Below are positions 1 to 64,000 of a stretch of DNA of 64,000 bases, piece after piece (position 1 is the stretch's first letter; the number at the start of each line of letters is the position of its first letter). Under the pieces are notes generated by a model. It saw only the letters and a list, made by a program, of their open reading frames with translations. It did no database searches and was not told the DNA's origin. The position numbers and the translations under genes are program-made. This DNA is from Streptomyces sp. RPT161 (GTDB taxonomy: Bacteria > Actinomycetota > Actinomycetes > Streptomycetales > Streptomycetaceae): contig NZ_JAPZVN010000005.1 in NCBI RefSeq assembly GCF_027533845.1, positions 248,001 through 312,000 on the forward strand, written 5' to 3'.

Positions 1-2
1 AC

Positions 3-863
3 TTCGTGGCGGGCATCGGCACCGGCGGCACGATCTCCGGCACCGGCCGGTACCTCAAGGAGATCTCCGACGGCAAGGTCAAGGTCGTCGGCGCCGACCC
101 GGAGGGCTCGGTCTACTCCGGCGGCTCAGGCCGTCCGTACCTGGTCGAGGGCGTCGGTGAGGACTTCTGGCCGACCGCGTACGACCAGGACATCACTGAC
201 GAGATCATCGCGGTCTCCGACAAGGACTCGTTCCAGATGACCCGCCGCCTGGCCAAGGAGGAGGGGCTGCTGGTCGGCGGTTCCTGCGGCATGGCCGTCG
301 TCGCGGCGCTGCGGGTCGCCGAGCGGCTCGGGCCGGACGACGTCGTGGTGGTGCTGCTGCCGGACAGCGGCCGCGGCTACCTCAGCAAGATCTTCAACGA
401 CGAGTGGATGGCCGACTACGGCTTCCTGGAGGAGGGCGGCCAGCAGTCCCGGGTCGCCGACGTGCTGGCGTACCGCAGCGGCGGGATCCCGGAGCTGGTC
501 CACATGCACCCGGAGGAGACCGTCGGCGAGGCGATCGACGTACTGCGCGAGTACGGGGTGTCGCAGATGCCCATCGTCAAGCCGGGCGCCGGGCACCCGG
601 ACGTGATGGCCGCCGAGGTGGTCGGCTCGGTGGTGGAACGCGAGCTGCTGGACGCGCTGTTCACCAAGCGCGCACAGCTGGACGACCCGCTGGAGAAGCA
701 CATGTCCGCGCCGCTGCCGCAGGTCGGTTCGGGCGAGTCGGTCGGCGACCTGATGGAGGTGCTGCAGAACGCGGACGCGGCGATCGTGCTGGTCGAGGGC
801 AAGCCGACGGGTGTGGTGAGCCGTCAGGACCTGCTGACCTTCCTCGCCAAGGTCGGCAAGTAG
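3..863 (+). CDS. Cystathionine beta-synthase, C-terminal part (5' end outside window)
   Basis: The visible 286 codons are the end of a PLP-dependent cystathionine beta-synthase/cysteine synthase family enzyme, which condenses serine and homocysteine in the cytosol for transsulfuration. The piece opens inside the catalytic domain: GTGGTISGTGRYLKE is the phosphate-binding turn of fold-type II PLP enzymes and GGSCG lies near the end of that domain. Two CBS domains follow, around visible residues 150-215 and 235-285 (VSQMPIV; GVVSRQDLLTFL), so this is the full-length CBS type rather than plain CysK. In other CBS proteins these domains bind adenosyl ligands. The gene is read toward the structured region at 962-1145, whose terminator may serve it. 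Only the missing N terminus limits confidence. Confidence 0.93.
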   Translation, partial: FVAGIGTGGTISGTGRYLKEISDGKVKVVGADPEGSVYSGGSGRPYLVEGVGEDFWPTAYDQDITDEIIAVSDKDSFQMTRRLAKEEGLLVGGSCGMAVVAALRVAERLGPDDVVVVLLPDSGRGYLSKIFNDEWMADYGFLEEGGQQSRVADVLAYRSGGIPELVHMHPEETVGEAIDVLREYGVSQMPIVKPGAGHPDVMAAEVVGSVVERELLDALFTKRAQLDDPLEKHMSAPLPQVGSGESVGDLMEVLQNADAAIVLVEGKPTGVVSRQDLLTFLAKVGK

Positions 864-961
864 CGGCAAACGGCCCGCACCGCTGGGTGATTGGCCGGAT
901 TTCGCGGAAACGGTACGCGCGTGACACGCGTGCGCAGCACGGGCTTAACACGGGTCCGGCA

Positions 962-1145
962 CATTGGTGGGTGTCGGGAAACCGACCCCACCGATGCGGC
1001 AACCAGGAATGACGGAGCGGCTCCCGGACCTCCTGGGTTGCCCCGGACGCGAAGCCCGGCCCTGACCCGGCCCCGCGTCCCGTGGGGGACCGCCGTCGTC
1101 CCGCCCCTGGCGGCCAAGCCGGGGTGCGGCGGTCCCCCCTTTTTT
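962..1145 (+). ncRNA. Candidate structured RNA: four consecutive hairpins ending in an intrinsic terminator
   Basis: No gene lies between 864 and 1304, but the sequence is densely self-complementary. Hairpin 1 (962-977 with 982-996) closes on a GAAA tetraloop with a near-perfect 15-bp stem. Hairpin 2 pairs 998-1008 with 1031-1042 and nests a small GGAG/CTCC stem. Hairpin 3 pairs 1045-1051 with 1074-1080. Hairpin 4 is a perfect 12-bp stem followed by six T. The layout fits a processed 3' UTR or an independent small RNA of about 185-230 nt. A possible promoter (TTGGCC at 891, TACGCG at 914, spacer 17) lies just upstream. I do not recognise a known RNA family. The next gene downstream runs on the opposite strand, so this is not a leader. 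Confidence 0.5.
1084..1145 (+). terminator. Intrinsic terminator with U-tract
   Basis: GGGGGACCGCCG (1084-1095) is perfectly complementary to 1127-1138. The 31-nt loop can itself fold (CCCCTGGC with GCCGGGG). Six T follow at 1140-1145. A true U-tract is uncommon in Streptomyces terminators. Confidence 0.8.
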
Positions 1146-1304
1146 CGTCTTCGCCCGTCGCCGGGCGCTGGTACCCGCTGGAGACGGGGCTGGCTGGTGT
1201 GTGCGGCCGGGCGAGGAACCCGCCGCCCGCGATGGCGCCCAACCACGGCGGTGGGTCCGCCGGTTGCCCACCCCCAGTCGCAACTCGCCCTGCTGGGACG
1301 GTGG

Positions 1305-1727
1305 TCAGCCGTCCCACTCGTCGTTGCCCCCGCGGGAGACGCCCCTGCCGAGGGAGTGGGCGATGTTGACGCCCACGATTCCGGCCCAGGTGATCAGCAG
1401 GCCGGGGAGGTGCGCGTTGACCACGCCGATCGCCGACAGCGGTACCGCGAGTACCAGCGAGATGCCCGCGATGCCGAAGCGGCGGTTGCGGTTGTCGTGG
1501 TCGCCAGGACGCCCCCGGCGGGACCCCGCCGGGTCGACTCGCGCGCCCGCCATTCGCTGCTGTGCGAGTTCCCGGCGAACCCTGCGCTCCACCTGGCTGT
1601 CGAGCCGCTGGTCCACCTTTTCCAGGAACGAGTCGATCAACTCCGCCTCGTATTCGGGACCGAGGTCCTTACGCGTCTGCAGTGTGGCGTCGAGCTCTTT
1701 CTTGAGCTCGGGGTCAGGGGCACTCAT
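1305..1727 (-). CDS. Small conserved-type membrane protein, unknown function
   Basis: A 140-residue protein starting MSAPDPELKKELDATL. The first 70 residues are charged and helical (probably coiled) and contain a basic cluster (ERRVRRELAQQR). After a short Arg/Gly linker, two hydrophobic segments follow (about 85-103 and 108-125), so it is probably a membrane-anchored protein with a cytoplasmic N-terminal helix. A start three codons upstream (MNA) is possible; MSAPDPE is preferred because it begins the charged helix directly. It converges with the cystathionine beta-synthase gene and diverges from the acyl-CoA synthetase gene. I do not recognise a named family. Confidence 0.7.
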   Translation of the reverse strand: MSAPDPELKKELDATLQTRKDLGPEYEAELIDSFLEKVDQRLDSQVERRVRRELAQQRMAGARVDPAGSRRGRPGDHDNRNRRFGIAGISLVLAVPLSAIGVVNAHLPGLLITWAGIVGVNIAHSLGRGVSRGGNDEWDG

Positions 1728-1851
1728 GGCATTCACGTTAGAACCGGCCGACCCCTATGTAAGTGGGGTTAGCCCCCGAATCTTGTCAGGGGTGCCCTCC
1801 TCCTCGGGCAGGTGTGTACGGTCGCGGGTGGACCGCGAAGGGGAGGCGTTG

Positions 1852-3249
1852 ATGGAGCTGTTGACCGCGCTGGGAGCGGCGGACCGGGACCGTCCGGACG
1901 CCGTCACGATCGACGGCCGCGCGTTGGACCACGAAGCGCTGCTCGGCGCGGCCGGTGCCGTCGCCGCCCGGATCGCCGGCGCACCGGCCGTCGCCGTGCA
2001 CGCCGCACCCGTACTGGAGACGGTGGTCGCGGTGGTGGCCGGACTGCTCGCCGGGGTGCCGGTGGTGCCGGTACCGCCGGACGCCGGACCCGCCGAACGC
2101 CGGCACATCCTGCGCGACTCCGGCGCGTCTCTGCTGCTCGCCGCCGCGTCGCAGGAGGCCGAGGGCCTGGAGACGATCGAGGTCCGGGCCGCCGAGCGCG
2201 CCGACTTCACCGGCGCCCAACCCGCCGCCGACTCGACCGCGTTGGTCCTCTACACGTCGGGGACGACGGGCGCGCCCAAGGGCGTGCTGGTCTCCCGCCA
2301 GGCGATCGCCGCCGACCTGGACGCGCTGGCCGCGGCCTGGGCGTGGACGGCCGAGGACACGCTGGTGCACGGGCTGCCGCTGTTCCATGTGCACGGCCTG
2401 GTGCTGGGCGTGCTCGGCGCGCTGCGCACCGGCAGCCGCCTGGTGCACACCGGGCGCCCGACCCCGGCCGCCTACGCGGCTGCTGGCGGCACGCTGTACT
2501 TCGGTGTGCCGACGGTCTGGTCGCGGGTGGTACGGGAGCCGTCGGCCGCGAAGGAACTGGCGGCGGCCCGGCTGCTGGTCTCCGGCAGTGCGCCGCTGCC
2601 CGCCCCGGTGTTCCGGGACCTGGCGGCGCTGACCGGCCAGCGCCCTGTGGAGCGGTACGGGATGACCGAGACGCTGATCACCGTCAGCACCCGGGCGGAC
2701 GGCGAGCGGCGGCCGGGCTCGGTGGGACTGCCGGTGGCGGGCGTGACCACCCGGCTGGTGGGCGAGGACGGGGCCCCGGTCCCGTACGACGGAGCCACGG
2801 TCGGTGAGCTCCAGGTCGGCGGGCCGACGCTGTTCGCGGGCTATCTGGGCCGCCCCGAGGCGACAGCCGCCGCGCTGACGGCGGACGGCTGGTTCCGTAC
2901 CGGTGACATGGCGGTGGTGGAGCCGGACGGCATGCACCGGATCGTGGGCCGGGCGTCCACCGACCTGATCAAGTCGGGCGGCTACCGCATCGGCGCGGGC
3001 GAGGTGGAGAACGCGCTGCTGGACCATCCCGCGGTACGGGAGGCGGCGGTGGTCGGCGTACCGCACGACGACCTCGGTCAGCAGATCGTGGCCTATGTGG
3101 TCGCCGAAGGGGTGGACGAACGCGAGTTGATCGATTTCGTCGCCCGACATCTCTCCGTTCACAAACGGCCGCGCGCAATCCGCTTTCTGGACGCGCTACC
3201 GCGTAATGCGATGGGGAAGCCGCAGAAGAAGCTACTGCCCCCGTTCTGA
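1852..3249 (+). CDS. matB: Malonyl-/methylmalonyl-CoA synthetase-like acyl-CoA ligase (MatB type)
   Basis: This 465-residue ANL-superfamily enzyme activates a carboxylic acid to its acyl-adenylate and then to the CoA thioester. Motifs seen are the P-loop YTSGTTGAPKG (134-144), YGMTET (269-274), the hinge-side IKSGGYRIGAGE around K374, and a C-terminal GKPQKK with presumed catalytic K456. PLFHVHGLVLG and LLVSGSAPLP closely resemble, from memory, S. coelicolor MatB, which supplies malonyl- and methylmalonyl-CoA extender units. Substrate choice cannot be settled from sequence alone. The ATG at 1852 follows a GGGGAGG ribosome-binding site. It stands alone, upstream of the MMPL gene, from which it is separated by 172 bp carrying a promoter. 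Confidence 0.85.
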   Translation: MELLTALGAADRDRPDAVTIDGRALDHEALLGAAGAVAARIAGAPAVAVHAAPVLETVVAVVAGLLAGVPVVPVPPDAGPAERRHILRDSGASLLLAAASQEAEGLETIEVRAAERADFTGAQPAADSTALVLYTSGTTGAPKGVLVSRQAIAADLDALAAAWAWTAEDTLVHGLPLFHVHGLVLGVLGALRTGSRLVHTGRPTPAAYAAAGGTLYFGVPTVWSRVVREPSAAKELAAARLLVSGSAPLPAPVFRDLAALTGQRPVERYGMTETLITVSTRADGERRPGSVGLPVAGVTTRLVGEDGAPVPYDGATVGELQVGGPTLFAGYLGRPEATAAALTADGWFRTGDMAVVEPDGMHRIVGRASTDLIKSGGYRIGAGEVENALLDHPAVREAAVVGVPHDDLGQQIVAYVVAEGVDERELIDFVARHLSVHKRPRAIRFLDALPRNAMGKPQKKLLPPF

Positions 3250-3279
3250 GGGGAGTTGGCGGGGGTTGGAGAAACGGAT

Positions 3280-3336
3280 TTGCAGAGGCCAAATAAGCTT
3301 CTTACGATGCACTAGCCCAACTACCTACCGGCCGGT
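3280..3336 (+). promoter_or_regulatory. Promoter and palindromic operator candidate for the MMPL gene
   Basis: TTGCAG (3280-3285) and TACGAT (3303-3308) are 17 bp apart. A perfect 10-bp palindrome ACCGGCCGGT sits at 3327-3336, at or just past the expected transcription start, where a TetR-type repressor would block. No regulator gene is adjacent. Confidence 0.45.
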
Positions 3337-3421
3337 CAGTGCGTGACGGCCGGGTCGCCCCTACCCGGGTCCCGCTCCAAAGGGTGGCGGTGATTTTTCC
3401 TGCCATGGGAGACAGCACCGC

Positions 3422-5560
3422 ATGTTCCACCGCATAGGACGAGCAGTCGTCCGCCATCCGATATGGACGATCGTGGCGTGGGTCATAGCCGCCGTCGCGA
3501 TCGTCGCCACCGCACCGAGTCTTCCCTCCAACAGCGACGAAAGTAGCTTCCTCCCCAAGAGCTACGAGTCCATCCAGGCCGCGGACCTCCAGTCGAAGGC
3601 GTTCCCCAGCGCCTTCACTCCCTCCGCGATCGTGCTCTACAGCCGTACCGACGGCCAGAAACTGGCCCCCGCCGACCTCAAGGACGCCCAGCGGGTCACC
3701 GGCCAGCTGGCCGCCAAGGGCATCGACCAGGTACAGAAGGTCATCCCCGGGCCTCCGTCGAAGGACGGCAAGTACGACCTGGCGCTGGTCCAGATGGACA
3801 GCAAGAACGCCGGCCAGCCCAAGCAGGCCGACGCGGCGAAGACGCTGCGCGCGGACGCCAAGGAACTGGCCTCGGGTACCCATCTGGACGTGAAGGTCGG
3901 CGGTTCCGCCGCGCAGGCCCTGGACCAGCAGGACTCCTCCCAGCGGGGTCAGGCGCTGGTCGGGATCGGCACCTTCGTGATCATTCTCGTCACCCTGCTG
4001 ATCATCTTCCGGGCGCCGATCCTGGCGGTGCTGCCGCTGGTGCTGATCGGCCTGGTCTCCTCCGTCGCCAACGGGCTGATCGCCTACGCCACCAAGCTGT
4101 TCAACCTCCAGGCCAACAGCTCGATCTCGTCGATCCTGATCGTGGTGCTGTTCGGTGTCGGTACGGACTACTTCCTGTTCCTGATGTTCCGCTACCGGGA
4201 ACGGCTGCGGGCGGGTGACGAACCCAAGGAGGCGATGATCAACGCGGTCGGCCGGGTCGGCGAGGCCATCGCCTCGGCGGCCGGCGCCGTGATCATCGCG
4301 TTCCTCGCCCTCGTGCTGTCCACCCTCGGCTTCCTGAAGCAGATGGGTCCGGCGCTGGCCATCGCGGTCGGTGCCACGCTGGTCGCGGGCCTCACGCTGA
4401 TCCCGGCGGTGGTCTCGCTGATCGGCCCGAAGGTCTTCTGGCCGTCGAAGTCGTGGCAGAAGGAGCCGGAGAACGCCCGGTTCGCGGCGCTCGGCGGCAT
4501 GGTGCGCCGACGTCCCGCCCTGGTCGCCGCGGTGTCCGGGGTGCTGATGGTCGCGCTGGCGCTGGGTACGTTCGGCTTCAAGGCCACCTTCGACCTGGCC
4601 GCGGGCTCGATGCCCAAGACCAAGGAGTCGATGGTCGTCCAGACCGAGATGCAGAACGCCTACTCGGCCGGTGCCGCCGAGCCCACCAGCGTCTTCCTGA
4701 CCAGCACCGACGGCAAGCCGCTGGACAAGGCGGCGCTGCCCGGCTTCGCCAAGAAGCTCCAGGGTGTCGACGGTGTGGCCGACTCCCGGCTGGCCGCGCT
4801 CAGCAAGGACGGCATGACGGCCAACGTCACCGTCACCCTCAAGTACGACGCCGCCAGCGACAGGGCGATCAGCACCGTCGGAACCATCCGCGACACCGCG
4901 CACGCGGACGCGCCGTCCGGCACGAAGGCGCTGGTCGGCGGCATGTCGTCGATCTACAAGGACATCAACACCGCCGTCAACCACGACTACAAGACGGTCT
5001 TCCCGGTCGCCGCGGTGCTGATCATGGTGATCCTGGGTCTGCTGCTGCGCAGCGTGGTCGCCCCCTGGTACCTCATGGCCTCGGTCGGCCTCGGCTTCGG
5101 CGCCACCCTCGGCGCCACGGTGCTGATCTTCCAGAAGGGCCAGGGGCACTCCGGCCTGATGTTCATGCTGCCGGTGATCATGTACCTCTTCGTGGTCGCC
5201 ATCGGCACCGACTACAACATCCTGATGATCGCCCGACTGCGCGAGGAGGCCCGCGAGGGCCGCGAGCCGCGTGAGGCGGCGGGCGAGGCCCTGCGGCACG
5301 CGGGCCCGACCGTGGCCGCGGCGGGCTTCATCCTGGCGGCGACCTTCGCCACGATGATGCTCGCGGGCAACTCGATGCTGTCCGAGATGGGCTTCGCGGT
5401 CTCCTTCGGCATCGTCGTCGCCGCCTTCGTCATGGCGATGTTCTTCACGCCGAGCCTCACCGCGCTGATCGGCCACGCGGCCTGGTGGCCGGGCCACGGC
5501 GACCGGGCGGCGGTCAAGCCGCCCGCCCCGGGCCGCGAGAAGGCCCGCGAACTGGTCTGA
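3422..5560 (+). CDS. MMPL-family RND transporter
   Basis: A 712-residue inner-membrane exporter. It has the RND layout: one N-terminal transmembrane helix (about 8-30), an extracytoplasmic domain (31-180), a block of five helices (about 180-340), a second helix and extracytoplasmic domain (about 365-520), and a final five-helix block (about 525-690). GVGTDYFLFLMFRYRER and AIGTDYNILMIARLREE are the matching motifs at the end of helix 4 in each half, carrying the proton-relay Asp-Tyr pair of MmpL proteins. The family exports lipids, siderophores or drugs by proton antiport. The substrate here is unknown, and no biosynthetic cluster lies nearby. It probably has its own promoter (3280) and ends at a strong hairpin (5576). 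Confidence 0.93.
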   Translation: MFHRIGRAVVRHPIWTIVAWVIAAVAIVATAPSLPSNSDESSFLPKSYESIQAADLQSKAFPSAFTPSAIVLYSRTDGQKLAPADLKDAQRVTGQLAAKGIDQVQKVIPGPPSKDGKYDLALVQMDSKNAGQPKQADAAKTLRADAKELASGTHLDVKVGGSAAQALDQQDSSQRGQALVGIGTFVIILVTLLIIFRAPILAVLPLVLIGLVSSVANGLIAYATKLFNLQANSSISSILIVVLFGVGTDYFLFLMFRYRERLRAGDEPKEAMINAVGRVGEAIASAAGAVIIAFLALVLSTLGFLKQMGPALAIAVGATLVAGLTLIPAVVSLIGPKVFWPSKSWQKEPENARFAALGGMVRRRPALVAAVSGVLMVALALGTFGFKATFDLAAGSMPKTKESMVVQTEMQNAYSAGAAEPTSVFLTSTDGKPLDKAALPGFAKKLQGVDGVADSRLAALSKDGMTANVTVTLKYDAASDRAISTVGTIRDTAHADAPSGTKALVGGMSSIYKDINTAVNHDYKTVFPVAAVLIMVILGLLLRSVVAPWYLMASVGLGFGATLGATVLIFQKGQGHSGLMFMLPVIMYLFVVAIGTDYNILMIARLREEAREGREPREAAGEALRHAGPTVAAAGFILAATFATMMLAGNSMLSEMGFAVSFGIVVAAFVMAMFFTPSLTALIGHAAWWPGHGDRAAVKPPAPGREKARELV

Positions 5561-5575
5561 CCGGTACGACGGCGA

Positions 5576-5608
5576 GGGGCCGGGTGCGCACCGCGCGCAC
5601 CCGGCCCC
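5576..5608. terminator. Bidirectional hairpin terminator
   Basis: A perfect 14-bp stem (5576-5589 with 5595-5608) around a 5-nt loop separates the convergent MMPL and DUF6299-like genes. There is no U-tract on the plus strand. Confidence 0.75.
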
Positions 5609-5614
5609 TTCGCG

Positions 5615-6022
5615 TCAACTCCCTTGCCGCGTAAGCCGCACGTCGTCGTCCGCGACGGCGAGGAACCGCGGCAGCGGCACCAGTCCCGCCGGGCTGAGCT
5701 TGACCAACGTGACGCGCACCCGCGCCCGCCCCGGCCGGACGGCGGCCCGCCCCACACTCCGCCACCGGTGCGGATTCCCGTCGCACTCGGCCACCGCCCC
5801 GTCGATCCCGTACTGCCGCCCGCCCTGTGCCACGCTGGCGCCGACCAGCACGGTCCCGTCCTCGACGCACCGGTACGTCCCGGACAGCGAGACCATCCCG
5901 CCCCGCGAGACGCCCCCGACCCGATCAAGGCTGATCCCGCTGCCGTCGTCGGCCCGGGCCACCCCGACCGACGCCACCAGCACGGCAACCGCGGCAAGAC
6001 TGAGAACCCCAGGAATACGCAT
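5615..6022 (-). CDS. Secreted small protein, DUF6299-like
   Basis: A 135-residue protein with a Sec signal peptide (MRIPGVLSLAAVAVLVASVG, cleavage probably after ARA). The mature part has an all-beta look with LSGTYRCVEDGTV and a second Cys in AVAECDGNPHRW, giving one likely disulfide. This spacing and the ending around PLPRFLAVADDDVRL match what I remember of Streptomyces DUF6299 secreted proteins. The Met at 6022 is chosen because it starts the signal peptide; a 29-residue upstream extension lacks sense. Function unknown. It is monocistronic and shares the 5576-5608 terminator. Confidence 0.7.
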   Translation of the reverse strand: MRIPGVLSLAAVAVLVASVGVARADDGSGISLDRVGGVSRGGMVSLSGTYRCVEDGTVLVGASVAQGGRQYGIDGAVAECDGNPHRWRSVGRAAVRPGRARVRVTLVKLSPAGLVPLPRFLAVADDDVRLTRQGS

Positions 6023-6157
6023 AGAGCAGGCGTACCAGGCAACAGGCCATGAATCCGCGATTGTCACTCTTACGCCGCACACGCCCCGCTGGCCACCGCC
6101 GAACAGCATCCGTCATGCACGGTCTCGCCGTGCCGCTGACGTAAGCGGGTGGTTCAG

Positions 6158-6187
6158 GCGACACCCGATGGTTTGGTGAGGTATAGG
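6158..6187 (+). promoter_or_regulatory. Candidate promoter of the L25 gene
   Basis: GCGACA (6158-6163) and TATAGG (6182-6187) are separated by 18 bp, giving a 5' leader of about 50 nt before the L25 start. Confidence 0.45.
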
Positions 6188-6242
6188 GGAGTTCGGGTGG
6201 ATACCCTCGCCACCGGATCGTCGGAACGCGAGGAGTGCAGTC

Positions 6243-6857
6243 ATGGCTGAGGTGCGGCTGAGCGCCGAGCTGCGCAAGGAGTTCGGCAAGGGCCCGGCCC
6301 GCCGTGCCCGCCGGGAGAACAAGGTCCCGGCGGTCGTCTACGGGCACGGCGCCGAGCCGAAGCACGTGCTGATCGACAGTCACGCGCTGATGATGGCGTT
6401 GAAGACCCCGAACGTGCTGATCAACCTGGACATCGAGGGCAAGGGCCAGCTGGTCATCCCCAAGGCCGTGCAGCGGGAGGCCGTCCGGCGCTTCCTGGTC
6501 CACGTGGACCTGCTGGAGGTCAAGCGCGGCGAGAAGGTCACCGTCGAGGTGCCGATCCATACCGAGGGCGATCTGGCCCCGGGCGGCAACCTGCTTGAGC
6601 ACCTCCTGGACAGCCTGCCGGTCGAGGCGGAGGCCACCCGGATCCCGGAGGCGGTCACCGTCTCCATCGAGGGTCTGGACGCCGGACACGCGATCTACGC
6701 CAAGGACGTCCCGCTGCCCAAGGGCACGTCCCTGGCCGTCGACGGGGACACCGCCCTGCTGCAGATCGTCGCGGCCCAGGCCGAGGAGCTCCCGGAAGAG
6801 GAGGAGGCCGAGGAAGAGGAGGCCGCGCCCGAGGGCGGCGCGCCCACCGAGGGCTGA
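6243..6857 (+). CDS. rplY: 50S ribosomal protein L25 / general stress protein Ctc (TL5 type)
   Basis: A 204-residue two-domain L25, which binds 5S rRNA in the large subunit. The N-terminal L25 domain (about 1-92: LSAELRKEFGKGPARRARRE, VVYGHG) is followed by the TL5/Ctc beta domain (93-185). The last 20 residues are strongly acidic (EEEEAEEEEAAPEGG), as in other actinobacterial L25 proteins. The ATG at 6243 follows GAGGAG with good spacing. The stop lies only 6 bp from the stop of the convergent permease gene, with no obvious hairpin between them, so transcripts may overlap. Confidence 0.95.
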   Translation: MAEVRLSAELRKEFGKGPARRARRENKVPAVVYGHGAEPKHVLIDSHALMMALKTPNVLINLDIEGKGQLVIPKAVQREAVRRFLVHVDLLEVKRGEKVTVEVPIHTEGDLAPGGNLLEHLLDSLPVEAEATRIPEAVTVSIEGLDAGHAIYAKDVPLPKGTSLAVDGDTALLQIVAAQAEELPEEEEAEEEEAAPEGGAPTEG

Positions 6858-6863
6858 CCGGGC

Positions 6864-8261
6864 TCACACGGCGGGGTCGGACACCCGCGGCAGATCCGAC
6901 CCCGCCGCCCGTGCCGCCGGCGTCCACACTCCGTACAGCAGCGCCGGTAGCACCAGTCCCACGATCCACGAGACGTCGGCACCGCCCAGTGGGGCCACCA
7001 GCGGGCCGGTGTAGAACGACGAGCTGAGGAACGGGAGTTGGGCCGCCACGCCCACCGCGTAGACCAGCAGTGTGCGCCACCGCCAGCCGCCGTACCGGCC
7101 GTGCGGATCGCAGAGCGCCGGCAGGTCGTAGCGCTCCCGCGACACCCAGTAGAAGTCGACCAGGTTGATCGCCGACCAGGGTGTGAAGAACGTCAGCAGG
7201 AAGATCAGGAAGTCCGCGAAGGACGACAGGAAGCTGTCCTTGCCCAGCAGCGCGATCACCGTGCCCGCGACCATGACGAGCGCGACGTACCCGGTCCGGG
7301 CGCGCGGCGAGACCGTGCGGTCGCCCCGGAAGCCGCTGACGCCGGTGGCCAGCGACATGAAACCGCCGTACGTGTTCAGCACGTTGACGGTGAGCTTGCC
7401 CAGTGCGATCACGAAGTACAGCGCGCCGGCCAGCACCGTCCCGCCGCCGCCGAGGCCGACCACATAGCCGACCTCGTGGCCGGAGAAGGCGCCGCCCGCG
7501 CCGGCCGCGGCGAGCGCGCCGAAGGTCATCGACCACTGCGCGCCGAGCCCCGTACCGCCGAGCGTCCACCAGAAGACGGCACGGGCGGAGGTCTGTCGCG
7601 GCAGATAGCGCGAGTAGTCGGCCACGTACGGGCCGAACGCCAACTGCCAGGACGCGGAAAGGGAGACGGACAGCAGGAACAGCGGGGCGGAGAAGGTGTG
7701 GTGGGCCAGCAGCGCGCCGACGTCGGTCCGCTCCAGAAGCCGTACGCCCAGGTAGGCGAAGGCCAACGCGCCGACGGCGCTGGCTATCCGGCCGAGCGCG
7801 TGCACCATCCGGTAGCCGCACACCGCGGTCACCGCGGTGACCGCGGCGAAGACCACGATGCCCGCCGTGTCGCCGAGGCGGGTGAGCCTGCCGACGGCCT
7901 GGCCCGCCAGCACCGTCCCGCTGGCGAAGAACCCCGTGTACATCACCACGACCAGCAGCAGCGGCACCACCGCCCCGCGCACCCCGAACTGGGCCCGCGA
8001 GGAGATCATTTGGGGCAGCCCGAGCCGTGGGCCCTGAGCGGCGTGCAGGGCCATCACCGCGCCGCCGAGCACATTGCCGACCAGCAGCCCGAGCACCGCC
8101 CACAGAGCGCCGGCCCCGAAGACCACCGCGAGCGCACCGGTGACCACCGCGGTGATCTGGAGGTTGGCGCCCAGCCAGAGGGTGAACTGGCCGGCCGCGC
8201 GGCCGTGCCGTTCGGAGTCGGGGATGACGTCGATGGATCTGCGCTCGACAAGTCCGGCCAC
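6864..8261 (-). CDS. NCS1-family nucleobase/cytosine-type permease
   Basis: A multi-span permease (465 residues from the chosen start) of the nucleobase:cation symporter-1 family, which imports cytosine, purines, uracil, allantoin or thiamine precursors. About 12 hydrophobic segments are visible, and WLGANLQITAVVTGAL and GLPQMISSRAQFGVRGA are the signature helix-1 and helix-2 regions. The GTG at 8261 is preferred because GAGGAG lies 8 nt upstream; an ATG 16 codons earlier has no such site. It diverges from the RpiR-type regulator gene, which is its most likely controller. A TTGACT -35-like hexamer lies on the minus strand at 8326-8331. Substrate not inferable; a role in purine or allantoin uptake is possible. 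Confidence 0.88.
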   Translation of the reverse strand: MAGLVERRSIDVIPDSERHGRAAGQFTLWLGANLQITAVVTGALAVVFGAGALWAVLGLLVGNVLGGAVMALHAAQGPRLGLPQMISSRAQFGVRGAVVPLLLVVVMYTGFFASGTVLAGQAVGRLTRLGDTAGIVVFAAVTAVTAVCGYRMVHALGRIASAVGALAFAYLGVRLLERTDVGALLAHHTFSAPLFLLSVSLSASWQLAFGPYVADYSRYLPRQTSARAVFWWTLGGTGLGAQWSMTFGALAAAGAGGAFSGHEVGYVVGLGGGGTVLAGALYFVIALGKLTVNVLNTYGGFMSLATGVSGFRGDRTVSPRARTGYVALVMVAGTVIALLGKDSFLSSFADFLIFLLTFFTPWSAINLVDFYWVSRERYDLPALCDPHGRYGGWRWRTLLVYAVGVAAQLPFLSSSFYTGPLVAPLGGADVSWIVGLVLPALLYGVWTPAARAAGSDLPRVSDPAV

Positions 8262-8399
8262 GGTGGCGGCTCCTCGCTCATCGTCCTGCATGGGTTCATG
8301 CAGGGTCATGGCACGCTGAATGAAGAGTCAATACGCAGGCGCTAGTCTGCCGCTACGGATGTACGGTCGGGCGGCGACGGAAGCAGGCCAGGAGGCGCG

Positions 8400-9242
8400 A
8401 TGGCGACGCAGGACGGGGGAGCGGCGCGGCTGATGCGGCTGTTCGACGGGCACCGGCTGACGCCCACCCAGCGGCGGATCGCGCACTGCCTGGTGCGCCG
8501 GGCCGCCGACGCGCCGTTCCTGTCCTCCGTGGAGGTGGCCGAGCTGGCCGGGGTGAGCCAGCCGTCGGTGACCCGGTTCGCGGTGGCGCTGGGCTTCGAC
8601 GGCTACCCGGCGTTGCGACGGCACCTGCGTGAGGTCGCCCCCGTGCCGCAGGCCGAGCGCAGCGACAGCCGCAACGAGTACCAACAGGCCGTGGAAGACG
8701 AGATCGAGAACCTGCGGCAGCTCCGCGCGCTGCTGGCCGACCCCGAGCCGGTGGCACGGGCCGGGCGGTTGCTGGCCGCCTCCCGGCCGCTGCTCGTCCT
8801 GGGGCTGCGCGCCGCCGGGGCGCAGGCGCGCGGCTTCGGGTACTTCGCGGCCAAGGTGCACCCGGACGTGAGGGTGCTGGACGAGGGCGGCAGCGCGCTG
8901 GCCGACCGCATCGACGCGGCCAGGCGGGCGGGCGCGAGCGCGCTGCTGTGCTTCGCGCTGCCACGCCACCCGCGCGAGGTGGTGGACGCCCTGGAGTACG
9001 CCAAGCAGGCCGGGTTGACCGTCGTCACCGTCGCCGACAGCTCGTTCGCACCGGTCGCCAGGGACACCGATCTGCTGCTGCCCGCCGCGGTCGGCACCGG
9101 GCTGGTGTTCGACACGCCGTGCGCGCCGATGATGCTGGGCCGGGTGCTGCTGGAGGCGATGTGCGACGACCTGCCGGACGCACAGGCCCGGCTTGAGGAG
9201 TTCGACGCGCGTGCCGCGGCGCGCGGGCTGTTCGTCGACTGA
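8400..9242 (+). CDS. MurR/RpiR-family transcriptional regulator
   Basis: A 280-residue regulator with an N-terminal RpiR helix-turn-helix (about 10-85; VAELAGVSQPSVTRFAVALGF is the recognition region) and a C-terminal SIS sugar-phosphate-binding domain (about 115-250; LLVLGLRAAGAQARGFGY, ALPRHPREVVDALEYAKQAG). SIS domains bind phosphorylated sugars or related metabolites as effectors. The ATG at 8400 has AGGAGG upstream. It is divergent from the NCS1 permease with about 140 bp between their starts, which suggests control of that gene. The true effector is unknown. Confidence 0.9.
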   Translation: MATQDGGAARLMRLFDGHRLTPTQRRIAHCLVRRAADAPFLSSVEVAELAGVSQPSVTRFAVALGFDGYPALRRHLREVAPVPQAERSDSRNEYQQAVEDEIENLRQLRALLADPEPVARAGRLLAASRPLLVLGLRAAGAQARGFGYFAAKVHPDVRVLDEGGSALADRIDAARRAGASALLCFALPRHPREVVDALEYAKQAGLTVVTVADSSFAPVARDTDLLLPAAVGTGLVFDTPCAPMMLGRVLLEAMCDDLPDAQARLEEFDARAAARGLFVD

Positions 9243-9329
9243 TGTCCGGTTCGGTCCTCACGCTGTTTTGAGGTTCGCTGAGTAACCTCCGACCGGAAAG
9301 TATCGATTCCGGATCGGAGGAGGACGGTC

Positions 9330-9908
9330 GTGGGGCGCGGGGCGTATGCGCTGGCTCGGGTCGCGGTGATGGTACGGACGGCCGGGCGGTGGTGTTGGTG
9401 GCTCGGGGCGCTGGCGGCGCTCGCCGGGGCCTTCGTGCCGGGCCTCACCGGGCGCCGGATCGGGGCGCTGGGCGGCGCCGCGCTGTTCCTCCTCGCCGCC
9501 GTCGCCGCGTTCCTCGCCCGCCGCCGACGGTACGCCGCGCTGGCGCAGGCGGCGACACACGCCGCCAAGTCGGCGTTCCTGCAGGATCGTCGGGTCACCG
9601 CGCGGCTGTGGCTGCGACCGCGCCGCTGGTGGCTGCTGCTCGCGTTCGTGCTGGCGGTCGGCAGCTCGGCGGCGGCCTCCGCGGCGGGCGGCATGCTGCT
9701 GGCCGGGGTGGGCGCCGGGCTGTGGGCGAAGGCGGTCTGGCTGGGCCGCTGGGAGCGGTCCCACGAGGCACTGCTGTGGACGTGCCCGGAAGAGGCGCTG
9801 CGCCGCGGCCCGGCGGGCGGCGACGTACGGGCGTACCTGACCACCGGCCCGGCCGCCGGAGACGCCCGGCCAGGCGGGGCCCGACGGGTGGTCAGCCCAG
9901 CGCGCTGA
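9330..9908 (+). CDS. Small integral membrane protein, unknown function
   Basis: A 192-residue protein with a GTG start after GGAGGAGG. Two hydrophobic segments near the N terminus (about 24-36 and 44-62) and two in the middle (about 101-112 and 114-128) suggest four membrane helices in two pairs, split by a charged stretch (RRRRYAALAQAATHAAKSAFLQDRR). The C-terminal 40 residues are soluble. The 3' end overlaps the 3' end of the convergent decarboxylase gene by 17 bp. No family recognised. Confidence 0.6.
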   Translation: MGRGAYALARVAVMVRTAGRWCWWLGALAALAGAFVPGLTGRRIGALGGAALFLLAAVAAFLARRRRYAALAQAATHAAKSAFLQDRRVTARLWLRPRRWWLLLAFVLAVGSSAAASAAGGMLLAGVGAGLWAKAVWLGRWERSHEALLWTCPEEALRRGPAGGDVRAYLTTGPAAGDARPGGARRVVSPAR

Positions 9909-11244
9909 GCGCCTCCGGCTGGGCGCCGCCGCTCTCGGCGACGATCTCGTCGAGCGTCTGCGGCGCCCGTACGGTGGCGAACCGCACCGCGTCGCCGTCG
10001 CACGCGTACCCGTAGATTCCGGGCCGGGGCAGCGAGTTGTACTGGTAGTGGGTGGAGAAGTAGTACGCGCCGGTGTCCAGCAGCGCGACCAGATCGCCCT
10101 CCTCCAGCGGCGGCAGCTCGCGCGCCTCGGCCACGATGTCGCCCGCGAAGCAGCACGGCCCGGCCACGTCCTGGCTGACCGGCGCACCCTCCTTGGGGCG
10201 GCCCTTGGCGTCCAGCGCGGTGACCCGGATCGGCCAGGCGCCGGGCGCGTAGACGGTACGGGTGGCGAGCTGGGCGCCCGCGTGGGTGACCGCGATCCGA
10301 CGGCCGCCCGCGGTCTTCGCGTACTCCACGCGGGCCAGGATCGTGCCGTGCTTGGCCAGCAGCGAGCGGCCGAACTCGGTGACGATGCCGTAGCGGCCGT
10401 CGAACAGGCCGGGCACGGTGGCCCTCAGCAGCCGGGCGTACTCGTGGTGCGTCGGCCGCGTGGCGTCGGAGGCGAAGTTCACCGGCAGTCCGCCGCCGAT
10501 GTCCAGCGTGTCGATCTGCCGCCGTCCGGCGGTCGCGTTGATCCGCTCGGCGAGTTCGTAGGTGACCCGCACGCCCTCGGCCATCAGCTCCAGCGGGCAG
10601 CCCTGCGAGCCGGTGTGCGCGTGCAGCCGGGTCAGCCAGGGGCGCCGTACACAGGTGTCCACCAGCCACTCCATGACGCCTGGATCGCGCAGCGGCAGGC
10701 CGAACTTGGACCGGTCGGTGGCGGTGCTGGTGGCCGCGATGCGGCCACCGCCGATCTGCGGGTTGACCCGCAGGCCGATGGGGGACGCGGTCTCGGATCC
10801 GGCGAGCAGCGCGTCGAGGCGGTCCAGCTCCTGCGGGTTGTCGGCGTTGACGGCAACCCCCAGCGCCAGCGCCTCGCGCAGTTCGGCGGCGGTCTTGGCC
10901 GGGGAGTCCAGCACGATGTGGTGCGCTGGCACCCCGGCCGCCCGGGCCAGCGCCAGCTCGCCGGGGCTGGCCACCTCGCAGCCGACGCCCTCGGCGTACA
11001 GCAGCCGCAGCACCGGGACCAGGGACGCGGCCTTGACCGCGAAGGCATGGCTGACGGTCACCCCGGGCGTGGCGAACGCCGCCCGCAGCTCGCGGGCCGA
11101 CTCCCGGATGCCCTCGGCGTCCAGCAGCCCCACGACCGGCAGGTCCGCGCCCAGGACTCCCTGCTCGACGGCGGCGCGCAGGGCGTGCGCCCGCCGGGTG
11201 GCCGGATCCGGCGGGGTGGCGGCGTTCTGGTCCGCAGTTGCCAT
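9892..11244 (-). CDS. Fold-type III PLP-dependent decarboxylase (diaminopimelate decarboxylase-like)
   Basis: A 450-residue alanine-racemase-fold decarboxylase. The PLP lysine is K71 in HAFAVKAAS. The glycine loop LDIGGGLPVNF binds PLP phosphate, and CCFAGDIVAEARELPPLEEGD corresponds to the active-site Cys/Asp region. Motif wording departs from true LysA (YAVKAN), so this is probably a paralogue acting on another amino acid or an N-carboxy substrate, not the lysine-pathway enzyme. The ATG at 11244 is chosen over an Arg-rich upstream extension. It diverges from hutU across 149 bp that carries an inverted repeat, so the two could share regulation. Confidence 0.8.
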   Translation of the reverse strand: MATADQNAATPPDPATRRAHALRAAVEQGVLGADLPVVGLLDAEGIRESARELRAAFATPGVTVSHAFAVKAASLVPVLRLLYAEGVGCEVASPGELALARAAGVPAHHIVLDSPAKTAAELREALALGVAVNADNPQELDRLDALLAGSETASPIGLRVNPQIGGGRIAATSTATDRSKFGLPLRDPGVMEWLVDTCVRRPWLTRLHAHTGSQGCPLELMAEGVRVTYELAERINATAGRRQIDTLDIGGGLPVNFASDATRPTHHEYARLLRATVPGLFDGRYGIVTEFGRSLLAKHGTILARVEYAKTAGGRRIAVTHAGAQLATRTVYAPGAWPIRVTALDAKGRPKEGAPVSQDVAGPCCFAGDIVAEARELPPLEEGDLVALLDTGAYYFSTHYQYNSLPRPGIYGYACDGDAVRFATVRAPQTLDEIVAESGGAQPEALSALG

Positions 11245-11309
11245 GGACCCACTCCACCACCGGCGGCGCCGACTCGCCAGTAACCGGCGAACACCCGCCA
11301 TGACACCTG

Positions 11310-11344
11310 TTGACTGGAACTATTCACGCGGCAAGTATGTGAAT
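11310..11344 (+). promoter_or_regulatory. hut operon promoter region with inverted repeat
   Basis: TTGACT (11310-11315) is a good -35 element; the -10 about 17 bp on (AAGTAT, 11333) is weak. The inverted repeat ATTCAC-N11-GTGAAT (11322-11344) covers the promoter and would place a repressor over it. The spot lies between hutU and the divergent decarboxylase gene. Confidence 0.45.
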
Positions 11345-11393
11345 GACCCGATCCAGACCCGGTCGGGCGACGATGTGTGAGGAGGCGACCCGC

Positions 11394-13073
11394 ATGTCCG
11401 CTACGGCCGTAGGTGAACCCGGCCCCCGCCCGGTCCGGGCCCCGCGTGGCACCCAGCTCAGTGCCCTCGGCTGGCAGCAGGAGGCCGCGCTGCGGATGCT
11501 CCAGAACAACCTCGACCCCGAGGTCGCGGAGCACCCCGACAAGCTGGTCGTCTACGGCGGCACCGGCAAGGCGGCCCGCGACTGGCGCTCGTTCGACGCC
11601 ATGGTGCGCACCCTCAAGGGGCTCAAGCAGGACGAGACGATGCTCGTCCAGTCCGGCCGTCCGGTGGGCGTGATGACCACCCACGAATGGGCGCCCCGGG
11701 TGCTGATCGCCAACTCCAACCTGGTCGGCGACTGGGCGAACTGGGAGGAGTTCCGCCGCCTGGAGGCCCTCGGCCTGACGATGTACGGGCAGATGACCGC
11801 CGGATCGTGGATCTACATCGGCACCCAGGGCATCCTCCAGGGCACCTACGAGACCTTCGCGGCGGTGGCGGCCAAACGGTTCGGCGGTTCACTGGCCGGA
11901 ACCATCACCCTGACCGCCGGGCTCGGCGGCATGGGCGGCGCCCAGCCGCTCGCCGTCACCATGAACGGCGGCGTGGCCATCTGCGTCGACTGCGACCCGC
12001 GCGCCATCGAGCGGCGCATCGAGCACCGCTACCTGGACGTGCGGGCCGACTCCCTCGACCACGCGCTGGAGTTGGCGACACAGGCCCGTGACCAGCGCAG
12101 GCCGCTGTCGATCGGCCTGCTCGGCAACGCGGCCGAACTGCTGCCGCGGATGCTGCAGATGGGCGCGCCCATCGACATCGTCACCGACCAGACCAGCGCC
12201 CACGACCCGCTGAGCTACCTGCCGCTGGGCGTCGCCTTCGAGGACATGGCGGAGCTCGCGCGGGAGAAGCCCGCCGACTTCACCCAGCGCGCGCGGGAGT
12301 CCATGGCCAGGCACGTCGAGGCGATGGTCGGCTTCATGGACGCGGGCGCCGAGGTCTTCGACTACGGCAACTCCATCCGCGGCGAGGCCCAACTCGCCGG
12401 GTACGAGCGGGCGTTCGCCTTCCCGGGCTTCGTGCCCGCGTACATTCGGCCGCTGTTCTGCGAGGGCAAGGGTCCCTTCCGGTGGGCGGCGCTGTCCGGC
12501 GACCCCAAGGACATCGCGGCCACCGACCGGGCGATCCTCGACCTGTTCCCGGAGAACGACTCCCTCGCCCGCTGGATCCGGATGGCGGGCGAACGCGTCC
12601 ACTTCCAGGGCCTGCCCGCCCGCATCTGCTGGCTCGGCTACGGCGAGCGGGACAAGGCCGGTGAGCGCTTCAACGACATGGTGGCCAGCGGCGAGCTGAC
12701 CGCGCCCATCGTCATCGGCCGCGACCACCTCGACTGCGGCTCGGTGGCCTCCCCGTACCGGGAGACCGAGGCGATGCTCGACGGCTCCGACGCGATCGCC
12801 GACTGGCCGCTGCTCAACGCCATGGTCAACGTGGCCTCCGGCGCCTCCTGGGTCTCCATCCACCATGGCGGCGGCGTCGGCATGGGCCGCTCGATCCACG
12901 CGGGCCAGGTGACCGTAGCCGACGGCACGGCGCTCGCGGGGGAGAAGATCCGCCGGGTGCTGACCAACGACCCCGGGATGGGCGTGATCCGGCATGTGGA
13001 CGCCGGGTACGACATCGCGGACGAGGTCGCGGCCGAGCGCGGCGTGCGCGTTCCCATGCGGGAGGGCGAGTGA
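11394..13073 (+). CDS. hutU: Urocanate hydratase
   Basis: A 559-residue urocanase, the second step of histidine degradation (urocanate to imidazolonepropionate), with tightly bound NAD. Family hallmarks seen include [11 protein letters not shown], the GTYETF region, the Rossmann-like [21 protein letters not shown] and the C-terminal [16 protein letters not shown]. The ATG at 11394 follows GAGGAGG; an in-frame start 17 codons earlier is less likely. It is the first gene of a four-gene unit: its stop overlaps the next start by 4 bp. No hutH (histidase) lies in the window, so that step must be encoded elsewhere. Confidence 0.97.
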
Positions 13074-14398
13074 CCTCCAGCGCCGGCGGCCGCCCCGCTG
13101 GGGCGGGTACTTCGGTGCCCGGTGCGGGTGGTGGGCCGGCCGCGCCCGCCCGTTCCGCGCCGCGGAGCGACTGTCCGCCGCCTGCCGGGTTCCACGAGAT
13201 GTGGCGGGACCTGCGGCCGATCGGGCTTGACGCCGGATCGGGCGGATACCGCCGGTTCGCGTGGACGGGGGCCGACGCCGACTGCCGGGCATGGTTCCGT
13301 GCGCAGGCCGAGACGCGCGGGCTGGCGTACGAGGTGGACCGCAACGGCAACCAGTGGGCCTGGCTCGGCGACCCGGCCGCCGGGGACGCCGTCGTCACCG
13401 GCTCGCACCTGGACTCAGTGCCCGACGGCGGCGCGTTCGACGGCCCGCTCGGCGTGGTGTCGTCCTTCGCCGCCCTCGACGAACTGCGGGCCCGGGGCGC
13501 CAGCCCCACCCGCCCGCTGGCGATCGTCAACTTCGGCGACGAGGAGGGCGCCCGGTTCGGCCTCGCCTGCGTCGGCTCCCGGCTGACCGCGGGCCAGCTC
13601 ACCGCCGGCCAGGCCGCCGAGCTGCGGGACGCGGACGGCATCAGCCTGCCGCAGGCCATGGAGCGCGCCGGGTACGACCCCGAGGCCATCGGTCCGGACC
13701 CCGAACGGCTCGCCCGGATCGGCGCGTTCGTGGAACTCCACGTCGAGCAGGGCCGGGCGCTCGACCTGAGCGGTGATCCGGTCGGCGTGGCGTCCGCGAT
13801 CTGGCCGCACGGCCGCTGGCGGTTCGACTTCCGCGGCGAGGCCAACCACGCAGGCACCACCCGGCTGGAAGACCGCCGCGACCCGATGCTGACATACGCC
13901 AACACCGTGCTGGCCGCCCGCAAGAAGGCACGGCTGGCCGGTGCCCTGGCCACCTTCGGCAAGGTCGCGGTGGAACCCAACGGCGTCAACGCCATCCCCT
14001 CCCTGGTCCGTGGCTGGCTGGACTCCCGCGCCGCCGACGAGCGCACGCTGGCCGCCGTGGTCGAGGAGATCGAGCGCGCGGCCGCCGAACGCGGTGACCG
14101 GGACGGTGTCGAGGTCCGGGTCACCCGGGAGTCCTTCACCCCGGTGGTGGAGTTCGAGCACGCGCTGCGCGACCAGGTCGCCGGGCTGCTGTCGGCCGAC
14201 GGCCGCACGGTCCCGGTGCTGCCCACCGGCGCGGGACACGACGCGGGTATTTTGTCCGCTTCCGTTCCCACCGCCATGCTGTTCGTACGGAACCCCACCG
14301 GGGTTTCGCACTCCCCGGCCGAGCACGCCGCCGAGGACGACTGCCTCGCCGGAGTGCTCGCGCTCGCCGATGTACTGGAGGGCCTGGCGTGTCGCTGA
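13070..14398 (+). CDS. M20-family metalloamidase in the hut operon (allantoate/N-carbamoyl-amino-acid hydrolase type)
   Basis: A 442-residue binuclear-metal hydrolase. After a 40-residue low-complexity N terminus come the M20 metal-site motifs: [19 protein letters not shown] (His113, Asp124), GDEEGARFG (Glu158/159), ELHVEQG and, near the C terminus, GAGHDAG. This is the subfamily with allantoate amidohydrolase and N-carbamoyl-L-amino-acid hydrolase. It sits between hutU and hutF with 4-bp and 10-bp overlaps, so it is translated with the histidine pathway. HutF releases N-formylglutamate and no HutG-type deformylase is present, so an N-formylglutamate amidohydrolase role is a reasonable inference. 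Allantoate hydrolysis remains the annotation-level alternative. Confidence 0.88.
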
Positions 14399-15798
14399 CG
14401 CCGCAGACCTACTGGGCGGAGTACGCCTGGATCGACGGGCGTGTCGAGGACGAGGTGGTGATCGAATCCGCCCCCGACGGCCGGATCGCCACCGTGCGGA
14501 CCTCGGTCGAGACCCCGCCCGCGGGCGCCGTACGGCTGCCCGGGCTCACCCTGCCCGGTCTGGCCAACGCCCACTCGCACGCCTTCCACCGCGCCCTGCG
14601 CGGCACCGTCCAGGCCCAGTACGCCGCCGTGCTCCGGCCGCCGGGCCAGGGAACGGCCGGGGACGGCGAGCGGGCGCCGGACTCCTTCTGGACCTGGCGT
14701 GAGGTGATGTACGCCGTCGCCCAGAACCTCACCCCCGAGCGGTACTTCGACCTCGCCCGCGCCGTCTACGCCGAGATGGCGCTGGCCGGGATCACCTGTG
14801 TCGGCGAGTTCCACTACGTCCACCACCAGCCCGGCGGCACCCCCTACGGCGAGCCCAACGCGATGGGCGACGCGCTGATCGCCGCCGCGGCGGACGCCGG
14901 TATCCGCATCACCCTGCTCGACACCTGCTACCTCTCCTCCGGTTTCGGCGCCGCCCCCGAACCGCGCCAGCTGCGTTTCAGCGACGGCGACGCGGACGCC
15001 TGGGCGGCCCGCGCCGCCGCGATCAAGACGGACGGCGACCACGCCAGGGTCGGCGCGGCCATCCACTCGGTGCGGGCGGTGCCCGCCGAGCAGCTCGCCA
15101 CCGTGGTGCGCTGGGCCGACGAGCGGCACGCACCGCTGCACGTGCACCTGTCCGAGCAGCCCGCGGAGAACGAGGCGTGCCTGCGGACACACGGCCGCAC
15201 CCCCACCCAACTGCTCGCCGATCACGGCGCGTTGGGGCCGCGTACCACCGCCGTCCACGCGACGCACCTGACGGACGAGGACATCCGGCTGATCGGCGGC
15301 GCCTCGGCGACAGTCTGCATGTGCCCCACCACCGAGCGGGACCTGGCGGACGGCATCGGCCCGGCCGTCCAACTCCAGCGCGCCGGAAGCCCGTTGAGCC
15401 TGGGCAGCGACAGCCACGCGGTCATCGACCTGCTGGAAGAGGCCCGCGCGATGGAACTGGACGAGCGGCTGCGCACTGGCGCGCGCGGCCACTGGACGGC
15501 GGCCGAACTGCTGCGCGCCGCCACCGAGGACGGGCACGCCTGCCTCGGCTGGTCCGACGCGGGCCGCATCGAGCCCGGTTACCTCGCCGACCTCACCACG
15601 ATCGCGCTGGACTCGGTCCGTACCGCGGGCACCCCGGCGCGACTGGGCGCCGAGATGGCCGTATTCGCCGCCTCCAACGCGGACGTGCGGCACACCGTGG
15701 TCGCGGGCCGCCACATCGTCCGCAACGGACACCACCAGCTGGTCCAGGACGTCGCCGGGGCGCTGGCCGACGCCATCGCCGCCGTACGCACCCCATGA
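14389..15798 (+). CDS. hutF: Formimidoylglutamate deiminase
   Basis: A 469-residue amidohydrolase that converts N-formimidoylglutamate to N-formylglutamate and ammonia. Metal-site signatures in order are [44 protein letters not shown] and [15 protein letters not shown]. The HSH pair and the late Ser-Asp-Ser-His are typical of HutF as opposed to guanine or cytosine deaminases. The GTG at 14389 lies 10 bp inside the preceding gene, and its stop overlaps the hutI start (ATGA), indicating coupled translation. Confidence 0.95.
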
Positions 15799-16994
15799 CC
15801 CCGCAGCCGAAGGACACCACCACACCGATGGCGACCGCGATCACCAACATCAGCAGCCTCGTCACCAACGACCCCTCCCTCGGCCACGGCCCGCTGGGCA
15901 TCATCGAAAGCGCGGCCGTCGTCATCGACGGCGACCGCATCGCCTGGGTCGGCACCGACAGCAAAGCACCCGCCACTGACAGCCACCTCGACGCCGAGGG
16001 CCGGGCGGTGCTCCCGGGCTTCGTGGACTCCCACTCCCATCTGGTGTTCGCGGGCGACCGCACCGCCGAGTTCAACGCCCGCATGGAGGGCCGCCCGTAC
16101 TCCGCGGGCGGCATCCGCACCACCGTCGCGGCCACCCGCGCCGCCTCCGACGCCGAACTCGACGCCACCGTGGCCCGTTTCGTGGGCGAGGCGCTGCGCC
16201 AGGGCACGACCACCGTCGAGACCAAGTCCGGCTACGGGCTCACCGTCGAGGACGAGGCCCGCGCCCTACGCGTCGCGGCCCGCCACACCGACGAGGTGAC
16301 GTTCCTGGGGGCGCACATCGTCGCCCCCGAGTACGCCGAAGATCCGGCCGGATACGTGGAGTTGGTGACCGGCCCCATGCTGGAGGCGTGCGCGCCGCAC
16401 GCCCGCTGGATCGACGTCTTCTGTGAGCGCGGCGCGTTCGACGGCGACCAGGCCCGGGCGATCCTCACCGCGGGAGCCGCGCGCGGGCTCACCCCCCGTG
16501 TCCACGCCAACCAGCTGGGGCACGGTCCCGGCGTCCAACTCGCCGTGGAACTCGGTGCGGCGTCCGCCGACCACTGCACGCACCTCACCGACGCCGACGT
16601 GGACGCGCTGGCCAGCGGGGACACCGTGGCCACGCTGCTGCCCGGTGCCGAGTTCTCCACCCGGTCCCGCTACCCGGACGCCCGGCGGCTGCTGGACGCC
16701 GGAGCCACCGTCGCCCTGTCCACCGACTGCAACCCCGGCTCGTCCTTCACCAGCTCCATGCCGTTCTGCATCGCGCTGGCGGTACGGGAGATGGGCATGA
16801 CACCCGACGAGGCGGTCCGTGCGGCTACCGCGGGCGGCGCGCGGGCGCTGCGGCGTACGGACGTCGGCCGGGTGGCGGTCGGCGCGCGAGCGGACCTGGT
16901 GCTTCTCGAAGCCCCCTCCCATGTGCACCTGGCCTACCGGCCGGGGGTTCCGCTGGCGGCGGCGGTGTGGCGCGGGGGCGCCAGGGTCCGCTGA
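15795..16994 (+). CDS. hutI: Imidazolonepropionase
   Basis: A 399-residue amidohydrolase opening the ring of 4-imidazolone-5-propanoate to N-formimidoylglutamate. Seen are the N-terminal metal motif [16 protein letters not shown], the substrate segment [23 protein letters not shown] and the C-terminal [16 protein letters not shown]. The ATG at 15795 overlaps the hutF stop by 4 bp; a second Met 11 codons later is a possible alternative. It is the last gene of the hut operon and is followed by a hairpin shared with the convergent sigma-factor gene. Genes do not follow reaction order (U, deformylase?, F, I). Confidence 0.96.
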
Positions 16995-17036
16995 GGCGGG
17001 GCCCTCCCCGCGGGCCGCGGCGGCGCGCAAGCGAAA

Positions 17037-17065
17037 CGGTGGGTCCGGCCATGCCGAACCCACCG
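17037..17065. terminator. Bidirectional hairpin between hutI and the sigma gene
   Basis: 13-nt arms (17037-17049 and 17053-17065) pair with one mismatch around a 3-nt loop, between two convergent stop codons. Confidence 0.65.
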
Positions 17066-17101
17066 TGAGCCGCGACGGCGCCGGAAGGGCGCCTGGGGGC
17101 G

Positions 17102-18025
17102 TTACTCCTCGATCAGCAGGCCCCGCCTGAGGCGGGACAACGTCCGCGTCAGCAGGCGCGAGACGTGCATCTGGGAGATGCCCAGTTCCTCGCCGATCTC
17201 CGACTGGGTCAGATTGCCGACGAAGCGCAGCGAGAGGATCTTGCGGTCCCGGGCGGGCAGTTCCGCGATCAGCGGCTTGAGTGACTCGACGTACTCGATG
17301 CCCTCCAGGCCGTGGTCCTCGTAGCCGATGCGGTCGGACAGCGCGGCCTCGGAGTCGTCCTCCTCCGGCTGGGCGTCCAGCGAGCTGGCGGTGTACGCGT
17401 TGCTCGCCGCCATGCCCTCGACGACCTCTTCCTCGCTGAGGCCGAGCCGTTCGGCCAGCTCCGCCACGGTGGGGGAGCGGTCCAGGCGCTGGGCGAGTTC
17501 GTCTCCGGCCTTGGCGAGGTCGAGCCGCAGTTCCTGGAGCCGTCGCGGCACCCGTACCGACCAGCTGGTGTCACGGAAGAAACGCTTGATCTCGCCGATG
17601 ATCGTCGGCATCGCGAAGGTGGGGAACTCCACACCCCGGCTCAGCTCGAACCGGTCGATCGCCTTGATCAGTCCGATCGTGCCGACCTGGACGATGTCCT
17701 CCATCGGCTCGCTGCGCGAGCGGAAGCGGGAGGCCGCGAACTTCACCAGGGCGAGATTCAGCTCGACCAGGGTGTTGCGGACGTACGCGTACTCGTGCGT
17801 GCCCTCTTCCAGGGTCTCCAGGCGTTGGAAGAGCGTCTTGGACAGGGCCCTCGCGTCCAGCGGCGCCACCTCGTCGAACGGCGGGATCGCCGGCAGATCG
17901 GCGAGTCCCTCCAGGTCCGGCAGTGGCGTCGACGCGTCTGGCGTCTCCGAGGTTCCGGTCTCCGGCTCCGCAGCGGCTCCGTAGTCCGTCTCCTGAAGCG
18001 TCTGTGCGTCGAGCTGGGGTGCCAT
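17102..18025 (-). CDS. sigI: SigB/SigF-family RNA polymerase sigma factor (SigI by gene context)
   Basis: A 307-residue group 3 sigma factor. Region 2 (about 78-150: LNLALVKFAASRF, DIVQVGTIGLIKAIDRFE, GVEFPTFAMPTIIGEIKR) recognises the -10 element, region 3 follows (about 158-215) and region 4 ends the protein with the helix-turn-helix NLTQSEIGEELGISQMHVSR. The first 50 residues are an acidic, Pro-rich leader. The ATG at 18025 follows GGAGGAG; longer in-frame starts lack a spaced site. It is divergent from an anti-anti-sigma and an anti-sigma gene, which matches the S. coelicolor sigI-arsI-prsI partner-switching module known in osmotic stress. The family is certain; the sigI name rests on synteny recalled from memory. 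Confidence 0.88.
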   Translation of the reverse strand: MAPQLDAQTLQETDYGAAAEPETGTSETPDASTPLPDLEGLADLPAIPPFDEVAPLDARALSKTLFQRLETLEEGTHEYAYVRNTLVELNLALVKFAASRFRSRSEPMEDIVQVGTIGLIKAIDRFELSRGVEFPTFAMPTIIGEIKRFFRDTSWSVRVPRRLQELRLDLAKAGDELAQRLDRSPTVAELAERLGLSEEEVVEGMAASNAYTASSLDAQPEEDDSEAALSDRIGYEDHGLEGIEYVESLKPLIAELPARDRKILSLRFVGNLTQSEIGEELGISQMHVSRLLTRTLSRLRRGLLIEE

Positions 18026-18290
18026 GATCTCCTCCCTCAGGCCGGGCCGAAAGCTGCCGCTGCCATGCTTGGCGTACTGCTGGTGCGGCGCCTCCAACCG
18101 GCCGTGTACGGACATCTCCTTACCAGGCCTACCCGTTTTCGGGTCCGACTTGCAAGTTTCCGGGGAAGTCCTGATGCAGCTGTTACGAGCGGCGACGATC
18201 ACCCTCTGTACGCGCGGCACCGACTACCGTCCGCTTCTCGGACGGCGTAAGGTTCGAGGGCGCAGTCACAGGCAACCAGGAGGAACGCGC

Positions 18291-18659
18291 ATGGACCGCG
18301 GGATGGTCGGGACCGCCGGCCGAGACCGTCTCAGTGTCGCCGTGCAGCGGCGTGGACACTGTGCGATCTTCACCCCGGCCGGTGAGCTGGATCACCACAC
18401 CGCTGAACTTCTGCGGGAGCCGATGGAGAACAGCGTCGACGAGGGGTGCAGCAAGCTCGTCGTGGACTGTTCGCGGCTTGAGTTCTGCGACTCCACCGGC
18501 CTGAACGTGTTGCTCGGCGCCCGGCTGAAGGCCGAGGCCGTGGGCGGCGGGGTGCACCTCGCCGGGCTGCGTCCGGTGGTGGCGCGGGTGTTCGAGATCA
18601 CCGGTGCCGAAGCTGTTTTCACTGTCCATGACACTCTCGCCGACGCGTTGAACGAGTGA
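18291..18659 (+). CDS. arsI: STAS-domain anti-anti-sigma factor (ArsI-like)
   Basis: A 122-residue single STAS domain. The phosphorylation-site segment LEFCDSTGLNVLLGA carries the conserved Asp-Ser pair. When unphosphorylated, such proteins bind the anti-sigma kinase and free the sigma factor. The ATG at 18291 has AGGAGG upstream. It is divergent from the sigma gene and followed after 138 bp by the anti-sigma gene. The gap is wide enough for a separate promoter, though I found no convincing one. The symbol is inferred from the module. Confidence 0.85.
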   Translation: MDRGMVGTAGRDRLSVAVQRRGHCAIFTPAGELDHHTAELLREPMENSVDEGCSKLVVDCSRLEFCDSTGLNVLLGARLKAEAVGGGVHLAGLRPVVARVFEITGAEAVFTVHDTLADALNE

Positions 18660-18797
18660 CGTGAACCGTGGCGGGCGCCCCTTTGTGTCGAGGGGCGACC
18701 AGCGCCACACCGGCTCGCGAGAATCTGGGGGTGTTGCCCGGGTTCCGTCGGGCAGGAGACTCCTCGAACTGTCGGACATCGGTGAGGTGAAGCGCTG

Positions 18798-19298
18798 ATG
18801 AGCACCACCCGGCCCTTTGCGCCGGACGACCGTGATCGCAATCACGGCGACGTCCGCGAATCAGGCATGCCCGTGACGGGTACGCCGGGGTACCAGGTGC
18901 GCAGCCTCGCGCTCGCCGACGCCAGCGGCGTCGTTCCGCTCGCCCGCGACTTCACCCGTCAGGCGCTGTACGACTGGGGCTGGCTGCCCGCCGCCAACGA
19001 CGAGCGGCGGGCCAGCGCCGAGGACATCCTGCTGATCGTCTCCGAACTGGTCACCAACGCCTGTCTGCACGGCGGCGGCCCCCAGGAGCTACGGCTGCAC
19101 GGCGCCCCCAAGATGCTGCGGCTCGAGGTGTCCGACGGCAGCTCCGGCCACCCCGCGCCGCGCACCCCGCACCGGGCGGGCCGCCCCGGGGGGCACGGGA
19201 TGTTCATCGTGGAGCGGCTATGCCTGGACTGGGGCGTGGTGCGGGATCCGGCCAACCCCGGGAAAACCGTTTGGGCAGAGGTCGCCTGGCCGGGCTAG
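18798..19298 (+). CDS. prsI: Anti-sigma factor / serine kinase, HATPase_c_2 (PrsI-like)
   Basis: A 166-residue GHKL-fold protein. The N-box (IVSELVTNACLHGGG) and the G-box (GGHGMFIVERL) for ATP are present, so kinase activity toward the STAS partner is expected. The first 35 residues are a charged, probably disordered extension. In partner switching this protein sequesters the sigma factor until the dephosphorylated STAS protein removes it. Its last 4 bp overlap the 3' end of the convergent DUF6114 gene. The symbol is by context. Confidence 0.83.
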   Translation: MSTTRPFAPDDRDRNHGDVRESGMPVTGTPGYQVRSLALADASGVVPLARDFTRQALYDWGWLPAANDERRASAEDILLIVSELVTNACLHGGGPQELRLHGAPKMLRLEVSDGSSGHPAPRTPHRAGRPGGHGMFIVERLCLDWGVVRDPANPGKTVWAEVAWPG

Positions 19299-20287
19299 GG
19301 CCCGGTCGGCCGTGCCCGGGCGTGCAGCGTCAGCCCCGCGGCCGTGATCATGTCGGAGGTGACCAGCGCCTGGTCGGCCTCCACCTGGGTCAGGTAGACG
19401 AACGGCGGGACGATCGGCGGGACCGGCAGCCGGTCCGGGGTGAACGTCAGGCACACCACGCCTTCGAGGCAGCCGCTGAACCGGGTCAGGTAGAGGGTCA
19501 CATCGCCGGTGAGGTCCAACCGGTCGGCGCCGAGCGCCAGTTCGGGACCGTTGTCGCGGGTGGTGAGCCGATAGTCGGTCAACGAGGCCGCGCGCATCCG
19601 CAGCACCATCACCTTCCGCGGCCCCGCCGCGGTGAGCACCTCGCTGACCCCGGCGATGGTGAACCCCTCCGGCGCGAACCGCGTCGTGGTCACCGTCGGC
19701 GGCGTGCTCGGTGCCGGAACGCCCGCGAACCGGGGCGTAGCGGACGCCGCACGGGATGACTCCCCGGAACCTGGCACCGGCGCGGTCACCAGACCCGCCA
19801 GCAGTACGAACGGCAGCGCGACCGCGAGCGTACGGCCGGGCGGACGTCCCGGCGGCAGCGGGCCGCGCGGCCGAGGGGTCCATGCGAACCCCATCGCGCT
19901 ACCGCCGATGCCGAGCGCCATCCCCACCACGAACCCGCCCAGGTTGGTGGCCGCGAACGACAGCACCGACAGGATCAGCGCGTTGACGCTCACATAGTGC
20001 CGTGCCTGCGGAGTGAACCACAGGAAGAGTCCGGCGACCGCCAGCGCCAGTCCGATCCCGATCGCCGCCAGACCGCCGACCCCCAGGCTCACCAGCACAC
20101 TCAGCGGCGCCAGCGGGACGGCCATGATCTCCGCGCCGCCGAGGATCAGCAGCAGACCGGCCCAGAAGGGCCGGGTCCGCCGCCATCCCCGCAACGCCGC
20201 CCGCCGTCGCGCCAGCCACGGCGGCGCCGAGCCGACCACCAACTCCCGCAGCGCCGCCCGCCGCACCGCCAGGCGGTTCAGAAGCAC
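19295..20287 (-). CDS. DUF6114-type membrane protein
   Basis: A 330-residue protein with a GTG start that overlaps the DUF6230 stop by 10 bp, so the pair is translationally coupled. The N-terminal half has three to four helices (about 40-62, 65-90, 100-125) and another near 150-170. The C-terminal half (about 190-330) is a soluble beta-rich domain with a Cys pair in GCLEGVVCLTF, presumably outside the membrane. The coupling of a DUF6230 secreted protein with a DUF6114 membrane protein is a recurring Streptomyces arrangement of unknown role. It lies next to a TetR gene and a surface-protein operon. Confidence 0.75.
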   Translation of the reverse strand: MLLNRLAVRRAALRELVVGSAPPWLARRRAALRGWRRTRPFWAGLLLILGGAEIMAVPLAPLSVLVSLGVGGLAAIGIGLALAVAGLFLWFTPQARHYVSVNALILSVLSFAATNLGGFVVGMALGIGGSAMGFAWTPRPRGPLPPGRPPGRTLAVALPFVLLAGLVTAPVPGSGESSRAASATPRFAGVPAPSTPPTVTTTRFAPEGFTIAGVSEVLTAAGPRKVMVLRMRAASLTDYRLTTRDNGPELALGADRLDLTGDVTLYLTRFSGCLEGVVCLTFTPDRLPVPPIVPPFVYLTQVEADQALVTSDMITAAGLTLHARARPTGP

Positions 20288-20889
20288 TTCGGGCCGCCCA
20301 GGCTGACGTTCACCCTCAGCCCCCTGAGCCTGAAGTTCCCGCCGGTCGCCGACCAGGCGTGGGACCGAACCCCGGCGACGCTGATGTCACCGGCCTGGAG
20401 CCCGAACCTGCCCGGTTCGCCATGGACGCCCGGCACCTGGTCGAGCGACGAGGCGTCCCGGCCGATCTGCGCGGTACCGAACCGGGCGTCGCCCACCAGG
20501 TCCGTACCGTCGATGATCAGTCTGCTGGCGGTGACGTCGCCCGCGTCGCCGCCCGCGGTGAGCTTGAAGACCACCGTGCCGACGGGGGTCCTGACGCCGA
20601 CCGCCTGGCAGATGTCGCTCAACGTGGCGTCACCGAGGCCCAGTAGGGCCACCGGATGGCCCTTTCCGTCGGTGGAGTGGTCGGTCTGCACGAAGCTGGC
20701 CAGTCCCTGACTGGTGAGCTTCCCCGAGGAGACCTGGAAGCTGGTGCCGGAGACCGCGAAGGAGGCGGCCAGCGCCCCCTGGGCCATTCCGGCGGCGAGC
20801 GCGCCGACCGCGAGGACCGCGGGTAACGCGGCAACCGCCGCCTTCCTCCAGGCCGTTGAGCCTTCCGGCATGTGCCGCTGTGCGCCCAT
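20278..20889 (-). CDS. DUF6230-type secreted protein
   Basis: A 203-residue protein whose ATG at 20889 follows CGGAGGAACC; an upstream in-frame ATG at 20925 lacks a site. A basic N terminus (STAWRKA) and hydrophobic stretch (about 14-36) form a signal peptide or anchor. The remainder is a beta-rich domain with a single internal Cys (SDICQAV) and a C-terminal GGPKCF, suggesting one disulfide. It is transcribed with the DUF6114 gene and divergent from the TetR gene across a clear pseudo-palindrome. Function unknown. Confidence 0.75.
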   Translation of the reverse strand: MGAQRHMPEGSTAWRKAAVAALPAVLAVGALAAGMAQGALAASFAVSGTSFQVSSGKLTSQGLASFVQTDHSTDGKGHPVALLGLGDATLSDICQAVGVRTPVGTVVFKLTAGGDAGDVTASRLIIDGTDLVGDARFGTAQIGRDASSLDQVPGVHGEPGRFGLQAGDISVAGVRSHAWSATGGNFRLRGLRVNVSLGGPKCF

Positions 20890-20950
20890 GTGGTTCCTCC
20901 GTCGCGTCGGAAGACCCTCTGCCATACTGCGGATGACCCGCGGCAGTTGG

Positions 20951-20980
20951 AGAGTAGGGCGGAATTTGAATAATAGTCAA
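20951..20980 (-). promoter_or_regulatory. Promoter of the DUF6230-DUF6114 pair with overlapping operator
   Basis: On the minus strand TTGACT (20980-20975) and TACTCT (20956-20951) are 18 bp apart. The -35 overlaps the pseudo-palindrome TTGAATAATAGTCAA (20966-20980), symmetric at 12 of 14 paired positions. This is the natural site for the divergent TetR protein. Confidence 0.55.
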
Positions 20981-21001
20981 CGGTGCGGACGGCGGTCTTC
21001 C

Positions 21002-21619
21002 GTGACCGCCCGCGATACCGAACGGTCCCGGGCCCGGCGCGCCGAACTCATCGCCATCGGCCGCAGGTTGTTCGCGGACACCTCGTACGACGCGCTGTCC
21101 ATGGACGACATCGCCCGGCACGCCGATGTGGCCAAGGGGCTGATCTACTACTACTTCAAGAACAAGCGCGGCTACTACCTGGCGATCATCGAGGAGTCGG
21201 TGGCCGAACTGGTGGTCAGGGCGGACAGCGACACCGGGCTGCCGCCCGCCGAGCGGGTGCGCCGCACCGTCGACGGCTATCTGCGCTACGCCCAGCACCA
21301 CCAGGCCGCGTACCGCACCATCGTCACCGGAGGCGTCGGCTTCGACGCCGAGGTGCACGCCATCCGCGACGGGGTGCGGGAGGCGATCCTGACCGCGATC
21401 GCCCACGGGGCGTGGGGACATGGGCGGATCCCGCTGGTGGCCCGGCTGGCGCTGATCGGCTGGATGTCGGCGGTGGAGGGCGTCACCCTCGACTGGCTGG
21501 CCCACCAGGAACTGCCCCGGGAGACGGTGCGCGCGCTGCTGGTGCGCATGTTGGGGGACACGCTGCGCGCCATCGAGGACTTCGAGCCCGGGTGCCCGGC
21601 GCCGGTGGCGGGCGGCTGA
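21002..21619 (+). CDS. TetR/AcrR-family transcriptional regulator
   Basis: A 205-residue repressor. The N-terminal DNA-binding domain (about 8-60) contains LFADTSYDALSMDDIARHAD followed by KGLIYYYFKNKRGYYLAI, the classic TetR recognition helix and its YYYF motif. The ligand-binding C terminus is not diagnostic. The GTG at 21002 is chosen because the conserved domain starts at once; a TTG at 20966 would add 12 residues and lie inside the operator. It is divergent from the DUF6230 gene and in line with the surface operon, so it may control both. Confidence 0.85.
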   Translation: MTARDTERSRARRAELIAIGRRLFADTSYDALSMDDIARHADVAKGLIYYYFKNKRGYYLAIIEESVAELVVRADSDTGLPPAERVRRTVDGYLRYAQHHQAAYRTIVTGGVGFDAEVHAIRDGVREAILTAIAHGAWGHGRIPLVARLALIGWMSAVEGVTLDWLAHQELPRETVRALLVRMLGDTLRAIEDFEPGCPAPVAGG

Positions 21620-21710
21620 GTCCGGGCGGTGGCGCCCGATCCCGGCGCGGCGGCATGAGCGAACCCCCTTCCCTTGGCAGGAGCCCCGGCGTACCGTCGG
21701 ATCCCCGAAT

Positions 21711-21725
21711 CTGATGTATCGTCAG
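21711..21725 (+). promoter_or_regulatory. Inverted-repeat operator candidate upstream of the surface-protein operon
   Basis: CTGATGTATCGTCAG is an imperfect palindrome (CTGA/TCAG outer arms plus an inner G/C pair) 27 bp before the first start codon of the operon. It is unlike the TTGA-type palindrome at 20966, so a different regulator may act here. Confidence 0.4.
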
Positions 21726-21752
21726 TAACTTTTCGGCCGAAGGGAGTTGGCG

Positions 21753-22466
21753 ATGTCGTACGCCGCGAGCGGGACCGCGGTCCGGGGCGGAGCGCTCGCC
21801 CTGGCCGCGACGGTGGTGGTGGCGGTCGCGCTGGGCACCGCCCCGGCCGCGTACGCCACGACGGTCCCCGTGGACTACCAGTGCCAGACCCCGATCGGCA
21901 ACAAGGGCGCCGTCTCGCCCATCGACATCAAGGCCGCGCGCAGCGGCTCGGACTACAAGCTCACCATGTCCTTCGAGAAGGGCGTCTCGTCCAGCCCCAT
22001 CGAACTCGGCAAGGGCGCGATGAACCCCAGTGCCGTCATCAAGCTCGGCGGGGCCGACTCGGGCACGGTCAACGTCTCGGGGCCACCCAACGACGCGCCG
22101 ATCCCCGCCAACACGCCGATAAAGATCAACGATCTGACCGGTACGTACACCCCGCACGCCGGCGGCAAGGTCACCTTCACCGCGGGCACCCTCACCATCA
22201 AGGCGCTCGGGACCACCACGACGTGTACCGCGAGCAACAACCCGGGACCCTCGCTCACCCTCGATGTCACCGCGGCGGGCGGATCCGGCGGTTCCGGCGG
22301 CTCGGGCTCCGCGTCCGGTTCCGCCTCCGGCTCGGGTTCCGGCGGGCAGTTGCCGCAGACCGGTCCGGACGACTCCGCGGTCGCACTGGGCACCTTCGGC
22401 GGCACCGTGCTGCTGCTCGGCGCGGGTGGCGTGCTGTGGCTGACCCGGAGGAACCAGCCGCGCTAG
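21753..22466 (+). CDS. LPxTG-type sortase-anchored surface protein with novel beta domain
   Basis: A 237-residue protein. Residues 1-36 are a signal peptide ending AYA. Residues 38-172 form a domain bounded by two Cys (44 and 158), beginning VDYQCQTPIGNKG and ending TTTTCTASN. Residues 176-198 are a Gly/Ser linker. LPQTG lies at 200-204, a hydrophobic helix at 210-230 and a basic tail RRNQPR last: a complete sortase cell-wall sorting signal. The same domain recurs twice in the fourth gene of the operon. It resembles Streptomyces DUF6801-type domains, but I am unsure. The ATG at 21753 follows AAGGGAG. No sortase gene lies nearby, so a housekeeping sortase must act. Confidence 0.85.
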   Translation: MSYAASGTAVRGGALALAATVVVAVALGTAPAAYATTVPVDYQCQTPIGNKGAVSPIDIKAARSGSDYKLTMSFEKGVSSSPIELGKGAMNPSAVIKLGGADSGTVNVSGPPNDAPIPANTPIKINDLTGTYTPHAGGKVTFTAGTLTIKALGTTTTCTASNNPGPSLTLDVTAAGGSGGSGGSGSASGSASGSGSGGQLPQTGPDDSAVALGTFGGTVLLLGAGGVLWLTRRNQPR

Positions 22467-22494
22467 GCCTGGTACGGCGGAAGGAGTGCGGCCC

Positions 22495-23418
22495 ATGGCG
22501 TCCCCCAGCCCGTCTCCCGAGTCCCCGGCCACGGCGCCGCGGGGCCTCGGTGCCGTCATCGCCGTGCTGCTGGCGTGCGCCGCCCTCGGCGGATGGACCG
22601 CGGCGCCCGCGGGCGACCGCCCGTACTTCTACCTGGAGACCGGGCCGGGAACGGTCGCCCGGGACACCGTGTCGGTGGCCAACCCCTCTGACCGGCCGGG
22701 GCGGTTCACGCTCTACGGTGTCGACGCGCGCCTCACCGCGCACGGCGGCTTCGCGGTGCGCGACGCCGCCGACAGCACCGACTCCGGCACCTGGACGCGG
22801 TTCGCCTCGTCCTCGGTCCAGGTGCCGGCCAGGACCCGCGCCGACATACCGTTCACCATCACGGTGCCGGGCACCGCGCCACCCGGTGACCATCCCGCTG
22901 CCATCGTCATCGAGGACGGCACCGGCAGGCGCACCATCGTGCCGGTGCGTCTGCGGGTCACCGGCCGCGCCCTGGCCGCGCTCGGCGTTGAGGACGTGAC
23001 CGTGGCCCGCACCGCGCACGGCACCGAGATCCGCTACGTCGTGGTCAACCGCGGCAACACCCCGCTGACCCCGAGCGTCGCGGTACGCGCCGACGGGCCG
23101 CTGGGCACGACACTGCGCCGCCCGGCGCGCTCACTGGCCGTACTCCCGCCCGGCCGCCGGGTCCAACTGGCCGAGCCCTGGCCGCACCCCCCGGCACTGG
23201 ACCGCGACCGGATCCGGGTGACGGCCACCGCGGGCGGCACCACGGCGGTGGGCACCGCCAGCTACGCCACCGTGCCCTGGGCGCTGCTCGGCGGCGTGTG
23301 CGGGGCGGGCGGATGCGCCGCCGCGGCACTCCTGATGCGCCGCCGGGGCGCGCACGGATGCGACGGCGGCGGTCAACAGGGCGACGGCGCACGGGAACTG
23401 GCGGGAGCGACGACATGA
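22495..23418 (+). CDS. DUF916-type (WxL-interacting-like) membrane protein
   Basis: A 307-residue protein with an N-terminal signal segment (about 15-38), two Ig-like beta domains and one C-terminal helix (about 262-282) followed by Arg residues. The first domain starts YFYLETGPGTVARDTVSVAN and carries GRFTLYGVDA. This is the pattern of DUF916, the peptidoglycan-binding domain of proteins that accompany WxL surface proteins in Firmicutes. The second (about 165-250) resembles a CARDB/alpha-galactosidase NEW3-like fold. AAGGAG precedes the ATG at 22495, 28 bp after the previous stop. Its stop overlaps the next start (ATGA). Confidence 0.75.
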   Translation: MASPSPSPESPATAPRGLGAVIAVLLACAALGGWTAAPAGDRPYFYLETGPGTVARDTVSVANPSDRPGRFTLYGVDARLTAHGGFAVRDAADSTDSGTWTRFASSSVQVPARTRADIPFTITVPGTAPPGDHPAAIVIEDGTGRRTIVPVRLRVTGRALAALGVEDVTVARTAHGTEIRYVVVNRGNTPLTPSVAVRADGPLGTTLRRPARSLAVLPPGRRVQLAEPWPHPPALDRDRIRVTATAGGTTAVGTASYATVPWALLGGVCGAGGCAAAALLMRRRGAHGCDGGGQQGDGARELAGATT

Positions 23419-24452
23419 CACGGCGGAACCGGTGCGCGGCGGCCGTACTCGCGCTACTGCTGCCGCTCCTCGTGCTGGCCGCGCCCGGCCCGGCGACCGC
23501 CGACGGCGCGACCGTACGGCTCTCCGCCCAACAGGCGGGCGCGGGCGGCACGATCACCGTGACGGGGACCGGGTGGCGGCCCAGCTCCCTGCTGACGATG
23601 CTGATCTGCGGCCAGAACGCGATCGGCGGCACCAACTCCTGTGCCAACGCCACCGGGAGAGCGGTTACGACGAACGCGTCCGGCGCCTTCAGCGAGCGGC
23701 TCCCGGTCGCCGAACCGCCCAAGCCGTGCCCCTGTGTGGTGCATGTCGCCACAGTGGTGGGCGATCCGGTCATCGTCGACGCGGCGTTCAGTGTGGCAGG
23801 GCACCCCGTGGCGCCGCTGCCGCCGGACACCGGGGGCGGGCGGTTGGCCGCGCTCGCCGCCCGGCTGGACGGCAGCAGCGGCCTGCTCACCTGGTTCGGC
23901 GCCCCCGCCCAGCGCCGACTCGTGCTCACCGTGGGCAACATGGGCTCCGACCCGGCCAAGGACCCGGTCTTCAAGGTCGGCCTCTCACACGGCGTCTACG
24001 CCCCGCAGTGGCAGGACCAGCGATGGCAGGGCACCGTGAACCCCGGCGCGAAGGCGCAGGTCAGCCTGCCGGTGGAGCTGGCCGCCGGGGCGCACGGCGA
24101 GTACCGGGTGACGCTGGAGTACGGCGGCAAGGTGCTGGTCGAGCAGCCGTGGAGGGTTTCGCGGCCGTGGGGCGTGACGCTGTTCTGGACCCTGCTGTTC
24201 GTCGTCGTACCGGCCGGGGTGTTCCGGATCGGCATGGCGGTCGTCGACCGTCTGCGCCCTCCGACGGCCACCCGGCGACCTGCTCCGGTCCGCCCCCGCA
24301 CCCGCCGCGGCACCGACCCGGACCCCGTGCCCGCCACGTCGTACCGCCCGGCAGGCCTTCCGTGGTTCGCCCCCGACAACCGTCCGGGGGACCGCGGCGC
24401 ACCCTCCGCACCGTCGACGGATGACCACCCCACTGCGAAGGGAAGCACGTGA
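23415..24452 (+). CDS. Ig-like (neocarzinostatin-fold-like) single-pass membrane protein
   Basis: A 345-residue protein. A signal peptide (1-29, ending ATADG) leads into a beta domain (30-130) with ITVTGTGWRPSSLL and four Cys (65, 76, 105, 107). This resembles neocarzinostatin-type/IPT folds common in Streptomyces secreted proteins. A second beta domain (about 145-247) carries LVLTVGNMGSDPA and PVELAAGAHGEYRVTLEYGG. One membrane helix (253-272) and a basic, Pro-rich cytoplasmic tail (280-345) follow. It overlaps both neighbours by 4 bp, so it is coupled to them. Function unknown; topology suggests a membrane-bound partner of the sortase substrates. Confidence 0.75.
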   Translation: MTRRNRCAAAVLALLLPLLVLAAPGPATADGATVRLSAQQAGAGGTITVTGTGWRPSSLLTMLICGQNAIGGTNSCANATGRAVTTNASGAFSERLPVAEPPKPCPCVVHVATVVGDPVIVDAAFSVAGHPVAPLPPDTGGGRLAALAARLDGSSGLLTWFGAPAQRRLVLTVGNMGSDPAKDPVFKVGLSHGVYAPQWQDQRWQGTVNPGAKAQVSLPVELAAGAHGEYRVTLEYGGKVLVEQPWRVSRPWGVTLFWTLLFVVVPAGVFRIGMAVVDRLRPPTATRRPAPVRPRTRRGTDPDPVPATSYRPAGLPWFAPDNRPGDRGAPSAPSTDDHPTAKGST

Positions 24453-25867
24453 TACGTACCCGAACACGGCCACCCGCGAGCCGCACCGCCGGCGCGGTCT
24501 GCGCCGCGCTGCTGCTCGGCGGGGCGTCCCTGGTCTGGGCCGCGGGACCGGCCCACGCCGCCGAGTCGGACTTCGCCACCCAGTGCGTACCACCGGCGAT
24601 CTCCGGCCTGCCGCCGGTCAACGGCACCACCAAGGCCGACATCACCGCACCGGCCACGGCCGCCGTCGGCGACGAGGTCACCGTGGTGTGGAAGACGCTC
24701 CAGGCGGCGTCCAACAACCCCGGCATCATCGACCTCGGCAAGGACACCGTGCAGCCGAGCGGGAACCTGACGGTCGGTGGCGCGCAGACCGGCACCCTGG
24801 CGGTCCAGGGGCCGCGCTCCAACCCGCCGATCCCCAAGAACAGCCCCATGGTGCTGTCCGACATGACCGGCAAGCTCAAGCTCACCGCGCCCGGGGACGT
24901 GACGCTCACCCCCGCCGACTACGACATCAACGTCAGCCAGCCGATCTCCACGGACACCAAGTGCAAGGCGACGGCCACCGTGCCGCCCGCCGTCACCATC
25001 AAGGTCACGGCGGGCGGCGGCACTTCGGGCGGTGGCACTTCGGGCGGCACCAGTAGTGGCGGTACGAGCGGTTCCGGAGGAACGGGCGGCACCGGCGGAA
25101 CCAGCGGTTCCGGGGGTACCACCAGCGGCGGCACGAGCGGTTCCGGCGGAACCAGCAGCGGCGGGACCACCGGAGGCTCCGGCGGCGGAACCTCCTTCAC
25201 CGGCAAGCCTGTTGACGTCGACTACCAGTGCGTGACCCCGATCGGCAACAAGAGCGCGGTCTCCCCGGTACAGGTCAACGCCACCAAGAGCGGCGGCGAC
25301 TACGGCCTGACCGTGCACTTCGGCAAGAGCGTGATGAACAGCCCGGCCGACATCCCGGCCAACTCCGTCAAGCCGTCGATGAAGGTGACGGTGGGCGGCG
25401 CGGACCACGGCGCGGTCCCGGTCGCGGGACCGACCAATCCGCAGCCCATCAAGGCCGGTGACCCCATCGCCATCCCCGACCTGACCGGCACCTACAAGCC
25501 GGGCGCCACCGGCAAGTCCACGCTCACCCCGGGCGTGCTGACCGTCAACGCGCTGGGCACCACGACCACCTGCACCCCGGCGAAGGACCCGGGCGTCTCG
25601 CTGACCCTGGACACCTCCGGCCAGCCGGGCGGCACCAGTGGCGGCGGCACCACCGGAGGCACCGGCGGCACCTCGGCCGGTACCGGCGGCACCGGTGACA
25701 CCAGCGGTGCCGGGAGCGCCTCCGGTTCGGGTTCCTCCGGCAGCCTCGCGGCGACCGGTGCCGGTGACATCGGCGCGCTGCACGCCCTGGCGCTGGTGGC
25801 GGGCACCGTCATCCTGCTGGGCTGCGCGGTCTTCGCCTTCACCCCGTGGCGCAGGCTGCGCCGGTGA
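24449..25867 (+). CDS. Two-domain sortase-anchored surface protein (LAATG signal)
   Basis: A 472-residue protein: signal peptide (1-38, ending AHA), domain A (about 40-188), a 60-residue Gly/Ser/Thr linker, domain B (about 252-390), a second Gly-rich linker and then LAATG (433-437), a hydrophobic helix and a basic tail. Domain B closely matches the domain of the first gene (VDYQC.TPIGNK, DLTGTY, NALGTTTTCT). Domain A is a divergent copy with the same Cys-to-Cys frame and the IPKNSP/DMTGKL equivalents. LAxTG is the motif recognised by class E sortases of Streptomyces, while the first gene carries LPQTG. The GTG start overlaps the preceding stop. It is the last gene of the operon. Confidence 0.85.
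   Translation: MIRTRTRPPASRTAGAVCAALLLGGASLVWAAGPAHAAESDFATQCVPPAISGLPPVNGTTKADITAPATAAVGDEVTVVWKTLQAASNNPGIIDLGKDTVQPSGNLTVGGAQTGTLAVQGPRSNPPIPKNSPMVLSDMTGKLKLTAPGDVTLTPADYDINVSQPISTDTKCKATATVPPAVTIKVTAGGGTSGGGTSGGTSSGGTSGSGGTGGTGGTSGSGGTTSGGTSGSGGTSSGGTTGGSGGGTSFTGKPVDVDYQCVTPIGNKSAVSPVQVNATKSGGDYGLTVHFGKSVMNSPADIPANSVKPSMKVTVGGADHGAVPVAGPTNPQPIKAGDPIAIPDLTGTYKPGATGKSTLTPGVLTVNALGTTTTCTPAKDPGVSLTLDTSGQPGGTSGGGTTGGTGGTSAGTGGTGDTSGAGSASGSGSSGSLAATGAGDIGALHALALVAGTVILLGCAVFAFTPWRRLRR
25018..25197 (+). repeat. In-frame Gly/Ser/Thr linker repeat
   Basis: Degenerate short repeats encode GGTSGSGG-type units between domains A and B of the surface protein. They stay in frame throughout, which indicates a flexible spacer and not a non-coding array. 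Confidence 0.8.
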
Positions 25868-25873
25868 ACATGT

Positions 25874-25909
25874 GAGAGGCCCCCGGGACACAGGTCCCGG
25901 GGGCCTCTC
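25874..25909. terminator. Bidirectional hairpin terminator
   Basis: A perfect 15-bp stem (25874-25888 with 25895-25909) and a 6-nt loop, between the surface operon and the convergent transporter gene. Confidence 0.8.
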
Positions 25910-25929
25910 GGCACGTGCTCAGCGGTGCC

Positions 25930-27435
25930 TCAGTGCACGTCGCCCAGCAGTGCGATGATCCGCTTGCGGTAGACGAAGACCGCCACACCGGCGAGCGCGG
26001 CCACCGCGCCCTGGATCGCGAACGACGCCTCGGACAGGAACGCGTTGCCCGCCACCAGCTGGATGATCGCGGCGGTGCAGTCACCGGCCGTCACGGCAAG
26101 GAACCACAGACCCATCATCTGGCCCGCGTACTTGGCCGGAGCCAGCTTGGTGGTGACCGACAGGCCGACCGGCGAGAGGCACAGCTCCGCGACCGTCTGC
26201 ACCAGGTAGACCATGGCCAGCCACAGCGGGGTGACCTTCGCCCCGCCCGCGGCGGCGGTCTGCGCCATCATCATCACGCCGAACGAGATGCCGATGCCCA
26301 GCAGGCCGAGGGCGAACTTCACGGTGGTGCTGGGGTTGCGGTCCTTCAGCTTCACCCAGAGCATCGCGACGAACGGCGCCAGCGCCATGATGTAGAGCGG
26401 GTTCAGCGACTGGAACCAGCTGCTCGGGAAGCCGAAGCCGAACAGCTTCGACGCCGTGTTGTTGCTGGCGAAGACCGTCAGGGTGGAACCGGACTGGTCG
26501 TAGATCATCCAGAACACCGCGGCGGCGATGAAGAACCAGATGTACCCGGTGACCTTGGACCGCTCGTCCGCCGTGATCTCCTTGTCGCGGCGGATCTTCA
26601 CGAAGTAGTACGCGGGCAGCGCCAGACCGGCCAGCGACAGCGGCCACAGCGCCCAGTTGATGGTGAACGAACCGGTGGCGACCACGACGGCGTAGAAGAG
26701 CACCGCCGCACCGGCCCACATGCCGGCCTTCTTCAGCAGTACGGAGCGCTCCTCGGCCCGCAGCGGGGCCGGGACGCGGCTGCTCTCCTCCGCCAGGTGG
26801 CGGGTGCCCAGCAGGAACTGGCCGAGACCCAGCGCCATGCCGACACCGGCGAGGGCGAAGCCCAGGTGCCAGTTGACGCTCTGGCCGACCGTGCCGATGA
26901 CCAGCGGCGCGGCGAAGGCACCGAGGTTGATGCCCATGTAGAAGATCGTGAAGGCGCCGTCCCGGCGCGGGTCGTTCCGTTCCGGGTAGAGGTGGCCGAC
27001 CATCGTGGAGATGTTGGCCTTCAGCAGGCCGGAGCCGACCGCGATGAAGACCAGGCCCACGAAGAACGAGGCCTCGACCGGCACCGCCAGCAGGAAGTGG
27101 CCGATCATGATGATGGTGCCGGCCACGGCGACGGTCTTGCGCGGGCCCCACAGGCGGTCCGCGATCCAGCCGCCTGGCATGGCGAGCAGGTACACCGTCG
27201 CGTTGTAGACGGAGTAGATGGCGGCACCAGTGGCGGCGGCGAAGGCCAGACCGCCCTTGGAAGCCGGGGCGACCAGATAGAGCACGAGCAGTGCGCGCAT
27301 GCCGTAGAAGCTGAACCGCTCCCACATCTCCGTCATGAAGAGGGTGGCCAGGCCGCGGGGGTGGCCGAAGAAGGTGCCGCCGCCGTTCACAGGGGTCGCC
27401 TGTGCTGCGGTGTCCTTCGTCAGGCTGGACGCCAT
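25930..27435 (-). CDS. POT/PTR-family proton-dependent oligopeptide transporter
   Basis: A 501-residue major facilitator protein importing di- and tripeptides with protons. FFGHPRGLATLFMTEMWERFSFYGMRALL contains the ExxERF(S/Y)YYG-type motif of helix 1, needed for proton coupling. YSVYNATVYLLAMPGGWIAD and FTIFYMGINLGAF are the two PTR signature regions. At least 12 hydrophobic segments are visible. The ATG at 27435 (MASSLTKDT) is preferred; the 98 residues encoded upstream are Pro/Arg-rich and not conserved-looking. A long 5' leader and a promoter near 27751-27779 are inferred. Confidence 0.94.
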   Translation of the reverse strand: MASSLTKDTAAQATPVNGGGTFFGHPRGLATLFMTEMWERFSFYGMRALLVLYLVAPASKGGLAFAAATGAAIYSVYNATVYLLAMPGGWIADRLWGPRKTVAVAGTIIMIGHFLLAVPVEASFFVGLVFIAVGSGLLKANISTMVGHLYPERNDPRRDGAFTIFYMGINLGAFAAPLVIGTVGQSVNWHLGFALAGVGMALGLGQFLLGTRHLAEESSRVPAPLRAEERSVLLKKAGMWAGAAVLFYAVVVATGSFTINWALWPLSLAGLALPAYYFVKIRRDKEITADERSKVTGYIWFFIAAAVFWMIYDQSGSTLTVFASNNTASKLFGFGFPSSWFQSLNPLYIMALAPFVAMLWVKLKDRNPSTTVKFALGLLGIGISFGVMMMAQTAAAGGAKVTPLWLAMVYLVQTVAELCLSPVGLSVTTKLAPAKYAGQMMGLWFLAVTAGDCTAAIIQLVAGNAFLSEASFAIQGAVAALAGVAVFVYRKRIIALLGDVH

Positions 27436-27750
27436 GGTCGTTCCTTGGGTGCTCAGAGCGTGTGTTGGGGGGAACGCACGCCCGGTGGGGGTGACCGGCA
27501 CCGGCACGCGTACCGCCCGCCCCTCAACGTCCAGGGGGGTTCGCTCCCTTGTTCGGGAGCGGCAGAGCGGTCGCACGCCGGGATCCACGCCCCGCCTTCG
27601 CGGCATGGGCCCGGCCGACAGGTCATTCACTGGTGGGGGTGGCGGTATGCCGCCCCCGCACAGAAAGAGACCCTTGGCGCGTCGTTCGGCCGAGAGTCTC
27701 TTGGTCGTGCTAACGGACGTTCGCCCCAAGGTAGGTCAAGAGTCACGGCT
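27436..27750 (-). other. Long 5' leader of the peptide transporter
   Basis: About 315 bp without a credible gene. An inverted repeat AAGAGAC (27665-27671) / GTCTCTT (27696-27702) could form a hairpin in the leader RNA. No known riboswitch was recognised. Confidence 0.35.
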
Positions 27751-27779
27751 ATTGCACCGTCTTGAGATATACGTCACAA
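27751..27779 (-). promoter_or_regulatory. Candidate promoter of the peptide transporter
   Basis: On the minus strand TTGTGA (27779-27774) and TGCAAT (27756-27751) are 17 bp apart. An inverted repeat TCAAGA-N18-TCTTGA (27736-27765) covers the -10 element and may be an operator. Confidence 0.4.
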
Positions 27780-27891
27780 GGGGGCGCGAGGAGTCGTGTG
27801 ATCCACTCTCCGGCGCGCCGAGCCCCATCGATGATCCGGTGGCGTCCGCCCGCGCGCCCCCGTGGCCAGCTACGCGGACTACCATCAGCCC

Positions 27892-28563
27892 ATGACCCGC
27901 GTACTGCTCGCCGAGGACGACGCTTCAATCTCGGAACCGCTCGCGCGCGCGCTGCGCCGCGAGGGCTACGAGGTCGAGGTGCGCGAAGACGGACCCACGG
28001 CACTCGACGCCGGACTGCAGGGCGCTGTGGACCTGCTCGTTCTGGATCTGGGCCTGCCCGGCATGGACGGCCTGGAGGTGTGCCGACGGCTGCGCACCGA
28101 GGGCCATGGCTTTCCGGTTCTGGTGCTCACCGCCCGCGCCGACGAGGTGGACACGGTGGTCGGCCTGGACGCCGGTGCCGACGACTACGTGACAAAGCCG
28201 TTCCGGCTGGCCGAACTGCTCGCCCGGGTGCGGGCGCTGCTGCGGCGCGGCAGCGCCGAGGCCCAGCCCACCACCCAGGGCGTGCGGATCGACGTCGAGT
28301 CGCACCGCGCCTGGATCGGCGATGAGGAACTGTCGCTCACCGCCAAGGAGTTCGACCTGCTGCGCGTACTGGTACGGGACGCGGGCCGGGTCGTCACCCG
28401 CGACCAGCTGATGCGCGAGGTGTGGGACACCACGTGGTGGTCCTCGACCAAGACGCTCGACATGCACATCTCCTGGCTGCGCAAGAAGCTCGGCGACGAT
28501 GCCGCCAATCCGCGCTACATCTCCACCGTCCGGGGCGTCGGCTTCCGTTTCGAGAAGAACTAG
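27892..28563 (+). CDS. OmpR/PhoB-family response regulator
   Basis: A 223-residue regulator. The receiver domain (1-118) has the acidic pocket AEDD (residues 7-10), the phospho-acceptor D52 in LVLDLGLPGMDG, the switch Thr80 and K102 in YVTKPF. The C-terminal winged helix (about 128-220) shows RDQLMREVWD and YISTVRGVGFRFE. No clear ribosome-binding site precedes the ATG at 27892; a GTG ten codons earlier is possible, or the transcript is leaderless. It is followed after 25 bp by its sensor kinase. The signal is unknown. Confidence 0.93.
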   Translation: MTRVLLAEDDASISEPLARALRREGYEVEVREDGPTALDAGLQGAVDLLVLDLGLPGMDGLEVCRRLRTEGHGFPVLVLTARADEVDTVVGLDAGADDYVTKPFRLAELLARVRALLRRGSAEAQPTTQGVRIDVESHRAWIGDEELSLTAKEFDLLRVLVRDAGRVVTRDQLMREVWDTTWWSSTKTLDMHISWLRKKLGDDAANPRYISTVRGVGFRFEKN

Positions 28564-28588
28564 CAGAACGAGAAGTGTCTGAGCTCCG

Positions 28589-29890
28589 ATGCGCCGCCGT
28601 CTGATCAACTCCACGCTCGCAGTGGTCCTCGTCGTGATCGCCGTCTTCGGGATCTCGTTGGTGATCGTGGAGAGCCGGACGATCGAGAGCAGCGCCAAGG
28701 AGAGCGTGCAGTCCGACGCCGTCCAGCTGATCGGTGTCGTGGAGAACCGCATCGCCGCGGGGGAGAAGGTCTCGCCACCCGCGCTCACCCGGCAGATCAC
28801 CTCCCAGCGGTACGCCGTGATCAGGATCCCCGGTCAGGGGCCGATCACCCTGGGCACGCCGCCGCACGGCAAGGTCATCCAGTCACTGCAGACCGGGGTG
28901 CACGGCGAGTCGGTGCTGGTCCAGGAGTCCCGCTCGGTGATCAGCCAGGAGATCGGCCGGACCCTGCTGGTGATCCTGGCGGTGGCGCTGCTGGCCATCG
29001 CCGCGGCCGTGGTGCTCGCCGTACAGCAGGCCAGACGGCTGACCTCGCCGCTGATCGACCTGGCCGAGACCGCCGAGCGGCTGGGCTCCGGCGATCCGCG
29101 CCCCCGGCACCGCCGCTACGGGGTGCCGGAGCTGGACCGGGTGGCCGACGTGCTGGACGCCAGCGCGGAGCGGATCGCCAAGATGCTCACCGCCGAGCGG
29201 CGGCTGGCCGCTGACGCCTCCCACCAGCTGCGCACCCCGCTGACCGCGCTGTCGATGCGCCTTGAGGAGATCATCGCCACCGACGACCACGACACGGTCA
29301 AGGAGGAGGCGACCATCGCGCTCGGCCAGGTCGAGCGGCTCACCGACGTCGTGCAGCGGCTGCTGACCAACTCCCGCGACCCGCGCACCGGCTCCGCGGT
29401 CACCTTCGACCTGGACGAGGTGATCAAGCAGCAGCTGGAGGAGTGGCGCCCGGCGTACCGCGGTGAGGGCCGCAGCATCTCCAGTACGGGCACCCGCGGG
29501 CTGCGCGCCGTCGGCACGCCGGGGGCGGTCGCCCAGGTGCTGGCCACGCTGATCGAGAACGCGCTGATGCACGGCTCCGGCTCGGTGGTCATCCACACCC
29601 GGGTCACCGGCAACCAGGCCGTCGCCGAGGTCACCGACGAGGGCCAGGGCGTGCCGCCCGACCTCGGCTCCCGGGTCTTCGAGCGGACCGTCAGCGGCCG
29701 CAACTCGACCGGCCTCGGCCTCGCCGTCGCCCGCGACCTGGCGGAGGCCGACGGCGGCCGTCTGGAGCTGCTCCAGCAGCGTCCGCCGGTCTTCGCGCTG
29801 TTCCTGGCCCGGGAGAGCGGGGAGTACGCCGAGGGCGGCACGGAAACGCCGGAGGGCCGTCCTGACCAGGACGGCCCTCCGGTTCGCTGA
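28589..29890 (+). CDS. Two-component sensor histidine kinase
   Basis: A 433-residue membrane kinase with a helix at about 7-28, an extracytoplasmic sensor of about 100 residues, a second helix (about 130-152), a HAMP linker, and the HisKA segment with H212 in DASHQLRTPL. The ATPase domain carries the N-box ENALMHG, the G1 box DEGQGVP and the G2 box STGLGLAVARDLAEADGG. All catalytic motifs are intact. It forms a pair with the response regulator just upstream. Its last 14 codons are themselves one arm and loop of a perfect hairpin (29849-29882), so the terminator is inside the reading frame. Confidence 0.93.
   Translation: MRRRLINSTLAVVLVVIAVFGISLVIVESRTIESSAKESVQSDAVQLIGVVENRIAAGEKVSPPALTRQITSQRYAVIRIPGQGPITLGTPPHGKVIQSLQTGVHGESVLVQESRSVISQEIGRTLLVILAVALLAIAAAVVLAVQQARRLTSPLIDLAETAERLGSGDPRPRHRRYGVPELDRVADVLDASAERIAKMLTAERRLAADASHQLRTPLTALSMRLEEIIATDDHDTVKEEATIALGQVERLTDVVQRLLTNSRDPRTGSAVTFDLDEVIKQQLEEWRPAYRGEGRSISSTGTRGLRAVGTPGAVAQVLATLIENALMHGSGSVVIHTRVTGNQAVAEVTDEGQGVPPDLGSRVFERTVSGRNSTGLGLAVARDLAEADGGRLELLQQRPPVFALFLARESGEYAEGGTETPEGRPDQDGPPVR
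29849..29882. terminator. Hairpin terminator embedded in the kinase reading frame
   Basis: 16-nt arms (29849-29864 and 29867-29882) are perfectly complementary with only 2 nt between. The kinase stop codon lies 8 nt after it. It also faces the end of the convergent gtrA-like gene. Confidence 0.75.
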
Positions 29891-29906
29891 CGTGTACGCG
29901 GGGTGA

Positions 29907-30413
29907 CTACTTGCGGCCCGCGTTGACCCGGGACCGCTCGGCGTCGCTGAGGATCGCCTCCGCCTGCTCGACCGCCTGCGCGGGCAGCGAGCGGAACACC
30001 CAGGTGCGGTAGGACCAGAAGCGGAACAGGGTGGCGACACCGATTCCGGTGAACTTCCAGAAGTTGTTGGCCAGCGGGCCGTCCCAGCCCATGCCGTAGG
30101 TGGCGCCGAACAGCACGCCGTTCTCGATCACCAGGCCGATCGCGCTGAAGAACACGAACAGGCCCAGCTCCTTGCCGCGCCCGCTCTTGTCCGCGTCCCG
30201 GTAGGTGAAGTAGCGGAAGCCCACGTAGTTGAAGGCGATCGCGACGATCGTCGCCACCACACTGGCCCGCACGGTCTGCAGGTGGGTCGCGCTGCGTAGC
30301 AGGTTGAACACCACGAGGTTGACGGCGATGCCGGCGATGCCGACGACGCCGAACTTGGCGATCTCGCGGTAGAGGAGCCTCAATCGAGTGTTCAGCGCGC
30401 TCAGTCGACTCAT
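29907..30413 (-). CDS. GtrA-family membrane protein
   Basis: A 168-residue protein with four membrane helices (about 20-42, 48-70, 85-105, 118-140) and the family hallmark KFGVVGIAGIAVNLVVFNLL near the start. GtrA proteins are thought to flip or help transfer lipid-linked sugars across the membrane during cell-wall glycopolymer synthesis. The C-terminal 28 residues are soluble and charged. No glycosyltransferase gene is adjacent, so the sugar is unknown. ATG start at 30413. Confidence 0.9.
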   Translation of the reverse strand: MSRLSALNTRLRLLYREIAKFGVVGIAGIAVNLVVFNLLRSATHLQTVRASVVATIVAIAFNYVGFRYFTYRDADKSGRGKELGLFVFFSAIGLVIENGVLFGATYGMGWDGPLANNFWKFTGIGVATLFRFWSYRTWVFRSLPAQAVEQAEAILSDAERSRVNAGRK

Positions 30414-30826
30414 GATGTCGCTAGACCCTGTCTGTCGGTGATCGTCGGTTGCCGGTGCTGATGTGCCGGTGCCGTTTCATTGGGCTGTTCGGCTGCTCCC
30501 CCGAGGCATCATGCTAACCACCAAGGGTGAACGATCGCCTCCTGTCGAGGTGTATCCGTTCCCGCTCAAGGGTAGGGACCCGCCAAGTTGTGCCCATGTG
30601 CCGGTAAAAGGTGGACCTCCCATGAGTTGGACGGTCCGCTGCTCACCGGGGTTCGGAGTGGGCGTCTTAAATTCGGCTTACATTCTTGTGATGATCGCAT
30701 GCCCGGGCGCGTTTAACCCGGCAACGCGAGGGTGTCCAATCGGCGGTCGGGTGGTACGGGTGCCCGGTTGATCGCCGTTCCGCGTCGTCACGCAACGCGC
30801 GTAGATTCATCCGGAGTGTCCTCGCC
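30414..30826. other. Divergent intergenic region between gtrA-like and purK genes
   Basis: A 413-bp stretch. It should hold the promoters of both flanking genes. Short ORFs exist (for example one from 30621), but none has family features and none overlaps a good start site. No riboswitch was recognised. Confidence 0.4.
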
Positions 30827-30832
30827 TATACC
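30827..30832 (+). promoter_or_regulatory. -10 element for a leaderless purK transcript
   Basis: TATACC ends 8 nt before the purK GTG, so transcription would begin at or next to the start codon. The GTG has no Shine-Dalgarno sequence. The -35 (GATTCA at 30804, 17-bp spacer) is weak. Confidence 0.45.
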
Positions 30833-30840
30833 CTGGCCTG

Positions 30841-32028
30841 GTGACATTCCCCGTAGTCGGCATGGTCGGGGGCGGACAGCTCGCCCGTATGACGCACGAG
30901 GCGGGCATCCCGCTCGGCATTCGTTTCAAACTGCTCTGCGATGGTCCGCAGGACTCCGCGGCACAGGTCGTCCAGGACGTGGTGATCGGCGACTATCGCG
31001 ATCTTGAGACGCTTCGGGAGTTCGCCAAGGGCTGTGATGTGGTCACTTTCGACCACGAACACGTTCCGACCGAGCATCTGCGGGCGCTGGAGGCCGAGGG
31101 CGTCGTCATCCGGCCGGGGCCCGAGGCGCTGTTGCGCGCCCAGGACAAGGGGGCGATGCGGGACGCGCTGACCGCGATCGGGGTGCCGTGCCCGCGGCAC
31201 CGGATCGTCGCCGACCCGGCGGACGTGGCGGCCTTCGCCGCCGAGACCGGTGCCGCTGCGCATAGCGCCTCGGAGGATGGCGGCGGACGACGGGCGGGCG
31301 GCTTCCCCGTCGTGTTGAAGACCGTGCGCGGTGGATATGACGGCAAGGGGGTTTGGGTCGTCCACGACACCGAAGAGGCGGGTGAGCCCTTCAAGGCCGG
31401 TGTGCCGGTGCTCGCCGAGGAGAAGGTCGACTTCGTGCGGGAGCTCGCCGCCAACGTCGTCCGCTCCCCGCACGGCCAGGCCGTCGCCTACCCGGTGGTG
31501 GAGTCGATCCAGGTCGACGGCGTCTGCGACACCGTGATCGCGCCCGCGCCGGAACTGTCCGCCGAACTGTCCGCGCGGGCCCAGCAGCTCGCGCTGACCA
31601 TCGCCGGGGAACTGGGCGTCGTCGGCCATCTCGCGGTCGAACTGTTCGAGACCCGGGACGGCCGGATCCTGGTCAACGAGTTGGCGATGCGTCCGCACAA
31701 CAGCGGCCACTGGACCCAGGACGGCGCCGTCACCTCGCAGTTCGCCAACCATCTGCGGGCCGTGCTCGACCTGCCGCTGGGCGACCCGCGCCCGCGCGCC
31801 CGGTGGACCGTCATGGCCAACGTGCTCGGCGGCGACTACCCCGACATGTACCACGCGTACCTGCACTGCATGGCCCGGGACCCCGGCCTCAAGATCCACA
31901 TGTATGGCAAGGACGTGAAGCCGGGCCGTAAGGTCGGCCACGTCAACACCTACGGCGACGACCTGGCCGACGTGCGTGAGCGCGCCCGCCACGCCGCCGA
32001 CTACCTGCGAGGAACGATCACCGAATGA
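30841..32028 (+). CDS. purK: N5-carboxyaminoimidazole ribonucleotide synthase
   Basis: A 395-residue ATP-grasp enzyme making N5-CAIR from AIR, bicarbonate and ATP in purine synthesis. It starts [17 protein letters not shown], the dinucleotide-like N-terminal fold. The ATP-grasp core includes [35 protein letters not shown] and a C-terminal domain ending around [18 protein letters not shown] 10-residue insertion-like stretch ([12 protein letters not shown]) precedes the nucleotide loop. The GTG start is supported by homologue-like N-terminal residues and by the leaderless promoter. The stop overlaps the purE start (ATGA). Confidence 0.96.
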
Positions 32029-32549
32029 ACTCCCCCCTCGTCGGCATCGTCATGGGGTCCGACTCCGACTGGCCCGTAATGGAAGCCGCCGCCAAGGCAC
32101 TCGAAGAGTTCGAGATCTCCTACGAGGTCGACGTGGTCTCGGCGCACCGCATGCCGCGCGAGATGGTCGGGTACGGGGAGCGGGCGGCCGGGCGCGGCCT
32201 GAAGGCGATCATCGCGGGTGCGGGCGGCGCCGCCCATCTGCCCGGCATGCTCGCCTCGGTCACCCCGCTCCCGGTGATCGGCGTGCCCGTGCCGCTGAAG
32301 TACCTGGACGGCATGGACTCGCTGCTGTCCATCGTGCAGATGCCCGCCGGGGTGCCGGTGGCCACCGTCTCCGTCGGCGGGGCGCGCAACGCGGGGCTGC
32401 TCGCGGTGCGGATGCTGGCCGCGCACGACGAGGAACTCCTGGAGCGGATGCGGCACTTCCAGGAGGACCTCAACCACCAGGCCACCGAGAAGGGCAAGCG
32501 GCTGCGCGCCAAGGTCGGCACCCAGGGCTCCTTCGGGTTCGGTAAGTGA
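32025..32549 (+). CDS. purE: N5-carboxyaminoimidazole ribonucleotide mutase
   Basis: A 174-residue class I PurE that rearranges N5-CAIR to CAIR. The signature [14 protein letters not shown] near the N terminus, SAHRMPREM with its catalytic His, and [14 protein letters not shown] match the family. The partner purK lies immediately upstream with a 4-bp overlap, and the stop overlaps the start of the dipeptidase gene by 4 bp, so the three are one transcript. Confidence 0.97.
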
Positions 32550-33748
32550 GCGGCGCGATGGACGACCTCGCCCGCGCGCGTGAACTCCTCGCCGCGCACC
32601 CGGTGGTTGACGGCCACAACGACCTGCCGTGGGCGCTGCGCGAACAGGTCCGCTACGACCTCGACCGGCTCGACATCGCCACCGACCAGCGCGCCTCGCT
32701 GCACACGGACATACCCCGGCTGCGCGCCGGCGGCGTCGGCGCCCAGTTCTGGTCGGTCTACGTACGCGCCGACCTCACCGGCGACGACGCGGTCAGCGCG
32801 ACCCTCGAACAGATCGACGTCGTACGGCAGTTGACCGAGCGCTACCCGGCGGACCTGCGGCTGGCCACCACCGCGGACGACATGGAGGCGGCTCGGGCCG
32901 AAGGGCGGATCGCCTCGTTGATGGGCGCCGAGGGCGGCCACTCCATCAACAACTCCCTTGCCACGCTACGGGCGTTCCACGCGCTCGGGGTGCGCTACAT
33001 GACGCTGACCCACAACAGCAACGTGCCGTGGGCGGACTCCGCCACCGATGAGCCGCGGGCGAACGGGCTCACCCGCTTCGGCGAGGAGGTGGTACGGGAG
33101 ATGAACCGCTGCGGCATGCTGGTCGACCTCAGCCATGTCTCGGCCGACACCATGCGCGACGCGCTGCGGGCGACCTCGGCGCCGGTGGTCTTCTCGCACT
33201 CCTCGTCCCGTGCGGTCTGCGACCATCCCCGCAACATCCCGGACGACGTACTGGAGTTGCTGCCCGGCAACGGCGGAGTGGCGATGGCCACGTTCGTGCC
33301 GAAGTTCATCCTCACCGAGGCCATCGAGTGGACCCTGGGCGCCGACGAGAACATGCGCGCCAACGGTCTGCACCCGCTGGACTCCACGCCCAGGGGCATG
33401 GAGGTGCAGCGGGCCTACGAGGAGCGCAACCCGCGCCCGATCGCCACCGCGGCCACCGTCGCCGACCACCTTGACCACATGCGCGAGGTCGCGGGCGTCG
33501 ACCACATCGGCGTCGGCGGTGACTTCGACGGCACCGCCTTCGTGCCGAAGGGCCTGGACGACGTCGCGGGCTACCCCAACCTGATCGCCGAACTGCTGCG
33601 CCGCGGCTGGTCGGACGCCGACCTGGCCAAGCTGACCTGGCACAACGCGGTACGGGTGCTGCGCGACGCGGAGGCGGTCGGCCGCGACGAGCGGGCCAGG
33701 CGCGGCCCGTCCAACGCGACCATCGAACAGCTGGACGGAATGCGCTAG
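32546..33748 (+). CDS. Membrane-dipeptidase-type zinc peptidase (M19)
   Basis: A 400-residue renal-dipeptidase family enzyme cleaving dipeptides. The zinc motif [11 protein letters not shown] opens the protein. [11 protein letters not shown] contains the bridging Glu, [12 protein letters not shown] and [16 protein letters not shown] carry further His ligands, and GVGGDFDG the late Asp. There is no signal peptide, so it should be cytosolic or loosely associated. The GTG at 32546 overlaps purE; an ATG four codons later (MDDLARA) is equally plausible. Its place behind purKE is common in Streptomyces, with no clear functional tie. Confidence 0.93.
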
Positions 33749-33937
33749 TTGTCGGGTGTGGTCGCGTAAGGGGCGTGTCAATCCGCGCGGCCACACCGCC
33801 AAGGGCGCATCAAGAGCATCCGGGCGCGCTGCCCGCAGCCGATTGGCTGGATGGCACCGGTGCCCACCGGTGCCCGCGCCGGGGCGGTCAGCCGCGGGGC
33901 GGAGTTTCCCTTCGTCACCGTAGCGATGGATTCCGCC

Positions 33938-36067
33938 ATGTCCTTTCTGGCGCCTGAGAAGGTCGTTGTCTCCGATGCCCACCAGCCCACCAGGCACTCC
34001 GCGGCCGGCTCGCTGCGGGTCTCCGCGGGGCTGATCGATTCCAGGCAGCTGGTCGCCGCCCTGCCCGAGGCGCTGCGCAAGCTGCATCCACGGCGCATGA
34101 TCAGGACGCCGGTGCTGTTCGTGGTCGAGGTGGGGGCCACGCTCACCGCGCTGTCCGCGGTGCTGTCGCCCACCGTGTTCGCCTGTGTGATCACCGTCTG
34201 GCTGTGGTTGACGGTGGTCTTCGCCAACCTCGCGGAGGCGGTGGCCGAGGGCCGCGGCAAGGCGCAGGCCGAGTCGCTGCGCAGGACGCGCATGCAGACC
34301 ACGGCGCGCCGGCTGCACCGCTGGCGGGTGGGTCTGGACGACTGCCCCGAAGAGGTCGTCGCGTCAACGGAGTTGAAGCCGCAGGACTTCGTGGTGGTGG
34401 AGGCCGGGGAGGTCATCCCCGGTGACGGCGAGGTGATCCACGGCATCGCCTCGGTCGACGAGTCCGCCATCACCGGTGAGTCCGCGCCGGTCATCCGGGA
34501 GGCGGGCGGGGACCGCTCGTCGGTCACCGGCGGCACCAAGGTGCTCTCCGACCGCATCATCATGCGCATCACCTCCAAGCCCGGCGGAACGTTCATCGAC
34601 CGGATGATCGCGCTGGTCGAGGGCGCGGAGCGGCAGAAGACGCCCAACGAGATAGCCCTGAACATCCTGTTGGCGTCGCTGACCATCGTCTTCATCCTGG
34701 TCGTCGTCACCCTGCAGCCGATGGGGCGGTACGCCGGCTCCGAGCAGTCCACGATCGTGCTGGTCGCGCTACTGGTGACGCTGATCCCCACCACCATCGG
34801 CGCGCTGCTGTCGGCGATCGGCATCGCGGGCATGGACCGGCTGGTGCAGCGCAACGTCCTGGCCATGTCCGGCAGGGCGGTCGAGGCCGCGGGTGATGTG
34901 TCCACGTTGCTGCTGGACAAGACCGGCACCATCACGCTGGGCAACCGGCACGCGGCGGAGTTCCTGCCGCTGGACGGCATCGAGGACTGGCAGCTCGCGG
35001 ACATCGCCCAACTGTCCTCACTGGCCGACGAGACGCCTGAGGGCCGTTCGGTGGTGGTACTGGCCAAGGAGCGGTACGGGCTGCGGGAGCGGCAGCAGGG
35101 GGAGCTGCCGGGGGCGCTGTTCGTGCCCTTCACGGCGCAGACCCGGATGAGCGGGGTGGACCTCGCCGACGGGCGGATGATCCGCAAGGGGGCGGCGGCG
35201 GCCGTCGCCGGCTGGGTCGTGCAGCGCGGCGGCCGGGTGCCGGACGGACTCGGCCGGATGGTGGAGGACGTCTCCTCCTGTGGCGGCACCCCGCTGCTGG
35301 TCGCGGTCGAGGACGCCTACGGGGCAAGGGCGTTGGGCGTCATCCACCTCAAGGACGTGGTCAAGGACGGCATCCGGGAGCGGTTCGCGCAACTGCGCAG
35401 GATGGGCATCAAGACCGTCATGGTCACCGGCGACAACCCGCTGACCGCCCGCGCCATCGCGCAGGAGGCGGGCGTGGACGAGTTCCTGGCCGAGGCGACA
35501 CCCGAGCAGAAGCTGGCGCTGATCAAACGGGAGCAGGCGGGCGGCAACCTGGTCGCGATGACCGGCGACGGCACCAACGACGCGCCCGCGCTGGCCCAGG
35601 CGGACGTCGGTGTGGCGATGAACACCGGCACCTCGGCCGCCAAGGAGGCCGGGAACATGGTGGACCTGGACTCCAACCCGACCAAACTGATCGACATCGT
35701 CCAGGTCGGCAAGCAACTCCTCATCACCCGCGGCGCGTTGACGACCTTCTCGATCACCAACGACGTGGCGAAGTACTTCGCGATCATCCCCGCGATGTTC
35801 GCGGGCGTCTATCCGGGCCTGGACAAGCTCAACATCATGGGTCTGCACAGCCCGCAGTCCGCGATCACCTCGGCGATCATCTTCAACGCCCTGATCATCG
35901 TCGCCCTGATCCCGCTGGCCCTGCGCGGCGTCCGCTACACCCCCGCCTCGGCCCACGACCTCCTCCGCCGCAACCTGGCCGTCTACGGCCTCGGCGGCCT
36001 GATCCTCCCGTTCCTCGGCATCAAGGCGATCGACATGGCCATCCGGTTCGTGCCGGGTCTGGGGTGA
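33938..36067 (+). CDS. kdpB: KdpB-type P-type ATPase, without adjacent kdpA or kdpC
   Basis: A 709-residue KdpB-type ATPase, the energy-coupling subunit of KdpFABC potassium uptake. Seen are the actuator TGES (ITGESAPV), phosphorylation site D327 in [12 protein letters not shown], the nucleotide-site region FTAQTRMSG and [21 protein letters not shown] and the membrane motif [14 protein letters not shown] with Asp and Lys that couple to KdpA. All key residues are intact. Known KdpB works only in complex with KdpA and KdpC, yet the flanking genes are a dipeptidase and UDP-glucose dehydrogenase. Start uncertain: ATG 33938 or 33926, neither with a clear ribosome-binding site. Confidence 0.9.
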
Positions 36068-36287
36068 GTCAGCGGGGACTACGTGTCCGCCGGGAGCATC
36101 GGGGGGCGAACGCGAAGGGCGCGCCCCCAGGGAACTCCGCCCTCTCGGCGTACGGGGTGATGCGGCGGTATCCGTACCGGCTGTCGATCGGCTGACGGTG
36201 CACGACGATGGCCGCGCGGGGGGCGGCGATGACGTGGAGGCGATGCCGGCGCGGGCTCGCCGAGTCGGCCAGCCAGAAAGGCAACCC

Positions 36288-37628
36288 TCACGCCAGCGGG
36301 CGCCCCATAGCGCGGAAGGCCCACCCGGCGCTGCGCCACAGCGCCGGGTCCAGCGCGTTGCGGCCGTCCAGGATGCGGCGTTCGGCGGCGGCCTCGCCGA
36401 GGGCGGCCGGGTCCAGGTCGCGGAACTCGCGCCACTCGGTGAGGTGCAGCACGACGTGGGCGCCGCGGACCGCGTCCAGGGCGGTGGGGGCGTAGCCCAG
36501 GGTCGGGAACAGCTTGGCGGCGTTGTCCATGCCCTTGGGGTCGTAGACGGTGACCTGGCCGCCCTGCAGGTGTATCTGGCCCGCCACATTGAGCGCGGGC
36601 GAGTCGCGCACGTCGTCGGAGTCGGGCTTGAACGAGGCGCCCAGCACCGCGATCCGCTTGCCCAGGAAGCCGCCGCCGCACGCCTCGCGGGCCAGCTCCA
36701 CCATGTGGCCGCGGCGCCGCATGTTGATCGAGTCGACCTCGCGCAGGAAGGTCAGCGCCTGGTCGGCGCCGAGTTCTCCGGCCCTGGCCATGAAGGCGCG
36801 GATGTCCTTGGGCAGGCAGCCGCCGCCGAAGCCGATTCCGGCGCGCAGGAACTTGTGGCCGATCCGCTCGTCATGGCCGATCGCCTCGGCGAGCTTGACC
36901 ACGTCGCCGCCCGCCGCCTCGCAGACCTCGGCCATCGCGTTGATGAACGAGATCTTGGTGGACAGGAACGAGTTCGCCGCGTTCTTCACCAGCTCCGCGG
37001 TCGCGTAGTCGGTGACGACGAACGGCGTGCCTGCTGTGACGGGCGTCGCGTAGACCTCGCGCAGCAGCTTCTCCGCCCGCTCGGAGCGCACGCCGACCAC
37101 GATCCGGTCCGGGTGCAGGGTGTCCTCGACCGCGAACCCCTCGCGCAGGAACTCCGGGTTCCAGGCCAGCTCAGCGGCCTGCCCGGCCGGGGCCAGCTCG
37201 GCGATCCGGTCCGCCAGCCGGGCCGCGCTGCCCACCGGCACGGTGGACTTGCCGACCACCAGGGCGGGCCGGGTCAGATGGGGGGCGAGGGACTCGATCG
37301 CGGCGTCCACATAGGACATGTCGCAGGCGTACTCGCCGTGCTTCTGCGGGGTGTTGACACAGACGAAGTGCACATCGCCGAACTCGGCGACCTCCTGCCA
37401 GGAGGTGGTGAACCGCAGCCGCCCGGTGGCGCCCTCGATCCCCGCGACGTGCCGGGCCAGCAGCTCGTCAAGACCCGGCTCGTACATCGGCACCCGGCCC
37501 GCCGACAGCGCCTCGATCTTCGCCGGATCGATGTCCAGCCCCAGCACCTCGAAGCCCAGCTCCGCCATGGCGGCGGCGTGGGTGGCGCCCAGGTAGCCGG
37601 TGCCGATCACGGTGAGCTTCAGCGTCAC
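36288..37628 (-). CDS. UDP-glucose/GDP-mannose dehydrogenase family protein
   Basis: A 446-residue NAD-dependent oxidase of a nucleotide-sugar C6 alcohol to the uronic acid. The Rossmann motif is LTVIGTGYLGATHAAAMAELG, substrate-site segments include EFLREGFAVED and NSFLSTKISFINAMAE, and the catalytic Cys is in GFGGGCLPKDIRAF. The C-terminal domain has GASFKPDSDDVRDSPAL. The product probably feeds cell-wall or exopolysaccharide synthesis; UDP-glucose is the likeliest substrate. The GTG at 37628 is chosen because the Rossmann strand begins at once; an upstream extension is Pro-rich and not family-like. Confidence 0.93.
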   Translation of the reverse strand: MTLKLTVIGTGYLGATHAAAMAELGFEVLGLDIDPAKIEALSAGRVPMYEPGLDELLARHVAGIEGATGRLRFTTSWQEVAEFGDVHFVCVNTPQKHGEYACDMSYVDAAIESLAPHLTRPALVVGKSTVPVGSAARLADRIAELAPAGQAAELAWNPEFLREGFAVEDTLHPDRIVVGVRSERAEKLLREVYATPVTAGTPFVVTDYATAELVKNAANSFLSTKISFINAMAEVCEAAGGDVVKLAEAIGHDERIGHKFLRAGIGFGGGCLPKDIRAFMARAGELGADQALTFLREVDSINMRRRGHMVELAREACGGGFLGKRIAVLGASFKPDSDDVRDSPALNVAGQIHLQGGQVTVYDPKGMDNAAKLFPTLGYAPTALDAVRGAHVVLHLTEWREFRDLDPAALGEAAAERRILDGRNALDPALWRSAGWAFRAMGRPLA

Positions 37629-37828
37629 GGGGTCTGCCTTTCGGGGTCCGCCTGGGTGCCGCGCCTGGGGCGCCGCTGGGTGCGTCAGCCGAGCATAGTC
37701 GGGCATTGCGCTGGGCATATCCGCCGCTGTCGGCAACCTCACGTATCCGTGGTACGCCCTACCGCTCTAGAATTAGGTTACTTAACGGTAGTTAGCAGGC
37801 GCTCAGCGGATCTTGGGAGTGAGACACC

Positions 37829-38986
37829 TTGGCGGGTTCGACCGATTTCGATCTCTACCAGCTGTCCGAGGAGCACCAGATGCTCCGGGACACGGTGCGC
37901 TCGCTCGCCGAGGCGAAGATCGCCCCGTTCGCGGCCGAGGTGGACGAGCAGGCGCGCTTCCCGCAGGAGGCGCTCGACGCGTTGGCGGGCGCCGACCTGC
38001 ACGCGGTCCACGTGCCCGAGGAGTACGGCGGCGCCGGGGCCGACGCACTGGCCACCGTCCTGGTCATCGAGGAGGTCGCCCGGGTCTGCGCCTCCTCCTC
38101 GCTGATCCCCGCGGTCAACAAGCTCGGCTCGCTGCCGGTCATACTCTCCGGCTCCGAGGACCTGAAGAAGAAGTACCTGGGCCCGCTCGCCAAGGGCGAC
38201 GCGATGTTCTCGTACTGCCTGTCCGAGCCGGACGCCGGTTCCGACGCCGCGGGCATGAAGACCAAGGCGGTGCGCGACGGCGACCACTACGTACTCAACG
38301 GTGTCAAGCGCTGGATCACCAACGCGGGCGTGTCCGAGTACTACACGGTGATGGCCGTCACCGACCCGGAGCAGCGCTCCAAGGGCATCAGTGCCTTCGT
38401 GGTCGAGAAGTCCGACGAGGGCGTCTCCTTCGGCGCCCCCGAGAAGAAGCTCGGCATCAAGGGCTCGCCGACCCGCGAGGTCTACCTCGACAACGTGCGC
38501 ATCCCCGCCGACCGCATGATCGGCGCGGAGGGCACCGGCTTCGCCACCGCGATGAAGACCCTCGACCACACCCGCATCACCATCGCCGCCCAGGCCCTCG
38601 GCATCGCCCAGGGCGCGCTGGACTACGCCAAGGGCTACGTCAAGGAGCGCAAGCAGTTCGGCAAGGCGATCGCCGACTTCCAGGGCATCCAGTTCATGCT
38701 CGCCGACATGGCGATGAAGCTGGAGGCCGCCCGTCAGCTCACCTACGCGGCCGCAGCCAAGTCCGAACGAGTCGACGCCGACCTGACGTTCTTCGGTGCC
38801 GCCGCCAAGTGCTACGCCTCCGACGTCGCGATGGAGATCACCACCGACGCTGTCCAACTCCTCGGCGGCTACGGCTACACCCGTGACTACCCGGTCGAGC
38901 GCATGATGCGCGACGCCAAGATCACCCAGATCTACGAAGGCACGAACCAGGTCCAGCGGATCGTGATGGCGCGCAATCTGCCGTAG
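37829..38986 (+). CDS. Acyl-CoA dehydrogenase
   Basis: A 385-residue FAD-dependent dehydrogenase of beta-oxidation or amino-acid catabolism. Family signatures are FSYCLSEPDAGSDAAGMKT (FAD/substrate region), TLDHTRITIAAQALG, RKQFGKAIADFQGIQFMLADMA and the late QLLGGYGYTRDYPVERMMRDAKI with YEGTNQVQRIVMARNL. The catalytic Glu should be the one in IYEGTNQ, as in short/medium-chain enzymes. It appears to start with TTG (37829) after GGGAG. Upstream lie a TAGAAT -10-like box (37768) and TTACTTAACGGTAGTTAG, possibly an operator. Its last 38 bp form one copy of a perfect duplicated sequence (see repeats), but the protein is complete. Confidence 0.95.
   Translation: MAGSTDFDLYQLSEEHQMLRDTVRSLAEAKIAPFAAEVDEQARFPQEALDALAGADLHAVHVPEEYGGAGADALATVLVIEEVARVCASSSLIPAVNKLGSLPVILSGSEDLKKKYLGPLAKGDAMFSYCLSEPDAGSDAAGMKTKAVRDGDHYVLNGVKRWITNAGVSEYYTVMAVTDPEQRSKGISAFVVEKSDEGVSFGAPEKKLGIKGSPTREVYLDNVRIPADRMIGAEGTGFATAMKTLDHTRITIAAQALGIAQGALDYAKGYVKERKQFGKAIADFQGIQFMLADMAMKLEAARQLTYAAAAKSERVDADLTFFGAAAKCYASDVAMEITTDAVQLLGGYGYTRDYPVERMMRDAKITQIYEGTNQVQRIVMARNLP
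38948..38985 (+). repeat. 38-bp direct repeat, copy 1 (attachment-site candidate, in gene 3' end)
   Basis: The final 38 bp before the last base of the acyl-CoA dehydrogenase stop codon are identical to 39729-39766. A target in the 3' end of a conserved gene, regenerated on integration, is typical of tyrosine-recombinase elements. Confidence 0.75.
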
Positions 38987-39138
38987 AGCGGTCTCCGCAG
39001 GTCAGCGGCCTCTTCGGCCGTCCGCGAGCCGTGATCGGCTTTCGGCCCGTTCGGGTCTGCTTCGGGCCGGTCACGGGCGTCATGCTGGGGAAGTCCTGGG
39101 CTGACGCCGGGCGGGGCCGCTTCTGACCGCACAAACAC
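38987..39138. other. Non-coding DNA inside the scar between the direct repeats
   Basis: No coding signal is visible between the dehydrogenase stop and the hairpin at 39139. The segment is part of the 781-bp interval bounded by the 38-bp repeats and may be residual element DNA. Confidence 0.4.
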
Positions 39139-39171
39139 AACGGCCCCCCGGCACTGTGCCGGGGGGCCGTT
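39139..39171. terminator. Strong hairpin terminator
   Basis: 16-nt arms (39139-39154 and 39156-39171) are perfectly complementary around one base, giving at least 14 effective pairs. It would end dehydrogenase transcription. Confidence 0.75.
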
Positions 39172-39374
39172 CGTATGGGTTCTGTCAGGCGACTTCCGTC
39201 TGGCGGGGCGTTCGTTTGACGGTACGAGAGCGGGTGGTCACTCGTCCTCAGGCGGGACGATGGACCCCGCGTTGGCCCGGCACCCGGTTTCTCGTCTTGA
39301 CGGGCCTGCTCCGCGTCCACGCGTTCCCCTTCCGGTACCGAAGGTCAGCAGACTACTGGCCGCCCTCACCACTC

Positions 39375-39710
39375 CCACCCGAACTGGAGGAGTCGGTGTT
39401 GCGGTACCGGCTGTGCAGCGCCGAAACCAGGGCGGCACAGCTCGGCCACTTGCTCGGGGTCATGGACCTTCAGAACGTCGCCTTGGGCATCGTCCCGTTC
39501 TCGGCACAGCGGAACGTGTGGCCCATGCCGACCTTCACGATCTTCGATGACGGCAGGGTGCACGCGGACACGCTGGACGCTGCTTCCACGCTCACACAGC
39601 CCAGCCAGGTGGAGCTGTACTCCCGAGCCTTTGAGCGGCTCTCACAGGGGGCCGCGCGGGGAGCGGCAGCGCGTTCCCTGATAGCGGATGCGGTGGCATC
39701 CCTGAAGTGA
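39375..39710 (+). pseudogene. Fragment of an XRE-family regulator (C-terminal DUF5753 only)
   Basis: About 110 codons match the last part of a DUF5753 domain: EESVLRYRLCSAETRAAQLG, LGIVPFSAQRNVWPMPTFTI and the terminal ARGAAARSLIADAVASLK. The helix-turn-helix and the first two thirds of DUF5753 are missing; DNA upstream is unrelated and includes the hairpin at 39139. It lies between the two 38-bp repeats and looks like debris of an integrated element. Confidence 0.75.
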
Positions 39711-39728
39711 CCCCGCGTGCCCCTCGCG

Positions 39729-39766
39729 CAGGTCCAGCGGATCGTGATGGCGCGCAATCTGCCGTA
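39729..39766 (+). repeat. 38-bp direct repeat, copy 2 (attachment-site candidate)
   Basis: Identical over 38 bp to 38948-38985; bases just outside differ on both sides. The copies are 781 bp apart in the same orientation. Confidence 0.75.
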
Positions 39767-39784
39767 AGGCGGCACGCTATGTCA

Positions 39785-39812
39785 CGGTGCCCCCGCCTCG
39801 GCGGGGGCACCG
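39785..39812. terminator. Hairpin terminator
   Basis: A 13-bp perfect stem (39785-39797 with 39800-39812) just past the stop codon of the minus-strand methyltransferase gene, ending its operon. Confidence 0.7.
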
Positions 39813-39818
39813 CCGTCT

Positions 39819-40907
39819 TCACCGGATGGTGTTCCGTGGCTCGTCCAGCCACACCTGCTGCCCCTGTGCGCCCACCGTCAGTCCGAACCGGGAGCGCTCC
39901 GGGCGGCCCAGCGCCTTCCAACGCCGGTGGGCCCATAGGTTTCGGGGGCCGAACTGTTCCGTGCCGTAGGCCGGTTGGCCCGGTGCGTACTCGATCGTGG
40001 CCCATGACCGCTTGTCGTTCGCCAGCAGCCACAAGGTGGCCTCATCGCTACCGTCGTCGGCGTTGCACCACACGAGCGAGGCATGGGGGAGATGCAGGCT
40101 GGCGAAGAACAGGGCGTCGTCCTGAACAAGTTCGCGCGGATCCGCGTCCGAGCTGTCCGTCCGCCCCTTCTCACCGTGGTGCACGTCCTCGATGGCGTGG
40201 TGCACGTCCCGGTGCTGGCGGGCGAACATGAACGCCGGATTCCCCGAGAACGCCCCCTGCGCCGTGCCCTTCGCGACGTCCAGGGTCGCGAAGGAGCCGG
40301 AGAAGAAGCTGTTGCCCCACGGCGCGACGATCTTGGCCCCCGGTTCGGCCTGCTCGACCCAGGCGTACGGGATCTCGCGCACGGTGCAGGCGGCCAGGAT
40401 GCCGCCGCTGTATGGCGCTTGGTCCCGGCAGCCGTTGAGCCCGTCTCCGATCACCACGTGCGGGGTGAAGCCCGCCGCGGCCAGGTTCTTGATCGCCTGC
40501 CTGGCCACGGCCTCGTCGTACTCGACGGTCGTCACCCGCTCGTCACCGAGCCGGTGGCACAGCCACGCCGCGTTGTAGCCGGTGCCCGTGCCGATCTCCA
40601 GCACGCTGCGGTTCGCATCGACCTTCAGCAGGTCGAGCATCTCCAGCATGATCGACGGCTTCGAACTGGACGAGGTGGGGAGCGCGTTCCCTTCCCAGTC
40701 CTGTGTTCCGTCGTTGACCTGCGTGACGATCGGCAGGTCACCGTAGACGATGCGGCGCCACCGCTGCGGGTCCGTGGACTTGTCCACGTTCCCGAAGACC
40801 TCGGGAATGAACAGCCCCCGGTCCACGGAGGCCACGGCGTCCCGCCACTCCGGGGGCAGCGCACCTTTGTTGTGCAGCATCTCCACGAGCCGCTGAGGCG
40901 TGCTCAC
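39819..40907 (-). CDS. PIMT-like (protein-L-isoaspartate O-methyltransferase family) methyltransferase
   Basis: A 362-residue S-adenosylmethionine-dependent methyltransferase. The PCMT-type core (about 1-215) has the SAM motif SVLEIGTGTGYNAAWLC, VTTVEYDEAVARQA and the DGLNGC/ILAACTVREIPYAW region. A C-terminal extension of about 145 residues follows, absent from the 210-residue repair enzyme. Extended PIMT homologues occur in RiPP clusters, where they methylate an Asp side chain and drive aspartimide formation. Here it ends an operon with very small ORFs immediately upstream. The GTG at 40907 follows a GAGGTGA-like site. Protein repair is the conservative alternative. Confidence 0.85.
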   Translation of the reverse strand: MSTPQRLVEMLHNKGALPPEWRDAVASVDRGLFIPEVFGNVDKSTDPQRWRRIVYGDLPIVTQVNDGTQDWEGNALPTSSSSKPSIMLEMLDLLKVDANRSVLEIGTGTGYNAAWLCHRLGDERVTTVEYDEAVARQAIKNLAAAGFTPHVVIGDGLNGCRDQAPYSGGILAACTVREIPYAWVEQAEPGAKIVAPWGNSFFSGSFATLDVAKGTAQGAFSGNPAFMFARQHRDVHHAIEDVHHGEKGRTDSSDADPRELVQDDALFFASLHLPHASLVWCNADDGSDEATLWLLANDKRSWATIEYAPGQPAYGTEQFGPRNLWAHRRWKALGRPERSRFGLTVGAQGQQVWLDEPRNTIR

Positions 40908-40914
40908 CGTCACC

Positions 40915-41022
40915 TCACTTCTGGTCGGGCTTGGGAAGATTCGTCGGGGGCCGCTCACGGTGCCCGTCCTGCGGCGCGGTGTCGGGCTTGCCGGAGTGCT
41001 TGCCGCCTTTGTCGTCGCCCAT
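40915..41022 (-). CDS. Small ORF, 35 residues, upstream of the methyltransferase
   Basis: The peptide begins MGDDKGGKHSGKPD and ends NLPKPDQK. It is hydrophilic and rich in Asp, Lys, Gly and Pro, without Cys or membrane segment. It contains an Asp-Gly (QDGHRE) and an Asp-Thr, residues prone to aspartimide formation. It starts 3 nt after the stop of the preceding small ORF and ends 7 nt before the methyltransferase GTG, so it is in an operon with them. A GGGG purine stretch lies about 8 nt upstream of the start. It may be the methyltransferase substrate; this is inference. Confidence 0.5.
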   Translation of the reverse strand: MGDDKGGKHSGKPDTAPQDGHRERPPTNLPKPDQK

Positions 41023-41025
41023 GTC

Positions 41026-41142
41026 TCAATGCCCCTTTGCGGTGTGTCGTTTGGTGGGGATCGGCTGAGGGTCTGGTCCGGGCCGGGGGCCGGTGGGGGT
41101 GGCCATGGCGATTGCCCCCTTGTAGGTCGGCATCTCAACCAT
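41026..41142 (-). CDS. Small ORF, 38 residues, Pro-rich
   Basis: It encodes MVEMPTYKGAIAMATPTGPR, then PGPDPQPIPT and a basic end KRHTAKGH. Its ATG overlaps the stop region of the small Cys-motif ORF upstream and its stop is 3 nt before the next ATG, the tight packing expected of genuine small genes. No family recognised. It could be a precursor or accessory peptide of the operon. Confidence 0.45.
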   Translation of the reverse strand: MVEMPTYKGAIAMATPTGPRPGPDPQPIPTKRHTAKGH

Positions 41143-41298
41143 TGCGGGACACCTCCAGCCGGTGGGCGTCATCGCGGTGCCTGCGGGTCAGGACGCGGAC
41201 ATCGGTCTCCTGGCTCTTGTCCTTCGCCGCCTTGGCCGCCATCAGCCGCATCGCCAGTGTTCGGCACTCCGGGCAAGTTGGGTTTTCCGTGCGGCCAT
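41135..41298 (-). pseudogene. Small CxxC-type protein, apparently frameshifted near its start
   Basis: An open frame reads TCPECRTLAMRLMAAKAAKD, then QETDVRVLTRRHRDDAH. This resembles small Streptomyces proteins that accompany XRE-DUF5753 regulators and begin with a CxxC near the N terminus. No start codon precedes the Cys pair in this frame. An ATG at 41298 is out of frame by one base. Adding one A to the AAAA run just after it would fuse the two (M-A-A-R-K-N-P-T-C). So there is either a one-base deletion, a sequencing error, or a shorter protein from the ATG at 41251. Confidence 0.45.
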
Positions 41299-41323
41299 GC
41301 TGTGGTTTTCGCGTGGCGAAGGG

Positions 41324-42154
41324 CTAGCCCGTTTCCTGTTCCCCCAACAATTCATCGCGGATGCCTGCGACCATCGCCCGCACGTCCTGGCCCGCAACGG
41401 CTATTTGTTCGAAGCCTTCGAACTTCTTCACATACAGGGCTATGTCGCGTGGGTCGGTGACGACGACCTCTGCGTGCACGGTCTCCACCGTTACCAAACG
41501 GTTGTCCCTGATGACGAAGGAATGCGCCGGGAAGTCATTTTGTGGCGTTGACAACGGCACGACACGGATGTCGATGTTGGAGAGGCGGGAGACCGCGATG
41601 AGCCGGTCAAGTTGCAGTGCCAGCACGGCTGGAGGGACGATGCGCCATCGCAGAACGGGTTCAGTGATGATGAACCGGAACGTCTTGGACGTGTCATAGA
41701 GGACGCTCTGGCGTGCAAGGCGTGCGCCAATGACGCGAGATAGTTGGTCCTTTTCGAGGCCTTTGCGGTTCCAGACCGCCCGAACGTACTCAGGCGTCTG
41801 GAGAAGTCCCGGGACCAGGGAAGGCTGAAACAGCCTCAGCAGGCTTGTCCTTGATTCGAGTGCCTGGATCTGCTGCTGCTTGCGGTGGAACCCCAGACGA
41901 CGGTAGAGACGCCATGCCACCGCCTCGGTGGCTGCCGCCCGGGCCGCGGCCATGTACTCGGACCTGACGGATTCCGACACTCCCAGGGCCGTGAGGATCT
42001 GCTCGACGTCAACCACGCTGGGCGCCATGTTGCCGGTCTCGATCTTGCTGAGCTTGGACCTGGACATGGCCGCGCTGCGGGCGACGGTCTTGGCCTCCAG
42101 GCCGGAGGCCTCCCGCAACGTCCGCAGCGCGGTGCCCAGTTCGGATCGGTTCAC
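41324..42154 (-). CDS. XRE-family regulator with DUF5753
   Basis: A 276-residue DNA-binding protein. The N-terminal helix-turn-helix (about 5-62) reads LGTALRTLREASGLEAKTVA and SRSKLSKIETGNMAPS. The DUF5753 domain (about 95-270) has LFQPSLVPGLLQTPEYVRAV and LQLDRLIAVSRLSNIDIRVV. In Streptomyces such proteins regulate adjacent small-protein genes. The GTG at 42154 overlaps the DUF6879 stop by 4 bp. It is the third gene of the accessory operon and a probable autoregulator. Confidence 0.9.
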   Translation of the reverse strand: MNRSELGTALRTLREASGLEAKTVARSAAMSRSKLSKIETGNMAPSVVDVEQILTALGVSESVRSEYMAAARAAATEAVAWRLYRRLGFHRKQQQIQALESRTSLLRLFQPSLVPGLLQTPEYVRAVWNRKGLEKDQLSRVIGARLARQSVLYDTSKTFRFIITEPVLRWRIVPPAVLALQLDRLIAVSRLSNIDIRVVPLSTPQNDFPAHSFVIRDNRLVTVETVHAEVVVTDPRDIALYVKKFEGFEQIAVAGQDVRAMVAGIRDELLGEQETG

Positions 42155-42675
42155 TCGCCGTGCTTCGACCACCACTGCGGGAATGGTTCGGCGTGCGCCA
42201 GCGCCGTGTCCCGGTACGTCTTGAAATCGGTGAGCCTGTCGGCTCCCAGGAATTCGGCGCCCAGGAACTTACCGTTTCCGTCGTAGTTCATGGCACTGAT
42301 CACTTGGTTGTCGAACAGCCAGAAGTCGGGAGCTTCGGGGATGGGATTCTCCTGTTCGGTGATGTCGAGGATGAAGAACTCCTCGCCCACCGCCATGTTG
42401 CGTTGGTAACCCCAACCGAATTCAAACCGCAGGTAGTCCGTGAGCGGCCGGGACACGATGTGTACCCGGTACACCCGCCTTCCGGCCCGCGTGGCGTTGC
42501 GTACCGTCGTCACCCAGTCCGACGACTTGAACTCCTCCGGTTGCTCCTGGCCAGCGAGGAAGGCGTGGTAGGCGTCGACGCTGCCTGACCGGCTGTAGTC
42601 GTCGAGGGTTTCCAGTCGGAACGCCTCCTGCTCGAACTCCGAGAACGACTTGCTCAGAGTCCTAGATGAGGTCAT
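42151..42675 (-). CDS. DUF6879-family protein
   Basis: A 174-residue soluble protein starting MTSSRTLSKSFSEFEQEAFR. Typical DUF6879 features are FEQEAFRLETLDDYSRSG, RVYRVHIVSRPLTDYLRFEF and DFWLFDNQ, with many aromatics. The family is almost always found beside XRE-DUF5753 regulators in Streptomyces; its function is unknown. It overlaps the regulator gene by 4 bp and the small upstream gene by 14 bp, so the three are coupled. Confidence 0.85.
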   Translation of the reverse strand: MTSSRTLSKSFSEFEQEAFRLETLDDYSRSGSVDAYHAFLAGQEQPEEFKSSDWVTTVRNATRAGRRVYRVHIVSRPLTDYLRFEFGWGYQRNMAVGEEFFILDITEQENPIPEAPDFWLFDNQVISAMNYDGNGKFLGAEFLGADRLTDFKTYRDTALAHAEPFPQWWSKHGE

Positions 42676-42859
42676 CGCGGGCGGCCTTTCGGATGAGGTC
42701 GACAGGAATTTCGACCAGCGTCTCGTGCGGCGAAACAATCAGACCGTGGTCGGCTATCCGTTCTCCCTGGATGGCGAGCGTTCCCCGGTCGGTGCGGTAA
42801 ATGGTGGGGCAGTCGCCCTCTTCGCACTCACCTACGAGTCGTGTCAGCTTCACGGCCAC
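42662..42859 (-). CDS. Small conserved-type protein beside DUF6879
   Basis: A 65-residue protein (GTG start after CGGAGGG) with a CEEGDC Cys pair and TIYRTDRGTLAIQGERI, followed by an acidic C-terminal helix. It is the promoter-proximal gene of the accessory operon and overlaps DUF6879 by 14 bp. I recall similar small proteins in the same position in other Streptomyces, without a known function. Confidence 0.75.
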   Translation of the reverse strand: MAVKLTRLVGECEEGDCPTIYRTDRGTLAIQGERIADHGLIVSPHETLVEIPVDLIRKAARDDLI

Positions 42860-42934
42860 TTCGTTGCCCTCCGGGCGTCAGTCAGTCGTGTCCCATGCAT
42901 CGTCCCGAGCTGTTAGGGCGCAGGACAAGGGGGT

Positions 42935-42958
42935 CCGGTTTCTGGAACTGGAAACCGG
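42935..42958. promoter_or_regulatory. Inverted-repeat operator candidate upstream of the accessory operon
   Basis: CCGGTTT (42935-42941) and AAACCGG (42952-42958) flank 10 bp. A minus-strand promoter-like pair TTGTCC-N18-GACGAT lies between it and the first gene. It is a likely site for the XRE protein. Confidence 0.4.
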
Positions 42959-42991
42959 CGACGGCCCCCGGCGCAGTGCCGGGGGCCGTCG
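42959..42991. terminator. Terminator of the LCP gene
   Basis: A perfect 14-bp stem (42959-42972 with 42978-42991) and a 5-nt loop, 26 bp past the LCP stop. It separates that gene from the accessory operon read in the same direction. Confidence 0.75.
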
Positions 42992-43016
42992 CATCAAGTG
43001 GGCGCGTCGAGTGGCG

Positions 43017-44261
43017 TCAGCTGCCTACGCGTTCGTCGTTCTGGAGCTTGTCGAAGAGGATCTTGGCCTCGGTCTTGTTCCACAGCAGCGCGTCGCCGTC
43101 CGCCGTCGGGTAGTTGGGGTTGGCGACGGGAACCACCGTCGACGTGCCCTGGCCACCCGAGACGTCCTTCATGGCCAGCGCCATCTGCGCCAGGTCGTAC
43201 AGGCTCATGCCCTTGTCCACGGTCAGCGTCTCAAGGCCCGCGCCCAGCACCGGGTACAGCTTGAACGGGTTCAGCAACGTCCCCGGCGTGGCCGTCTGCT
43301 GGGCGACCGCGTGCAGGAACTGCTGCTGGTGCTGCTCACGGCCGAGGTCCTGGTTGGCCTCCTGGTGGCGCTCCCGCACGTACGCCAGCGACTGCGCGCC
43401 GTTGAACGTCTGGCAGCCCGCCTTGAAGTCCGCGCCCGAGTCCTTGTCCTTCAGCGGCTTGTCGAGGCACATGTTCACGCCGCCCAGCGCGTTGACCAGG
43501 TTCACGAAGCCGCCGAAGCCGATCTCCGCGTAGTGGTCGATGTGCAGGCCCGTGTTGTACTCGACCGTCTGCGCCAGCAACTGGCCGCCGCCCCACGAGA
43601 ACGCCACGTTCAGCTTGTGCTTCGACGCCGGATACTGCTTGCCCGACGCCCCGGTGAACGCCGGGATCGTCACATAGCTGTCCCGCGGCAGGCTGATCAG
43701 CGTGTCCCCGTTCGAGCCCACGTGCAGGACCATCATCGTGTCGCTGTTGCCGAACTGCCCCTCGTTGTCGCTGCCGACGTGCAGGTCCTGCTGCTGCTGA
43801 GCCGAGAGGTTGCTGCGGTTGTCGGAACCCGCGATCAGGTAGTTCGTGCCCTTGTCCTGCGGCGGACGGTTCTGCAGCGCGCTGAGGTCGATCTTCCGGG
43901 ACAGCTTGCCGTCCGCCCAGAAGTACGTGCCCACCGATGTGACCAGCAACACCACGACCAGCGTCAGCACGCCGTACGTGATCCGCTTGCGCCAGTTCTT
44001 CGGGCGGCCCGCCCGCGCCCGGCCCGAACGGTACGTACCGTTGCCGTTACCGCCCGCTTGCTGCGGCACCCCGCCGCGTGCCGCCGCCCTGCGCGGCGAC
44101 AGCTCCGGCGGCAACGGCGGCTCGGCGCCCGACCCCTGCGGCTGGGGCGGGGGAGAGTACGACGGCGGTCCGTAGCCGCCCTGCCGCCTGTGCACATGCG
44201 GCATCACGCGAGCGCCTTCCGGCTCGCCGTCCTCGGTCCAACCCTCGGGCCATCCGTTCAT
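43017..44261 (-). CDS. LCP (LytR-CpsA-Psr) family cell-wall glycopolymer ligase
   Basis: A 414-residue type II membrane protein: a Pro/Gln/Gly-rich cytoplasmic N terminus (1-90), one helix (about 95-117) and an extracytoplasmic LCP domain. LISLPRDSYVTIP carries the conserved Arg-Asp, HKLNVAFSWGG the Lys/Asn region, and YVRERHQEANQDLGREQHQQ the Arg-rich pyrophosphate-binding segment. LCP enzymes transfer undecaprenyl-linked glycopolymers such as teichoic acids to peptidoglycan. There is no LytR C-terminal domain. The ATG at 44261 is preferred to an upstream extension without membrane or domain features. It is the first of four LCP genes within about 11 kb. Confidence 0.92.
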   Translation of the reverse strand: MNGWPEGWTEDGEPEGARVMPHVHRRQGGYGPPSYSPPPQPQGSGAEPPLPPELSPRRAAARGGVPQQAGGNGNGTYRSGRARAGRPKNWRKRITYGVLTLVVVLLVTSVGTYFWADGKLSRKIDLSALQNRPPQDKGTNYLIAGSDNRSNLSAQQQQDLHVGSDNEGQFGNSDTMMVLHVGSNGDTLISLPRDSYVTIPAFTGASGKQYPASKHKLNVAFSWGGGQLLAQTVEYNTGLHIDHYAEIGFGGFVNLVNALGGVNMCLDKPLKDKDSGADFKAGCQTFNGAQSLAYVRERHQEANQDLGREQHQQQFLHAVAQQTATPGTLLNPFKLYPVLGAGLETLTVDKGMSLYDLAQMALAMKDVSGGQGTSTVVPVANPNYPTADGDALLWNKTEAKILFDKLQNDERVGS

Positions 44262-44345
44262 GCTTTGCAGTGTGCCTGCTGGACCTACGAGACGCTGTGT
44301 CCGGAACCATTCTGTAGCCGGACTGATGGATTGGTCACAGGACTG

Positions 44346-44374
44346 CCATGATCGCGGACTTTCCGTGATCATGG
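44346..44374. terminator. Hairpin downstream of the ATPase gene
   Basis: 12-nt arms (44346-44357 and 44363-44374) with one mismatch and a 5-nt loop, just past the minus-strand stop at 44385. Confidence 0.6.
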
Positions 44375-44384
44375 AACCGCCCGA

Positions 44385-44825
44385 CTACGCACCGTGAGTG
44401 TCTTCCGGGAACGCGTTCAGCACGAACCACACCTCCTTACCGGCCCCCTTCACCTCGAACCCCCAGGCGTTCGCGGTCTCGCTCAACAGGAACAGCCCGC
44501 GCCCCCGCTCCGACATGTGGTCCGGCTCCCGCATCACCGGTGGGGACGGCTCGGTGTCGCGCACCGAAACCCGAATGCCCTGCGCTATACGGCGCAGCTC
44601 CAGCGCGCATTCCGGGTTCGCCGTGTGCTTGTGGACGTTGCTCAGCAACTCCGTCACGCACATCGCCGCCGCGGGCCGCAGGTCCTCCAGGCCCCACTCG
44701 CGCAGCCGCGCACCGACGAAACGCCGCACAGCGGCCAACACGTGCGGCTCCGCACGCAGCATCAACTGGCATCCCGCACCGCTTACTTGAGCGGGGACCG
44801 CGATCGGGGGAACTTCCGGCTTCAT
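44385..44825 (-). CDS. HATPase_c_2 serine-kinase/anti-sigma-like ATP-binding protein
   Basis: A 146-residue GHKL domain with the N-box VTELLSNVHKHT and the G-box ERGRGLFLLSETANAWG. It belongs to the large Streptomyces set of stand-alone RsbW-like ATP-binding proteins, often placed next to XRE-DUF5753 and DUF397 genes, as here. The kinase or anti-sigma partner is not encoded nearby. It is divergent from the XRE gene (105 bp between starts). Confidence 0.87.
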   Translation of the reverse strand: MKPEVPPIAVPAQVSGAGCQLMLRAEPHVLAAVRRFVGARLREWGLEDLRPAAAMCVTELLSNVHKHTANPECALELRRIAQGIRVSVRDTEPSPPVMREPDHMSERGRGLFLLSETANAWGFEVKGAGKEVWFVLNAFPEDTHGA

Positions 44826-44930
44826 GACCTCAACGATTCTCGCCTGGGACTACCGTGACCAGCCCGACAGACGGTACGGCTAGTTAGTGCGGTTACCCGC
44901 TGGGGCGGGGCGGAGGAGGGGCGGTGCGGG

Positions 44931-45743
44931 ATGGACGAACATGACGGCACGCCGGTTGGGTTGCTGATCTTCGGCTGCCAGCAGCGGGCGCTGCGGGAGC
45001 GGGCGGGGCTCACCCAGGCGGAGTTGGCCAGCAGGGTCAACTACTCGGAATCGCATGTCCGGTCGGTTGAGAGTGGGCGACGGCGCCCAAAGCCCGAGTA
45101 TGTTCGGGCCGTTGACGAGGCGCTGGGCGCCCAGGGCCTGTTGAAGGCTGCGGCTGAGCCGATCATGCAGCTGAAGTATCCGGCGTGGTTCATCCGGTAC
45201 GTCGAGGCTGAGGCCGAGGCCGTCAAGCTCTACGCGTATGACGCGAACGTGTTGAACGGCCTGCACCAAACGGAGGATTACGCGCGAGCTGTCCTCAGTG
45301 CTCACGTTCCGATGCTCGACGAGTCGGAGGTTGAGCGGCTCGTACAGGGACGACTTGAGCGCCAAACCCTGTTCACCCGCAAGCCGGCACCCACGCTCGG
45401 CTTCGTGATCGAGGAGTGGTTGCTACGACGTCCCGTCGGTGGCCGTGCAGTGATGAAGGCGCAGCTTCAACGACTGCTTGAGGTCGGCGAGATGCGTAAC
45501 GTCTCGATCCAGGTCCTGCCGATGGCATGCGAGTCGCACGCCGGGTTCGACGGGCCGCTGACGCTGCTGGAGACGCCAGAAGGGCGCAACGTGGGGTACG
45601 TCGAAGGGCAGGCCGGGAGTACCTTCGTCACCAAGTCGAACGAACTCACTGTGCTCGAACAGCGATATGGCACGCTGCGGGCGCAAGCCCTCAGTACGGG
45701 GGAGTCCGCGAGCCTTATCGACCGCTTGGCAGGAGAGCTATGA
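44931..45743 (+). CDS. XRE-family regulator with DUF5753
   Basis: A 270-residue protein with an N-terminal helix-turn-helix (QRALRERAGLTQAELASRV, SESHVRSVESGRRRP) and DUF5753 (about 95-265; LNGLHQTEDYARAVL, VLPMACESHAGFDGPLTLLE). The ATG at 44931 follows GGCGGAGGAGGGG. Its stop overlaps the DUF397 gene start (ATGA). With the divergent ATP-binding protein this forms the common Streptomyces three-gene set whose members resemble the AbaA/WhiJ-type regulatory loci. Confidence 0.92.
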   Translation: MDEHDGTPVGLLIFGCQQRALRERAGLTQAELASRVNYSESHVRSVESGRRRPKPEYVRAVDEALGAQGLLKAAAEPIMQLKYPAWFIRYVEAEAEAVKLYAYDANVLNGLHQTEDYARAVLSAHVPMLDESEVERLVQGRLERQTLFTRKPAPTLGFVIEEWLLRRPVGGRAVMKAQLQRLLEVGEMRNVSIQVLPMACESHAGFDGPLTLLETPEGRNVGYVEGQAGSTFVTKSNELTVLEQRYGTLRAQALSTGESASLIDRLAGEL

Positions 45744-45994
45744 GTACCGCCAACCTCGCGTGGTTCAAGAGCAGTTACAGCGGAAGCGACGCCGGGGAAT
45801 GCATAGAAGTCGCCTTCGATTGGCGTAAGTCCAGCTACAGCGGCAGTAACGGCGGCCAGTGCATTGAGGTCGCCACCTGTCCCACCGCCGTCCACGTACG
45901 GGATTCCAAGGACCCCGAAGGTCCGGCCCTCGCCTTCACTCCCACCGAGTGGTCCGCCTTCCTCCGGCTTGCCGTCTCCGTGGGGAACTCGTAA
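45740..45994 (+). CDS. DUF397 protein with tandemly duplicated motif
   Basis: An 84-residue protein. The usual DUF397 opening motif appears twice: WFKSSYSGSDAGECIEVA and WRKSSYSGSNGGQCIEVA, 21 residues apart. It then continues with VHVRDSKDPEGPALAFTPTEW as normal. Most DUF397 proteins have one copy and about 60-65 residues. It overlaps the XRE gene by 4 bp and is its expected partner; such small proteins modulate the regulator. A hairpin at 46006 ends the pair. Confidence 0.9.
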   Translation: MSTANLAWFKSSYSGSDAGECIEVAFDWRKSSYSGSNGGQCIEVATCPTAVHVRDSKDPEGPALAFTPTEWSAFLRLAVSVGNS

Positions 45995-46005
45995 CGAAAC
46001 CCGCC

Positions 46006-46031
46006 ACGGCGCCCCCGCTCGGGGGCGCCGT
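46006..46031. terminator. Hairpin terminator after DUF397
   Basis: A 12-bp perfect stem (46006-46017 with 46020-46031) and a 2-nt loop, 12 bp after the stop. Confidence 0.7.
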
Positions 46032-46042
46032 ATGGTGGCCGC

Positions 46043-46594
46043 ATGGCAAATCTCGTCACCAATAGCCCGGAGGGTGATCTTCCGGGTAAGCCGACCTCTG
46101 TGTCCCGCACCACGCTGTCGCACATCATGACGGCGTCCGACACGAACCTGCTGGGTACCGTGCACGGTGGCGTGATCATGAAACTGGTCGATGACGCGGC
46201 GGGCGCGGTGGCCGGCCGGCACTCCGGCGGCCCCGCCGTCACCGCGTCGATGGACGAGATGGCGTTCCTGGAGCCTGTTCATGTGGGCGACCTGGTCCAT
46301 GTCCAGGCCCAGTGCAACTGGACCGGTCGCAGCTCGATGGAGATCGGTGTGCGGGTCCTCGCGGAGCGGTGGAACGAGTCCACGCCCGCGACGCACGTCG
46401 GCAGCGCCTACCTGGTATTCGCCGCGGTGGACGGGGAGGGCAAGCCGCGCGCGGTGCCGCCCGTACTGCCGGAGACGGAGAAGGACCGCCGCCGCTTCGA
46501 GGAGGCCCAGATCCGCCGCACCCACCGACTGGCCCGCCGCCGCGCGATCAAGGACCTGCGCGAGCGCCGCGTCGCAGAGGGGATCGACGACTAG
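46043..46594 (+). CDS. Acyl-CoA thioesterase (hotdog fold)
   Basis: A 183-residue single hotdog domain of the acyl-CoA hydrolase (YciA/BFIT-like) family. Typical features are HIMTASDTNLLGTVHGGVIM, with the catalytic Asp/Asn region, and MDEMAFLEPVHVGDLVHVQA. The C-terminal 40 residues are strongly basic and helical (RRRFEEAQIRRTHRLARRRA). It should hydrolyse fatty acyl-CoA in the cytosol. It starts inside 12 bp of the upstream terminator, so the transcript may be leaderless or begin within that hairpin. Confidence 0.92.
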   Translation: MANLVTNSPEGDLPGKPTSVSRTTLSHIMTASDTNLLGTVHGGVIMKLVDDAAGAVAGRHSGGPAVTASMDEMAFLEPVHVGDLVHVQAQCNWTGRSSMEIGVRVLAERWNESTPATHVGSAYLVFAAVDGEGKPRAVPPVLPETEKDRRRFEEAQIRRTHRLARRRAIKDLRERRVAEGIDD

Positions 46595-46705
46595 GCGGTC
46601 CCGTTCGGAACACCTGGCGGGCCAGAGGAAGACGCCGCGGCGGCAACGGCCCGATCCGCGCCCGCCGCGCATGGTCACCACCGCGCACAGACCTCAAGAA
46701 GCGGC

Positions 46706-47269
46706 CTATCCCGCAACGACCGCCCGCAGGTCGGCGAGCGACTCGTCCATGAGCCGCCGCAGGGCCTCTGGGTCGTCCTGCCGCACCCAGCGCCCGAACG
46801 CGCTGTGGAAGATGGTGACGCCGGTCTGCGCGGCCAGCTCGGCGGCCGGGTCGGCGACCCCGCGCGCCCGCAGCGCGTCCGCCAGCGCGTCCGCCAGCTT
46901 CGCCAGCTTGATCAGCTCGCGCTCGTGCAGCTCCGGGTTGGCGGCGATGATCCTCGCCCGGATGCGGGCGAGGGGGTGACGCTCGCTGAACAGCTCCGCC
47001 ACGGCGTCCAGCCCTACCTTGACCGCGTCGATCGCGCCGACGTCCGGCGGCGCGTTCCTCACCGCGGTGGCCCAGTGGTCCTGCAACTGGGCGGAGCCCA
47101 TGAACAGCACCTCGCGCTTGTCCGAGAAGTAGCGGAAGAAGGTGCGCTTGGTCAGGCCCGCCGACTCGGCGATCTCCGCGACGGTCGTCGCCTCGTAGCC
47201 ACGCTCGTCAAAGAGCGTCATTGCCGCCTTGACCAGGCGGCCGGCGGCATCCGGTTTCCAGCGGGACAT
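46706..47269 (-). CDS. TetR-family regulator
   Basis: A 187-residue repressor starting MSRWKPDAAGRLVKAAMTLF. The DNA-binding domain has YEATTVAEIAESAGLTKRTFFRYFSDKREVLF; the C-terminal half is the usual helical ligand pocket. The ATG at 47269 is preferred since the conserved domain starts there. It diverges from an NAD(P)-binding oxidoreductase gene, and the 107-bp gap contains two 20-bp direct repeats that are likely its operator. Confidence 0.88.
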   Translation of the reverse strand: MSRWKPDAAGRLVKAAMTLFDERGYEATTVAEIAESAGLTKRTFFRYFSDKREVLFMGSAQLQDHWATAVRNAPPDVGAIDAVKVGLDAVAELFSERHPLARIRARIIAANPELHERELIKLAKLADALADALRARGVADPAAELAAQTGVTIFHSAFGRWVRQDDPEALRRLMDESLADLRAVVAG

Positions 47270-47284
47270 GGGCTTGAGCGTAAC

Positions 47285-47336
47285 TGATGTCATCAGGTGA
47301 CATGGCAGTGCTATGGTGATGACACCAAGTGACATG
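47285..47336. promoter_or_regulatory. Tandem operator between TetR and oxidoreductase genes
   Basis: Two 20-bp direct repeats (47285-47304 and 47317-47336) match at 17 positions and are spaced 32 bp, about three helical turns. The first includes the perfect palindrome TGATGTCATCA; both end GTGACATG. Confidence 0.6.
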
Positions 47337-47376
47337 CCGCGCAGTGCGGCCGTCACATGCACCGGAGGGTTTCCGC

Positions 47377-48282
47377 ATGCGTGTCTTCGTCACCGGCGCC
47401 TCAGGCCACATCGCCTCCGCCGTCATCCCGGAACTTCTGTCCAACGGCCACCAGGTCGTCGGCCTGGCCCGCTCCGACGCCTCGGCCGCTGCCGTCGAGG
47501 CGCTCGGCGCCGAGGTGCGCCGCGGTGACATGGCCGATCAGGACGGGCTGGCCGCGGCCGCCCGCGAGGCGGACGGCGTCATCCACCTGGCCTTCGACCA
47601 CGGCATGATGCGCTCCGGCCAACTGGCGGAGGCCGCCCAGGGCGAGCTGGCCGCGGTCAAGGTCTTCGGCCAGGCGCTGGCTGGGACCGGCAAGCCACTG
47701 GTCACCACCTCGGGCACGCTGATGCTGGCGATGTCCGGTATCAAGGACCGCGCCGGTACCGAGGAGGACGTCATCCCCGGCGGTCCGCGCGTGGACAGTG
47801 AGAACCACGTGATCGGTCTGGCGGAGCAGGGTGTGCGCTCCTCCGTGGTCCGCCTGGCGCCGATGGTCCACTCGGACCTCGACAAGCACGGCTTCACCAC
47901 CGCGCTGATCGGTTTCGCCCGTGAGCACGGCACCGCCGCCTACGTGGGCGATGGTGCCAACCGCTGGCCGGCCGCCGACACGCGTGACATCGGTGTGCTC
48001 TACCGCCTGGCGCTGGAGAAGGCCCCGGCCGGAACCCGCCTGCACGGCGTGGGGGACGAGGGCATCCCGTTCAGGACGGTGGCGGAGACGATCGCCTCGC
48101 AGCTGGGCGTGGAGGCCAGGAGCGTGACGCCGCAGGAGGCCCCGCAGTACCTGGGGTTCCTGGCGGCCTTCGCGCAGATCGACGGGCTGGTGTCCAACAC
48201 CCGCACGCGCGAGCTGCTGGGCTGGGAGCCCACCCGGCCGGGCTGGGTGGAGGACGTGAAGTCAGGCCACTACTTCGCCTGA
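47377..48282 (+). CDS. NAD(P)-binding oxidoreductase (atypical SDR/epimerase-like)
   Basis: A 301-residue Rossmann protein starting MRVFVTGASGHIASAVIPEL, with the NAD(P) motif TGASGHI. ADGVIHLAFDHGMM and LVTTSGTLMLA are the strand-4/5 regions. The usual Tyr-x-x-x-Lys is not obvious, as in atypical SDRs. It probably reduces or epimerises a small substrate and is likely induced through the divergent TetR protein. The ATG at 47377 follows GGAGGG. Confidence 0.88.
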   Translation: MRVFVTGASGHIASAVIPELLSNGHQVVGLARSDASAAAVEALGAEVRRGDMADQDGLAAAAREADGVIHLAFDHGMMRSGQLAEAAQGELAAVKVFGQALAGTGKPLVTTSGTLMLAMSGIKDRAGTEEDVIPGGPRVDSENHVIGLAEQGVRSSVVRLAPMVHSDLDKHGFTTALIGFAREHGTAAYVGDGANRWPAADTRDIGVLYRLALEKAPAGTRLHGVGDEGIPFRTVAETIASQLGVEARSVTPQEAPQYLGFLAAFAQIDGLVSNTRTRELLGWEPTRPGWVEDVKSGHYFA

Positions 48283-48336
48283 GGCCACGCTCCGGGCGGA
48301 CGTGCTCTGACTGACAAGGCGTGGTCGCCCCGCGCC

Positions 48337-48357
48337 GTCCGCGGTAACCACGCGGAC
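48337..48357. terminator. Hairpin between convergent genes
   Basis: GTCCGCG (48337-48343) and CGCGGAC (48351-48357) pair around 7 nt. Confidence 0.45.
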
Positions 48358-48457
48358 TGGGCAGCCCGGGTGCGTGATCGCGGGCAGGTGTTCGGGATGC
48401 GGCCGGGTGCGACGGGCGGACGCGACCGTCCGTACCTTCCGGGACCCTGCCCGCCCT

Positions 48458-49414
48458 TCATCCGTTGCCCTGCCGTTCGCCGATCTTCGCCGGGATCGGG
48501 CGGTCCTGGCGGATCGCGCGAAAGAGGACGGAGGCCTTGGCGTCGTCCCACTTCACCGTCGAACCCACGCCGGGAACCTGGTAGTTGACGTCGGCGGCCG
48601 GGACCGGGGCGAACTCGGTCCTGGTGGGGCGGAGGTCCCGTACCGCGTCGGCGGGGGTCAGTGGCGTGTCGGTGCGGACCGAGTGCCGGATGGCGTCGAT
48701 GGCGCGCTTCAGGGCGGTGGGGTCGCTGGAGCGCGCGCGGTCCAGCACGCCCGCCGCGAACTCGCGCTGCCGCCGCATTCGGCCGATGTCCGCGCTGGGA
48801 TCGGCGTAGCGCACGTACCGCAGGGCCCGGTCGCCGTTGAGCAGGCTCTCGCCCGCGGGCAGGTCGAGGCCGGAGGCGGGGTCGTGCAGCGGATGCCGGA
48901 CGTGGACGGGGACGCCACCGAGCGCGTCCACGGTGCTGACCAGGGCGGCATGGTCCAGCTGCGCGTAGTGGTCGATGTGGACGCGGGTCATCCGCTCGAC
49001 CGTGCGGATGGTCAGCGGCAGGCCGCCGAGCGCGTACGCCGCGTTGATCCGCCCTGGCCGAATCGTTTCGCCGAACCGGTCCCTGCGCGGCGGTAGTTCG
49101 GAGAACGGCACGTAGGAGTCGCGGGGGATGCTGACCACCGAGATCCGCGACCGGTCCTGGGACAGATGCACCAGCATGATCGTTTCCGCGCACTGGCACG
49201 CCCGGTCCGTGCCGACCAGCAGGGTGTTCACTCCCGGGCCGGGCTTCGGCGGACGGCTGCCGAAGCCGCCGAAGGCGTGGACGCCGTACCCGAGGCCGCT
49301 GGTGGCCAGCACCGCCAGCGAGACGGCCGAGGCGATGCGCAGCAGCCGGCGGTCGCGGAGCCAGGGGCGGTACGGATGAGGGCGCGGCGGGCGCCATGGG
49401 ACTGAGGCGGGCAT
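48458..49414 (-). CDS. LCP family cell-wall glycopolymer ligase, short form
   Basis: A 318-residue protein with a short basic N terminus, one membrane helix (about 26-48) and an LCP domain. Motifs are VVSIPRDSYVPFSEL, GRINAAYALGG and YVRYADPSADIGRMRRQREF. An ACQCAETIML segment near the start of the domain gives a Cys pair not seen in the other three LCP proteins here. It is divergent from the GT2 glycosyltransferase gene. Confidence 0.9.
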   Translation of the reverse strand: MPASVPWRPPRPHPYRPWLRDRRLLRIASAVSLAVLATSGLGYGVHAFGGFGSRPPKPGPGVNTLLVGTDRACQCAETIMLVHLSQDRSRISVVSIPRDSYVPFSELPPRRDRFGETIRPGRINAAYALGGLPLTIRTVERMTRVHIDHYAQLDHAALVSTVDALGGVPVHVRHPLHDPASGLDLPAGESLLNGDRALRYVRYADPSADIGRMRRQREFAAGVLDRARSSDPTALKRAIDAIRHSVRTDTPLTPADAVRDLRPTRTEFAPVPAADVNYQVPGVGSTVKWDDAKASVLFRAIRQDRPIPAKIGERQGNG

Positions 49415-49563
49415 GGGCGGCGGAACCTCCCCGGGTACGGCCTGCGGAACCCTTCACGCTAGGTGCGGGGCGGCCGTGGCCGGGGCGCCCACGCCGCCGT
49501 ACCGCCGGGGGCCACCCGGGCGGCGCGCGCCGGGTTCCGCCGTTAGCGGTAACGTGTCGGCCG

Positions 49564-50568
49564 ATGAACGCCGTGAACACCTCCCCGCCCGCCGTCTCCG
49601 TGATCATGCCGGTGCTCAACGAGGAGCGCCATCTGCGCGAGTCCGTGCGGCACATCCTGGCCCAGGACTATCCGGGCGAACTGGAGGTGGTGATCGCGCT
49701 CGGGCCGTCCACCGACCGTACCGACGAGATCGCGGCGGAGCTGGTCGCGGAGGACCCGCGGGTGCTCACGGTGCCGAACCCGACGGGTCGTACGCCCGCC
49801 GCGCTCAACGCGGCGATCAAGGCGTCGCGGCATCCGATCGTGGTCCGGGTGGACGGGCACGGGATGCTCTCGGCGAACTACATCGCCACCGCCGTGCGGC
49901 TGCTGGAGGAGACCGGGGCCGACAACGTCGGCGGGATCATGCACGCCGAGGGCGAGAACGCCTGGGAGCGGGCGGTCGCCGCGGCGATGACCTCCAGGAT
50001 CGGCGTGGGGAACGCCGCGTTCCACACCGGTGGGCAGGCGGGTCCGGCCGAGACCGTCTATCTGGGCGTCTTCCGGCGCGAGGTGCTGGAGCGGCAGGGC
50101 GGCTACAACGAGGAGTTCATCCGCGCGCAGGACTGGGAGCTGAACTTCCGGATCCGTGAGGCGGGCGGGCTGATCTGGTTCTCGCCGGAGCTGAGGGTCT
50201 CCTACCGGCCCCGGCCGAACGTGCGGGAGTTGGCCAAGCAGTACCGCAACTACGGGCGGTGGCGGCATGTGGTCGCCCGGTACCACTCGGGGTCGATCAA
50301 CCTGCGGTACCTTGCGCCGCCCGCGGCGGTGCTGGGGATCGCGGCGGGGGCGGTCGTCGGTGCGCTGGTGCATCCCGTGGGCTGGGTGGTGCCCGGTGCC
50401 TATGCGGCGGGGATCGCCCTGGGGTCGGTTCCCGCGGGGAAGGGGCTCGACGCCGCGGCCCGGGTTCGGATTCCTGTCGCGCTGGCGACCATGCACATGT
50501 CGTGGGGCTGGGGGTTCCTGACCAGCCCGAAGTCGCTCGCGCGACGCGTCATCGCCAGCCGCCGCTAG
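49564..50568 (+). CDS. Family 2 glycosyltransferase (ExoA-like)
   Basis: A 334-residue GT-A fold enzyme. VSVIMPVLNEERHLRESV opens the nucleotide-sugar domain, VVRVDGHGML stands at the DxD position, and QDWELNFRIREAG carries the catalytic acidic region. Two or three C-terminal hydrophobic segments (about 255-305) anchor it to the membrane. It resembles the succinoglycan ExoA type and probably builds a lipid-linked wall or exopolysaccharide unit. Its position among LCP ligase genes suggests a shared glycopolymer pathway. The ATG at 49564 begins the conserved domain. Confidence 0.9.
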   Translation: MNAVNTSPPAVSVIMPVLNEERHLRESVRHILAQDYPGELEVVIALGPSTDRTDEIAAELVAEDPRVLTVPNPTGRTPAALNAAIKASRHPIVVRVDGHGMLSANYIATAVRLLEETGADNVGGIMHAEGENAWERAVAAAMTSRIGVGNAAFHTGGQAGPAETVYLGVFRREVLERQGGYNEEFIRAQDWELNFRIREAGGLIWFSPELRVSYRPRPNVRELAKQYRNYGRWRHVVARYHSGSINLRYLAPPAAVLGIAAGAVVGALVHPVGWVVPGAYAAGIALGSVPAGKGLDAAARVRIPVALATMHMSWGWGFLTSPKSLARRVIASRR

Positions 50569-50656
50569 GCGGCTCCCGCCCGGCTGGGGCGCGGGGTTGT
50601 GCCCTGTTTCCTGCGGGGCCGTGCCCCGGCGCCCCCAACCCGGCCGCGCGCCAGGT

Positions 50657-50680
50657 CCTCAAGCGCCGGACGGGCTGAAC
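50657..50680. repeat. Dispersed Streptomyces intergenic repeat
   Basis: TCAAGCGCCGGACGGGCTGA (50659-50678), preceded by GGGCGCGGGGTTGTGCCCTG (50588 onward), is a sequence I recognise as very frequent in Streptomyces intergenic DNA. Here it fills the gap between convergent genes and may help termination. Confidence 0.6.
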
Positions 50681-52342
50681 TCACTTGGCGCAGATGTCCT
50701 CGTCGGCCTGGACGTGTTGGACGTCCGTGGGGGCCGTCGTCGGGGCGGGCGGAGGGCTCAGCGGCTTGCCGGGGGCGGTGAAGTCCTTGCCGAGGGTGAG
50801 GGTCATGGGGGCGCGCGGTGCGGCGTTCGTCGTCCCCTGCTTCAGGGCCGCGGCGGACAGGCCCATCATCGCTGCCAGGCGGCGGGCCTGGTCGGCCTGG
50901 TTGGGGGCGTAGACCAGCGTCGTCTTGTCGATGGTGCCGGGCGCGTTGCCGCCGTTGCTGGACCGGGTGACGCCCTCGGTGTTCTGCAGCCAGTCGAGGG
51001 TCGCCTGGGCGGCGCCGAACGTACCGCTGCCGTTGAGGACGTTGACCCGTACGTTGATCGGCGCGGCCTTCGGGCCGTCCAACGGGCTGGGCGCGTGGGA
51101 GGCGGACGCCTTGGTCCCGACCGACGTCAGCGAGTTGTCCGCCTGCACCATCTCGAACAGCTCCTTCGCGGAAGGGTTGTTGAGCACCACGCTCGTGTGC
51201 ACCTTCTCCGCGGGGTTGTCCACCACCGGCACCGTCGCGAAGGTGATGTTCTTCGGCGGCACCGAACTCAGGTCCTGCGCCAGCTCGCTGAGCTTCTTCA
51301 CCGAGCCGATCCCGGTGTCGACGGTGAGCGCCTTGGTCGCCACGTCCGCCAGCGACCACAGCTTCTGCGGATCGGTGAGGGTGCCGCTGGACTTCATCTT
51401 GCGGATCAGCGAACTCAGGAACTGCTGCTGGAGCTTGATGCGGTCGAGGTCGCCGCCGAATCCCACCGAGTGCCTCGTGCGGACGAACGCCAGCGCCTGC
51501 TCACCCTCCACGACATGGTGGCCCTTGCTCAGCCTGAGACCGGAACCGCCCTTGTCGTCGATGTCCTTGGCCAGGCAGACGTCAACCCCGCCGACCGCCG
51601 TCGAAAGGTCCTTGACCGCGTTGAAGTTGGCCATCATGAAGTGGTCGATCCTCAGTCCGGTGAGCGCCTCCGCGGTGCGCATGGTGCAGCCGGGGTCGCG
51701 GCCCTCCTGGCCGAGGCTGGTGTTGAAGCGCACGTTGTGCTCGCCGGGGATGACCTTGGTCGAGCCGTCCTTCTGCCTGGTCGGGCAGTCCGGGATGTCG
51801 GTGATCAGGTCGCGCGGAATGCTCAACGCCGTGGCGTTGCTGCGGTCCTTGGAGACGTGGAACAGGATCGTGGTGTCGGCATGGCCGACGCTGCCCGCGT
51901 CCCCGTACTGGTGGCCGAGGCCCACCCGGCTGTCGGTGCCGATCACCAGGATGTTCATCGGGCCGTCGGTGGTGGCGTTCCGGCTGCCCGCGTCGCCCAC
52001 GTCAACGGTGTTGATGTTGTTGTTGAAGTGCTGGTAGACGAGGTAGCCGCCGATGCTCACCGCGACGAGCGCGAACCCGACGCCGCCCGCGGTCCACACC
52101 AGCGCCCTGCGCTTCCTCGACGCTTTGGGCTTGGCCTTGCGGCGGCCGTTCGCCCTACGGGACGCGCGCGGGGCGTTTTCGGTGGGCGCGGCGGTGTCCT
52201 GAACAGGCGCCGGTTCGCCGGGAGTCGGCGTGCTGACGTCCGGCTGCCCGGGGGCGTCCAGCCGCAGTTGGTACGTTCCGGTCTGCGGATCGAGCACCCA
52301 CTGGTCGGCGGGGTCGGTCTCCCCACGGCGTTGCGCGTCCAC
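50681..52342 (-). CDS. LCP family ligase with LytR C-terminal domain
   Basis: A 553-residue protein from the GTG at 52342 (CGGAGGG upstream); a start 16 codons earlier is possible. A cytoplasmic Pro/Lys/Arg-rich N terminus (1-80) precedes a helix (about 83-103). The LCP domain (about 125-385) has TALSIPRDLITDIP, DPGCTMRTAEALTGLRIDHF and AFVRTRHSVGFGGDLDRIKLQQQFL. A separate LytR_C domain follows (about 405-500; NVRVNVLNGSGTFGAAQATL). The C terminus ends DEDICAK after a Pro-rich tail. Confidence 0.92.
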   Translation of the reverse strand: MDAQRRGETDPADQWVLDPQTGTYQLRLDAPGQPDVSTPTPGEPAPVQDTAAPTENAPRASRRANGRRKAKPKASRKRRALVWTAGGVGFALVAVSIGGYLVYQHFNNNINTVDVGDAGSRNATTDGPMNILVIGTDSRVGLGHQYGDAGSVGHADTTILFHVSKDRSNATALSIPRDLITDIPDCPTRQKDGSTKVIPGEHNVRFNTSLGQEGRDPGCTMRTAEALTGLRIDHFMMANFNAVKDLSTAVGGVDVCLAKDIDDKGGSGLRLSKGHHVVEGEQALAFVRTRHSVGFGGDLDRIKLQQQFLSSLIRKMKSSGTLTDPQKLWSLADVATKALTVDTGIGSVKKLSELAQDLSSVPPKNITFATVPVVDNPAEKVHTSVVLNNPSAKELFEMVQADNSLTSVGTKASASHAPSPLDGPKAAPINVRVNVLNGSGTFGAAQATLDWLQNTEGVTRSSNGGNAPGTIDKTTLVYAPNQADQARRLAAMMGLSAAALKQGTTNAAPRAPMTLTLGKDFTAPGKPLSPPPAPTTAPTDVQHVQADEDICAK

Positions 52343-52456
52343 GGTCGCCGAGCCCTCCGTCGCTGCGAGGCGTTCACACTTAGCCGCCAAGTTCAGCGTC
52401 TTAACCGCTCTCGTGACAAATCGGCGATCGGATTGTTGTCTTATTGGGGTTTTTGG

Positions 52457-53704
52457 CTAATGGTGCTTTTGGTCGCACCCGTCATGGGCCGCGGTGGTAC
52501 CGAGGTACGTGGGCATCGTGCTGGGCGACGGTGGCGGCGCCTTGCCGTCGTCCGCTCCGGGCGGCGCCTGGTCGCCGCCGGCCCGGTCCTGCGGGGGCTG
52601 GTCCGCGGTGCTGGTCGGGGCGGGCGGCCGTACCGCCACCAGCTGGTCCGCGCGCAGCGCGGCGAACAGCTGGTCGGCCTGCGGGTGCATCAACTGGTCC
52701 CGGTTGTAGTCGTCGACGTACGGCTCGCGCGGCACGGTGAGGAAGCGGATCTGGTCGGTCGGCGTCTTCTGCAGGCCGCGGATCACGTCGTACAGCTTGG
52801 TCAGCGAGTTCAGCCCGGGGTCGGCGGTGATGGACGAGGTCGCGGCGTCCAGCACCGGGTACAGCTTGGCGGGGTTGTAGAGCACGCCGTTGCTCTGCAT
52901 CTTGCGCACCAGCGAGGCCAGGAAGCCCTGTTGCCGGTCCATCCGCTCGGTGTCGCTGCCGTCGCCGAAGCCGTGCCGGGAACGTACGTAGCCCAACGCC
53001 TGCTCGCCGTGCAGCAGTTGGCGGCCCGCGGCGAGGTCCAGCTTGGCGTCCCGGTCGTGCACCCGGTAGGGGACGCAGACCTCGACGCCGTTGACCGCGT
53101 CCACCATCCGCTTGAAGCCGGTGAAGTCCAGCTGCACGTGGTGGTCGACGCGGATGCCGGTCAGCTGCTCCACGGTACGGATCGTGCAGGCCGCGCCACC
53201 CCAGGCGAAGGACCAGTTGAACTGGGCGAACTGCGCGGTCGTCTGGTGCCCGTCCGGCTTGCGGCAGCTCGGCACGTTCACCATCAGGTCGCGCGGGATG
53301 CTGACCGCGGTCGCGCTGCCCCGCCCGGCCGCCAGGTGCAGCAGGATCACGGTGTCGGAGCGGGCGGTTCCGCTGTCCGCGCCGTACGCGCCGTTGTCGC
53401 CGCCGCGGCTGTCGGTACCGATGATCAGCACGTTGTCGGTGCCGTTGGCGCCGGGCGGCGGGCGCTCGGCCATGTGGCGGCGCAGCTCGGCCTCCGCGCC
53501 GGTGTCGGTGCGGATGTTGTCCTCAAGGTGCTCGTAGAGCAGCCAGATCACTCCGGCGCCGACCACCAGCAGCAGCGCCGAGGCCAGCGCGACGCAGCGC
53601 AGCCAGCGCTGGCGGCGAAGGGGCCGTCTGCGGGGATCGCCCGGCGGGCGCGCGGGTAGGTACCGGCGTGCCCACCGGGCGGGCGGCCCTTCCCTGTCGG
53701 ACAC
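52457..53704 (-). CDS. LCP family cell-wall glycopolymer ligase
   Basis: A 415-residue protein with a short basic N terminus, one helix (about 33-55) and an LCP domain: TAVSIPRDLMVNVPSC, FAQFNWSFAWGGAACTIRTV and YVRSRHGFGDGSDTERMDRQ. A Pro/Ala-rich C-terminal tail of about 60 residues replaces any LytR_C domain. The GTG at 53704 is preferred; a TTG four codons upstream exists. It is encoded just upstream of the other long LCP gene on the same strand (66-bp gap measured to 52391), so the two may be cotranscribed. Confidence 0.9.
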   Translation of the reverse strand: MSDREGPPARWARRYLPARPPGDPRRRPLRRQRWLRCVALASALLLVVGAGVIWLLYEHLEDNIRTDTGAEAELRRHMAERPPPGANGTDNVLIIGTDSRGGDNGAYGADSGTARSDTVILLHLAAGRGSATAVSIPRDLMVNVPSCRKPDGHQTTAQFAQFNWSFAWGGAACTIRTVEQLTGIRVDHHVQLDFTGFKRMVDAVNGVEVCVPYRVHDRDAKLDLAAGRQLLHGEQALGYVRSRHGFGDGSDTERMDRQQGFLASLVRKMQSNGVLYNPAKLYPVLDAATSSITADPGLNSLTKLYDVIRGLQKTPTDQIRFLTVPREPYVDDYNRDQLMHPQADQLFAALRADQLVAVRPPAPTSTADQPPQDRAGGDQAPPGADDGKAPPPSPSTMPTYLGTTAAHDGCDQKHH

Positions 53705-53802
53705 GGCGGCCCCCAACGCTCGGCGGTACGGATCCGTCGATCGTCCCCCGGATCGGCCGGTGCGGCCCGCGGGTGGGGGCCGAACGGGTGACGCCGCGGC
53801 GC

Positions 53803-54558
53803 TCAGAGGGCCGCGTGGGTGACGCGCTCGGCCTCCCGGCGGCGCTGGAGGGCGTCCGCGTCGAGCCGGTCCAGATGGCGGCAGAGCACCACCGAGCCAC
53901 CCGCCGCCAGCGGCGCCAGCAGCCCGGCGGCCAGCCCCTGCCAGTCGTCGTAGTCGGCCGCCGACAGCAGCCGGGAGCCGGGGGTCAGCCCCAGTTCCTC
54001 GGCGCCGCGCCGGGCCCGCTCCACGACCTGCGCGCCGGTCAGCTCCTCGCCGCCGGGCAGCACCAGGGCGGGCGCGTCGGGGTCGACGGGGGAGTACGGG
54101 GCGAAGCGGTCGCCCTGGCTGGGTACCTCGACGGCGTAGTCCAGGAAGCCCTCCGGCGGCTGGGGGAAGCGGGCACCCAGCGGCCGCAGCGACAGCGCCA
54201 CCCGCTCGCCGCGGCAGGCCCGGGCGGCCTCCAGGGTGTCCGGGCCGCTGACCACCAGGTCGGCGGCGGCCGGATCGCCGCCCGGTTCCGCGACCACGCC
54301 GGTGGAGAAGCAGGCGAGCAGCCAGGCGGCGGTCTGCCAGTGGGCGGGCAGCAGCAGCGCGACCCGGTCGCCGGGCTCGGCGGCCAGGTCGTCCTGGAGC
54401 AGGTTGGCGGTCTTGGCCACCCAGTTCGCGAAGGTGGCCACCGACAGCTCCACACGCTCGCCGGTGGCGTCGTCGTAGAAGGTCAGCAGCGGACGGGCGG
54501 GGTCCGCGGCGAGCGCGGAGCGCAGGAGGTCGGCCGGGGTGCGGGCGGTGTCGTTCAC
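53803..54558 (-). CDS. TIGR03089-type AMP-binding-like protein
   Basis: A 251-residue protein resembling only the N-terminal part of acyl-adenylate-forming enzymes: LLTFYDDATGERVELSVATF, NLLQDDLAAEPGDRVALLLP and APLAAGGSVVLC. The P-loop (SGTTG) and catalytic regions are missing, as is normal for this actinobacterial family, so adenylation activity is not expected. It lies upstream of the LCP pair on the same strand. Function unknown. The GTG at 54558 (VNDTARTP) is the first start that keeps the domain. Confidence 0.8.
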   Translation of the reverse strand: MNDTARTPADLLRSALAADPARPLLTFYDDATGERVELSVATFANWVAKTANLLQDDLAAEPGDRVALLLPAHWQTAAWLLACFSTGVVAEPGGDPAAADLVVSGPDTLEAARACRGERVALSLRPLGARFPQPPEGFLDYAVEVPSQGDRFAPYSPVDPDAPALVLPGGEELTGAQVVERARRGAEELGLTPGSRLLSAADYDDWQGLAAGLLAPLAAGGSVVLCRHLDRLDADALQRRREAERVTHAAL

Positions 54559-54676
54559 GCGGTCAGCGTACGTGCCCCGGCCGGGGGCGGGGCGGGGTTT
54601 CGCACGGCTCGGCCGCTGGTCAGACGCCGGTGTTCGAGTGGCTGGGCGGTGGCCTGACGGCTCCTCGGCTGACGGT

Positions 54677-54716
54677 GTGACATATAACGAGTCGCCATAT
54701 TTGCCCGTTATGTCAC
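54677..54716. promoter_or_regulatory. Large inverted repeat in the amidase promoter
   Basis: GTGACATATAACG (54677-54689) and CGTTATGTCAC (54706-54716) are complementary except for two extra bases, 16 bp apart. TATAAC (54683-54688) and TATGTC (54709-54714) are -10-like sequences inside the arms. The start codon is 10 bp on. Confidence 0.5.
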
Positions 54717-54726
54717 TATTTAGGTC

Positions 54727-55986
54727 ATGCGTGCATTCCTTGCTTCCGCGATCGGTGCCACCTGTGCGTGCACGGCCGCGCTCCTCGTACCCGCGTCCGT
54801 GCCCAGCGCGGCCTCCGCCTCCGTCCTGGGCAAGGCCCCCGCCACCAGCAAGGCCGCCGCCAGGGCGGCGTTGGGTGGCACCCACACCCTGCCCCTGACC
54901 CGTCTTCCGGCCGAACGCGGCCTCGCCCCGGGTGCCATGGGGCTGACCGCACGGGACGTCAAACCCTTCTCGATGCTCGGCATCACCTGGAACAGCGCGA
55001 CCACCGGGCTCCAGGCCACCGTCCAGGTGCGCAGCCGGTCGGTGCGCACCGGCGCGTGGTCGCCCTGGCGGTCGGTGGAGGCCGAGAACGACGACGTGCC
55101 CGACCTCGACTCGCCCGACCGCGCCACCGGCCGGGCGCGCGGCGGCACCGCGCCGCTGTGGGTCGGCGACTCCAACGGCATCCAGGTCCGTGTCGTACCG
55201 CGGCCCAGCGGCCGTAGCGGGGGCAGTCCCGAACTCCCCGACGGGCTGCGGCTCGACATGGTCGACCCGGGCGCGCCCGACTCCGAGTCCGACGAGTCCG
55301 CGGAGTCGTCCGAGTCCGACGAGTCCGGTGACTCGGACGTCCTCGCCGCCGAGCCTGCGGAGCGGCAGGAGCCCAACAGGCACCTCGCGCCACGCCCGCG
55401 CATCGTGGTCCGGGCGGGCTGGCACGCCAACGAGCACCTGCGGTCCGGCGGGTTCCTCTACACCCGCACCGTGCGGGCGATCTTCGTCCACCACACCGCG
55501 ACCGGCAACGGCTACCGGTGCTCCGACGTGCCCAGGATCATCCGCGGCATCTACCGCTACCACATCAGGAGCCGGGGCTGGCGGGACATCGGCTACAACT
55601 TCCTGGTCGACAAGTGCGGCACCATCTACGAGGGCCGCGCCGGTGGGGTGGGACGGGCGGTGATGGGCGCGCACACCCTCGGCTTCAACAAGAACACCGC
55701 CGGGATCGCCGTGATCGGCACCTTCAACCACCACCGTCCCAGCGCGGCGGCGCTGCGGGGGCTCGCCCAGATCTCCGCGTGGAAGCTGGGGCTCTACGGA
55801 CGGAACCCGGTCGGCCACATCCGGTTGCTGTCCGGCGGCAGCAACCGCTACCGGCGCGGTGTGACGGCTCGGTTCAACGTCATCTCCGGGCACCGGGACG
55901 GGTTCACCACGGACTGCCCCGGCAAGAAGCTGTACGCGCGGCTGGCGGCGGTACGGGAGAGGGCGGCACGCCTGCAGGGCCGCTAG
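54727..55986 (+). CDS. Secreted PGRP/amidase_2-type N-acetylmuramoyl-L-alanine amidase
   Basis: A 419-residue exported protein. A signal peptide (1-32) is followed by a beta-rich region (about 55-160), an acidic low-complexity linker (DSESDESAESSESDESGDSD), then the zinc amidase domain (about 225-415). Zinc ligands are the first His in IFVHHTATGNGY and the His and Cys positions in ISGHRDGFTTDCPG. GYNFLVDKCGTIYEGRAGG and GAHTLGFNKNTAGIAVIG are typical. It should cleave the stem peptide from muramic acid in peptidoglycan during growth or turnover. The location beside LCP genes fits a wall role. Confidence 0.93.
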   Translation: MRAFLASAIGATCACTAALLVPASVPSAASASVLGKAPATSKAAARAALGGTHTLPLTRLPAERGLAPGAMGLTARDVKPFSMLGITWNSATTGLQATVQVRSRSVRTGAWSPWRSVEAENDDVPDLDSPDRATGRARGGTAPLWVGDSNGIQVRVVPRPSGRSGGSPELPDGLRLDMVDPGAPDSESDESAESSESDESGDSDVLAAEPAERQEPNRHLAPRPRIVVRAGWHANEHLRSGGFLYTRTVRAIFVHHTATGNGYRCSDVPRIIRGIYRYHIRSRGWRDIGYNFLVDKCGTIYEGRAGGVGRAVMGAHTLGFNKNTAGIAVIGTFNHHRPSAAALRGLAQISAWKLGLYGRNPVGHIRLLSGGSNRYRRGVTARFNVISGHRDGFTTDCPGKKLYARLAAVRERAARLQGR

Positions 55987-56009
55987 CCGCTTCGGCGTCC
56001 GCCCCCTTC

Positions 56010-56122
56010 CCGCCCACCCGTCCACCGTCGGCCTTCCGCTTGCCGACGCGCACCGCCCCGAACCGAAGACGGCGGAGCGCCACGGCGGGCGAAGGCCGAC
56101 GGCAAGCGGGTGGGCGGGTCGG
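56010..56122. repeat. Imperfect long inverted repeat (two copies of a dispersed unit), possible terminator
   Basis: 56010-56053 (CCGCCCACCCG...TCGGCCTTC...GCGCAC) and the segment 56084-56122 on the other strand share about 40 bp. They can form a large hairpin between the convergent amidase and glycosylase genes. Confidence 0.6.
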
Positions 56123-57037
56123 CTAGATCAGGCTGATGTCGTTGGGCGAGAAGCGCGGCGCGCGCCGCGGCGGCCGCTGACCCGCCAGCAGGATCAGACG
56201 CGCGGCGCGATGCCGCTGGCCCGCGTACGGCGCCAGCAACTCCAACATCGCCGCGTCGTCCGTGCGTTGCGCGCCGGTCAGCGCGTAGCCGATCACGTTC
56301 GGCAGATGCAGATCGCCCACGGTGATCGCGTCCGGCGCGCCGTGCGTGCGTTGCAGGGTCTCCGCCGCGGTCCACGGGCCGATGCCCGGTATCGCCTGTA
56401 GCCGCTCGGCCGCCTGCGCCGGAGTCATCAACACCGTCTCCTCCACCCGGCGGGCCGCCCGGGCGGCCCGCAGGATCGCGGCGGAGCGCTTGCCGTCGAC
56501 GCCGGCGCGGTGCCACTCCCAGGACGGGATCAGCGCCCACGTCCTGGGTTCCGGCATGACGCGCAGGCCGGGCATGGGGCCGGGGGCCGGTTCGCCGTAC
56601 CGGCGCAGCAGCAGGCGCCAGGCGCGGTACGCCTCGTCGGAGGTGACCCGCTGCTCCAGGATCGACGGGATCAACGATTCCAGCACCAGGCCGGTGCGGG
56701 CCAGGCGCAACCCGGGGTTGCGCCGGTTCATCTCGTGGACCAGGCGGTGCCGGGGAGTCAGCAGGGCTGGGTCGTCCCGCGACCCGAGCAGTTCCGGGAG
56801 CCGGTCGAGCAGCCATTCGCCGCCTGGCCCCCAGGCGGCGGCATCGACCTCGCCGTGGCACATCGTGACGCGGAGCGTGCCCGGACCCTCGGGTGTGCGG
56901 GAGGTACGCCACACCGACCCGTCATCGGCCACCCGGAAGGCGGGGTCGCCGGGGCCCCGGCCCAGCGGGCCGAGGGTGAGGCCGAGGTCGAGTGGACCGT
57001 CAGGCAGCCATCGTCGCGTCCGTGCGTCCTGAAACAT
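56123..57037 (-). CDS. AlkA-type DNA-3-methyladenine glycosylase
   Basis: A 304-residue base-excision enzyme of the HhH-GPD superfamily removing alkylated purines. SLIPSILEQRVTSDEAYRAW starts the helical core, LQAIPGIGPWTAAETLQRTHG is the helix-hairpin-helix, and the catalytic Asp is in PDAITVGDLHLPNVIG. The N-terminal third matches the AlkA-like extra domain. The start is uncertain: ATG 57037 is used; an ATG at 57061 would lie against the repeat at 57062. No adaptive-response (ada) gene is adjacent. Confidence 0.88.
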   Translation of the reverse strand: MFQDARTRRWLPDGPLDLGLTLGPLGRGPGDPAFRVADDGSVWRTSRTPEGPGTLRVTMCHGEVDAAAWGPGGEWLLDRLPELLGSRDDPALLTPRHRLVHEMNRRNPGLRLARTGLVLESLIPSILEQRVTSDEAYRAWRLLLRRYGEPAPGPMPGLRVMPEPRTWALIPSWEWHRAGVDGKRSAAILRAARAARRVEETVLMTPAQAAERLQAIPGIGPWTAAETLQRTHGAPDAITVGDLHLPNVIGYALTGAQRTDDAAMLELLAPYAGQRHRAARLILLAGQRPPRRAPRFSPNDISLI

Positions 57038-57061
57038 CACCTTGAGCCTAAGCCCACCCAT

Positions 57062-57104
57062 CCGCCCACCCGACCGCCCTCGGCCTTCGCTCGCCGTTGC
57101 GCAC
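57062..57104. repeat. Third copy of the dispersed unit flanking the glycosylase gene
   Basis: It matches 56010-56053 at roughly three quarters of positions in the same orientation, including CCGCCCACCCG, TCGGCCTTC and GCGCAC. The remaining DNA to 57255 shows no gene. Confidence 0.55.
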
Positions 57105-57255
57105 GGTTCGTTGTGGGTCGGTGGCGCGGGCGGACGGACGAGGGCCTGCGTCGCGCCGCTGACCGGACCCGCGCGGCGGTGCGCTCCGCCAAGCGCCAGC
57201 CGAACGGCAACCCGGGCGGGCGAGGAACGCCCCGAACCCCGGCGGGAGCGAACCG

Positions 57256-58560
57256 CTAAAGGACGACGGTGAAGTCTTCCACCTCACGCTCGCCCCGGGC
57301 GCCCGGCGCCACAGCGGGGCGGCCGATCGCGACCGCGCCCATCGGGTCCCACTCGGCCGGGAGGCCGAGAACCTCCCGGACCACGTCCCGGCAGAACATC
57401 GTCGACGACACCCACGCGGAGCCGAGCTGCTCGCCCGCCAGGGCGACCAGAAGGTTCTGCACGGCCGCCCCCGCCGCCACCACGAACATCTCCCGCTCGG
57501 CTGCGGCCCGCCGGGCGTCGGGGTAGTCGTGCGAACCGTCCATCACCAGGCACGGCACCACCAGGTACGGCGCCCGCCGCAGCACGTCCCCGCGGCGCAG
57601 GCGCCGCTCGATCCGCTCGGGCGAGAAGCCGTCCCGCTCAAGGTCCGCGGCCCAGGCGTCCCGCATCGCGTCGAGCAACCGGGTCCGCGCCTGCGCGGAT
57701 TCCAGCAGTACGAACCGCCACGGAGTGGTGTGGTGCGGCGCCGGCGCGGTGAGCGCCGCAGCGACCGCGCGCCGCACGGCGCTGCCGTCGACCGGCTCGT
57801 CGGTGAACTCCCGTACCGTACGCCGCAGCGTGACCGCCTGCCGTAGGGCCTCGGAGGTGCCCAGGCGGAACATGTCGTCGGCCGCGCCGCGCGCCAACGC
57901 CTGTGCGCCCGGCCCGTCTTCACCGTCCGGGAGCACCTGCGCCAGCCCCCGTACCACCGCGACCGGCACTCCGGTGGCCTTGCCCTTGACCAGGTCCCCG
58001 GCCGCCGCCAGTTCGTCGGCGGTGGCGACGACCGTCGCGTTCAGCTCGTTGCCGTGCGCGTCGGTGCCACCGCGCATGTCGTCCAGCACCCGCAGTCCGG
58101 CCGCGCCGATGGCGACGTCGGTGAGGCCGTTGCGCCAGGGCCGTCCGAAGGTGTCGGTGAGCACGACGGCGACGTTGACGCCGAGCAGTTCGCGCAGTCC
58201 GGCGCGGATCCGCCGGGCCGACGCGTCCGGGTCCTCGGGCAGCAACAGCACGGTTCCGGCAGGGGTGTTGGAGGCGTCCACCCCGGCCGCCGCCATCACC
58301 AGGCCCTGCCGGTTCTCCACGATCCGCAGCGGACCGCGCCGGGCCACCAGCCGTACCGTCTCGGCGTCTATGGCCGCCTCGCGGTCGTCGGCGGTGACGA
58401 TCCGGCCCTCGGCCTTGCTGACGATCTTCGAGGTGACCAGCAGCACGTCACCGTCCCGAAGCTCGGTGCCGGAGCCCGCGACCAGCTTGGCGAGGTCGTC
58501 GCCGGGCCGTACCTCGGGGATCCCGGGCATCGCCCGTACCTCGTAGGACGCCGCGCTCAT
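57256..58560 (-). CDS. fbiB: Bifunctional coenzyme F420 gamma-glutamyl ligase / FMN reductase
   Basis: A 434-residue two-domain protein. The N-terminal CofE-type domain (about 1-245; [36 protein letters not shown]) adds glutamates to F420-0 with GTP. The C-terminal nitroreductase-like domain (about 250-434; [40 protein letters not shown]) binds FMN and reduces the dehydro-F420-0 precursor, as in mycobacterial FbiB. The ATG overlaps the fbiA stop by 4 bp (ATGA). Both domains look complete. Confidence 0.95.
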
Positions 58561-59519
58561 GCCGCCACCTCCCGCGCCAAGTCCAGTGCCGCCCGGGCCA
58601 TTTGGGCCGTCGCGTCGACATCGGTCATCAGCAGCGGCACCGCCCGGCAGCGGATCCCGGCGGACTCGACCTCCGGCACCGCCGCGGCGTCCACCGTGTC
58701 GACCAGCCAGCCGTCCAGCAGTCCGGAGCCGTAGTGCTCGGCGACCGCGGCCGCCGTGGCCTCGACGCCCACCGCGGCCAGCACCTTGTCGGCCATGCCG
58801 CGCACCGGTGCGTCGCCGACGATGGGGGACAGGCCCACCACCGGAACGCCGGCTTCCGCGATCGCCTCGCGGATCCCCGGTACAGCGAGGATCGTGCCGA
58901 TGCTGACGACCGGGTTGGACGGCGGGAAGAGGATGACGTCGGCCTCGCCGATGGCCTCCAGCACACCGGGCGCGGGCTTGGCCTGGTCCGCGCCGACCGG
59001 CAGGACCGCGTGTGCGGGTACCGAGGCGTGCAGCCGTACCCAGTACTCCTGGAAGTGCACCGCCTTGCGTCCGCCGTCGTCGGGCGCGTCGACGACGACG
59101 TGCGTCTCGACACGGTCGTCGGTCATCGGGATCAGCCGCACGCCCGGTTGCCAGCGCGCGCACAGCGCCTCGGTGACGGCGCTGAGCGGATAGCCGGCGC
59201 CGATCATCTGGGTGCGGACGATGTGGGTGGCGAAGTCCCGGTCGCCGAGCCCGAACCACTCCGGGCCGACGCCGTAGGCGGCCAACTCCTCCTTGACCAC
59301 GAAGGTTTCGTCGGTCCGGCCCCACCCCTGTTCCTCGTGGATGCCGCCGCCCAGGGTGTACATGACGGTGTCGAGGTCCGGGCAGACCTTGAGTCCGAAC
59401 AGATGGATGTCGTCGCCGGTGTTACCGATGACGGTGATGTCCGCGTCAGGTGCCGCTGCCTTCAGACCCCGCAGGAAACGGGCGCCCCCGATACCTCCGG
59501 CCAAAACCACGATGCGCAT
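58557..59519 (-). CDS. fbiA: 2-phospho-L-lactate / phosphoenolpyruvate transferase of F420 synthesis (CofD)
   Basis: A 320-residue enzyme that joins Fo to the activated phospho-lactyl or phosphoenolpyruvyl guanosine donor, giving (dehydro-)F420-0. It starts [20 protein letters not shown], and has [23 protein letters not shown] in part, [18 protein letters not shown] and [19 protein letters not shown]. It is the first gene of the fbiA-fbiB pair. Together they show that the organism makes coenzyme F420, as expected for Streptomyces. Confidence 0.96.
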
Positions 59520-59606
59520 GGGGACAGTCTGTCAGTCGAGGGCTGGCCGCTCCGGGGGTGGTGGCCCGGCGGCGGTTGGGGTTCACCGGTGGACGAGTGC
59601 CGGTCG

Positions 59607-60161
59607 TCAACCCAGCGAAGGCCCGGCACCAGCCTGTTCCGTATCGGTCCGCGCCCTGCACGCCGCATACGAGGTCATTTCGGTCAGACCCGGGAAGTAA
59701 ACGTGCAGGCTGACCGCTGGCTCCAGTGCGTCGTTGACCACCTCGTGCACATATCCGGTGGAGAACACCCTTTGCCCGCCTGTGCGCAGCGTGCGCCGTG
59801 CCTCGCCGGAGCCGGTGAGCGCGCGCTCGGTCAACTCGCCCTCCAGGACGGTCACCACGCCCGAGGAGCGGCCGTGGTCGTGCAGCCCGCTGCCCTGCCC
59901 GGGAACCCAGCTCAGCAGCCACACCTCGTACCCGGGGCCGGTCTCCAGGCGTGCGTACCAGCGCGTGGTGGCGTCGTACCGCACCAGCGGCCGCCAACGG
60001 CCCTGATCGGCGGCGATGGTGCGGGCCAGGCGGGCGAACTCGGCGACGGTGGTCGGATGTCTGCGCACCGGCGGCAGCAGGTGTGGCAGGGCGAGGGGGT
60101 CACCGGCGATGGAGATGTCGGAGAGCTGGGGAGCCGGTTCGGCGGGATTGGCGCGGTACAC
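59607..60161 (-). CDS. Cysteine dioxygenase type I
   Basis: A 184-residue cupin that oxidises cysteine to cysteine sulfinate with non-haem iron. LLSWVPGQGSGLHDHGRSSG supplies two His ligands, and STGYVHEVVND the third. The Cys-Tyr crosslink Cys of the mammalian enzyme is replaced by Gly in HDHGRSSG, as is usual in bacterial CDOs. The ATG at 60161 follows CGGGGAGG-like purines upstream. It could draw on cysteine made through the cystathionine pathway; no direct link is shown. Confidence 0.92.
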   Translation of the reverse strand: MYRANPAEPAPQLSDISIAGDPLALPHLLPPVRRHPTTVAEFARLARTIAADQGRWRPLVRYDATTRWYARLETGPGYEVWLLSWVPGQGSGLHDHGRSSGVVTVLEGELTERALTGSGEARRTLRTGGQRVFSTGYVHEVVNDALEPAVSLHVYFPGLTEMTSYAACRARTDTEQAGAGPSLG

Positions 60162-60785
60162 GGGTGGTCCTAGCGGGGAGGAGCAGACGGTGGAGTGCGC
60201 TTGGGCTGCGCTGCGGGGCTTCGGCGGGCCGCGGGGTGAGCTCGGAGGGCTCGGCTGGCGCTGAGTACGGGGAAGCCTCGCGGAATCGCGGGTTCCGTCC
60301 CGGTGGGATCAGCGACGGATCAGCGGCAACAGCTGTGGTGGCAGCGACAGGAGAAAGAACCGTGGACCGGCACAACGCGGTGGAGCTCGCGGCGGCGAGC
60401 TCGGGCGGGCGTGTGGGTCACGAACGACATGGACTCAAGAAGACCGGTTGGTCGGCCCGTCTGTCAACTTGATGTCGGTTTTGCCGCCAATGTTTCACCT
60501 GAACCGGTTGGTCGGTCTGGTGAAAGGTTTGTGCAACGCGGCCTGGGGATACGTGCAGCGACAACCGACCGTGGGCTGCCGTTGCGCATCCGTGATCGGA
60601 CCGTGATCCACCCCGGTCCGTCTAACGGGTGGAACGGTGCGGCGATCTGTCGCGTCTCAGTCGACATATGCGGGAGGTGGATCGAAGCGCCGAGCGGGCT
60701 GTGTCGGGTATTGGGCCGATTTGAACACTTTCTGCATGGCCTTGGTTCCTCGGAGTGAATAAGGGCCTCAATAGCAGATCTCGGC
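60162..60785 (+). other. Long region upstream of whiB
   Basis: About 620 bp without a certain gene. A 36-codon ORF (60362-60472, GTG after AGGAGAAAG, starting MDRHNAVELAAASSGGRVG) has a good ribosome-binding site but no family. The rest is lower in GC near 60440-60780, which fits a complex developmental promoter. Confidence 0.4.
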
Positions 60786-60814
60786 TTGACTGCCCCGGAT
60801 CGCACGCTTGTAAT
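60786..60814 (+). promoter_or_regulatory. Candidate whiB promoter
   Basis: TTGACT (60786-60791) and TGTAAT (60809-60814) are 17 bp apart, leaving a leader of about 65 nt before the ATG. This is a good vegetative-type promoter; other whiB promoters may lie upstream. Confidence 0.6.
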
Positions 60815-60886
60815 TTCACTCGTGTCGTTAGGCCTCAATCGGTAACGACAGCATCACGGGGAAGCGACGACGGACGAGGGGCGCGC

Positions 60887-61150
60887 ATGACCGAGCAGTT
60901 CCAGCTACTGCTGTCCGAGGAGGCGGAAGAGGAGCTCGGGTGGCAGGAACGCGCACTGTGCGCGCAGACCGACCCCGAATCGTTCTTTCCGGAGAAAGGC
61001 GGCTCCACCCGAGAGGCCAAGAAGGTCTGTCTCGCGTGTGAGGTGCGTTCCGAGTGCCTTGAATACGCACTCGCCAATGACGAGCGCTTCGGAATCTGGG
61101 GCGGACTTTCCGAGCGGGAGCGCCGCCGCCTGAAGAAGGCGGCCATCTGA
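60887..61150 (+). CDS. whiB: WhiB sporulation transcription factor
   Basis: An 87-residue Wbl protein. Four Cys that bind the [4Fe-4S] cluster are in ERALCAQTDPESFFPEK (first), KVCLACEVRSECLEYA (the CxxCxxxxxC block). The turn motif GIWGGLSERERRRLKK ends the protein. The mature sequence is nearly the one I recall for S. coelicolor WhiB, which works with WhiA to start sporulation septation. The ATG at 60887 follows GAGGGGCGC. It is monocistronic, with a promoter at 60786 and a hairpin after it. Confidence 0.97.
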   Translation: MTEQFQLLLSEEAEEELGWQERALCAQTDPESFFPEKGGSTREAKKVCLACEVRSECLEYALANDERFGIWGGLSERERRRLKKAAI

Positions 61151-61162
61151 GGGCCGCCGCAT

Positions 61163-61184
61163 TCCGGGGGCCAAGCCCCCCGGA
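61163..61184 (+). terminator. Hairpin terminator after whiB
   Basis: TCCGGGGG (61163-61170) pairs with CCCCCGGA (61177-61184) around 6 nt, 13 bp past the whiB stop. Confidence 0.6.
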
Positions 61185-61297
61185 CACCCCATGGGTTGCC
61201 GGTGAGCCGTTAGTGTGGGTGGCCGTCCGAGACACGTCAGGCCCGCAAGGCGCCGTACGCGTCCACCGCAGTCCAGCGAACCGGGGCCCGTACCTCG

Positions 61298-64000
61298 ATG
61301 TCCGTGCACAGCCAACAGGGGGCGTACTCCGCCCGCACTCCTGAACCTGAGTTCCCGCGTCACATCGTCACCGCGGTGCTCGTCGCCCACGACGGCGCCC
61401 GTTGGCTGCCCGACGCGCTCGCCGGTCTGCTGGGCCAGACCCGACCGGCGCAGAGCGTCATCGCCTGCGACACCGGCAGCGCCGACGACACCGACCGGCT
61501 GCTCACCGAGGCGATCGGCGCCGACCGCGTGCTGCACCTCGCCCGCCGCACCGGCTTCGGTGCCGCGGTCGCCGAGGCCGTACAGACCTTCGGCCCGGTA
61601 CCGCCGGAGGAGCTGCCGTACCTCCAACCGCCCAGCGCCTGGGACCCGGTGACCCGCACCTGGAACGACGACGCCTTCGAGCAGCGGGAGCAGCAGCAGC
61701 CGGAAACGGTGCAGTGGCTGTGGCTGCTGCACGACGACTGCGAGCCGGCGCCCGACGCCCTCGCTGAACTCCTGCGCGTCGCCGACTCCTCGCCGTCCGC
61801 CGCCGTGATCGGCCCCAAGGTGCGCAGCTGGTACGACCGCCGCGCGCTGCTCGAAGTGGGCGTCAGCATCGCCCGCAGCGGCCGCCGTTGGACCGGTCTG
61901 GAGCGCCGCGAACAGGACCAGGGGCAGCACGACCAGGTCCGCCAGGTGCTCTCGGTCTCCTCCGCGGGCATGCTGGTCCGCCGCGACATATGGGATGAAC
62001 TCGGCGGATTCGACCGGCGGTTGCCGCTGATGCGCGACGACGTCGACTTCTGCTGGCGTGCCCAGAGCGCAGGGCACACCGTGCTCGTCGCCCCCGAAGC
62101 CGTACTGCGGCACGCCGAGGCCGCCTCCCGGGAACGCCGCACCGTCGACTGCGCCGGACGCTCCTCGGTCAACCCGCACCGGGTCGACAAGGCGGGCGCG
62201 GTCTACACCCTGCTGGCCAACGCCCGTGGCGTACTGCTGCCCTACGTGCTGCTGCGCGTCGTGCTCAGCACCCTGCTGCGCACCCTCGGCTTCCTGGTCG
62301 GCAAGGTCCCCGGGCAGGCGCTGGACGAGGTCGCCGGCCTGATCAGGGTGCTGCTGCGGCCCGGAAGGATCCTGGGCGCCCGCAAACGCAGGGGCCGCCC
62401 GGTGGTGGCCGCGGCCGAACTCAGACCGCTGTTCCCACCACCCGGCGCCACGCTGCGGGCCAGCGTCGAACAGGCCTACAGCAACCTCTCGGGCCGCTCC
62501 GAGCCCGACTCCTCCTCGGCCGGACGGCACGGCGGCGCCGTCGAGTCCGGGCCGGGCGACGAGGACGCCGACTACCTGGACGTGGAGCAGTTCGCCCGGC
62601 TGCGGCGGATCGCCCGCAAGCCCGCGCCCATGCTGTTCGCGGTTCTGCTGCTGGTCTCGCTGGTCGCCTGCCGCTCGCTGCTCGGCAGCGGCGCACTGAC
62701 CGGCGGCGCCCTGCTGCCCGCCCCCGGCGGTGCCTCCGACCTGTGGGGCGCCTACGCGGGGGCATGGCATGCTGTCGGCACCGGCGACACCCAGGCCGCG
62801 CCGCCGTACCTGGCCCTGGTGGCGCTGCTGTCCACCGCACTGCTGGGCAGCACCGGGCTGGCACTGACGCTGCTGCTGGTGTGCTCGGTCCCGCTCGCCG
62901 GGCTCACCGCCTACTTCGCCTCCCGGCCACTGGTCGAGTCCCGGCTGCTGCGCGCCTGGGGCGCGATCGCCTACGCCTTCCTGCCCGCCGCCACCGGTGC
63001 GCTCGCCGCGGGCCGGCTGGGTACCGCGGTGCTGGCGGTCCTGCTGCCGCTGATGGCGCGGGCCGCCGTGGCGGCCGGCGGACTGCAACTCGGCGGGTCC
63101 GCCATCTCCCGTGGCACCAGGCCCAGTTGGCGGGCCACCTGGGCGTACGCGCTGCTGCTCACCGTCACCACCGCCTTCACCCCGGTGGTGTGGCCGGTCG
63201 CCGTGGCACTCGCCGTCGCCGTCCTGGTGCTGCGCGTGGCACGCGGGCAGACCGGGCTGCTGCTGCCCCAGGGGCTGCGCTTCCTCGCCGTACTGGCCAC
63301 CCCGCTGGTGCTGTTGGCGCCGTGGTCGATGACGCTTCTGTCGCACCCGTCGTTCTTCCTGCGCGAGGCGGGGCTGCCGTACCGCGACGGCGCCGCCTCC
63401 GCGCTCGGCCTCGTCATGCTCAGCCCCGGCGGCCCCAAGGCCGCCACCGGCTTCCTGCTGGTCGGCCTGGTGCTCGCCGGACTCGCCGCGCTGCTGCGCG
63501 ACGGGCGGCGGTTCGCCGTCCTCACGGCCTGGGCGGTCGCCCTCACCGGTCTGCTGGCCGCCGCGGTGCAGAACGGCTACCGGTGGCCCGGCCCCACCAC
63601 CCTGCTGTACGGCTTGGGGCTGATCGCCGCCGCGGTGGTCGGCGCGGAGGACGCCAAGGCCCGTATCTCCGCGGCCGGTTTCGGCTGGCGGCAGCCGGTC
63701 GCCGGGCTCATCGCGCTGGCCGCCGCGGCGGCGCCGCTGATCGCCGCGGTCGGCTGGATGGCGGACGGCGCGGCCGGCCCGCTCCAGCGGCGCGACGCGG
63801 TACAGGTCCCGGCGTTCGTCGCCGAGGAGAGCTCCACCGCGGACCAGGCCCGCACGCTGGTGATCGCCGGTGACCCGGGCCATGTCCGGTACGTACTGGT
63901 GCGCGGCTCCGGGGCGCGCATGGGTGACGGCGAGATCGCCGCCGAGGCCGGGCACGACCCGGGGCTCGACGGCGTCGTCGCCAACCTGGTGGCCGGTTCC
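61298..64000 (+). CDS. Large family 2 glycosyltransferase with multi-helix membrane domain (3' end outside window)
   Basis: The frame is open for 901 codons to the window edge. The N-terminal GT2 domain (about 15-310) has HIVTAVLVAHDGARWLPDAL, WLWLLHDDCEPAPDALAELL (the DxD position), SSAGMLVRRDIWDELGGFD and MRDDVDFCWRAQSAGH. A membrane-proximal segment follows (about 320-355). From about 445 on there is a series of hydrophobic helices typical of large actinobacterial wall glycosyltransferases. It may assemble a cell-wall galactan or arabinan-like polymer. The ATG at 61298 has only a weak purine-rich site upstream; no better start is seen. It follows whiB in the same direction after 147 bp. 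Confidence 0.88.
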   Translation, partial: MSVHSQQGAYSARTPEPEFPRHIVTAVLVAHDGARWLPDALAGLLGQTRPAQSVIACDTGSADDTDRLLTEAIGADRVLHLARRTGFGAAVAEAVQTFGPVPPEELPYLQPPSAWDPVTRTWNDDAFEQREQQQPETVQWLWLLHDDCEPAPDALAELLRVADSSPSAAVIGPKVRSWYDRRALLEVGVSIARSGRRWTGLERREQDQGQHDQVRQVLSVSSAGMLVRRDIWDELGGFDRRLPLMRDDVDFCWRAQSAGHTVLVAPEAVLRHAEAASRERRTVDCAGRSSVNPHRVDKAGAVYTLLANARGVLLPYVLLRVVLSTLLRTLGFLVGKVPGQALDEVAGLIRVLLRPGRILGARKRRGRPVVAAAELRPLFPPPGATLRASVEQAYSNLSGRSEPDSSSAGRHGGAVESGPGDEDADYLDVEQFARLRRIARKPAPMLFAVLLLVSLVACRSLLGSGALTGGALLPAPGGASDLWGAYAGAWHAVGTGDTQAAPPYLALVALLSTALLGSTGLALTLLLVCSVPLAGLTAYFASRPLVESRLLRAWGAIAYAFLPAATGALAAGRLGTAVLAVLLPLMARAAVAAGGLQLGGSAISRGTRPSWRATWAYALLLTVTTAFTPVVWPVAVALAVAVLVLRVARGQTGLLLPQGLRFLAVLATPLVLLAPWSMTLLSHPSFFLREAGLPYRDGAASALGLVMLSPGGPKAATGFLLVGLVLAGLAALLRDGRRFAVLTAWAVALTGLLAAAVQNGYRWPGPTTLLYGLGLIAAAVVGAEDAKARISAAGFGWRQPVAGLIALAAAAAPLIAAVGWMADGAAGPLQRRDAVQVPAFVAEESSTADQARTLVIAGDPGHVRYVLVRGSGARMGDGEIAAEAGHDPGLDGVVANLVAGS

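Follow-up and report, generated by a model that had tools for sequence, protein, structure and literature searches.

What an extended PIMT homologue does at the end of a compact operon of regulatory and very small genes is the question raised by a stretch of Streptomyces sp. RPT161 DNA of 64,000 nucleotides, hereafter called the window. The answer proposed here is that the operon is very probably a type I pamtide (imiditide) locus, in which a 35-aa peptide would be modified by the PIMT-like enzyme. Imiditides, or type I pamtides, have already been described (PMC10787088, PMC13001092), and what the original prediction held to be its best candidate for an undescribed system instead adds a new member to a class known since 2023, because the length and composition of the precursor match those of type I pamtides. 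Over a thousand loci of this class have been predicted and their biological role is not known. The present locus offers a sharp, testable substrate with one predicted Asp, a recurrent regulator module and a candidate operator; the last two may help to find when pamtides are made and what they do.

All seven features reported earlier are found on the minus strand, from 42859 to 39819 (Table 1), and neighbouring genes overlap or sit a few bases apart, which bears out the description of tightly packed genes ending in an extended PIMT homologue. The strong hairpin just 3' of the methyltransferase gene is the probable end of the operon, and is a hairpin without a T-run, as the T-run scan gave no call there. 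A methyltransferase start at 41138 was rejected as over-extended, with homology beginning at about 40907. Family models assign the enzyme, the XRE regulator and the DUF6879 protein clearly, and match none of the small ORFs. Among the operon and eight neighbours scanned with Pfam there were no genes for ATP-grasp, LanB/C, lasso or radical SAM proteins, and the operon itself shows no gene for a transporter or protease, in agreement with the earlier statement that cyclase, ATP-grasp and protease genes are missing.

Table 1. Features of the operon and its flanks, in positions of the window
Feature	Position	Strand	Remarks
Strong hairpin ending preceding LytR-family gene	42958..42992	-	-38.4 kcal/mol (folded stretch), z -5.6
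Candidate operator palindrome GGTTTCCAGTTCCAGAAACC	42937..42956	-	before operon; 28 of 38 positions shared with G032 locus
65-aa ORF	42662..42859	-	first operon gene; conserved small protein
DUF6879 protein	42151..42675	-	PF21806 7.9e-45
XRE regulator with DUF5753 (WhiJ/Scr1 type)	41324..42175	-	PF19054 4.3e-40, PF13560 9.2e-16
62-codon open frame (CPEC, TRRH motifs)	41135..41323	-	encloses 38-aa ORF
Possible second small peptide MVEMPTYKGAIAMATPTGPRPGPDPQPIPTKRHTAKGH	41026..41142	-	ATG at 41142; listed 48-codon ORF begins 41172
Predicted precursor peptide MGDDKGGKHSGKPDTAPQDGHRERPPTNLPKPDQK, 35 codons	40915..41022	-	homologues adjoin PAMTs
Asp19-Gly20 codons, predicted modification site	40963..40968	-	invariant in nine aligned precursors
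PAMT-type methyltransferase, 362 aa, GTG start	39819..40907	-	PF01135 (PCMT) 2.5e-25; TIGR04188 full length
Strong hairpin just 3' of methyltransferase	39784..39813	-	-32.8 kcal/mol (folded stretch), z -5.7

The proposed substrate is encoded directly before the methyltransferase gene, by an ORF that had been singled out as Asp-rich and as containing Asp-Gly; indeed, five of its 35 residues are Asp (14.3%), with a single Asp-Gly. The peptide has no Cys, contains 17.1% Pro, 14.3% Gly and 14.3% Lys, and has, as judged by eye, an acidic N-terminal end (GDDK...) and a basic C-terminal one (...KPDQK). Published type I pamtide precursors have about 45 aa, with 17.3% Gly, 16.8% Pro and 10.2% Asp. When 199 genomes were searched with this ORF, four non-self matches, in as many genomes, were obtained with E-values from 7.7e-10 to 7.5e-7, the next one standing at 0.013, and a fifth relative was found in Streptomyces sp. 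ISL-94 (L031). All five relatives (L031, L073, L074, L075 and L076) belong to other species and have a PAMT gene at most about 0.4 kb downstream on the same strand, so that the 35-aa ORF passes the check, proposed with the original prediction, of conservation beside orthologous methyltransferases. They share the motif [G/K]HSG[K/R/T]PDTA-x-x-D-G with the window peptide, and over the 19 codons aligned with L031 there are 8 synonymous versus 3 nonsynonymous changes. On such sequence grounds, this is more than a chance ORF. In more distant relatives (G001, G028 and others) the Asp-Gly is kept and PDTA is lost, and in an alignment of nine precursors Met1, Asp19, Gly20 and Pro30 are invariant. Asp14, within PDTA, is likewise conserved among the closest precursors, and Asp19 is therefore not the sole candidate site.

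The other small frames between the regulator and the methyltransferase fare less uniformly. Of the three announced there, those of 35 and 48 codons are present and the third, of 38 residues, turns out to be no more than the C-terminal portion of a longer frame. A single clear relative of the 48-codon ORF is found, in G001 (L037); the two have GPRPGPDPxPIP in common and 12 codons conserved at the protein level, and their differences fall 1/1/8 on the first, second and third codon positions. This suggests that the ORF is coding over the short stretch concerned, and it may be a second peptide. In a rival reading, the enzyme would modify the 48-codon peptide, either by itself or along with the 35-aa one, and different second Pro-rich small ORFs at other PAMT loci (L038, L139) are in keeping with a two-peptide operon. 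Such modification is unlikely, as the 48-codon ORF has no Asp-Gly, its other matches are few and weak, and it does not adjoin the gene for the enzyme. As a separate observation, two different PAMT genes in G001 (L038 and L039) are preceded by a small ORF MADPKGPKQPDD[LM]PTRTPARPPK, in one case alongside an Asp-Gly precursor. The 62-codon frame has relatives in 8 of 61 genomes; it has no in-frame ATG, GTG or TTG before CPEC, the ATG being in another frame, and is for this reason probably a frame-damaged gene for a small CxxC protein. The 38-residue ORF, once suggested as a second precursor, had to be abandoned in that role, being the tail of this conserved CxxC frame and lacking precursor composition.

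The head of the operon is also conserved. The 65-aa protein has a 70% identical relative at the same position in G032 (L052) and 44% identical ones in L074 and L122, and the order 65-aa protein, DUF6879, XRE, precursor and PAMT recurs in L074, whose precursor is of the same family as the window peptide, and in L052, whose precursor belongs to another family. Around 68 PAMT matches, DUF6879 is encoded upstream on the same strand in 10 cases, upstream on the opposite strand in 3 and downstream in none. Conversely, among about 163 DUF6879 matches in 62 genomes, a comparison of lists by hand gave at least 15 situated upstream of a PAMT at a distance of 3 kb or less, versus about 0.3 expected by chance from about 303 PAMT-like matches in about 490 Mb. 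DUF6879 was rejected as a PAMT-specific marker, because an XRE gene directly follows DUF6879 in 17 of 20 loci sampled elsewhere, almost always with no PAMT adjacent. Other neighbours of the DUF6879-XRE module, recognised by eye, are an ORF resembling an ATP-grasp ligase (L143, together with a divergent PAMT) and an ORF resembling a radical SAM protein (L148). In the open-access literature searched, no paper on DUF6879 was found, nor any link between the DUF6879-XRE pair and the pamtide class.

The palindrome GGTTTCCAGTTCCAGAAACC occurs once in the window, between the upstream hairpin and the first gene. The G032 locus has GGTTTCCCGTTGTGGAAACC at the equivalent place and an XRE with 70% identity; the best match over 38 bases is 28, with at most 23 reached in 200 shuffles, for a conservation that rests on two loci. 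No such palindrome is present in L074, L122 or L038, whose XREs are more distant. The recurrence of the module upstream of PAMTs, together with the conserved palindrome, suggests that the operon is autoregulated at the candidate site 42937-42956. WhiJ9 is known to bind DNA near its own gene, and antibiotic production is regulated by XRE-DUF397 pairs, whose XRE is of a related type and which show no toxin-antitoxin behaviour. It could further be imagined that the 35-aa (or 48-codon) peptide, in aspartimide or isoaspartate form, is an internal signal acting on the co-transcribed XRE/DUF6879 pair, making the operon a peptide-switched regulator and not a route to a secreted product, for which the lack of a visible transporter or protease gene would speak. 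Such a role is quite improbable: the 70% identical XRE of G032 goes with a precursor of another family, which means that inheritance of regulator and peptide is not strictly coupled.

In the enzyme itself, the SSxSxP loop (S79-P84), the SAM motif EIGTGTG and, in a C-terminal extension, WKALGRP (WxxxGxP, W330-P336) can be recognised; according to a review of aspartimide RiPPs, WxxxGxP is common to lasso, graspetide and imiditide enzymes. The model TIGR04188 (ATP-grasp peptide maturase system methyltransferase) spans residues 7-352 and scores 300 bits, short of the curated 380 required, and is also matched by all 22 homologues of the enzyme. Across these 23 aligned enzymes the SSxSxP loop and W330 and P336 of WxxxGxP are invariant columns. 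The window enzyme is the only one among them without five residues just before the conserved Trp330, a gap that might lower its activity; its 55% identical relative in G001 has these residues. The PIMT core is matched up to about residue 200-230, followed by the extension of about 100 aa or more by which type I pamtide enzymes are defined. The closest solved folds in a structure profile search are PIMTs (1DL5 at 2.8e-32, core only). The AlphaFold model, made from three sequences only, is of low confidence (mean pLDDT 49.6) and too poor for a fold search.

Membership of the PIMT superfamily, and the fact that 3653 of 9408 extended PIMTs have no assigned substrate, would also fit an ordinary repair enzyme, or one acting on a protein encoded elsewhere, with the small ORF as a coincidental neighbour. 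This is very improbable in view of the full-length TIGR04188 match, the extension with WxxxGxP, the several further PAMT-like genes of the host genome, and the way in which the small ORF is kept in sequence and position. In 51 of 66 PAMT loci a Gly/Pro/Asp/Lys-rich small ORF ends near the enzyme start, versus 0/66 on the reverse strand and 0/66 further upstream under the same rule, the best such ORF being taken per locus with a threshold set by the analyst and a choice that favours that composition. These 51 precursors and that of L076 have a mean of 41 aa, with 22.8% Gly, 17.6% Pro and 11.7% Asp, which comes near the values published for type I precursors, although these residues are favoured by the selection rule. 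Asp-Gly-x(1-4)-Pro is present in 46 of the 52, versus 18 ± 3 (maximum 29) in shuffled peptides, and allows the modified residue to be predicted in a simple way. In at least three of the failing loci the neighbouring ORF looks, by eye, like the tail of an ATP-grasp enzyme, which is what one would expect at graspetide loci. A stripped graspetide locus, with an ATP-grasp enzyme encoded elsewhere that cyclises the peptide before methylation, is scarcely credible here: TIGR04188 is named for ATP-grasp systems and at least two host-genome loci (L034, L035) have a small ORF like an ATP-grasp C-terminus just before the PAMT gene, but there is no ATP-grasp gene at the window operon, a general look at the stretches examined gave no sign of one at the five loci of the same precursor family, and type I enzymes act on linear peptides.

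Returning to the type I pamtide assignment, the imiditide-like pairing of an extended PIMT homologue with a 35-aa peptide containing Asp-Gly, put forward in the original prediction, is well supported by the conserved precursor and the PAMT motifs, and we infer the reaction, its site and its products from characterised relatives. The 35-residue peptide would be made by the ribosome, and the enzyme would recognise its linear form through charge and the C-terminal part, without a cyclase being required. The side-chain carboxylate of Asp19 would then be methylated by the PAMT with S-adenosylmethionine as donor, and the backbone nitrogen of Gly20 would attack the methyl ester, with loss of methanol and formation of an aspartimide, which water would later open, mainly to isoaspartate. 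Control of the operon would fall to the XRE regulator, with the DUF6879 and 65-aa proteins, probably acting at the palindrome that immediately precedes it.

Among the known systems, the closest are SpaA-SpaM of Streptomyces sparsogenes and NmaA-NmaM of Nonomuraea maritima, in which an extended PIMT homologue likewise comes after a short Gly/Pro/Asp/Lys-rich peptide. Further features shared with type I pamtides are a conserved Asp close to Gly and Pro, the charged ends, WxxxGxP and the lack of any other RiPP enzyme. On the other hand, the window precursor is shorter than usual (35 aa) and belongs to a subfamily with [GK]HSG-PDTA--DG, SpaA and NmaA having been compared by description only, and the window operon is headed by the 65-aa/DUF6879/XRE module and has a possible second peptide. 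In type II pamtides, or cysimiditides (FcaA-FcaM), enzyme family and proposed reaction are the same, but their precursors need a zinc-binding tetracysteine motif (CxxCxGxG-D-CxxCxGxG), and the 35-aa peptide is without Cys. Group 13 graspetides (graspimiditides) have the same TIGR04188 enzyme family and are reported to co-occur with DUF5753 regulators, groups 11 and 13 reportedly with DUF397-DUF5753 pairs (PMC13097080); unlike them, neither the window operon nor the scanned neighbours have an ATP-grasp ligase. The FxLD lanthipeptide system differs in that its model TIGR04364 scores 84 bits on the enzyme, versus a cut-off of 320, and no LanB or LanC was found among the scanned proteins. The regulator is of the XRE-DUF5753 type found in XRE-DUF397 pairs (WhiJ-BldB, Scr1-Scr2), but its partner is DUF6879, the nearest DUF397 belonging to another XRE (44931-45991). 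A defence system was rejected, since the defence-system scan gave only a weak mad2 match of the SAM-binding part and generic HTH matches; in the viral contigs searched there was no relative of the enzyme.

Finally, some further features of the host and of the window can be mentioned. Another type I pamtide locus is found in the host genome (L033 5000-7135, G000:C96), with the precursor ...LPGQPWTPPAPSPDGGSPDGDGKHRK. Beyond the 3' end of the operon, a 44-base direct repeat (38948-38991 and 39729-39772, 42/44 identical, 781 bases apart) copies the 3' end of an acyl-CoA dehydrogenase gene and flanks a truncated DUF5753 gene (39156-39710), an arrangement suggestive of an integrated element that has decayed and left a scar. 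On the other side, at 44385-45994, a HATPase_c_2 protein, a divergent XRE-DUF5753 and a tandem DUF397 protein make up a further regulator locus, of WhiJ-BldB-AbaA type.
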